Shown piece by piece: positions 1 through 32,443 of a stretch of DNA of 32,443 bases. The notes under the pieces are model-generated. The model searched no databases. It was not told where the DNA came from and was given only the letters and a program-made list of their open reading frames with translations. Location of the stretch: positions 1 to 32,443 of the forward strand of contig JAEPQH010000026.1 of NCBI GenBank assembly GCA_017640605.1, given 5' to 3'. The DNA is from Balneolaceae bacterium (lineage in GTDB: Bacteria > Bacteroidota > Rhodothermia > Balneolales > Balneolaceae). A program made the position numbers and the translations under genes. The number at the start of each line of letters is the position of its first letter. Positions within the stretch are counted from its first letter, which is position 1.

Positions 1-5
1 ACTTT

Positions 6-103
6 AACTGATAACTGATAACTGATAACTGATAACTGATAACTGATAACTGATAACTGATAACTGATAACTGATAACTGATAACTGATAACTGAAAACT
101 GAT
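6..103. repeat. 14-copy AACTGAT heptamer tract
   Basis: Fourteen head-to-tail copies of AACTGAT. Only the thirteenth (90-96, AACTGAA) differs. The tract ends 7 bases before the amylase stop codon, so it lies just downstream of that leftward gene. Seven-base units are prone to replication slippage, so copy number may vary between strains. Two copies of the same heptamer occur at 8156-8169. No coding function is visible. Confidence 0.95.
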
Positions 104-110
104 AATCAGA

Positions 111-2627
111 TCACTTAATCAACATCATTTTTCTCGTCTCGGTAAGCTCACCTGCCTCAAGTCGGTAAAAATAAATTCCGCTTGAAAGGGCAGACGCATC
201 AAATGTAATTTGATGGGCACCCGCATTTCTAAGCCCATCTGACAATGTAGCAACCAACCGACCTGTAACATCAAAAACGGTAACTTTCACTTCTGCACTT
301 TGCGGCAAATAGAAACTGATATTTGTACTTGGATTAAAGGGATTTGGGTAGTTTTGATGGAGTTTGAAAGTTTCAGGTGACTCCACATTTTCATTGGAAG
401 TACAATAAGTTGCTAGAGAAAAAATTTGAGTCTCATGACTATTTATTTCGAGATTTTGGATACTAATTGTACCTGGCCCGTTATAGGAATCCCAGTCAAA
501 AGATGGATCGTTGCCTGATAGCAAATTGTTGCTTGATGGTCCTGTGATACAGTAATTATTCGATAATAAGGTATTTGTAAACTCAATTTCAGCATCGGTA
601 ATTGGAGTTCCGGAAACATTTTGAATGACCAATGTTCCTTCACCTCCCGGAGAGTCCATTCTGATGAAACTCAGAATTTCAGAATTAGATGACAAGCCTG
701 CCTCAAACTGTCCGGTTGATAGACTCGGGTATCTTAGGTAACCGCGATTTCCACGGGACGAGCGTAATTGGATCAATCTTTTATAGTGATTCAATAATGA
801 ACTAGAATCATTCTGCATCACTTCTACATTGAATTCTCTGAAGTTTGCATTCGGTTGACGCCACGGATGTCCGCTGGTAAATCCGGCATTAACTTCATAG
901 CTCCATTGCATGGGGAGACGTATATCTTCATCAGGTTTTTGTCCTAACATTCCCACTTCTTCCCCATAATACAGGTAAGGAATTCCCGGCAAGGTGAGGT
1001 ACAGCGAGGCCGCTACTTTTGCTTTATTCACGTCGCTTCCAAGCATATTCATCACTCGATTCATATCATGATTGGTCAGAAAAGTACCATACTGCAGAAA
1101 TGGATAATTGTCATATACTTTCTGCATCTGACGGATAATACCGGTTGCATCTCCATTAATTACTCCATTCAAAATGGCACCGGCCAGATCAAACTCAAAG
1201 GCGTAATCAAGTCGATCGTTGGAGATGTATTGCAGCACAGTTTCAGTGGGTTCCCAGGCTTCACCAACAGAAAAAGCATCAGGATTGGCGGCTTTTAAGT
1301 TCGCGGTGAAATCCTGCCAGAATTGAAAGGTTTCGGGCGTATTTTTGAGCTTGTCTCCATCTTCATCAATGTACAGCACGGCATCCTGACGAAAGCCATC
1401 AATGCCAATTTCTTTGATCCAGAAATCAGAAATAGCAAACATAGAATCTTTCACGGCAGGGTTTTCATAATTAAGATCCGGCATTCCTCCCCAAAATAAG
1501 CCGTAGTAATAATCGCCGTTTCGCTGATGCCATACTTGCTGTCCCCACGGACCGGTATAATTCGGCTTCGAATCTTCCCAGCGGTAGAAATCCCGAAAAT
1601 GTTCATCTCCATTAGCCGAAGCTTCAAACCACGGGTGTTCTGTGGAAGTGTGATTCATTACATAATCGATAATTACTTTGATTCCTCGCTCGTGAGCTGC
1701 AGCCAGAAAGTTTTTGAAATCATCCATAGTGCCGTAATCGGGATGAATAGCTCTGTAATCGGTTACGTCATAGCCGTGATAGGAGGGAGACGGATGAATG
1801 GGCATCAGCCAAATTCCTCCAATCCCTAGATCGGAATCGGTGTTAGGATCACCATCGTTTAAGTAATCCAGTTTTTGTGTAAGTCCGTTGAAATCCCCGA
1901 TACCGTCACCATCTGAATCGTAAAAAGAGCGTACAAAAATTTCATACCAAACCACTTCATTCCACCACTTAGGCTCACCAAGCTCGCGTTCAGAAATTGT
2001 GATATAATCCTCTAAAAGAAGGGTGTCTGATTGAGTTTCATTCGACGCGATTAATTGTACATCATAGGTTCCGATATCTGAATAACGAACACTCGGTTCT
2101 GCTTCTGTTGATGAGGCCGGACTTCCTCCCTCAAAACTCCAATAAAATTCTGTTATTCTGCCTGATGATTGGTTAATGAACAGTACCGCGCTACCTAAAA
2201 AGGTTTCTGTTGAAAGTGCAGAAAAATCGGCAACCGGTGGTCCTGTTGGAGAAGTTTCATCATTATACCAAACGCTGACTGTACTGTTGGAATCTGGAAC
2301 GGAGTACGTTCGATTGGGACCGCCCCCTGGGAATTCTTCGGTGCCATCCCAGGCAAAATTCTGGCGAAATTTAAATGCGATCTCAGTTCCTGTTGAAAAT
2401 CCCGATAAGGTAATTGTGTAGGTCGAATCTCCGTCTTCGTCAAAAAGTTGAGCTTCGGGAGATCCCCAGCCGTTAAAACTACCGGCAATATCAACGGTTT
2501 CTGTCAACGGATCGAATTCACCGATATCAATTTGGTAGCTCATATTCACTTCAAAAGTGATAGAAACAGATTGAGCGTATAGTGGAGAGGTGATAAGGAG
2601 TGGAAGAAAGAAAAAGAAGAGTCTCAT
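111..2627 (-). CDS. Secreted GH13 alpha-amylase with starch-binding-like and PKD domains and a T9SS tail
   Basis: An extracellular glycoside hydrolase that should cleave alpha-1,4-glucans. Residues 1-19 are a signal peptide ending LYAQ. Residues 20-120 form a beta domain with an AGSFNGWG motif resembling CBM20/CBM48 starch-binding modules. Residues 132-210 look like a PKD domain. The GH13 barrel starts near 220 and shows the four family signatures: DYVMNH (321-326), GFRQDA with nucleophile Asp415, VGEAW with acid/base Glu456, and TNHD (518-521). The last 80 or so residues (NYPNPFNPST, GRLVATL, SGIYFYRL) are a Por-type sorting domain, so export by type IX secretion is expected. At 838 aa the architecture is complete. 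It is transcribed leftward and has no sugar-uptake genes beside it. The exact polymer (starch, glycogen or maltodextrin) cannot be told. Confidence 0.93.
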   Translation of the reverse strand: MRLFFFFLPLLITSPLYAQSVSITFEVNMSYQIDIGEFDPLTETVDIAGSFNGWGSPEAQLFDEDGDSTYTITLSGFSTGTEIAFKFRQNFAWDGTEEFPGGGPNRTYSVPDSNSTVSVWYNDETSPTGPPVADFSALSTETFLGSAVLFINQSSGRITEFYWSFEGGSPASSTEAEPSVRYSDIGTYDVQLIASNETQSDTLLLEDYITISERELGEPKWWNEVVWYEIFVRSFYDSDGDGIGDFNGLTQKLDYLNDGDPNTDSDLGIGGIWLMPIHPSPSYHGYDVTDYRAIHPDYGTMDDFKNFLAAAHERGIKVIIDYVMNHTSTEHPWFEASANGDEHFRDFYRWEDSKPNYTGPWGQQVWHQRNGDYYYGLFWGGMPDLNYENPAVKDSMFAISDFWIKEIGIDGFRQDAVLYIDEDGDKLKNTPETFQFWQDFTANLKAANPDAFSVGEAWEPTETVLQYISNDRLDYAFEFDLAGAILNGVINGDATGIIRQMQKVYDNYPFLQYGTFLTNHDMNRVMNMLGSDVNKAKVAASLYLTLPGIPYLYYGEEVGMLGQKPDEDIRLPMQWSYEVNAGFTSGHPWRQPNANFREFNVEVMQNDSSSLLNHYKRLIQLRSSRGNRGYLRYPSLSTGQFEAGLSSNSEILSFIRMDSPGGEGTLVIQNVSGTPITDAEIEFTNTLLSNNYCITGPSSNNLLSGNDPSFDWDSYNGPGTISIQNLEINSHETQIFSLATYCTSNENVESPETFKLHQNYPNPFNPSTNISFYLPQSAEVKVTVFDVTGRLVATLSDGLRNAGAHQITFDASALSSGIYFYRLEAGELTETRKMMLIK

Positions 2628-2694
2628 GAGCTAAAATAAGTTCAAATGCTAAGGTAAGTAAAATTAGCAATTAGAGATATGAAAAAAGGAACAG

Positions 2695-2732
2695 AAATTA
2701 CTCTTCAATTTCAGATTATTGAGGAGTAATTT
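2695..2732 (-). terminator. Inverted repeat after the 599-aa gene, possible terminator
   Basis: AAATTACTC (2695-2703) pairs with GAGTAATTT (2724-2732), and CAAT (2706-2709) with ATTG (2718-2721), around an 8-base loop. It lies between the leftward 599-aa gene and the leftward amylase gene. On the minus strand a T-rich stretch follows about 9 bases later rather than at once, so this is a weak or non-canonical terminator. Confidence 0.45.
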
Positions 2733-2764
2733 CCATTCCTAATAACTGTATGGGTTACATTGTA

Positions 2765-4564
2765 TTACGTAAGCGTGAGTTCAAGAGATGTGAGCTCCGT
2801 TTTTAAGCGCTGCAATTCTTTTTTAGCCTGCTCACTGATTTCACCAAGTTGAGATTTTGTTTCCTCGAAAAATGCATCATAGAAAGTAATTCCATCATCG
2901 AGATTGCGAAGAAATTTTTTCACATAGTTAAACTGTTTTCCTGTATGCTCGGTGAGTTCCTCCTTTAAATTTTTGATGTACTTAACATACAATTCCAGTT
3001 CCTTAATAAACATATTGGGGCGCTCTCGAAGTGCAAGTAGATCAACACGGCCGTAGATATGATCTACCATATCTTTGAGGCTAACTACATTATTAAAATA
3101 TGCGGTGTTTGGTCCCGGACAGATAGCCACGCCCTGAGTACCTTTATTCACTTTTTCGCCAATTTCGAGTAAGGCTCCATTTGCTAATCCAACGCATAAA
3201 CAAACTTTCTCCACAATTTTTTTGAATTCCTTTTTCATCTCAACGGGAGCAAGGTTTTTGGTTAATAGTTCGTCAATTTTTGCTTTCTGATATTTGACCG
3301 ATGCTGTGCAAAGCAACTCTTCGCTTATTTCGTTATTAAATGCTAAATGCTTTTTTACACAAGGTGCTCCGGGCTTGCCGGATTCGATTTTAGCCTCACG
3401 CTCAACTTCGGCAGAATTTCCTTTAATCGTATTAAAAGAAACTCCTAACGGCGAGACTTCGCTCAGGTAATAATCTTCTTCTTTAGCGTTGGTAAGTAAT
3501 TGTAACGATTGATCATCGATAGAAACCGCTTCTGGAACCAGAAGGAAAGGAGAGCCCCAACCTACAGAATGAGCCTGCTCTGTGTTTAGCAAAAACTCAT
3601 GTTCTTTAGAGGTACCCACACCACCTTGAACAGTTAATTGAACGTTGAGCTTGTTCGCATCTACCAAATGTTTCGAATCTGCTAAAGCATCGGTGATTAA
3701 TGGGAGTAACGCTTCTTTCAATTCATGTTTGTTCTGATTGAACTCCTTTAAAATCGGTCCCATTAAATAGCCATCAGTAGCAAACGCATGACCACCACAG
3801 TTTAAACCCGATTCTAATCGATATTCAGAAACCCAAATACCTTTCTTTGCCAAAAACTTACCTTGAATCAGCGCCGAGCGATAATCGCTGATTTTAAGAA
3901 TCACCTTCTTTTTGATGAAGCCATTTGCATCGGGAAGAAAATCTTCAAATTGCGATAAATAGCCATATAAACGAGGATTCAATCCCGCAGAGAACACAAC
4001 CGATGACGCTAACTCACTATTCGCGAAACCACGAAGCGCAGCGTGGGCATCATTGAACTCTACCGAATCTTCATCTTTCACTCGTTTGATACCACCTCCA
4101 TCAATTTTTGTCATGATATTTACATCAATAGCACCGGCTCGCATATTTTTTCGAAGTTCTTCTTCAGCTTGATGTCTTTCTTTTCCGATTAGATTCAGCA
4201 TTTTCAGATACTGAACTCTCAGCGGTGAAGTCTCCGGAAGCATTTCGAAATATTTGGTGATTTCAGATCCTTCTTCGAACGGTGAATTGCGCAAAGCCTC
4301 TGTATTCTGATCAACAATCTGTTTAACCAAGTTCAGATATGCCGTGATTCTGCGAGCTCGGCAATCTGCTTCTTTCTCCTTAATGGGAGTAAATTCGAAA
4401 TTGAACTTTTTGCTGTAAAATTCACGCATTTGCTCAGTCAAACGATGATCGATAATCGAAATAACCGAACTGATTCCGTAATGGGCTACTCTAATGGGCG
4501 TATCGATAGTATATCCTGTTCCCATAACAGGAATATGAAAAGTGTGGGGACTAGTAAAACTCAT
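2765..4564 (-). CDS. Conserved 599-aa protein, divergent nitronate monooxygenase/PfaD-like
   Basis: No characterised family can be named with certainty. The N-terminus (IPVMGTGYTIDTPIRVAHYG, 11-30) has the layout of the first strand and helix of FMN-dependent nitronate monooxygenase/FabK barrels. Later motifs keep that order: CGGHAFATDG (256-265), like the AGGH catalytic-His motif, then LTVQGGVGTS (310-319), like the phosphate-binding GGIGT, then GWGSPFLLVPE (335-345), like the mGTrFl strand. A CPGPNTAYFNN segment (482-492) and a charged helical C-terminus from about 510 follow. The protein is nearly twice the length of simple nitronate monooxygenases and closer to PfaD. FMN binding and oxidoreductase activity are inferences from motif order. 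It stands alone, with a ribosome binding site inside a hairpin (4568-4607). Confidence 0.6.
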   Translation of the reverse strand: MSFTSPHTFHIPVMGTGYTIDTPIRVAHYGISSVISIIDHRLTEQMREFYSKKFNFEFTPIKEKEADCRARRITAYLNLVKQIVDQNTEALRNSPFEEGSEITKYFEMLPETSPLRVQYLKMLNLIGKERHQAEEELRKNMRAGAIDVNIMTKIDGGGIKRVKDEDSVEFNDAHAALRGFANSELASSVVFSAGLNPRLYGYLSQFEDFLPDANGFIKKKVILKISDYRSALIQGKFLAKKGIWVSEYRLESGLNCGGHAFATDGYLMGPILKEFNQNKHELKEALLPLITDALADSKHLVDANKLNVQLTVQGGVGTSKEHEFLLNTEQAHSVGWGSPFLLVPEAVSIDDQSLQLLTNAKEEDYYLSEVSPLGVSFNTIKGNSAEVEREAKIESGKPGAPCVKKHLAFNNEISEELLCTASVKYQKAKIDELLTKNLAPVEMKKEFKKIVEKVCLCVGLANGALLEIGEKVNKGTQGVAICPGPNTAYFNNVVSLKDMVDHIYGRVDLLALRERPNMFIKELELYVKYIKNLKEELTEHTGKQFNYVKKFLRNLDDGITFYDAFFEETKSQLGEISEQAKKELQRLKTELTSLELTLT

Positions 4565-4567
4565 TGT

Positions 4568-4607
4568 ACCTCTAAGATTTGATAATATATCTGATCAACC
4601 TAGAGGT
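4568..4607 (-). promoter_or_regulatory. 5' leader hairpin covering the ribosome binding site of the 599-aa gene
   Basis: On the minus strand the leader ends TAGAGGTACA just before the ATG, so AGAGG is the likely ribosome binding site. That TAGAGGT (plus 4568-4574) pairs perfectly over 7 bp with ACCTCTA (plus 4601-4607). Inside the loop a second 5-bp stem forms between TTGAT (4579-4583) and ATCAA (4594-4598). Translation could thus be limited by structure until a ligand, protein or temperature opens it. No known riboswitch class was recognised. Confidence 0.45.
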
Positions 4608-4629
4608 TCTTTGTGAAGATTTAGTGAAG

Positions 4630-4675
4630 GGCTATTTCAGTGCGTTATTGAGCGATAAGTACAAAACTGATAGCC
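4630..4675. other. Imperfect inverted repeat between the SatD pair and the 599-aa gene
   Basis: GGCTAT and CAGT on one arm pair with ACTG and ATAGCC on the other, with a 2-base bulge and a loop of about 24 bases. It lies downstream of the 104-aa membrane gene and upstream of the 599-aa gene. No T-run follows on either strand, so a terminator role is doubtful. The rest of the 4565-4723 gap holds nothing else recognisable beyond the leader hairpin. Confidence 0.35.
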
Positions 4676-4723
4676 GCCAAGAGAGAGAGTAGGTTGCCGA
4701 TTAAAAAATAATCGTTCTCAATT

Positions 4724-5038
4724 CTAGTTTATTAACCATACAAAGATTATTGCGGATGATACTGAAATTATATTTCCAAGAAGGAAGAAATCGTCAAAGG
4801 ATTTCACTTTGTTTGAAGATATCTTGTGAGCAATTTTTAGTGCCACAAATGCAGTAATTATTTGTGGGTATCCGTTTATTAAACCTAGTATTAACATTAA
4901 TCTTTCTAGCATTCCCTTTGAAATAGATGAAAGATTTAAAGTAATCCCCTTTTTAAGTATTAGTTTTTCAATTGAAAAGAAAACCAATGTGAGTGTAGAT
5001 TCGAGTATCACCCATAATATTAAATATTTTAGAATCAT
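4724..5038 (-). CDS. Small multi-pass membrane protein paired with the SatD-like gene
   Basis: A 104-aa protein with three to four likely membrane segments: an N-terminal helix over about residues 5-25, a middle helix around LILGLINGYPQIITAFVALKI (48-69), and a C-terminal helix (FFLLGNIISVSSAIIFVWLI, 84-103). The KGMLERL and GYPQIITAFVALK blocks resemble small hypothetical proteins that I recall beside satD genes in Bacteroidota; that is memory, not a search. Its ATG directly follows the TAA of the upstream gene, so translation is almost certainly coupled. The function is unknown; it could be a membrane partner or effector of the SatD-like protein. AT-rich like its partner. Confidence 0.75.
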   Translation of the reverse strand: MILKYLILWVILESTLTLVFFSIEKLILKKGITLNLSSISKGMLERLMLILGLINGYPQIITAFVALKIAHKISSNKVKSFDDFFLLGNIISVSSAIIFVWLIN

Positions 5039-5671
5039 TTAATTCAGAGATATTAATTTTGCAAGTGTAAAAACGGAATCAATAGATTCAATATGGAGTG
5101 TTTTACGTCTTTTCCATATTTGAGATCTACTCTTCTTATGGTTATCTGCAACTACTTGGTTATTTTTATTGTCAAGCATCTCATATATCAAACTATAATC
5201 TTTAGTATTCCATTTAGAAGAGATTTGGTGATATATTTTAAAAAGTAGCGTTAATTCTTTGTTTTTTAGTTCATCACATAGTTTAAATTGAAAATTTGCT
5301 CTATCGCGTTTTTTAGAACTTAATAGTTTTCTTGCTTCAGTTAAACCATTACCGAGCATACCATATGAAGTACTTGTGTCAATTTTAGTTGTTATTTCTC
5401 CATTCAATAAAACATAATGTAGATTTATTGGGAGATTTAATTCCAAAATTTTTTTTTCAATTCCAATTAACAACAATATTCCGTCATAATCTGATTTGGC
5501 TAAACATTGAAATTCGTCACCCAAAGTAATTGTCAGTGGAGTTAAGATATGTTTAAATAAATCTTTGTTGGTTTTCTCAACCAATAAAGTCAATGACTTT
5601 TGTACTTTTTTGCCTTCCATTTTAGAGCTACCATTTACATCAGCCATTAGTATGGAATAATTATTTTGCAT
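5039..5671 (-). CDS. satD: SatD family protein
   Basis: A 210-aa protein. The N-terminal domain carries ADVNGS (10-15) on the first strand and ITLGDEFQCL (48-57), the signature pair of the SatD family, named from the Streptococcus mutans acid-tolerance (sat) locus. The spacing of an early Asp strand and a later GDEF strand resembles the palm fold of nucleotide cyclases, but this is only a motif-level resemblance. Residues of about 155-207 (a basic IWKRRKTLHIES segment between helices) look like a helix-turn-helix that could bind DNA. No biochemical function is established for the family. The gene is AT-rich and coupled TAA-ATG to a small membrane protein, which suggests a two-component module. 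Confidence 0.8.
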   Translation of the reverse strand: MQNNYSILMADVNGSSKMEGKKVQKSLTLLVEKTNKDLFKHILTPLTITLGDEFQCLAKSDYDGILLLIGIEKKILELNLPINLHYVLLNGEITTKIDTSTSYGMLGNGLTEARKLLSSKKRDRANFQFKLCDELKNKELTLLFKIYHQISSKWNTKDYSLIYEMLDNKNNQVVADNHKKSRSQIWKRRKTLHIESIDSVFTLAKLISLN

Positions 5672-5744
5672 GAATAAGTATAAGAATTAATTTTGTTATT
5701 GTTTCATTAATATTGAAACATTAGTGTGCGGTACTAACTCTCAT

Positions 5745-6086
5745 TTACCATTCTGAATAAATCACCGAATCATGTTCTAGGTGAGTAATATGGCGCGGTG
5801 TGCCGATAAGCTGATCACCAACCCAAAAAGTGATTTTCTCACCAACTAACCGAGTGGCGAGGGAGTCGATGATAAGTCCACGTTCTGTCCCACGATTGAT
5901 ATAATATGCGGTAGGATTATTATTTAAACTGATAATTATATCGAATGATGGTCCTTCAGAAACCGATAATACCGTTCCACTTATCGGAACAGAATCTTCT
6001 TGACTCGTATTTACTTTTAGCATTACGATTAGAAGCACAATAGTTAAAAAAAAGCCAAATAAGGTTCCAAGTACTCGGTGAATCAT
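5745..6086 (-). CDS. Hypothetical membrane-anchored protein, 113 aa
   Basis: Not recognised. Residues 5-25 (VLGTLFGFFLTIVLLIVML) form one membrane anchor. The remaining 85 residues are beta-rich and probably extracytoplasmic (ISGTVLSVSEGPSFDIIISL, then AYYINRGTERGL), suggesting a small barrel-like or OB-like domain. It starts 30 bases after the DoxX-family stop codon on the same strand, so the two are probably cotranscribed. The 73 bases between it and satD hold an AT-rich hairpin (GTTTCA/TGAAAC) and no gene. Confidence 0.7.
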   Translation of the reverse strand: MIHRVLGTLFGFFLTIVLLIVMLKVNTSQEDSVPISGTVLSVSEGPSFDIIISLNNNPTAYYINRGTERGLIIDSLATRLVGEKITFWVGDQLIGTPRHITHLEHDSVIYSEW

Positions 6087-6116
6087 CGCTCAAAATTTAG
6101 AGACATAGTTTAGCCT

Positions 6117-6488
6117 TTAAGACTTCTTAATAGCTGCCCACCATACGATATACATCAGTACAAACTGGAAAGGTAATCGTGCCCACAATGCCCATGTTGG
6201 AAATGGATCTCTTCCCGGAAGTTGTATTTCGTTAATCGCCATATTGATATTAGCGGGAAAAACAACAATCAATAATGCGAGGAGTGTCCAACCGGCAATT
6301 TTTCGATAGCGCGGAATAAGTAACCCGATCCCACCGACGATTTCAACAACTCCACTTGCATATACCCCAAAAAGATGAAAAGGAATCCATTCGGGCATAA
6401 TGGCTAAAAAACTATCTGGTCGTAGAAAGTGAAGTACCCCAATTCCTATAAAAGCCAGACCAAAAATTACAGATATACTTTGTTTCAT
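6117..6488 (-). CDS. DoxX family membrane protein
   Basis: A 123-aa protein with four hydrophobic segments. It shows the DoxX-like pattern of GVLHFLRPDSFLAIMPEWIP (17-36), then GVVEIVGGIGLLIPRYRKIAG (46-66), and a conserved polar LPGRDPFPTWALWARLPFQ loop before the last helix. DoxX-like proteins are integral inner-membrane proteins of mostly unknown role; some act with thiosulfate:quinone oxidoreductases or in redox stress. Nothing nearby supports a specific role. It is the first gene of a leftward pair with the 113-aa protein and is divergent from the OFA transporter. The 168-bp divergent gap (6489-6656) should hold both promoters but shows no clear box. Confidence 0.85.
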   Translation of the reverse strand: MKQSISVIFGLAFIGIGVLHFLRPDSFLAIMPEWIPFHLFGVYASGVVEIVGGIGLLIPRYRKIAGWTLLALLIVVFPANINMAINEIQLPGRDPFPTWALWARLPFQFVLMYIVWWAAIKKS

Positions 6489-6656
6489 GAATTTGATTTA
6501 ATTGCCTAAGTATAAGCTTAATCTCTTTTTTGTACTTCAAAAATGAAATAGTTTTTCAAATCATAAACAGCGCTTCATCAAACATTCATAGAATTGCGGT
6601 ATCTATGCCTCGAACTTATTTAAAGTCCTTATAAAACAGGTTAATTGGAGGATAGG

Positions 6657-8120
6657 ATGAAAAATCGTTGGTTAATAGCAGCTTCAGCAGTTGGGGTACA
6701 TATTTCGATTGGCTCGGTATATGCGTACAGTGCCTGGAAAATGCCATTGGAAAATATGCTTGGTTGGACTGCAACCAATACTTCGCTGGCATTTAGCATT
6801 GCCATTTTCTTTTTAGGATTGTCGGCTGCAATACTGGGCAGAATCATCGAAAAACACGGTCCCTCCAAAGGTGGACTGTTATCGGCCGGATTTTTCTCGA
6901 TAGGATTATTTGGTTCTGCATTAGCTGTTTATTTAGAAAGTATATGGCTCTTTTATCTGTTTTTTGGCGTAATCAGCGGAATTGGATTAGGCCTTGGATA
7001 CATTTCACCGGTTTCTACATTAGTTAAATGGTTTCCCGATCGGAGAGGATTGGCTACCGGCTTAGCCATTATGGGTTTTGGTTTTGGTGGATTAGTAGCT
7101 GCGCATCTAATCGATGTATTCAATCCTCCAAGTGCCGAAATTGTGGTACCCGCAGATTTAAAAGTTCTTGAATACGCAAAACTTACGGAATCGAATCCAA
7201 CTAAAGCTCAAGAATTAATATCTGCTGCTCCGTCTATTCAAGAGTTTAAAGAAATTGAACGAAATCTCGTAGAACTGGAGCAAAATGAGGAAACCGGATC
7301 AGAAGCCCATGCACGTTTACTGTCGGGTATAGAAGGCTACAAAACGGCCGTACTTTATGAGAAATCCTCTATTGTAATTGCATTTGTGGCGCTTGGTATT
7401 ATCTACTTAATCGTGATGCTTCCAAGTGCTTTATATATAGCACCACCGCCTCCGGGCTACGCGGAACAGTTTATGATTGAAAACTCTGGAACTGCGACGT
7501 CAATGCTTAATGTCCCCGAAAAAACTGCGTTCGAGGCACTGAAAACACCGGGCTTTTACGGACTTTGGATCATGCTCTTCATCAACGTTTCGTGTGGTAT
7601 CGCAGTAATTGCTACCGCCAAAAAAATGGGCTACGAAATGGTTCGGCTATCAGTAGAGATGTCGAGCCTGTTGGTGATGGGGATTTCATTATTTAATGGA
7701 ATTGGTCGTATTCTTTGGGCTTCATTATCTGATTATATCGGACGCTCAAATACCTATGTCGCTTTCTTTGCAATTCAAATGATCGCGTTTCCATTGCTTG
7801 CCAATTTAACTGCATCGCCCATTTTATTTATGATCGTAACTTTTGTGATCCTTACCTGCTACGGAGGTGGATTTGCTAGTATTCCTGCTTATATAAGCGA
7901 TTTATTTGGACTGAAAGAAATGCCAACCATTCACGGATTCATACTTACAGCATGGTCGCTGGCCGGGATAGTTGGTCCAATGATCAATGCGTATGTGTAC
8001 GAGCAAACTCAAAGCTATCAGCAAAGTCTGTACATTTTTGGTGGTGCATTTGTTCTTGCCTTAATCGTTTCGTTGCTAATGAAATTCGAAGTAAGAAAAG
8101 TGGAAGGAATGAAGAGTTGA
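6657..8120 (+). CDS. MFS transporter of the oxalate/formate antiporter (OFA) family
   Basis: A 12-helix major facilitator. The start is set at the ATG at 6657, preceded at 4 bases by GGAGGA (6647-6652); an in-frame TTG at 6645 would place translation inside that site. Family marks include the N-terminal [24 protein letters not shown] helix with conserved polar residues, [30 protein letters not shown] and [14 protein letters not shown] hydrophilic insert of about 80 residues (155-236) lies between membrane segments near mid-protein, longer than in simple MFS proteins. OFA members carry oxalate, formate, lactate, pyruvate and related monocarboxylates. With pflB next downstream, export of formate or another fermentation acid is a reasonable inference, but the substrate is not shown by sequence. 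Confidence 0.88.
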
Positions 8121-8419
8121 TCGTTCTCTTTTGACAGCAATAATTTAATAGCTTGATAACTGATAACTGATTATTGGTTATTGGTTGTCGTTTATCATTT
8201 GCCGTTTCTCGTCCGTCGTCTAAGTATCTAAAACACAACGTGGAATCGCTTCCATGATCTAAAGCTAACTAATTAATTATTCTAAATTTTTTTTATGGAA
8301 TTTATACAGTCTTCATAATTCAAAGTTAGTTTTGAGTAAACAAAAAAACGGACATTTACCTTTAATCTGAAGTTATATTCAGCAACGTGTCCAAAAATCA
8401 TTACTAATCTTAGAGCGTC
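8121..8419. other. 299-bp gap between the OFA transporter and pflB
   Basis: The first half holds a decayed stutter tract: two AACTGAT copies at 8156-8169, then TTATTGG and TTATC-type near-repeats to about 8220. The second half is AT-rich and is the likely pflB leader and promoter region. A TTTG at 8331-8334 and a TACCTTTA at 8357-8364 loosely fit the Bacteroidota -33/-7 pattern with a spacer that is too long, so no promoter is called. No RNA gene or ORF is seen. Confidence 0.6.
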
Positions 8420-10696
8420 ATGAAAGCGACCGATCAAAACACAACTCTTCCGTTCTTAAACGATGAAACACCTTACGAGTATCGTGGGTTTACTTCGGGT
8501 ATATGGAATAACGAAATTGAAGTAAGAGATTTCATCCAAAAAAATTACACACCTTATGAAGGTGATGCTTCTTTTCTAAGTACACCTACCGACACTACCA
8601 AATTACTTTGGCAACAAGTGTTAAACTTGATGGTTAAGGAGCAAAAAGAAGGGGTAATCGATGCCGATTCCGAATTAGTTTCATCCATTGTTTCTCACGG
8701 TCCTGGTTATATCGATGAAGAATTAGAGCGAGTTGTTGGCTTACAAACCGATGCTCCTTTAAAACGTTCTATGATGCCTTTTGGTGGCGTTAGAATGGCA
8801 CAAAAAGCATTAGAAAGCAATGGATTTAGCTTCTCAGACAAAACGAAAGAAGCTTTTGCAGCCATTCGAAAAACCCATAATGATGGTGTATTTGATGCCT
8901 ATACCGAAGAAATTAGAAAAGCACGTTCATCTGGTATCGTAACCGGTTTACCGGATGCTTATGCTCGTGGACGAATTATCGGTGATTATCGTCGTGTTGC
9001 CTTGTATGGTATGGATCGGCTGATTGAGGATAAAATTGAGCAATTAAATTCGCTTGAGCTAACGAATCTATCTGAGGAAACTATTCGTCTCCGCGAAGAA
9101 ATGAACGAACAAATTCGCTCGCTTAAAGAGCTTAAAGAAATGGCTGCAAGCTACGGCTTCGACATTTCTAAACCTGCTACTAATGCTACCGAAGCGGTGC
9201 AATGGACCTATTTCGGATATCTAGCCGCTGTTAAAGAGCAAAATGGTGCAGCAATGTCGTTCGGACGAGTTTCTACCTTCTTGGATATTTATATCCAGCG
9301 TGATTTGGAGGAAGGTACACTCACCGAAGATACTGCCCAGGAGCTAATTGATCATTTAGTGATGAAGCTTCGTATGGTTCGTTTTATGCGTCCACCAGAG
9401 TATGATGCACTTTTCTCCGGCGATCCAACTTGGGTTACCGAAGTAATTGGTGGTATGGGCGTAGATGGACGTACCATGGTTTCTAAAACTTCTTTTAGAT
9501 TCTTGCAAACCTTACACAACTTAGGGCCTGCTCCTGAGCCGAACCTAACTGTGTTGTGGTCACAAAATTTACCCGAAGGCTTTAAAGATTTCTGTGTAAA
9601 CACATCCATTGAGACTTCTTCTCTGCAGTATGAGAACGACGATATGATGCGCTCTTATTGGGGCGACGATTACGGAATCGCATGCTGTGTATCAGCAATG
9701 AAAATCGGAAAGCAGATGCAGTTCTTTGGTGCACGTGCAAACCTCGCTAAAACTTTACTTTATGCTATTAATGGTGGTAAAGATGAGATTTCGGGCGAAC
9801 AAATTGGACCGGAATTTGCACCTATCAATAGCGAGTTTCTGACTTACGAAGAGTTGATGCCAAAATTCGATACTATGATGGATTGGCTGGCTGCAACTTA
9901 CATGAATGCATTGAATGTAATTCACTTCATGCACGACAAGTATTATTACGAGCGACTAGAAATGGCACTTCATGATCGTGATGTATTCAGAACTATGGCT
10001 TGTGGAATCGCTGGTTTGTCGGTAGTTGCAGATTCACTTAGTGCGGTAAAATTTGCGAAAGTTCGCATCCTTCGTGATGATCGCGGTCTTGCTACCGACT
10101 TTGAAACCGAAGGGGAATTCCCTGTATTCGGAAACGATGATGATCGTGTGGATGAAATCGCCAGAGATCTTGTTAAAATCTTTATGAACAAGCTTAAAAA
10201 GCAGCCTTCATATAGAAATTCAGTTCCAACTCAATCGATCCTAACCATTACCTCAAATGTGGTGTATGGTAACAAAACCGGTAACACACCGGATGGACGT
10301 AAGAAAGGCGAACCATTCGGTCCTGGAGCAAACCCAATGCACGGTCGTGATAAAAATGGTGCAGTTGCAAGTATGCGTTCGGTTGCAAAACTACCTTATG
10401 AGTATGCACAGGATGGTATTTCTTACACATTCTCAATCGTACCCGGCGCGCTAGGTCGCACCGAAGACGATCGTAAAGAGAATATGATCAATCTGTTGGA
10501 TGGATATTTTGCTGAAGGTGGTCACCACATTAATGTGAACGTTTTCAATCGTGAAACTTTGATTGATGCCATGGATCACCCTGAAAGATATCCACAGCTA
10601 ACTGTACGTGTATCAGGCTATGCGGTAAACTTCAATAAGTTAACCAAAGAGCAGCAAATGGATGTGATTTCAAGAACATTCCATGAGAGAAATTGA
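8420..10696 (+). CDS. pflB: Formate C-acetyltransferase (pyruvate formate-lyase)
   Basis: A glycyl-radical enzyme converting pyruvate and CoA to acetyl-CoA and formate in the cytoplasm under anoxia. At 758 aa it matches E. coli PflB length. The adjacent catalytic cysteines are Cys422-Cys423 in [10 protein letters not shown]. The radical glycine is Gly733 in the C-terminal RVSGYAV motif. The N-terminal half is a typical PFL barrel ([56 protein letters not shown]). The start has only a weak upstream AGAG. It is the second gene of the rightward anaerobic block, and its activating enzyme follows after a strong terminator. Because an exposed radical PFL is cleaved by oxygen, this gene is good evidence for genuine fermentative growth. 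Confidence 0.97.
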
Positions 10697-10738
10697 TGAG
10701 TTTATCTAATCATAGATGACTTCTTAGTGATGATAAAA

Positions 10739-10776
10739 GGGGGTACTTGCCCGGTAAGCAGTACTCCCGTTTTTTT
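10739..10776 (+). terminator. Rho-independent terminator between pflB and pflA
   Basis: GGGGGTACTTGC (10739-10750) pairs with GCAGTACTCCC (10758-10768) through 11 pairs with one bulged T and one G-T pair, around the 7-base loop CCGGTAA, followed by seven T residues (10770-10776). This should end or attenuate pflB transcription. Some read-through, or a promoter inside the gap, is needed for pflA. The position allows high PflB and low activase from one locus. Confidence 0.85.
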
Positions 10777-10795
10777 AGAGAATAGAGGTGAAAAA

Positions 10796-11533
10796 ATGGA
10801 AAATGTAACCGGATATCTACACTCGGTTGAAACAGCGGGCACCGTTGATGGCCCCGGTATTCGCCGTATTCTTTTCCTTAATGGATGTCCGCTAAAATGT
10901 GTGTATTGCCATAATCCGGATACCCGAAAATTTAAACAGGGCATCAAAACAGACGCCTTTTCGGAACTTCGCACCATAGCCAAACAAAAAGAAATGCTAC
11001 TCTCAATGAAAGGAGGAGTAACTCTTTCTGGTGGTGAACCACTTTCACAGCCCGCTTTTGTGAAAGCAGTTTTTGAAGGGTGCAAATTGATGGGAATTCA
11101 TACCGCCTTAGATACTTCAGGGTTTGTTGGTCACCGCGCCGATGATGAATTACTATCTTATACTGATTTGGTGTTGCTCGACATCAAACACTTTGATCCT
11201 GAAGGGTACAAACGTGTAACAGGCGTTGATTTACAGCCTACCTTAGATTTCGCTAAACGACTCGCCAAACTCAATAAACCGGTTTGGTTACGCTTTGTGC
11301 TGGTTCCGGGCTACACCGACGATATGCAAGCCATCAAAAAAATGGCCAAATTCGCAAAAAATCTTGGAAATGTTGAGAGGTTAGAAGTGCTTCCTTTCCA
11401 CAAAATGGGCGAATACAAATGGGAAGCCATGGACGAGATGGACTACGAATTGTTCGATACAGAAGAACCAACTGCTGAACTACTCGATCATGTCAAAAGT
11501 ATCTTTAAGAACGAAGGGTTAACCGTTTATTAA
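10796..11533 (+). CDS. pflA: Pyruvate formate-lyase activating enzyme (radical SAM)
   Basis: A radical-SAM enzyme that generates the glycyl radical on PflB. The start at 10796 (MENVTGYLHSVET) is chosen because it matches the family N-terminus and follows AGAGGTGAA. An in-frame start at 10727 would add 23 residues encoded by the terminator hairpin. The [4Fe-4S] motif CX3CX2C is Cys31, Cys35, Cys38 (GCPLKCVYCHNP), followed by GGVTLSGGEPL for SAM binding. TVDGPGIRRILFLNGCP is the usual approach sequence. At 245 aa it is full length. It lies 99 bases after pflB on the same strand and clearly serves it. Confidence 0.95.
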   Translation: MENVTGYLHSVETAGTVDGPGIRRILFLNGCPLKCVYCHNPDTRKFKQGIKTDAFSELRTIAKQKEMLLSMKGGVTLSGGEPLSQPAFVKAVFEGCKLMGIHTALDTSGFVGHRADDELLSYTDLVLLDIKHFDPEGYKRVTGVDLQPTLDFAKRLAKLNKPVWLRFVLVPGYTDDMQAIKKMAKFAKNLGNVERLEVLPFHKMGEYKWEAMDEMDYELFDTEEPTAELLDHVKSIFKNEGLTVY

Positions 11534-11570
11534 ATGATTTCTTTTAATTGATATTAATAACGAAATCATT
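11533..11570. terminator. Perfect 9-bp inverted repeat at the pflA stop codon
   Basis: AATGATTTC (11533-11541) and GAAATCATT (11562-11570) are exact complements around a 20-base AT-rich loop, starting on the last base of the pflA stop codon. A T-rich but interrupted stretch follows. It may terminate or stabilise the pflA message, or be a regulator site. The rest of the gap up to korA, to about 11777, shows no gene or RNA that I recognise. Confidence 0.4.
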
Positions 11571-11834
11571 AACAGTTATTTTGTTTTCTAGCACTATGAA
11601 TTGAAATGTAATCAATTAGGAATAGGAATAAGTCCACCCAGAATCAGTTAGAATTAGAGCAAAGTATCTTTAGAAAACCAACCAGTAGAACTTTCAAGCC
11701 CACACTAATTACATAGTTCACAGTTCGAATAAAGATCGTCATCAATTCATTCATTAAAGGAATCAGACTTTCATTTAATGGTAAAAAAAGTCAACTTTGG
11801 ACGTACGAATTTTAATACTCACCTCATCCAAATT

Positions 11835-13700
11835 ATGAGTACAAAAGACCAAATTCGCGAGGACGTTACCATACGTTTTGCAGGTGACTCCGGCGATGGC
11901 ATGCAGCTAACAGGCTCACTGTTCACCAATACTACTGCACTTTTAGGAAATGATTTAAGAACGCTACCGGAATTTCCGGCTGAGATCCGGGCTCCGCAAG
12001 GTACAGTTCCCGGAGTATCATCCTTTCAATTACAATTTGGTAGCCGAGAGATTTTGACACCCGGAGATGAATGCGACGCACTTGTTGTTATGAACTCCGC
12101 GGCTCTCAAAGCAAATTTATCACTGCTGAAGAAAGGCGGCACCATCATCGCAAATACCGCCGGTTTCGATAAGAAAAATCTTAGCCTAGCCAAATACCCC
12201 GATGGAGTAAATCCGTTGGAAGATGGATCGTTGAGTGAGTACGAAGTCATAAAAATTGATGTTAGCAAGTTGGTGAAGGAAGCCTTATCAGATACTGATC
12301 TTGGCTATAAAGACATCGAGCGATCCAAAAACATGTTTGTGCTTGGTTTGCTGTATTGGATGTACAATCGACCATTGGACTCAACGATAGATTTTTTGCA
12401 GCAAAAATTTGGGAAAAAGAAACCGGAGATTGCGGCGGCAAATATCAATGTGCTTAAGGCAGGTTTTTTCTACGGCGAAACGGTTGAGTTATTCAATTCA
12501 AGGGTAACTGTTAAGCAAGCTGAGTTACAGCCCGGTGAATATCGCAACATTACCGGTAATGAAGCTCTTGTGTTAGGATTGGTTGCTGCTGCCAGAAAAT
12601 CAAACATGCCCTTGTTTTTTGGAAGCTATCCAATTACACCGGCATCGGATGTACTGCATGGTCTAGCGGCTCATAAAAAATTCGGAATTACTACTTTTCA
12701 GGCAGAAGATGAAATTGCTGCTGTTTCTTCAGCAATTGGTGCTTCTTTTGGTGGAAGTATTGGTGTGACGAGTTCATCAGGTCCAGGAATCGCGCTAAAA
12801 GGCGAAGCGATTGGCTTAGCTGTAATGCTTGAGCTACCTCTTATAGTGTTGAATGTTCAACGTGCAGGTCCGTCTACCGGAATGCCTACCAAAACTGAGC
12901 AAGCAGATTTAATGCAGGCGGTGTATGGACGAAATGGAGAAAGTCCATTAGTAGTACTAGCTCCGAAATCCCCCGCGGATTGTTTCGAAATGGCTTTTGA
13001 AGCAGTACGGATTTCACTGGAACACATGATTCCGGTTATGTTTTTATCGGATGGATATATCGCCAATGGTTCTGAGCCTTGGAAGTTCCCAAAATCAGAT
13101 GATTTAGCGGAAATAAACGTTGCTTTCGAAGGACCTCGTACTGATGAGGATTCCGCAACATTTATGCCGTATTCAAGAGATGAACGTTTAGTTCGAAAAT
13201 GGGCGATTCCCGGTACAGAAGGAATTGAGCATCGCGTTGGTGGACTAGAAAAAGAAGATGGAACCGGAAATGTTTCTTACGATCCGGATAACCATCAAAA
13301 AATGACAAATATTCGTCGCCAAAAGCGTGATAACGTGGCATTCAATATTCCTGAGCAGACCATCGATCAAGGTGTAACCTCTGGCGATACGTTAGTATTG
13401 GGATGGGGAGGAACCTATGGTTCTATTCGTACGGTGGTACATCAACTAAGAAAAGAAGGACATGATGTTTCGCACGCTCATTTACGATATATCAATCCTT
13501 TTCCAAAGAATTTTGAAGCTCTTTTGAAAGGGTTCGACAGAGTGATTGTGCCTGAAATCAACGATGGCCAACTTGTGCGTCTGATTCGCTCTGAGTTTAA
13601 TATTCCGGCAATTCCCATCAACAAGGTGAAAGGTCGCCCGTTCGGTGTTGCAGAACTCAAAGAAGCAATAGAATCGAAACTTGCTGCAGAAATATTATAG
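11835..13700 (+). CDS. korA: 2-oxoacid:ferredoxin oxidoreductase, fused gamma-alpha subunit (KorA type)
   Basis: The large subunit of a two-subunit 2-oxoacid:ferredoxin oxidoreductase, most like 2-oxoglutarate synthase. It joins CoA and a decarboxylated 2-oxoacid to form acyl-CoA, reducing ferredoxin. The N-terminal gamma part begins VTIRFAGDSGDGMQLTG and continues LPEFPAEIRAPQGT. The alpha part starts near residue 241 (GNEALVLGLVAAAR) and holds FFGSYPITPASD, QAEDEIAAVSSAIGAS and QRAGPSTGMPTKTEQ. This gamma-alpha order is typical. The start at 11835 (MSTKDQ) is preferred because the 19 extra residues from the in-frame ATG at 11778 are not family-like, though neither start has a clear ribosome binding site. 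korB follows after 9 bases. Substrate (2-oxoglutarate or pyruvate) is not settled by sequence alone. Confidence 0.92.
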   Translation: MSTKDQIREDVTIRFAGDSGDGMQLTGSLFTNTTALLGNDLRTLPEFPAEIRAPQGTVPGVSSFQLQFGSREILTPGDECDALVVMNSAALKANLSLLKKGGTIIANTAGFDKKNLSLAKYPDGVNPLEDGSLSEYEVIKIDVSKLVKEALSDTDLGYKDIERSKNMFVLGLLYWMYNRPLDSTIDFLQQKFGKKKPEIAAANINVLKAGFFYGETVELFNSRVTVKQAELQPGEYRNITGNEALVLGLVAAARKSNMPLFFGSYPITPASDVLHGLAAHKKFGITTFQAEDEIAAVSSAIGASFGGSIGVTSSSGPGIALKGEAIGLAVMLELPLIVLNVQRAGPSTGMPTKTEQADLMQAVYGRNGESPLVVLAPKSPADCFEMAFEAVRISLEHMIPVMFLSDGYIANGSEPWKFPKSDDLAEINVAFEGPRTDEDSATFMPYSRDERLVRKWAIPGTEGIEHRVGGLEKEDGTGNVSYDPDNHQKMTNIRRQKRDNVAFNIPEQTIDQGVTSGDTLVLGWGGTYGSIRTVVHQLRKEGHDVSHAHLRYINPFPKNFEALLKGFDRVIVPEINDGQLVRLIRSEFNIPAIPINKVKGRPFGVAELKEAIESKLAAEIL

Positions 13701-13709
13701 AGGAACATT

Positions 13710-14792
13710 ATGGTGGAGACATTAATCGACAATTTTATAAAAGAGCACGAAGCCGATTTAAATACGCTTCCAAAATACAGCGGCAAAGATTTTTCTTCCG
13801 ATCAGGATGTGCGTTGGTGCCCGGGATGTGGCGATTATACCATCCTAAAGCAAGTACAAAACGCAATGCCGGAATTAGGCTTAGCCAAAAAAGACATCGT
13901 ATTTATTTCAGGGATTGGTTGCTCATCGCGCTTTCCCTATTACATGGATACTTTTGGTATGCATTCTATCCATGGTCGGGCCCCGGCTATTGCTACCGGA
14001 CTAAAAGTATCACGACCTGATTTATCAGTTTGGATTATTACCGGTGATGGAGATTCTTTATCGATAGGAGCCAATCACTTTGTTCAGTTGCTTCGCCGAA
14101 ATGTGAATGTGAATCTTTTGTTATTCAACAATCAGATTTATGGGTTGACTAAAGGGCAATATTCACCGGCTTCACCAACAGGTTCGGTTACAAAATCTAC
14201 TCCTTACGGTAGTATCGATCATCCGTTTAACCCGCTTGCACTTAGTTTGGGAGCCGATGGCACTTTTGTTGCTCGTGCTATGGACCGCGATCCAAAGCAT
14301 TTGAAAGAGATGATTTTGCGCTCTCATCAACATAAAGGCACTTCAATGCTCGAAATCTACCAAAATTGCATTGTGTTTAACGATGCGGCCTTCGAGCTTT
14401 TTACGGATAAGAAATCACGTCCACAGGAAGCCATTTATCTGGAACATGGACAGCCGTTGGTTTTTGGGAAAGACAAGAACAAGGGAGTCCGACTTGAAGG
14501 TTTTACTCCTGAAGTAGTGGAGCTTGGAGATAATTTCAGCAAAGACGATCTGTGGATTCACGACGAAAACGACAAAGTAAAAGCGTACATCTTATCCCGA
14601 TTTTTTGATCAACCACAAACCGATGGAGAAGGGGAATTACGATTTCCACGCCCATTTGGAGTACTTTATGCGGATGATCGTCCTACTTATGATGAAGGCG
14701 TAAATGCACAAGTAGAATATGCCAAAGTGCACCACGGCGATGCTGATTTGGATGTACTTCTTAGAGGAAAAGAAACCTGGGTGGTGAAGTAG
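13710..14792 (+). CDS. korB: 2-oxoacid:ferredoxin oxidoreductase beta subunit (KorB type)
   Basis: The thiamine-diphosphate-binding subunit. VRWCPGCGDYTILKQVQ near residue 33 is the family's N-terminal motif. ITGDGDSLSIGANHFVQLLR followed by FNNQIYGLTKGQ is the GDG...N thiamine-diphosphate/Mg site, and TKGQYSPASPTG is a KorB/PorB hallmark. The long C-terminus (to 360 aa) is usual for two-subunit enzymes. AGAGGAAC sits upstream, and the gene is in an operon with korA. Electron transfer must use an external ferredoxin, as no ferredoxin-like delta subunit is encoded here. The final codons (GKETWVVK) recur as a fossil copy at 15449-15493. Confidence 0.94.
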   Translation: MVETLIDNFIKEHEADLNTLPKYSGKDFSSDQDVRWCPGCGDYTILKQVQNAMPELGLAKKDIVFISGIGCSSRFPYYMDTFGMHSIHGRAPAIATGLKVSRPDLSVWIITGDGDSLSIGANHFVQLLRRNVNVNLLLFNNQIYGLTKGQYSPASPTGSVTKSTPYGSIDHPFNPLALSLGADGTFVARAMDRDPKHLKEMILRSHQHKGTSMLEIYQNCIVFNDAAFELFTDKKSRPQEAIYLEHGQPLVFGKDKNKGVRLEGFTPEVVELGDNFSKDDLWIHDENDKVKAYILSRFFDQPQTDGEGELRFPRPFGVLYADDRPTYDEGVNAQVEYAKVHHGDADLDVLLRGKETWVVK

Positions 14793-14871
14793 TAGAGTGG
14801 AATAGGGAATGAGGAATTATGAATAGATTTCTTTAACAAATCGATATTATTAATTGTTGAATATCAATTAC

Positions 14872-15169
14872 TTATTTCTCCATCCAGTAGAAAGGTCTTC
14901 TTCTAGTATGTCCAACGGCTAGACAAAGTATCAAATCAGGTTCAATCAAATTAAATACGATGTAATGAGGGAATTTATCTAGCAGTATTTTTTCTAGATA
15001 TATCTTCGATAACAGGTGAAGATTCAGGAAAATGACAGATTTGATCAACTGCCTGATCAAAATTTTGAATGAATCTATCCACTAAAGCTGGATCAATGTT
15101 AGCATAGAATTCAAATGTTTTCCATAAGTCTTTCTCGGCTTCAGATTCGAATTCAAATCGCCAAGCCAT
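14872..15169 (-). pseudogene. ParE/RelE-family toxin with a frameshift in an A6 run
   Basis: Read leftward, residues 1-60 are a ParE-like start (MAWRFEFESEAEKDLWKTF, then FPESSPVIEDISRK) and end at a premature stop. The missing part is intact in the next frame: ILLDKFPHYIVFNLIEPDLI, then CLAVGHTRRRPFYWMEK, the usual ParE C-terminus with HTRRRPFYW. The switch falls at a run of six T on the plus strand (14988-14993, A6 in the message); removing one base restores one ORF of about 98 codons. The toxin is either inactivated, phase-variable, rescued by slippage on A AAA AAT, or a base-calling error. The antitoxin gene directly precedes it with a 1-base gap. Confidence 0.82.
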
Positions 15170-15170
15170 T

Positions 15171-15401
15171 TTAGCTTTTCAAACGATTTTCAGCCTCTTT
15201 TTTAACTGCAGTCCATGATCTTGAAGAAGATTCACCTGCTAAATACTTTTGCTTTCTTTCCCGAACTACGCTCATCCATTCATCCTCAAACAACACACTT
15301 GAGTTATCGAGACTTTCAAGTAGTGATTTTGCTAACTCAGCTCGTTCATATTCACTTAATTGAAGCGCAGTATTTTTAAAAGTATTAAAGTCTGTTTTCA
15401 T
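15171..15401 (-). CDS. Addiction-module antitoxin
   Basis: A 76-aa protein of the putative addiction module component family, found upstream of ParE/RelE-type toxins. Marks are TALQLSEYERAELAKSLLESLD (12-33), the conserved LSxxERaELaxxLLeSLd helix, then an acidic DEWMSVVRERKQKYLAGE segment and a basic C-terminus that wraps the toxin. Its TAA is separated from the toxin ATG by one base. The gene is intact although the toxin is frameshifted, the expected order of loss in a decaying toxin-antitoxin pair. It lies between korB and fossil gene tails, i.e. in an inserted or duplicated segment. Confidence 0.85.
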   Translation of the reverse strand: MKTDFNTFKNTALQLSEYERAELAKSLLESLDNSSVLFEDEWMSVVRERKQKYLAGESSSRSWTAVKKEAENRLKS

Positions 15402-15412
15402 AACGTCATAAA

Positions 15413-15457
15413 CTAAACAACTTCCGGTAAATGCTCAAATTTGAAAGACTTGAATGC
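15413..15457 (-). pseudogene. Fossil copy of the bioB 3' end
   Basis: Read leftward, the last 14 codons spell AFKSFKFEHLPEVV plus stop, against AYKDAKPEHVPEVV plus stop at the end of the intact bioB (15583). The DNA core AACAACTTCCGGTA is identical in both. Nothing further upstream in bioB is preserved. Confidence 0.8.
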
Positions 15458-15493
15458 TTGATACAAGGAAAAGAAACTTGGGTAGTGAAATAG
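15449..15493 (+). pseudogene. Fossil copy of the korB 3' end
   Basis: Read rightward, LECLIQGKETWVVK plus stop matches LDVLLRGKETWVVK plus stop of korB (ends 14792). Differences in the last nine codons are silent third-base changes (ACC/ACT, GTG/GTA, AAG/AAA). It overlaps the bioB fossil by 9 bases, which marks the junction of an old tandem duplication of the korB-bioB convergent region. Confidence 0.8.
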
Positions 15494-15582
15494 GAATGAG
15501 GTTTGAGTTAAAACTGACCACTCAAAACTCAAAACTCAGCACTTTCAATCAACGAAGCTCTTTGCGTAGTTGATCAAAACTA

Positions 15583-16578
15583 TCAAACAACTTCCGGTAC
15601 ATGCTCAGGCTTAGCATCTTTGTAAGCAGGACGTGGTTTTAGACCGAACAACTCAAACATGTGCATGTCTTCATCCAGCTCGTTGTTGTCGGTTGTTAGT
15701 AACTTTTCGCCCGTAAAGATGGAATTTGCACCCGCCATAAAGCAGAGGGCTTGTTCTTCGAAGGTCATGCGAACACGACCGGCAGAAAGTCGAACCATCG
15801 ACTCTGGCATTAAAATTCGTGCGGTTGCAATCATACGCGCCATATCCCAACTTGGAACTTTTGGTTGGTTCTCCATAGGAGTGCCTTCAACTGCGATCAA
15901 AGCATTCACAGGAACCGATTCTGGGTGAGTTTCAAGATTCGATAGCGTATAGAGTAAACCAATGCGGTCCTCATGCGTTTCACCCATCCCAATAATCCCG
16001 CCAGAGCACACCGAAATATTGTTATCCTGCACTTTTTTGATAGTATCTAAACGATCATCATACGTACGTGTGGTGATGATTTTTTTATAGAAATCTTCAC
16101 TCGAATCAAGATTGTGATTGTAGGCATACAAACCGGCTTCCTTTAATTTAGCGGCTTGTTCATCGGTTAACATTCCTAACGTTGCGCAAACTTCCAATCC
16201 TAAATCGGCAACTTCCGAAACAACATCCAATACCTGGTCAAAATCTTTATTTTGTCGCGCGCTACGCCATGCTGCTCCCATACAGAATCGCGTAGATCCG
16301 GCTGCTTTAGCTCGCTCAGCAGAGGCCAGAATCATTTCTTTAGGCATTAATTTTTGGCTATCTACACCTGTGTTATAACGTGCTGATTGCGGGCAGTAAG
16401 AGCAATCTTCCGAGCATCCGCCGGTTTTAATCGACAATAGCGTGCATACTTGAACTTCCCCTGTTTCATGAAATTCGCGATGCACGGTAGCAGCGCGGTA
16501 TATCAATTCCATTAATGGAGTGTGGTAAATTTCGCTAATCTCTTCTTTGGTCCAATTATGACGAATATCTGCTGACAT
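15583..16578 (-). CDS. bioB: Biotin synthase
   Basis: A radical-SAM enzyme that inserts sulfur into dethiobiotin to make biotin. The [4Fe-4S] motif CX3CX2C is Cys55, Cys59, Cys62 (GCSEDCSYCPQSARY). Other family blocks are CMGAAWR, YNHNLDSSEDFY, CSGGIIGMGE, VPVNALIAVEGTPMENQP and RLSAGRVRMTFEEQALCFMAGANSIFTGEKLLTT; the Arg in SAGR belongs to the [2Fe-2S] site. At 331 aa it is full length. It stands alone, without other bio genes beside it, and is convergent with korB across the toxin-antitoxin segment. No BirA-type operator was recognised in the 124-bp gap to the next divergent gene. Confidence 0.96.
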   Translation of the reverse strand: MSADIRHNWTKEEISEIYHTPLMELIYRAATVHREFHETGEVQVCTLLSIKTGGCSEDCSYCPQSARYNTGVDSQKLMPKEMILASAERAKAAGSTRFCMGAAWRSARQNKDFDQVLDVVSEVADLGLEVCATLGMLTDEQAAKLKEAGLYAYNHNLDSSEDFYKKIITTRTYDDRLDTIKKVQDNNISVCSGGIIGMGETHEDRIGLLYTLSNLETHPESVPVNALIAVEGTPMENQPKVPSWDMARMIATARILMPESMVRLSAGRVRMTFEEQALCFMAGANSIFTGEKLLTTDNNELDEDMHMFELFGLKPRPAYKDAKPEHVPEVV

Positions 16579-16702
16579 AAAAACTAATATTGATGCTTAA
16601 ATTTTTGTGAAAGTAAGGTGAATACAGGCAAATGCCAATATCATTCTATTGATTCAGTTACTTGCTTTCGATAATATCCACGGTCAATATTAATTAACGG
16701 GT

Positions 16703-17566
16703 ATAATCATCGAAACTAGAAGGGATTTTCTAAAGAAAGCAGCCTATTTGACGGCTGGAGCTGCGAGTTTACCGGTACTTGGAGCTGCTTGTTCATCGTC
16801 AGAGCAAACTGTAGAAAAAGAAATTGGAGTTCAACTATGGTCGGTTAGGAATCAATTAGAAGCTGATTTCGAAAAAACTATTGGCGAAATAGCGGCCATT
16901 GGGTTTGATCATGTGGAAGCCTTTGGATTGAGCAATTCGGGTATTTTTCCGGGCCTAATAACTCCGAATCAATACGAGCATGTTGTGAAATCGGCCGGTA
17001 TGCGAATTGCATCGTGCCATAGTAGCTATTTTACCCCCGAAGATGCGCCTACTATTATTGAAGCCGCTAAGCGTTTAGAAACCGATTGGGTGGTAATTGC
17101 CTGGTTGGCTGAAGAGCAACGGACAGGCTATTATCAGCATGCCGAAAATATGAATAAAATCGGTGAGCAGTTTAAGGCAGCCGGAATCGGATTTGGGTAT
17201 CACAATCACGAATTCGAGTTTTTTGAAACAGAAGAAGGAGAGATTCCTCTTGAAATCATGATTGAAAATACCGACCCGGATTTAGTGCATTTTCAAGCTG
17301 ATTTGTATTGGATAAAAAAAGCCGGAGTAGACCCTCTTGGATTTGTAAAAAAATACCCTGGTAGATTTTGTTCATATCATGTGAAGGATGCAGATATAAA
17401 TTTAGATCAAACAACGGTAGGTGAGGGCATCATTGATTTTGAATCCATTTTAAAGGAGAACAAAACAACAGGTATACAATATGTATTTGTTGAAGATGAA
17501 CGCACTGATAGCCCAATTGAAAATGTAAAAAATGGGTATAATCACCTTAAAAGTCTTAATTATTGA
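16703..17566 (+). CDS. Tat-exported sugar phosphate isomerase/epimerase-like TIM-barrel protein, unusual start
   Basis: A xylose isomerase-like TIM-barrel protein (EIGVQLWSVRNQLEADFEKT, then GFDHVEAFG, FGYHNHEFEF, HFQADLYWIKKAG, FCSYHVKDAD, YVFVEDER). The first ATG/GTG/TTG-type codon is TTG at 16748, but the frame is open back to 16694 and those codons encode an obvious Tat signal: ETRRDFLKKAAYLTAGAA, followed by LPVLGAACSSSE, a likely lipobox. Export therefore needs a start upstream of 16748, and only ATA (16703) or ATC (16706, 16709) codons are available. I place the start at 16703. Either a rare start codon is used, or a start mutation has cost the protein its signal. Members are often secreted sugar isomerases or epimerases; the substrate is unknown. 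Confidence 0.8.
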   Translation: MIIETRRDFLKKAAYLTAGAASLPVLGAACSSSEQTVEKEIGVQLWSVRNQLEADFEKTIGEIAAIGFDHVEAFGLSNSGIFPGLITPNQYEHVVKSAGMRIASCHSSYFTPEDAPTIIEAAKRLETDWVVIAWLAEEQRTGYYQHAENMNKIGEQFKAAGIGFGYHNHEFEFFETEEGEIPLEIMIENTDPDLVHFQADLYWIKKAGVDPLGFVKKYPGRFCSYHVKDADINLDQTTVGEGIIDFESILKENKTTGIQYVFVEDERTDSPIENVKNGYNHLKSLNY

Positions 17567-17712
17567 TCGTAGAAAAGTTATGTAAACATATAAGATTGTA
17601 TGTTTTGATCGTTTTCTAATGTTTGTTAATTTCTTCTAATCGTTGTATTGCTTGAGATGATTTAAATCCTTACGATTCAACCACCACTCACATTCACTAT
17701 TATCTTGCTTGT

Positions 17713-18384
17713 ATGAATATTTTAGTTGTTGAAGATGATCCTTCGGTAAGAACACTTGTTAAAGCGGTTCTTGAACATAACGGAAATACCGTGTCTACCG
17801 AGGATACTGTTGCTTCAGGCGAAAAAGCAGCTGTTGAGGGTAATTTTGATATGATTATTCTTGATTTAGGTTTACCCGATGGCGATGGGTACGAATTGTG
17901 TAAAAACATCCGCGATAAAAACGTAATAACACCTGTACTCATCCTTTCTGGCGAACAAGAAGCCGATGTGAAGGTGAAGTGTTTAAGAGTTGGTGCTGAT
18001 GACTATCTCACCAAGCCGTTTAATACCGAGGAATTAATTGCGCGCTTAGAGGCTATTCAGCGTCGAACCGAAGCATCCGGTGATCAGGTGTTATCTTGTG
18101 GTGAACTCAAAGTTGATTTACTAAAAAGAGAATTTATGATCAACTCAGAAAAAGTACAGCTAACCAATAATGAGTTTAATTTACTTGTATATTTTATTAA
18201 GCATAAAAACAAGATTATTACTCAAGAAGAATTAGCAGAAAAAGTATGGGATATTCATTTCGATACTCAAACTAATTATATCAATGTGTATATCAGTTAT
18301 TTACGAAAGAAAATCCGTGAACATACTGAAGTAGATTATATCGAAACGATTCGTAAGAAAGGCTTTACTTTCCGCTGCGAATGA
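17713..18384 (+). CDS. OmpR/PhoB-family response regulator
   Basis: A two-domain transcription regulator. The receiver (1-118) has the acidic pair at 8-9 (VVEDD), phospho-acceptor Asp51 in MIILDLGLPDGDGY, the conserved Ser in LILSGE, and Lys in DDYLTKPFN. A winged-helix DNA-binding domain follows from about residue 130 (LTNNEFNLLVYFIKHKNKII, then YINVYISYLRKKI and YIETIRKKGFTFR). At 223 aa it is standard. No histidine kinase is adjacent, so it is an orphan here. The 146-bp upstream gap shows no feature. A clean terminator follows its stop codon. Confidence 0.93.
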   Translation: MNILVVEDDPSVRTLVKAVLEHNGNTVSTEDTVASGEKAAVEGNFDMIILDLGLPDGDGYELCKNIRDKNVITPVLILSGEQEADVKVKCLRVGADDYLTKPFNTEELIARLEAIQRRTEASGDQVLSCGELKVDLLKREFMINSEKVQLTNNEFNLLVYFIKHKNKIITQEELAEKVWDIHFDTQTNYINVYISYLRKKIREHTEVDYIETIRKKGFTFRCE

Positions 18385-18407
18385 TCGAAAGAAATTAAAC
18401 ACACTTA

Positions 18408-18438
18408 GGCTGTATCGTTTAACGATGCAGCCTTTTTT
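18408..18438 (+). terminator. Rho-independent terminator after the response regulator
   Basis: GGCTGTATCG (18408-18417) and CGATGCAGCC (18423-18432) form a 10-bp stem with one G-T pair and a 5-base TTTAA loop, followed by six T residues (18433-18438). It separates the response regulator from trmH, which starts 12 bases later and so needs its own promoter or read-through. Confidence 0.88.
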
Positions 18439-18449
18439 ATTTCAATAAG

Positions 18450-19133
18450 ATGAATCAAGAATTAGTAAGAGAACTCACCACTTATTTAACGGATTTTATT
18501 TCTGATCAACGTTTACAAAGAATAGATGAAATTCTGGAGAAACGGACAAATTATGTAACCGTAGTACTCGAAGATTTACACAAAGCACACAATGCCAACG
18601 CTGTGCTGAGAAGTTGCGAAGGATTTGGAGTGCAAGACATTCATATCATAGAAAATGAAAATGAGTTTGACGAAGCAGGAACTGTTTCGATTGGTGCGCA
18701 TCAATGGCTTACCTTGCATCGGTACAATACACCTAAGCACGATAACCTTGGAGAATGTTTCTCGAAACTTAGAAAAGAAGGTTACAAGATTATTGCAACT
18801 ACCCCTCATGAGAAGGACTCAAATATTAATGAGCTCAATCTGGATAATAAAATCGCACTGGTTTTTGGAACAGAATTGAACGGGGTTAGTGAACACGTAA
18901 AAGAACAGGCAGATGGTTTTGTGAAAATTCCAATGTATGGATTCAGTGAGAGTTTCAATATTTCAGTGAGTGCGGCTGTTTGTTTGTATGAGTTAACAAC
19001 ACGACTTAGAAACTCAGAAAAAACAATTGCATTAGATGAAGAGTTCAAGGAAGAAATCCGATATCAATGGATAAAGCAGACTATTAAAGCCGGTGATCAG
19101 ATCGTTAATAAGTATTTATCAGAAAAGGGTTAG
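18450..19133 (+). CDS. trmH: tRNA (guanosine-2'-O-)-methyltransferase TrmH
   Basis: A SPOUT-family methyltransferase expected to methylate the 2'-hydroxyl of G18 in tRNA. The three SPOUT motifs are present: NANAVLRSCEGFGVQDIHII (48-67), with the conserved Asn and Arg; IALVFGTELNGVSE (134-147); and IPMYGFSESFNISVSAAVCL (159-178), with the SAM-binding trefoil knot. At 227 aa it is close to E. coli TrmH (229 aa) and lacks the L30e-like N-terminal extension of 23S rRNA methyltransferases of this superfamily. There is no clear ribosome binding site. The stutter tract and repeat array start at its stop codon. Confidence 0.9.
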   Translation: MNQELVRELTTYLTDFISDQRLQRIDEILEKRTNYVTVVLEDLHKAHNANAVLRSCEGFGVQDIHIIENENEFDEAGTVSIGAHQWLTLHRYNTPKHDNLGECFSKLRKEGYKIIATTPHEKDSNINELNLDNKIALVFGTELNGVSEHVKEQADGFVKIPMYGFSESFNISVSAAVCLYELTTRLRNSEKTIALDEEFKEEIRYQWIKQTIKAGDQIVNKYLSEKG

Positions 19134-19267
19134 GAGAAAGGAATAAGGAGAAAGGAATCAGGAGAAAGGAATCAGGAGGAAGGAATCAGGAGGAAGGAGA
19201 AAGGTGAGTTTTGAATTTCGAATAACGATTAACGAATATCGTACGATTGACGACCGACGAAGAATTT
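19134..19267. repeat. Stutter tract of GGAGAAAGGAATCA-type near-repeats
   Basis: Directly after the trmH stop, purine-rich near-repeats (GGAGAAAGGAATCA and GGAGGAAGGAATCA) run to about 19205, followed by TAACGATTAACGAATA-type and CGACCGACGA-type words up to the first hairpin repeat. The same words recur at 23027-23090 and 23285-23360. Non-coding. Confidence 0.8.
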
Positions 19268-19432
19268 CTGTCTGACGGCTAGCGTCAGTCTGACAGATGT
19301 GAGGAGAAAAGTTCTATTGTAGGCAATCTAATAATCACTAGCTAAAAATCCGGGAGTGAACTCCCTGCTTGTTTATGTCTACGATTTTTCCACGATCATA
19401 ATCAAGCAAAGGCTTTAGCCTAGCGATTTGAG
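19268..19432. repeat. Hairpin repeat family 1, copy A
   Basis: A module of about 165 bp. It opens with a CTGTCTGAC...GTCTGACAG hairpin (19268-19296, the most altered of the four), then GAGGAGAAAAG, AGCTAAA, a GGGAGT-GA-ACTCCC hairpin, TACGATT...CCACGATCATAA, and a GGCT-TT-AGCC hairpin flanked by CAAGCAAA and TAGCGATTTGAG. Block order is the same in copies B, C and D. Confidence 0.88.
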
Positions 19433-19546
19433 TTCTTTTAATTAGTATTTTAATGCATTTGTGGCGAAAAAAATTGTGAGAAGGTCTCTCGACAAGCTCG
19501 AGAATCAGAGCAACGGGGGGCGAATAACGAATTACGACCGATTTCT

Positions 19547-19713
19547 CTGTCTGACGGCTTGAGTCCGTCCGACAGATGTGAGGAGAAAAGCATTTTTGTA
19601 GGCAATCCAACAAATATTCGAGCTAAATACCCGGGAGTGAACTCTCTGCTTGTTTATTTCTACGATTCTTCAACGATCATAAGCAAGCAAAGGCGTTAGC
19701 CTAGCGATTTGAG
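19547..19713. repeat. Hairpin repeat family 1, copy B
   Basis: Same block order as copy A, 279 bp downstream in the same orientation. The first hairpin is CTGTCTGACGG, loop CTTGAGT, CCGTCCGACAG, with one central mismatch. The second hairpin has ACTCTC in place of ACTCCC, which a G-T pair tolerates. The 19714-19964 stretch after it holds a GTGGCGAAAA word shared with copies A and C, then TAACGAACAACGA-type stutter, then the S9 peptidase leader. Confidence 0.88.
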
Positions 19714-19964
19714 TTGAAGGTCCACCATTCCGTGTTTTCCTGCTTTTGTGGCGAAAAAGGATCAAGAGAAAGGAAAAAGCCGATTTTCGAATTACGTTTA
19801 ACGAGTAACGAACAACGAACAACGATTCCAATCAACCAAGCCCTTAAGAATCCATCCCGCGATTATGCTACTAGCATAAAATTCACTTCTTTTGCAAAGC
19901 TTCACTTTCAATGAATTTTATTTTTGAGTTACTTCTTGGCAAACTCAAAATATTTATAGCCTAC

Positions 19965-22706
19965 ATGAAATCTAGATTCGTTCTCGCTCTTGCACTTTTG
20001 GTTAGTTTCCCAACCTTATCTTTAGCACAAGGAGTGCTCACTTTCGAAGATGTGATGAAATTTGAAAACATCACTTCCTCTGATATATCCGACAATGGAA
20101 ATTGGTTGGTTTATGGTGTCTGGCCGGACAGGGGCGACGGTCATGTTATAGTGCAATCGGTAAATGGTAATCAAGAGTATCGAATCGATTTAGGCGATAA
20201 TCCTAAGATTTCCTCCAATGAACAATGGGTAGCCGCTCGAAGAAATGTGCCATTAGCCGTTCAGTTGAAGGACAAGAAAAAAGCCCCGAAACCAGGAATG
20301 AGTCTACTTTCAACATCCGATGGTACTATTGCACAATTTGATAGTGTTCGTAGCTTTGAGTTTTCGAATAATGGGGAGTGGCTCGCTTATCATCGTTTAC
20401 AAACCAAAGAGATCGAAGATTTAAAATCGAAAAATAAGCGACTCGGTTCCGAATTTGTGTTACGTGAACTTAATACCGAACAAGAGTATTCTTTCGATTT
20501 TGTGACTGGCTTCGAGTTTGATAGCCTTTCCAACTTTATTGCTTTTTCTGTGATTGATACATCGAATGCCGCCAATGGATTGTATGCTTTTGATCTTAAT
20601 GGCAAAGAAATGATAACTATTCAGCAAACAGAATCCGGATTATTTGGCAACATCACGTGGGAGCCGAAATCCTCAAAACTTGCATTTACTTCGGCATCGT
20701 ATGATTCATCCTTTCAAGAAACAGATGCAGACTTGATGCTGTGGACTTCACGCAATCAAAAACTAGAAACACTGGTATCAGCTGATGATACCGGTAATGA
20801 ATTCGTACTTCGTTCTCGAAATCGATTGACATTCACTCACGATGGCAACCGGTTGTTCTTTGGATTGATGGATAAAGACATGGTAGCACTAGATCAAAAA
20901 GAGGAGGAGAGTAAAGATGAAGAGGAAATCGATATATATGATATCGAAACCATCGTTGACGGTCGTGGATTAGATATTTGGCACGGTGATGATCCCTTAA
21001 TTAAAACGCATGAAATTCAGACATGGAATCGTCGAAAAAATCACCTTTACACTGCTGTTTATCATTTCGGACGTAGAGCAAATTGGGTGCAGTTAGCGGA
21101 TAAAACCGTGCCTGATGTAAGTATTTCGCATAATGCTAGCGTAATTTTGGGCTACAGTAATTTGCCGTATCAAGTCGAACGTACGTGGGATGGAACCTAT
21201 CGCGACTGGTATGTAATTGATTTAAAAACCGGAAATAAAAAACAATTCTTAACAAAGCTTGGTTCGTTTGTTCAACTTTCGCCGGGTGGAAAATATGCTA
21301 CGGTATATCAGGATAAGCACTGGAGGTTATATGATATAAAGAGCGATAAATTCTTAAATCTTACCGAAAGTATAGATAATCCTTTCTATAACGAAGACCA
21401 CGATTACCCAAGTGATGTGCCCGGATACGGAGTTGCGGGGTGGACAGCAAAAGATGCGTCTGTGTTGATCTACGACAAGTTTGACATCTGGAAATTTGAT
21501 ACAAAATCAGGTAATGCAACTAACATTACGGGAGGAAAGGGTAGAGCAGAAAATCGAATTTTCCGAATAGAGCACTTAGAGAATAATTGGGATGCTTTTT
21601 CAGCAAATGAAGAACTATTACTTACCTCATATCACGATTTGAATAAGAACTTCGGATTCTATTCAACGCGAATTAACGATTCTGCTGTGAAGCCGTTGTT
21701 GGAAGAAGACAAGAAATTCACCTTTGTCGAAAAGGCCGAGAATTCTGATGCTATCCTATACAAGCGCGAAGCTTATGATGAATTTCCAAACCTATGGATA
21801 GCAAGCGACCACACATTTAAAGAAGTTGATCAACACACAAACCTCCATTTGGATTTATCGGAAAAGTGGAATTGGGGAAAGGCAGAACTCGTAGATTGGC
21901 TAAGCACTGATGGCACTTACATGCAGGGAGTAGTAATAAAGCCGGATAATTACGATCCGAATAAACGCTACCCGATTATGACCTACTATTATCGATTCTT
22001 CACCAATCGTTTGCACGATTTTAACGAACCAAGAACCAATCACCGACCCGTTTTTGCACAGTATGTCAGTGATGAATATGTGGTTTTCTTACCGGATGTA
22101 CGATTTGAAATTGGTCGACCGGGTTTTGCCGCTACCAAAAGTGTGGTTCCCGGCATCCAGAAATTGGTAGAACTTGGCATTGCTGATCCGGATAAATTGG
22201 GGCTTCACGGGCATTCGTGGAGTGGATATCAAACGGCGTTTATAGTTACCCAAACCGATATTTTTGATGCAGCCGTTTCTGGTGCTCCGGTTAGTAACAT
22301 GACCAGTGCTTATGGCGGTATCCGTTGGGCTTCAGGACTCGCACGAAGTTTTCAGTACGAAAAAACGCAAAGTCGAATCGGGGAGAGCTTAGTTGAAGCT
22401 CCACTTAAATATGTTGAGAACTCTCCGGTCTTTTACGCTGATCAAATCACCACGCCCATGCTCATCCAACACGGCGATGACGATGGCGCGGTGCCTTGGT
22501 ATCAAAGTATCGAAATGTATTTAGCAATGCGTCGTTACGACAAAGATGTGATTTTCTTGCAATACCACGGCGAGCCACATCACCTGCAGCGCTTCGAAAA
22601 CAAACTAGATTATGCCATTCGCATGAAAGAATATTTCGATTACTACCTGAAAGGAGAGGGCGAACCGAAATGGATTATTTCCGGGGAAACCTATCAAGGA
22701 AGGTGA
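19965..22706 (+). CDS. Secreted S9-family (prolyl oligopeptidase-like) peptidase
   Basis: A serine peptidase of the S9 family, exported by the Sec system. The start at 19965 gives a clean signal peptide (MKSRFVLALALLVSFPTLS, cleavage after LAQ); an upstream in-frame ATG at 19911 would bury it. Residues of about 25-600 are a beta-propeller-type domain. The catalytic alpha/beta-hydrolase part has YPIMTYYYRFF, then LGLHGHSWSGYQ with nucleophile Ser751 in GHSWSG (the more usual motif is GxSxGG), Asp in QHGDDDGAVPW, and His in YHGEPHHLQ. At 913 aa it fits the large S9 proteins common in Bacteroidota-type genomes. It stands alone and is flanked on both sides by paired family 1 repeats. Confidence 0.92.
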   Translation: MKSRFVLALALLVSFPTLSLAQGVLTFEDVMKFENITSSDISDNGNWLVYGVWPDRGDGHVIVQSVNGNQEYRIDLGDNPKISSNEQWVAARRNVPLAVQLKDKKKAPKPGMSLLSTSDGTIAQFDSVRSFEFSNNGEWLAYHRLQTKEIEDLKSKNKRLGSEFVLRELNTEQEYSFDFVTGFEFDSLSNFIAFSVIDTSNAANGLYAFDLNGKEMITIQQTESGLFGNITWEPKSSKLAFTSASYDSSFQETDADLMLWTSRNQKLETLVSADDTGNEFVLRSRNRLTFTHDGNRLFFGLMDKDMVALDQKEEESKDEEEIDIYDIETIVDGRGLDIWHGDDPLIKTHEIQTWNRRKNHLYTAVYHFGRRANWVQLADKTVPDVSISHNASVILGYSNLPYQVERTWDGTYRDWYVIDLKTGNKKQFLTKLGSFVQLSPGGKYATVYQDKHWRLYDIKSDKFLNLTESIDNPFYNEDHDYPSDVPGYGVAGWTAKDASVLIYDKFDIWKFDTKSGNATNITGGKGRAENRIFRIEHLENNWDAFSANEELLLTSYHDLNKNFGFYSTRINDSAVKPLLEEDKKFTFVEKAENSDAILYKREAYDEFPNLWIASDHTFKEVDQHTNLHLDLSEKWNWGKAELVDWLSTDGTYMQGVVIKPDNYDPNKRYPIMTYYYRFFTNRLHDFNEPRTNHRPVFAQYVSDEYVVFLPDVRFEIGRPGFAATKSVVPGIQKLVELGIADPDKLGLHGHSWSGYQTAFIVTQTDIFDAAVSGAPVSNMTSAYGGIRWASGLARSFQYEKTQSRIGESLVEAPLKYVENSPVFYADQITTPMLIQHGDDDGAVPWYQSIEMYLAMRRYDKDVIFLQYHGEPHHLQRFENKLDYAIRMKEYFDYYLKGEGEPKWIISGETYQGR

Positions 22707-22796
22707 GGATCAATATTCAATAAGCAATAAGGAATATACAGTGAACATTGTTTGTTGACGAGTGACGAATTATGGCCGACGAACGACGAAGGATTT

Positions 22797-22963
22797 CTGT
22801 CAGACGGCTTGAGCCCGTCTGACAGATGTTTGAGGTGAATAACTTTACTCTAGGCAATCCAATAAAACTTGAGCTAAATACCCGGGAGTGTACTCCCTAC
22901 TTGCTTATGGTTTTGGTTCTTCCACGATCATATCCAAGCAAAGGCTTTAGCCTTAGCGAATTG
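22797..22963. repeat. Hairpin repeat family 1, copy C
   Basis: The first hairpin, CTGTCAGACGG / CCGTCTGACAG, is perfectly paired here over 11 bp, whereas copies B and D keep a central mismatch. Second hairpin GGGAGT-GT-ACTCCC; third AAGGCT-TT-AGCCTT. Same orientation as the other copies. The 22707-22796 lead-in is TGACGAGTGACGA-type stutter. Confidence 0.88.
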
Positions 22964-23096
22964 GTTAGTGACGATTGTGTGTTTTTGTAGCGAAAATAAA
23001 TCATTAGATAGGATTTCTCGATAAACTCTAGAATCAGGAAAAAGGAAATAGGAGAAAGGATCAAGGACGTACGACGAACGAGTTTTCTGTCTGACG

Positions 23097-23250
23097 GCTT
23101 GAGTCCGTCTGACAGATTTTGAGGTGATAAGCTTATACGTGGCAATTCTCCAAACTCGAGCTTAATACCCGGGAGTGAACTCCCTACTTGCTTATGGTTT
23201 TGGTTCTTCCACGATCATAAGCAAGAAAAGGCTTCAGCCTTAGCGATATG
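23097..23250. repeat. Hairpin repeat family 1, copy D
   Basis: First hairpin CTGTCTGACGG, loop CTTGAGT, CCGTCTGACAG, with a central T-T mismatch. Second hairpin GGGAGT-GA-ACTCCC. It lies 300 bp after copy C. The following 23251-23372 stretch is GGAATCAGGAGAAAGG and TAACGATTAACGACTAACGA stutter up to the permease stop codon. Confidence 0.87.
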
Positions 23251-23372
23251 TTTTCGACTATAGCGTGCTTTCGATTCGATAATAGCAACGACAAAGGAAT
23301 CAGGAGAAAGGATCAAGGAGATGTTCGAATAACGATTAACGACTAACGAATAACAATCTACAATTAACCAAA

Positions 23373-25406
23373 TCACTCCTCAACTTCAGTAAAAATATCA
23401 TTCACCTCTTGAATGGCTTCGTTGGTACCAACAAACACCACATGATCTTCGGCCATGATCTCGGTTTTACCTCTGGGCACTACAAATTCTTTATTTCGGA
23501 TCAACGCTGCCACAACACACTCCTGCGGAATGTTGATCTTTTCAATCACCTTACCAACTACTTTGGCTTTAGCCGGCACTTTCATGTCGATTAAGCTTGC
23601 CACGCCATTTTCAATTTCGAATAGATCGGCCACACCAGGACGATCCAGATAATTTTCAACCATCGAAGCAGTTGCCAGCGGGGCACTGATGCATATAATG
23701 CCGTTATCCTCAAGCAACGAGATGTAGGAGGGATCCCGCGCAATCGCAATCACCCGTTTAACGCCCAAACGCTTGGCTTGTAGCGCCATGATGGAATTAC
23801 GTTCGTCATCATTAGTAGCTGCGATAGCTACATCCATTTTACGCGGTTCAACCTGTTCCAGGAGCTCCTGCTTGGTGCCATCACCTGTAAAAACCGGCAC
23901 ATTATAGCGTTCACCCAGCTGTTCGCTTCGCTCTTTATCTTTTTCGATAAAGGTGATCTGATATACCGACGAACGAAATACCATTCGGAATTCATCTTGT
24001 TTCATCAGGCGATCGGCAATATTGCCTCCTAAGTTTCCGCCTCCAATTATTAACACGTTCATTCGTGGCCTCCAGTAAGATTGTAGTTTAATTTTAATGC
24101 GTTCCAGATATTCCGGTAGTCGATCCAATACCTTGCGATTGTTGGGGATCAGGAAGTAGAGTACGATTCCAACAAGGGTTAATCCGAGTCCCAGAATCAG
24201 ACTTTGTGGATCAAGCATGGGGACAAAGAACCAGCAGGAAATAATCCCTAAAATGGGAATAAATGGATATAAAATGATTTTATAGGGTCGCCGAAGATTC
24301 GGCATATTCCGATGCAGCGCGATTACCGTATAATTCACGATACCAATTGCAATCAGATAGCCAAAACTACTGGCTGATGCAAGCACCCGAACCACACCGG
24401 ATGCCCCAAGCACGGCAACCAAGGCTGCACAAACGAATAACGCAATATGTGGGGTTTTAAATTTGGTATGAAGTCGCGCAAAGACCTCCGGAAAGTGTCC
24501 ATCTCGACCCAAAGCAAACAGCACCCGCGAACTTGCTCCCAGAGTTACGCTAAATGCAGATAAACTTGCCATTATCGTGGCGATAATTCCCGCCCAGCGA
24601 CCCCAATCCCCAAATAGTAAATCAGCAACATAAATAAACGGCGTGCTTGTATTGGCCAATTCGGTATAATTAACCACGCCCATCATCACCCAAAGCAGCA
24701 ATACATAAATAACCATTCCCACCAAAAGTGTGATTAAAATGGCCCGGGGAATATTTTTTGCTGGATCAACGATTTCCTCGGCGGCAACGGTGATCAGATC
24801 GAATCCTACATACGAAATATAAATGAGGCCCATGGTTGGTATAAGCGGTCCCCAGCCGTAAGGAGCTATGGGATCGAGATTGGCCGGTTCCACATAAAAA
24901 GCGCCTAAAAGTCCTACGCCAACCAACACAATCAATTCTACGATGTTCATGATGGTGATTACAACCAGTGCTTCAGCTTGACCTCGTAAATTCGTGAGCG
25001 TAAAAAACACAGTAGTGATAAGTACGATTGCAATGACACTAATCTCGGGGAAGAAATAATTTTTGATGGTATAAGCAAAAATCACCACGTAAAGCGAACA
25101 GGCCAACGTGTTTCCGATCCAGAAAAACCAACCGGTTAAAAAAGCAACGGGGCGGGGCAGGGTGCGACTGGTAAACGAATATCCACCGCCCGCAATGGGC
25201 AAGGCTGCTCCGAGTTCGCTGTAGCTAAGTGCGGTAAATAAAGTGAGCAATCCCATCGCCAGGTAAGCGATGATTCCAAGCGGTCCGGCCGACTCTGCCA
25301 CTAAACTGGGCAGCGCGAAAATACCGGGCCCCATCATGGCTCCGATACCAATCATCACGGCCATAAACAGACCAATATTTCGTTTAAATCCGGATTGCTC
25401 CGCCAT
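23373..25406 (-). CDS. APC-family amino acid permease fused to a TrkA/RCK regulatory domain
   Basis: An integral membrane amino-acid/polyamine/organocation transporter. Residues 1 to about 435 hold twelve hydrophobic segments with the APC marks GIGAMMGPGIFALPSL (17-32), SYSELGAALPIAGGGYSF and a later ASSRVLFALGRDGHFPEVFA. From residue 449 a cytoplasmic TrkA-N domain starts (MNVLIIGGGNLGGNIADRL, with the NAD-binding GGGNLGG), followed by VFTGDGTKQELLEQ and a TrkA-C/RCK tail (VVGKVIEKINIPQECVVAAL, VFVGTNEAIQEVNDIF). RCK domains usually gate K+ transporters in response to NAD(H), ATP or ions; here one is fused to an amino-acid permease, which suggests ligand-gated transport. The substrate is unknown. 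No partner gene adjoins it. Confidence 0.9.
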   Translation of the reverse strand: MAEQSGFKRNIGLFMAVMIGIGAMMGPGIFALPSLVAESAGPLGIIAYLAMGLLTLFTALSYSELGAALPIAGGGYSFTSRTLPRPVAFLTGWFFWIGNTLACSLYVVIFAYTIKNYFFPEISVIAIVLITTVFFTLTNLRGQAEALVVITIMNIVELIVLVGVGLLGAFYVEPANLDPIAPYGWGPLIPTMGLIYISYVGFDLITVAAEEIVDPAKNIPRAILITLLVGMVIYVLLLWVMMGVVNYTELANTSTPFIYVADLLFGDWGRWAGIIATIMASLSAFSVTLGASSRVLFALGRDGHFPEVFARLHTKFKTPHIALFVCAALVAVLGASGVVRVLASASSFGYLIAIGIVNYTVIALHRNMPNLRRPYKIILYPFIPILGIISCWFFVPMLDPQSLILGLGLTLVGIVLYFLIPNNRKVLDRLPEYLERIKIKLQSYWRPRMNVLIIGGGNLGGNIADRLMKQDEFRMVFRSSVYQITFIEKDKERSEQLGERYNVPVFTGDGTKQELLEQVEPRKMDVAIAATNDDERNSIMALQAKRLGVKRVIAIARDPSYISLLEDNGIICISAPLATASMVENYLDRPGVADLFEIENGVASLIDMKVPAKAKVVGKVIEKINIPQECVVAALIRNKEFVVPRGKTEIMAEDHVVFVGTNEAIQEVNDIFTEVEE

Positions 25407-25499
25407 ATAGATGCGTTAAAAAATTCACTTCAAAAAATATATCCTAAGGCTAAAGTGCAACCGGAAATATTGGGTGGATAAAACCGATCTCACCCTTGT

Positions 25500-25524
25500 T
25501 CCCTCTCCTACAATAGGAGAGGGA
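25500..25524. repeat. Perfect 11-bp inverted repeat with 3-base loop
   Basis: TCCCTCTCCTA and TAGGAGAGGGA around CAA, upstream of the permease and ahead of the family 2 repeat. CCCTCTCC-type hairpins are common intergenic repeats in this group. It is not followed by a T-run close enough to call a terminator. The remainder of 25407-25607 includes a GGGTCATCCTGAG repeat-like word at 25558-25570 and no gene. Confidence 0.7.
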
Positions 25525-25607
25525 GGTTCCTTTGTGTTTCTAAATTGTGTAAAAAATGGGTCATCCTGAGTGGTAGCGAAGGGTCAACAGAACTTTGAAC
25601 ATCACCA

Positions 25608-25945
25608 CCATCATTTCGACGAAGTCGGGGTGATGGATTTGTAGAAATTGGTACTGACCCTTAAATGTAATCCATCAGCCGTGCTATTGCCCGACAGATG
25701 GAGAAGCACCTCCGCCATTCACGATTCCGACCGCCGTCGGGATCAGTTTGACATCTCGGGGTCAAACAACAAAATGTGCCTTCGGCAGGCTCAGGCATCT
25801 CTCGATAGTTATTCTTGGAAGAAATCCGGTGGGTGAGCCTGTCAAACCCACCGAGCCCTGTCCATAAAAAATAATTGTTACTGACCAATCCATTTGACGG
25901 TTTAAACCCGTCCGATGGATTATTGATAGGGTTGAATTTGATTGT
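25608..25945. repeat. Hairpin repeat family 2, copy E
   Basis: A module of about 340 bp with several hairpins in order. CCATCATTTCGAC-GAA-GTCGGGGTGATGG (25608-25636) is 13 bp with three G-T pairs. TCCATC...GATGGA follows (25671-25702). A GTGCCTTCGGCA...AGGCA block follows near 25775. Then GGTGGGT...ACCCACC (25828-25852). Last is TCCATTTGACGG-TTTAAAC-CCGTCCGATGGA (25889-25919), followed by TTGAATTTGATTGT. Copies F and G share parts in the same order and orientation. Confidence 0.87.
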
Positions 25946-26017
25946 TGAGATCGTTCAGCGGTCTTAATTCTATATAATAAAGAAACCGGTGGTTCAGGCT
26001 AGGCATCACGAACCAGT

Positions 26018-27648
26018 CAGCCTGTGTAAAAACTCTAGATTTGTTTTTTGGGGATTTTCAGAAGTATTAGCCCGTAAGAATTGAACGCTGACTTAAATAC
26101 CCCTGTATTTTTTGTTGAATAGGTGTAGCCATCATTACGGCCTCAATCAACCCTTTACTACCCACGATAGTTAGCATTCTCTTAAGGTTATAAGTGAGCA
26201 CACTCAAACTCATCTCTGTAGATACATGTTCCAAGCCTTTGCTTAAAAAGTATCCATGCCCCATGGTACGTTTTAATGTGCCAAACGGATGTTCAGCAAG
26301 TTGAGCTCGCAGCGCCATCTTTTCCGGATGGGCCTTTAGCCGGGCTTTCACAGCATCTATGACCTGGGAATACTTCCAACGGTGCATACGCCGATTTCCT
26401 CGTTTGGCTCGGGTACAATGTGGGCGTAGGTGACAGCGCTGACACGCAGAAGTTTCATAAAAACGGGTTTGTTTTCCGTGTTTTGTAGCCGTGAAGTTAT
26501 ACCGCAGATACTGCCCGGCCGGACATAGGAAACTATCGCGGGCGGAGTCATAGACAAAGGCACTCTTGGGGTACATTCCGGGGGCTTGCCCACCGTTTAC
26601 TTTTGCCGCAGGTACATAGCACGAGGCGCCCATGCGCTCACAAGCCACAATCTGCTGCTCATTATAATAGCCTTTGTCCGCTACGACTTCTATAGAGTCT
26701 ACGCCTAACACCTTCTTAGCCTGACGCGTCATTGGTAAGAGTTGATGTAGGTCGGTATGCTCGGAGGTGACGTGGTGCGCAACGATCAATTTGTGTTTGC
26801 TATCAACGGCAATTTGCACATTGTAGCATACATCTCGCCCTTTATGTCCAGTGCGCATCGTGCGACTGTCTGGGTCCGTCAAGGAGCCTCCGGGCAGCTC
26901 CTCATCGTGCATACGATCTCGCAGGGCTTCTAATTCGCTTTTTTGCGCCTGCAGAGCTTTAATTTTCTCCCCCATAGAATCCTCTGCTTGCATGGCGAGC
27001 TCTTCTTCGTCCGCTCGATCCATCTGCCCAAGCCACTCAGCCAGTTGCTCATTAAGCTCGCTGATGGCTTGTTCGATGCTTTTGCGAGAGTAACTGCGTG
27101 AGGAATGATTTACGGCCTCAAACTTACTGCCATCAATGGCAATAAGTTGTCCACCAAATACGCCCATGCGTTTACATAAGAGTATAAACTCCACACATAC
27201 AGCCTGTAATGGCTTCGTATTGTCTTTGCGGAAATTAGCAATGGTTTTAAAGTCTGGCTGCAATTTACCCAGTAACCACATGAGTTCAAGGTTGCGCCGA
27301 GTTTCGCGTTCAAGAACCCGGCTACTACGTAGCCCGTGCAAATACCCATATACATACAACTTAAGTAGGTCTTCGGCTCGATAGGGAGGGCGGCCTGTGG
27401 AAGCCAGTTGAGTATGAGTAAAGCCCAGTTCATATAGGTTCAAACTCTCGATATAGGCATCAATAAAACGAACAGTGTGCTCCGCATCGATGTAATCATC
27501 AAGGACTTCAGGAAAGAGCGTTGCCTGTGAACGATTCGCAGGTCGAATGTAATCCATATGCAGTACAATTTGGTTACACTACATTAATAATCAATTACTT
27601 ATATAGCAAATTAATAACGCATTAATCCCTTAATTTTTACACAGGCTG
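26018..27648 (-). mobile_element. IS1182-family insertion sequence, complete
   Basis: The ends carry a perfect 15-bp inverted repeat, CAGCCTGTGTAAAAA (26018-26032) and TTTTTACACAGGCTG (27634-27648), giving a 1,631-bp element around one transposase gene. The flanks are ACCAGT (26012-26017) and ACCGGT (27649-27654), a 6-bp target duplication with one difference. Beyond them lie TCACGA and TCGTGA, so the empty site was the palindrome TCACGAACCGGTTCGTGA. Both ends and the ORF are intact, so it may be active. Confidence 0.85.
26067..27557 (-). CDS. IS1182-family transposase
   Basis: A 496-aa DDE transposase. The N-terminal DUF772-type region reads ATLFPEVLDDYIDAEHTVRF, then GRPPYRAEDLLKLYVYGYL and SRVLERETRRNLELMWLLG. 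The catalytic core has Asp in LIAIDGSKFEAVNH, Asp in VVADKGYYNEQQI, and Glu in AEHPFGTLKRTMGHGYFL, the DDE triad. A cysteine-containing insert (CPAGQYLRY, then ACQRCHLRPHCTRAKRGNRRM) is usual for IS1182 proteins. The frame is uninterrupted. It catalyses excision and insertion of the surrounding element. Confidence 0.95.
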   Translation of the reverse strand: MDYIRPANRSQATLFPEVLDDYIDAEHTVRFIDAYIESLNLYELGFTHTQLASTGRPPYRAEDLLKLYVYGYLHGLRSSRVLERETRRNLELMWLLGKLQPDFKTIANFRKDNTKPLQAVCVEFILLCKRMGVFGGQLIAIDGSKFEAVNHSSRSYSRKSIEQAISELNEQLAEWLGQMDRADEEELAMQAEDSMGEKIKALQAQKSELEALRDRMHDEELPGGSLTDPDSRTMRTGHKGRDVCYNVQIAVDSKHKLIVAHHVTSEHTDLHQLLPMTRQAKKVLGVDSIEVVADKGYYNEQQIVACERMGASCYVPAAKVNGGQAPGMYPKSAFVYDSARDSFLCPAGQYLRYNFTATKHGKQTRFYETSACQRCHLRPHCTRAKRGNRRMHRWKYSQVIDAVKARLKAHPEKMALRAQLAEHPFGTLKRTMGHGYFLSKGLEHVSTEMSLSVLTYNLKRMLTIVGSKGLIEAVMMATPIQQKIQGYLSQRSILTG

Positions 27649-27660
27649 ACCGGTTCGTGA

Positions 27661-27905
27661 CGAGGGGAAGCGATGCTTCTCCGCCAGCTGGCTGATCAGC
27701 ATGACATCCCTTGGTCAAACTACAGAATGTGCCTTCGGCAAGCTCAGGCATCGTCTTCTAATTACATTGTGGAAATTATCCTAGGTGGGTGAGCCTGTTG
27801 AATCCACCGAACTCAGTCCATAAAAATAATTATTTCTGCCCCATCCATCTGACGGTTTAAACCCGTCTGATGGATTTTCTTGAGTTGAATTTGATTGTAG
27901 AGGGC
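27661..27905. repeat. Hairpin repeat family 2, copy F (partial)
   Basis: It matches the second two thirds of copy E. It opens with a GGGGAAGC-GAT-GCTTCTCC hairpin, then AATGTGCCTTCGGCAAGCTCAGGCATC, GGTGGGTGAGCCTGTTGAATCCACC, and TCCATCTGACGG-TTTAAAC-CCGTCTGATGGA (27844-27874, central T-T mismatch), and ends TTGAATTTGATTGT. The first CCATCATTTCGAC hairpin is absent. It runs up to 18 bases from the stop codon of the caspase-like gene. Confidence 0.85.
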
Positions 27906-27922
27906 GAACAAGGTCACAGTAC

Positions 27923-28444
27923 TCAATTAAAAATGAACCAGTGGAAAAGTGATTCATAAAAAGTTTTATAGGCAGTTGTTAATTCTTGATATCTCACTTC
28001 ATAATTGGGCGCTAAAAGTCCATAAAATGGAGCTTTATTAGACGGGATTATGGCTTTCAAAATATTTATGCAAAAACAAGCGCCTAAGAATACGACCAAA
28101 TTTAGATCACTTATGTAGTTTATATCTTCAAATTGCTGAATCAAATAATCCCAATCAACTTCATCGCCATTTCGTAGTATGACAGAGTTTTCATTTCTGT
28201 GACCATGCAGTTCTAAGTGAACTATCGGGAATTTATTAGTTGTCTTAATCTCTTCCTTAATTTTTGAAAAGAAGCCTTGTAAGTCTTTTCTATCTTCGAT
28301 ACTGAAATCAGAAATTTCAAACCAATTTGGTTTATCCCTTGAATACAGGATGGAATCAAAAATATCAGAAGTAGTATTATAATCCCCTTCAAAAAGTGAT
28401 TCAGCAACATATACCTTATCAAGTTTGATGTAATTTCCTTGCAT
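27923..28444 (-). CDS. Small caspase/CHAT-like peptidase-fold protein
   Basis: A 173-aa protein, not a named family. The layout fits a caspase-fold (CHAT/clan CD) domain: a hydrophobic strand ending in His-Gly (FPIVHLELHGHRN, His80), a loop with ILRNGDEVDWDYL, then a second strand ending in Ala-Cys (LNLVVFLGACFCI, Cys123), as in the caspase His-Cys dyad, and a later PFYGLLAPNYEV strand with a final helix KTFYESLF. It is shorter at the C-terminus than CHAT proteins usually are and may be trimmed, as repeat copy F begins 18 bases beyond its stop. It has no TPR or other sensor domain. It follows the YaaW-like gene on the same strand after 96 bases. Peptidase activity is inferred. AT-rich, suggesting transfer. 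Confidence 0.6.
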   Translation of the reverse strand: MQGNYIKLDKVYVAESLFEGDYNTTSDIFDSILYSRDKPNWFEISDFSIEDRKDLQGFFSKIKEEIKTTNKFPIVHLELHGHRNENSVILRNGDEVDWDYLIQQFEDINYISDLNLVVFLGACFCINILKAIIPSNKAPFYGLLAPNYEVRYQELTTAYKTFYESLFHWFIFN

Positions 28445-28459
28445 AAGAATTATTTACTC

Positions 28460-28546
28460 AAAAGACCCGACGTTTAAGCGGCGAGTCTGGAGTTTGAAAT
28501 TAAAGACCCGAATCGCGTCCGAGTCCGAGTGAAACGCTTATTAGGC
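28460..28546 (-). other. attC-like site between the YaaW-like and caspase-like genes
   Basis: On the minus strand the YaaW-like stop codon lies inside GCCTAAT, close to the integron core RYYYAAC, followed by AAGCGTTTCACTCGGACTCG. A 7-bp stem (CGGGTCT / AGACTCG, one G-T pair) surrounds a 15-base loop, and the right arm continues CCGCTTAAAC, near the core GTTRRRY but with C for the conserved G. CGTTT and AAACG on the two arms also pair. The arms are unequal, so this is a degenerate or relic site at best. Confidence 0.4.
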
Positions 28547-29434
28547 AAAAACAGTCTCTTCTTCTACGGTGATATATCTCATTGTAGAGATATAAACAAG
28601 GGTTGGTACAGTTATTCTAGTTGCAGGTGATGCGAGTTTTAAACCATCATATGCTATTAAGATCCACCCAACCCCACTTACCAATCTCGCAAAAGTTTTT
28701 TGGGTTATTTTTTTTGACAAAGTTTGGGCTATTTTTTTAGCTGCTTCTTTCCCAACTTGTTTTTCAATTAATTTAATAAGAATACTAAGTATAATTTCTT
28801 TAACTGCCTTTTTTCCAAGTATTTGAACGAGAAAAATTAAAACACTACCACTCGAGCCTATTTTTAAAATATCAAATGCAGCTTGATTTGCAGCTTCCTT
28901 ATCTAGACCTGCTTCTTGAAATGCAGCTGATAATTCATCTTCACTTTTATTTCTTATATGTTCAGATACTAACATTTCAACAATCAATGCTTCGTATTCT
29001 GCTACTGTTGCAATTCTAGGTACGTTAAAAGGTTTCTTACCTTTAATTCCAACCCAACCTAATGGTTTACCTAAATAAGGAAAATCAAGATTTGGTTTAA
29101 GCATTTTATTGAAAAAAATCGCTACTTCACGAAGCATTTTTAAATACGAAACTCCAGATTCTTGGCCAGTAATTTTTCTAAAACCGTACGCTATTCCGTT
29201 TGAGCCAAAATATTTAAGATGAATAACTAAATCTTCTGCAAGTTCAAATCTTTTCTCGCTACCACTTTCTGGTATTCTCTCTTGATCGTAAATATTTTTA
29301 AGTTTTCTACTTTTTATAGACCAAATAGTATCCATTAATTGGATAATGGTAGATACTGTTTCTTCATTTGCAGTAAAAATGAAATTTTGTAATTCCTGGT
29401 CAGATTGTCGCATATCTTTGAAATTCGTTCCCAT
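28541..29434 (-). CDS. YaaW-like (UPF0174/DUF3944-type) membrane-associated protein
   Basis: A 297-aa protein resembling E. coli YaaW in order and motifs. It has LAEDLVIHLKYFGSNGIAYG (65-84) with the FG(G/S)N motif, SYLKMLREVAIFFN (96-109), and an EALIVEMLVSEHIRNKSEDE helix (148-167). A hydrophobic, glycine-bearing stretch follows (SVLIFLVQILGKKAVKEIIL, 197-216). The hallmark C-terminus is GVGWILIAYDGLKLASPATR, then ITVPTLVYISTMRY (254-287), matching the family's GP(I/V)G...AYRVTIPA...IA.LR. YaaW proteins have no settled function; the hydrophobic segments suggest membrane insertion. It lies 96 bases upstream of a caspase-like gene, is AT-rich, and is bracketed by an 11-bp inverted repeat (TTAGGCAAAAA at 28541-28551, TTTTTGCCTAA at 29434-29444). 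Confidence 0.72.
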   Translation of the reverse strand: MGTNFKDMRQSDQELQNFIFTANEETVSTIIQLMDTIWSIKSRKLKNIYDQERIPESGSEKRFELAEDLVIHLKYFGSNGIAYGFRKITGQESGVSYLKMLREVAIFFNKMLKPNLDFPYLGKPLGWVGIKGKKPFNVPRIATVAEYEALIVEMLVSEHIRNKSEDELSAAFQEAGLDKEAANQAAFDILKIGSSGSVLIFLVQILGKKAVKEIILSILIKLIEKQVGKEAAKKIAQTLSKKITQKTFARLVSGVGWILIAYDGLKLASPATRITVPTLVYISTMRYITVEEETVFA

Positions 29435-29438
29435 TTTT

Positions 29439-29480
29439 GCCTAACATTCATTCAAGCAAACCACACTGGTTCACTTCGTC
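29439..29480 (+). other. Half attC-like sequence at the start of the YaaW-like gene
   Basis: On the plus strand GCCTAACATTCATTCAAGC (29439-29457) closely resembles the 5' half of aadA-type integron attC sites as I recall them (TCTAACAATTCATTCAAGC). AACCA-CAC-TGGTT follows as a small hairpin. On the gene's strand it reads GTTAGGC four bases before the ATG, where a cassette boundary would fall. The complementary second half was not found before the E1 gene ends at 29519. Confidence 0.45.
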
Positions 29481-29518
29481 CCAATATAAACCCTTACCAT
29501 TAATAACCAAATACTTAA

Positions 29519-31507
29519 CTAGTACTCCAGCAGCCTTCGAAGTTGGACGTTCAATTGTTCAAGGTTCAAATAACCTTCTTCCAGTTTTTTGTTGAAGGGG
29601 ATGGGTGTGTCAATCGGGGCGGCGCGAAGGACGGGAGCGTCCAGATATTCAAAACAATGCTCGTTGATGAGTGCTGAGATTTCACTCATTGGTCCCATGG
29701 TTATTGAAGGTTCTTGTAGCAGTAACACCCGACCGGTTTTTTGTACCGATTGGTAAATGGCTTCTTTATCTAGAGGGGCTAAACATCGAAGATCGAGGAT
29801 TTCAAGATTTACTCCTTCTTTTTCAAATTGATCGGCGATTTCTAAGGCCCATTGTACGCCAAATCCATAAGTGATGATAGTGGCATCGGTACCTTCTCGT
29901 TGGATTTTTGCTTTCCCTAATGGCTCGTACACGGCGTGATCGGGAGTCACGGCTCGCAAACTTCGGTACAACTTTTTGTGCTCGAAAAACAGCACCGGAT
30001 TAGGATCGAATAGGGAAGCGTAAAGTAAATTCTGAGCATCTTCTACCGTTCCGGGAACCACGATTTTTAGTCCGGCATGCGGCATAAACCAACCTTCGGG
30101 CGATTGGGAGTGAAACGGTCCGGCACCCACTCCGGCACCGTGAGGCATCCGTATGGTGATATTCAACGCTGGCGACCAACGATACTTCGATTTAGCAATA
30201 TTCTGAATGATCTGATTTATCCCGCAGCTTACAAAATCGGAAAACTGCATTTCTACCACGGGTTTAAAACCTTCGAGGGCAAGTCCAACCGCTGCACCCA
30301 ACACTCCAGATTCAATGATGGGTGTATTTCGGATTCGATCTGCCCCAAATCGGTCCAGAAATCCTTCGGTGATTTTAAACACGCCGCCATATCCGGCGAT
30401 ATCCTGACCCATAATGATGAACTGTTCATCTTCGGCAAATGCCTGTCTGAGGGAGGATTGAATCACATCCACAAAGCGTTTTTCGGAACTGCTACCTTTG
30501 GATTTGGAAGCCTTTGGAATCACAGGCGTTTCGTTCGAATACACCGCATCCATTTCAGTCTGAAGATCGAATTCCGGTTCAGCGGCATTTAAAGCTCGCT
30601 CTAAATCCGGCATAAACATAGCGTCCACTTCGTCCTGAATCTGATCAAATTCTTCACGGGTGTGCATGTGATGCGTTTCCATGTACTTTTCGAAGCGCAT
30701 AATCGGATCCTTCTTCGACCACTCATCGAACATATCATCGGGGACATAAGCCGTGCCGGAGGCTTCTTCATGTCCTCGCATGCGAAAGGTTTTGGCTTCG
30801 ATGAGCACCGGACCTTCTTGTAAAGCTCGTTTACGCGCATTTTTCATGGTGTCAATAACTTCCAACACATTATTCCCATCGATATGATAGCCGTGGATTC
30901 CATAGCCTTTTGCTCGATCAGAGAGGTGTTCGCAGGCATATTGCTCGCTGGAAGGAGTGGAAAGTCCGTACCCGTTATTCTCGATGATAAACACCACCGG
31001 AAGTTTCCAGACGGCAGCCAGATTAATGGCTTCGTGGAAGTCGCCCTCGCTGGTGGCTCCATCCCCACAAAAAGAAAATGCAACTGCTTGTTCACCCTGA
31101 AGTTTTTTAGCCAAAGCAAGACCATCGGCAACCGGCATCATTGCTCCAAGATGTGAGATCATTCCCACGATGTTGTGATCTAATGTACCGAAGTGAAAAG
31201 AACGTTCACGTCCTTTCGAAAAACCGTCTGCTTTGCCAAAAAGCTGGCAAAATAATTCATAAAACGGAACACCTCGAGTGGTAAAAACTCCTAGGTTACG
31301 ATGCATCGGCAGGATGTAATCATGTTTTTCGCTGGCGAGCGTAACACCAACGGCTACAGCTTCTTGTCCAATTCCCGAAAACCACTTAGAAATGCGATTT
31401 TGACGTAGCAATTTGAGCATGCGCTCTTCAATTCGTCTTGGTAACAGCAGTGCTTTATAGATGTCGAGCGCTTTTGAGCGCTTCATTTTTTTCTTCGGTG
31501 TGATCAC
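29519..31507 (-). CDS. 2-oxoacid dehydrogenase E1 component, fused alpha-beta
   Basis: A thiamine-diphosphate-dependent E1 of the pyruvate/branched-chain 2-oxoacid dehydrogenase complexes, with both subunits in one 662-aa chain. The alpha part (1 to about 330) has the GDGATSEGDFHEA...ENNGYGLSTP cofactor site (148-183) and the MRGHEEASGTAYVP loop. The beta part (from about 343) reads FIIMGQDIAGYGGVFKITEG, then IIESGVLGAAVGLALEG, VEMQFSDF, MPHGAGVGAGPFHSQSPEGW and LEILDLRCLAPLD. Such fusions are common in Bacteroidota-type genomes and are annotated as either branched-chain or pyruvate dehydrogenase; the sequence does not decide. E2 and E3 are not adjacent. It would deliver acyl-CoA aerobically, complementing PflB and KorAB. 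Confidence 0.93.
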   Translation of the reverse strand: MITPKKKMKRSKALDIYKALLLPRRIEERMLKLLRQNRISKWFSGIGQEAVAVGVTLASEKHDYILPMHRNLGVFTTRGVPFYELFCQLFGKADGFSKGRERSFHFGTLDHNIVGMISHLGAMMPVADGLALAKKLQGEQAVAFSFCGDGATSEGDFHEAINLAAVWKLPVVFIIENNGYGLSTPSSEQYACEHLSDRAKGYGIHGYHIDGNNVLEVIDTMKNARKRALQEGPVLIEAKTFRMRGHEEASGTAYVPDDMFDEWSKKDPIMRFEKYMETHHMHTREEFDQIQDEVDAMFMPDLERALNAAEPEFDLQTEMDAVYSNETPVIPKASKSKGSSSEKRFVDVIQSSLRQAFAEDEQFIIMGQDIAGYGGVFKITEGFLDRFGADRIRNTPIIESGVLGAAVGLALEGFKPVVEMQFSDFVSCGINQIIQNIAKSKYRWSPALNITIRMPHGAGVGAGPFHSQSPEGWFMPHAGLKIVVPGTVEDAQNLLYASLFDPNPVLFFEHKKLYRSLRAVTPDHAVYEPLGKAKIQREGTDATIITYGFGVQWALEIADQFEKEGVNLEILDLRCLAPLDKEAIYQSVQKTGRVLLLQEPSITMGPMSEISALINEHCFEYLDAPVLRAAPIDTPIPFNKKLEEGYLNLEQLNVQLRRLLEY

Positions 31508-31720
31508 GTGTAAACTTCGACTCCATTTAGTTTAACCGCAGGTAGATAGCCAAATTTAAATCCATCGACAATCTCCAATTTTCAATTTTACATTTATCAA
31601 TTATCAATGATCAATTAAGAATTTGGAATGATTCGCGTTTCCTACAGCGGTCGGGAGAAGTGATCTCAGTATTTGTGATTTAGAGATTGCATCGTGAGAT
31701 TAACTTTATAAACAACTACT
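31508..31720. other. Gap upstream of the fused E1 gene
   Basis: AT-rich. It contains a stutter tract of CAATTTTCAATTTTACA and ATCAATTATCAATGATCAAT words at about 31572-31618. It should contain the leftward E1 promoter, but no box stands out. No ORF or RNA gene is seen. Confidence 0.5.
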
Positions 31721-31970
31721 CCATCATTTCGACGAAGTCGGGGTGATGGAAGTGCTGATCTAAAGAATGGCCTGTAACTTGAATCCATCAGCCGGGCTTT
31801 ATTCCCGACAGATGGAGGAGCATCTACTCAATTCACAATTTCGACAATATTTCGGTAAAGTGATGACAGGAAAGTTGATAATGCCTTTGGCTGGCTCATG
31901 CACTGTTTATTTGTTCTTTATGGAAACAATGTAGGTGGGTGAGCTTGTCGAACCCATCGGTTTAACAGAG
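31721..31970. repeat. Hairpin repeat family 2, copy G
   Basis: The first hairpin, CCATCATTTCGAC-GAA-GTCGGGGTGATGG (31721-31749), is identical to that of copy E. TCCATC...GATGGA follows (31784-31816), with an inner CGGG...CCCG pair. Then GGTGGGT...ACCCATC (31934-31958), where a G-T pair replaces a G-C pair of copy E. The TTTAAAC hairpin that ends copies E and F is absent. Confidence 0.85.
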
Positions 31971-32019
31971 ATTGCTTCGTCGCAGGCTGCTCGCAATAGG
32001 GGCTTTACCAGTTTTTGGA

Positions 32020-32137
32020 GTCATCCCTGCGAAAACAGGGATCTAGAGAGTGAAAAAGGTGTTGAGTTTTTAGAACGCTCAAGATTCCCACCAATCCTGC
32101 GCATATAGCTTCGGATTGCATGCTTCGTGGGAATGAC
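32020..32137. repeat. Nested inverted-repeat element bounded by GTCATCCC and GGGAATGAC
   Basis: It starts GTCATCCCTG-CGAAAA-CAGGGAT (32020-32042) and ends with a nested stem: ATTCCCAC (32084-32091) with GTGGGAAT (32127-32134), and inside it CAATCC (32092-32097) with GGATTG (32113-32118). The outer GTCAT and ATGAC also pair. A degraded ATTGC...GCAAT repeat lies just before it (about 31970-31997). These resemble short intergenic repeats seen in many bacteria. Non-coding. Confidence 0.72.
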
Positions 32138-32302
32138 TTGTTAAGAGAACGCTTTTGAGGATTAGTGCTTTTGAAGCGAACCACTCAGCAACATTCAATA
32201 TTCAACAAGGAATAATCAATATTCATGACTGGAGATACGAAAGGCTAAATAAACTTTAAATAGTCTGTTCCTCTGTGTCTTATTATCTTAGTGCTTTCGA
32301 GA

Positions 32303-32443
32303 TGTAGGTGCCTAGAATAGGTTGACATAAATTATCATTAAAATGGTGAACATATGTCGAAGAAGTATTTAAAGCAACGCCGCACGTTTTGCCCTACCTT
32401 ACGCAAGCAAGTGGTCCGAGAAGTAGAGTCTGGTAAGCTAGGA
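32303..32443 (+). mobile_element. IS3-family element, left end only
   Basis: The probable terminal inverted repeat TGTAGGTGCCTAGAATAGG (32303-32321) is followed by TTGACA, as at the left end of many IS3-family elements, and then by a transposase OrfA-like reading frame at 32354. The element continues past the window, so the other end, the target duplication and OrfB cannot be seen. The boundary is set by family resemblance only. Confidence 0.6.
32354..32443 (+). CDS. IS3-family transposase OrfA, 5' part
   Basis: Thirty codons are visible, starting ATG at 32354: MSKKYLKQRRTFCPTLRKQV followed by VREVESGKLG, open to the window end. The lysine/arginine-rich start followed by F-x(5)-K-x-Q-V-V-x-E-x(3)-G fits the first helix of the helix-turn-helix in IS3-type OrfA proteins, which bind the element ends. 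Upstream GGTGAAC (32345-32351) could serve as ribosome binding site. It is truncated by the window edge, not by mutation. Confidence 0.65.
   Translation, partial: MSKKYLKQRRTFCPTLRKQVVREVESGKLG

Follow-up and report, generated by a model that had tools for sequence, protein, structure and literature searches.

Four copies of a hairpin-bearing repeat surround an S9 peptidase gene in the stretch of Balneolaceae DNA analysed here (32,443 nucleotides, called the window), which raises the question of what these copies are and how they came to flank the gene. A preliminary description had placed two copies before the peptidase ORF and two after it, all in one orientation, and this arrangement was recovered, with every copy on the + strand, by a repeat search and by a whole-genome search, in which copy 2 as query retrieved the other three with E values of 2e-52, 2e-37 and 7e-36 (identity 81-86%). 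The first hairpins start at 19267, 19546, 22796 and 23086, so that the spacings within the pairs are 279 and 290 bp; the former had been given correctly, the latter as 300 bp. The ‘stutter words’ mentioned in the same description correspond to a tandem repeat of 14 bp, GGAATCAGGAGAAA, which lies near 19127-19227 (repeat search). Each copy consists of a REPIN of ~70 bp and a separate palindrome of 31 bp, palindrome A:

19267..19297, + strand: palindrome A of copy 1 (31 bp, hairpin ‘A’; DNA folding, separate-family search)
19352..19422, + strand: REPIN of copy 1 (R1 match 19342-19426, E 9.0e-11), made up of left hairpin GGGAGTGAACTCCC and tail TGCTTGTTTATG, then right tail CATAATCAAGCA and right hairpin
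19546..19576, + strand: palindrome A of copy 2
19633..19703, + strand: REPIN of copy 2 (R1 match 19623-19707, E 1.6e-8)
19911..22706, + strand: S9 peptidase gene, between the two copy pairs and outside the element (Pfam Peptidase_S9, 78 bits)
22796..22826, + strand: palindrome A of copy 3, fully paired form (DNA folding)
22884..22954, + strand: REPIN of copy 3 (R1 match 22874-22958, E 5.1e-11)
23086..23116, + strand: palindrome A of copy 4 (DNA folding)
23171..23241, + strand: REPIN of copy 4 (R1 match 23161-23245, E 2.5e-13)

The REPIN comprises two short hairpins in inverted orientation with tails, TGCTTGYTTATGAT, that are complementary over 12 positions: on the left a hairpin leads into the tail, and the right end reads, in reverse complement, as another hairpin that leads into the same tail. 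The three hairpins of the preliminary description exist, but they are not one module, the REPIN and palindrome A having been counted together, and a fourth helix was overlooked, in which the tail 3' of hairpin 2 forms 12 pairs with the tail 5' of hairpin 3. Alignment, folding and two-sided changes together reveal two inverted REPs forming a hairpin, one of the characters that define REPINs and BIMEs. In the REPIN alignment 90.3% of the cells are paired (at most 48.8% in slid controls), and the end hairpins contain 31 cells with two-sided changes compared with 12.8 in shuffles, none of 500 shuffles being as high; the count of further pair types did not exceed that of the shuffles (310/500 as high). 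Inspection by eye of both ends in the 23-row alignment revealed no GT[AG]G within 0-2 nt of the hairpin 5' foot.

Palindrome A behaves as an independent family. It stands alone at other sites of the host genome and in relatives, its combination with the REPIN was seen only in the window, and the remaining REPIN arrays of the host genome lack it. At the homologue loci searched for it (L063-L172) it was found at none of 110. Because it is solitary elsewhere and missing from all of these loci, we rejected palindrome A as part of the mobile unit, and the notion of a constant three-hairpin layout that forms a structured unit is not supported. A tail word with one mismatch occurs at two palindrome A loci outside the window (L175 at 937, L176 at 324); the corresponding genomes, G021 and G022, gave no R1 matches. 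A T-T mismatch does alternate with a perfect pair: copy 4 has TCTGTC-T-GACGG opposite CCGTC-T-GACAGA, whereas copy 3 has TCTGTC-A-GACGG. DNA folding energies are -10.2 kcal/mol for copy 4 and -12.7 kcal/mol for copy 3. The statement that the hairpins stay paired does not extend to copy 1, in which CAGTC replaces the CCGTC of the other copies and the first hairpin refolds in another register (-8.0 kcal/mol). CCGTC is present inside the palindrome A stem.

Conserved pairing could also reflect a three-hairpin element, a structured RNA or a regulatory one, that is retained for the sake of its transcript and has been copied to either side of the peptidase. Two of the REPIN parts, those of copies 1 and 4, do fold more stably than shuffled sequences (z -3.2 and -5.1), and the two-sided changes in the end hairpins likewise speak for it. 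However, hairpin 1 is elsewhere independent of the other two, the stretch between the tails ranges from 19 to 84 nt across the copies of the host genome, and an Rfam search of 19100-23400 returned no family up to E = 1. Moreover, the REPIN unit is almost symmetric, and the covariance model matches many of its copies on both strands, as expected of inverted DNA ends. The structured RNA is not supported, and we consider it very improbable.

The covariance model, which had been proposed as a check on the pairing and on further copies, located additional copies in the genome, and two-sided changes in the hairpins were seen as well. The REPIN occurs at no fewer than 19 places in the host genome (at least 22 model rows, three of them opposite-strand listings), a lower bound with 40 candidates scored per genome. 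Besides the four places in the window, three at a transposase gene and one each on contigs C1, C21 and C26, the model located two tandem arrays:

C10:225516-226540: REPIN tandem array, 5 places
C31:15471-16153: REPIN tandem array, 4 places

Copies are thus dispersed outside the transposase gene, at 16 of the at least 19 places. The number stays below the more than 100 per genome that is given as usual for REPINs in PMC2817692, and a copy number this low for a REP family counts against the explanation that we favour below. The exact tail CTTGYTTATGAT is found at 15 sites in 3.7 Mb, 14 of them in REPIN clusters and at the transposase gene; the fifteenth (C27:78147), without a hairpin in an apparent coding region, was counted as chance. 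Among 92 family genomes, 12 had R1 matches, including four that supplied model sequences and so match by construction, and 80 had none.

Plain local segmental duplication beside one gene, with no mobility, would account for the resemblance within the pairs, where the REPIN parts are most alike (90.5% and 92.9%) and adjacent material is shared too; the other REPIN clusters are likewise tandem. Against it, other contigs and the transposase gene have the REPIN part without the palindrome that lies next to it in the window, and copies 3 and 4 resemble the C31 copies more closely (79.8-85.7%) than do copies 1 and 2 (66.7-75.0%). As a full account, duplication alone appears improbable to us.

The transposase gene (contig C10, 339074-339499) encodes a HuH/Y1 protein of 142 residues (Y1_Tnp, 90.7 bits). 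The hairpin-plus-tail unit lies twice upstream and once downstream of it, and a right-end hairpin is also found downstream; repeats are thus found on both sides of a Y1 transposase gene in their own genome, as in REPIN/BIME systems, and the search suggested earlier for a RAYT gene has turned up a RAYT-like gene with same-tail units on its flanks. Same-tail units also adjoin homologues of 69-74% identity in three relatives (G035/L093, G033/L065 and G032/L095), with a clear unit on one side only at L093. Three of these four transposases, host included in the count, were in the tree and form a single clade (support 98/91). Since the REPIN recurs, and same-tail units flank the host transposase and adjoin the homologues of relatives, the suggestion of REP/BIME elements moved by a RAYT was right in kind; the enzyme would be a TnpAY1 of subclass 1.2, with mobilisation proposed by analogy.

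In the eight-genome genus g2 the transposases examined have mainly other tails on their flanks, with only one REP with a related tail, CTAGCTTATG, near the transposase gene in G002 and G007, so that the cognate enzyme of the g2 REPINs is uncertain. The presence of a homologue (E<=1e-30) is associated with that of the REPIN across 92 genomes (Fisher p = 4.8e-7), a result to which we give little weight because same-genus genomes are not independent and the g2 enzymes mostly have other tails. In G006 the R1 matches are weak (47.5 bits at best), and a transposase homologue is absent at E<=1e-10. Insertion boundaries are unreadable in g2, as the best copies lie within longer shared repeats: the empty-site test covered one REPIN locus, which carries half an element in G005, and 20 fetched copies (one of them, L274, without a match to the orienting pattern). 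Neither a clean empty site nor a transposition event came to light, which counts against the favoured explanation. Around the S9 gene of sister G032 there is one REPIN, downstream, and its opposite orientation and different flanks make the orthologous-site comparison not clean.

The peptidase gene itself shows no sign of loss or gain. It has a match in 53 of 92 family genomes, with exactly one copy in each, and upstream and downstream copies share exact matches of 24 nt at most; the idea that the flanking arrays delete or amplify it is not supported. The host might use the elements at gene ends to terminate transcription or to stabilise mRNA, which is a matter of use rather than origin and compatible with mobility. 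All four window copies are intergenic, two of them lying where the peptidase and permease genes converge, and PMC3733652 hypothesises such roles for REPs. However, no T run follows the hairpins (by eye), and the peptidase ortholog of G038 lacks such an element both upstream and downstream; we regard this use as unlikely.

We conclude that the window copies probably contain REPINs mobilised by the HuH/Y1 subclass 1.2 transposase of the same genome, with the peptidase as a bystander. A REPIN is a non-autonomous mobile element of two REP hairpins in inverted orientation, in which, once single-stranded, the tails pair and present the two end hairpins. By analogy with known IS200/REP enzymes, the 142-residue transposase from C10, the likely mobilising enzyme, would recognise the hairpins in single-stranded DNA, cut and rejoin at its HuH/Tyr site, and spread the REPIN in trans. 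Neighbouring copies in a cluster may then have arisen by local tandem duplication together with adjacent DNA, here palindrome A.

The motifs DHVH, WQ and YIYNQEKHH agree with DH[IV]H, WQ and Y---Q--HH, and on this basis the host transposase is assigned to TnpAY1 subclass 1.2 as delimited in Table 1 of PMC6006769 (Quentin et al., 2018). That table lists the subclass as ‘REP: no’, and the paper calls it ‘generally without typical terminal IS200 secondary structure features’. This absence of REPs does not hold in the sampled loci. Among non-redundant Y---Q--HH loci, a repeat is common to both flanks in 43 of 66 (6 of 396 mispaired controls), and five Flavobacterium genomes carry the flanking hairpin with its tail at 17 to 36 scattered sites, mostly in pairs that face inward; the Y---NP motif occurred in 0 of 113 sampled loci. 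The layout in which hairpin repeats specific to the subclade flank the enzyme gene is common in subclass 1.2, and our literature search found no paper linking this subclass to REPs. We are inclined to regard it as a class of REP-associated transposases that is large and has been overlooked. In Bacteroidota and phyla close to them its genes would sit in arrays of REPINs that bear a subclade-specific tail 3' of the hairpin rather than a 5' GTAG foot, and many of the short palindromic intergenic repeats there would be its products. This would supply a partner for an enzyme subclass previously described without one. The rule we offer (a hairpin with a 3' tail, pairs that face inward, and the same tail beside the enzyme gene) would allow intergenic repeats of Bacteroidota to be assigned to their enzymes, and enzyme-repeat pairs with tails that differ between close relatives make recognition testable.

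Among known systems, IS200/IS605 elements (subclass 1.1) likewise have a HuH/Y1 enzyme and a hairpin at each end, whereas the window repeats carry no gene, their end tails pair over 12 positions, and the Y motif of the enzyme is that of subclass 1.2. The CGTC-tagged REPs of Bacteroidetes described in PMC3733652 (Di Nocera et al., 2013) are also short palindromes with no transposase of their own, and units of the C31 array hold CGTC followed by an ATCCCG...CGGGAT hairpin, a likeness that concerns the neighbours of the REPIN and not the REPIN. With the REPINs and BIMEs of class 2 TnpA-REP (RAYT) enzymes, the elements share inverted pairs of REP hairpins, tandem clusters, and one cognate Y1 gene flanked by repeats with further intergenic copies. 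They differ in lacking the GT[AG]G foot on the hairpin 5' side, in their number (at least 19 places where over 100 copies are usual), and in an enzyme with Y---Q--HH rather than Y---NP; the conserved tag is instead a long 3'-side tail that differs between enzyme subclades. The enzyme agrees with subclass 1.2 as given in PMC6006769 in its DH[IV]H, WQ and Y---Q--HH motifs, its length of about 148 residues and its occurrence in Bacteroidetes, although, in contrast to that account, most loci sampled here have hairpin repeats on both flanks.

The source genome comprises 3.74 Mb in 34 contigs, one of which (C23) is the window. Four copies of the repeat surround the gene for an S9 peptidase:

19267-19422, + strand, repeat copy 1, before the S9 peptidase gene
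19546-19703, + strand, repeat copy 2, before the S9 peptidase gene
22796-22954, + strand, repeat copy 3, after the S9 peptidase gene
23086-23241, + strand, repeat copy 4, after the S9 peptidase gene

The preliminary description had read each copy as one module of three hairpins and had likened it to REP/BIME elements. The four copies stand, but the single module does not: each consists of a REPIN and a separate palindrome. Hairpins 2 and 3 form the two ends of a single unit, GGGAGTGAACTCCC-TGCTTGTTTATG ... CATAAGCAAGCA-AAGGCTTTAGCCTT, and because the tail TGCTTGYTTATGAT is common to the left end and the reverse-complemented right end, the unit is a pair of hairpins in inverted orientation. This is the REPIN/BIME layout, as the likeness had implied, and the window feature itself belongs to the REPIN kind.

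DNA folding pairs the two tails with each other, and both end hairpins pair. Across 23 units (four from the window, four from contig C31, five from C10, two from a transposase gene, and five, one and two from the related loci L095, L093 and L065), 90.3% of cells are paired, against at most 48.8% in slid versions, a control that favors the REPIN structure because the structure was named from these same sequences. Two-sided changes, most of them in the end hairpins, occupy 31 cells, against 12.8 for shuffles, none of 500 reaching that number; further pair types are no more numerous than in shuffles. In the tail helix it is the sequence that is conserved: of its 12 pairs, 3 show two-sided changes, and 6 depart only through unpaired cells.

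Hairpin 1, TCTGTCNGACGG(7)CCGTCNGACAGA, here palindrome A, is separate from the REPIN. Its pattern, with at most two mismatches, is present in 6 of the 92 family genomes, and in the source genome at three C7 sites besides the window. In relatives it occurs by itself; the form TCGGTC...GACCGA, frequent there, is a two-sided change. No REPIN was seen beside it at any non-window locus in the flanks examined, and it is absent from all 110 transposase loci L063-L172. Two palindrome A loci (L175 and L176) each have a one-mismatch tail word, in genomes without any match to R1, the covariance model of the REPIN. In the tandem array on C31 (period ~199 bp; L025 5440-6161, G000:C31:15439-16160) each REPIN is preceded by a different palindrome, CGTC-ATCCCGCAGCGAAAGCCGGGAT, which looks like the CGTC-tagged REPs of PMC3733652; the REPINs of the C10 array have no such neighbor. 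Since palindrome A stands alone elsewhere, and the REPINs of other arrays have a different neighbor or none, what looked like a ‘three-hairpin module’ is a REPIN that was duplicated together with a local neighbor. Each C7 copy of palindrome A (L027 5720-7430, minus strand, G000:C7) precedes an GAACCGGTGGTTC-like and an CCGAACAAGTTGTTCGG-like hairpin, and the three make up another three-hairpin repeat.

The window copies fall into two pairs, with REPIN-part identities of 90.5% (copies 1-2) and 92.9% (copies 3-4), and of 78.6-79.8% across pairs. A whole-genome search with copy 2 matched the three other window copies (E 2e-52 to 7e-36) and, in shorter and weaker matches, C31, C10, C7 and C26. Because units of one cluster have common neighbors, clusters may enlarge through local duplication. 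The S9 peptidase gene is probably a bystander, since all 53 family genomes (of 92) that have a match carry it once, no REPIN adjoins it on either flank in G038, and in G032 a single REPIN lies downstream, in opposite orientation. A 14-bp tandem, GGAATCAGGAGAAA, occupies 19127-19227; its two-unit pattern (at most 3 mismatches) has three overlapping matches there and none elsewhere in the genome, and the C10 array holds shorter, similar words. A DDE transposase gene (DDE_Tnp_1_6, DUF772) at 26067-27557, ~3 kb from the repeats, shows no sign of a tie to them.

Five Pfam Y1_Tnp matches were found in the source genome, including:

C10:339074-339499, Y1 transposase, 142 residues, Y1_Tnp 90.7 bits

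Near this gene, TGCTTGTTTATGA preceded by GGGACTAAAGTCCC or AGGACTAAAGTCCA occurs at two sites upstream and one downstream, with the right-end hairpin farther out. Exact CTTGYTTATGAT occurs at 15 genome sites: eight in the C10 array, two at the C10 transposase gene, two in the window, two on C31 and one in an apparent coding region. Hairpin-plus-CTTGYTTATG-like units also adjoin the genes of homologues 69-74% identical (G035/L093, G033/L065 and G032/L095); they flank both sides in L065, are clear on one side in L093, and number five in tandem around the gene in L095, a Balneolaceae MAG among the named relatives of the transposase. The L095 reading frame (3001-3424, in a metagenome assembly) is interrupted close to a poly-A stretch, leaving 90 residues readable; the interruption could be an assembly error. 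The tree left this protein out and placed the other three of the four enzymes in one clade (98/91). The other two full-length Y1 enzymes of the source genome (C7, C14) have different hairpins beside their genes.

The covariance-model search that the preliminary description proposed did find further copies: R1 matches 12 of the 92 family genomes and at least 19 places in the source genome (22 rows before removal of opposite-strand listings). Of the twelve, four (G000, G032, G033, G035) had contributed units used in building the model; among the other eight (G001, G002, G004, G005, G006, G007, G025, G039), all except G006 carry a transposase homologue (E<=1e-10). G003 and G008, from the genus of R1-positive relatives, have neither. 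However, the transposases examined in the eight-genome genus g2 have different flanking hairpins; the sole related unit, CTAGCTTATG, lies near the gene in G002 and G007. This counts against a simple REPIN-transposase pairing from co-occurrence, and the cognate enzyme of the g2 REPINs is therefore uncertain. One g2 unit of ~90 bp recurs in five genomes, mostly at 93-100% identity, inside longer repeats whose flanks are common to several copies (L263-L282). On C21 of the source genome, four direct copies of a left-end REP (GCAGGACTAAAGTCCCTGCTTGGTTATGA-like) lie at ~199 bp spacing (L250 739-1365), without a clear right end.

The flanking unit CTGGACTNNAGTCCAGNCCTACAA has 36, 23, 17, 17 and 31 sites, with at most one mismatch, in five Flavobacterium genomes (those of L126, L153, L109, L107 and L130, respectively), and its reversed control none; in the genomes of L163 and L110, where different hairpins flank the transposase gene, the unit has 0 matches. 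Among 56 neighbor-site pairs at most 200 nt apart in the five, tails face inward in 40, outward in 6 and in the same direction in 10. These counts and inward-facing pairs show that the REPIN arrangement, with a different tail, is dispersed in those genomes. In L126 and L153, inward-facing REPIN ends within the 300 nt to each side of the transposase gene enclose an additional hairpin or two (AGAGCCGATGGCTCT, GTTCCGGAGGAAC).

The flank-test sample of 113 different proteins with at least 200 nt on either side came from family and named loci found through their similarity to a single query; Flavobacterium and Dyadobacter are strongly represented in it, and it leaves out Cyanobacteria. Y---Q is present in 110, Y---Q--HH in 100 and Y---NP in none. 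Inverted repeats between flanks (score at least 16) occur in 53/113 and direct repeats in 70/113, against 5.3% and 5.8% in mispaired-flank controls. Hairpins with stems of at least 7 lie within 300 nt of 85/113 genes; farther out, at 1000-1300 nt, the sequence sufficed for 92 genes, of which 6 have such hairpins. Because that distal stretch is largely coding, a second control was restricted to stretches outside long ORFs, giving 4.09 hairpins per kb within 400 nt versus 1.34 beyond 600 nt. When the Y---Q--HH proteins were thinned at 80% identity to 66, 43 loci had a shared flank repeat (score at least 20), against 6/396 mispaired controls.

By analogy with IS200 and TnpA-REP enzymes, the transposase may read hairpin and tail in single-stranded DNA, would cut and rejoin REPIN DNA, and could spread the units in trans. 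Its motifs (DHVH, WQ, YIYNQEKHH) place it in TnpAY1 subclass 1.2, described from Cyanobacteria and Bacteroidetes with DH[IV]H, WQ and YIKNQKEHH (Quentin et al. 2018, PMC6006769). The automatic search of that paper demands a GTAG or GTGG foot, which is absent from the REPs of the window. The paper lists the subclass as REP ‘no’ and ‘generally without typical terminal IS200 secondary structure features’; the motifs are alike, whereas REPs are present here. New are REPINs tied to an enzyme subclass recorded as without them, and a tag on the opposite side of the hairpin.
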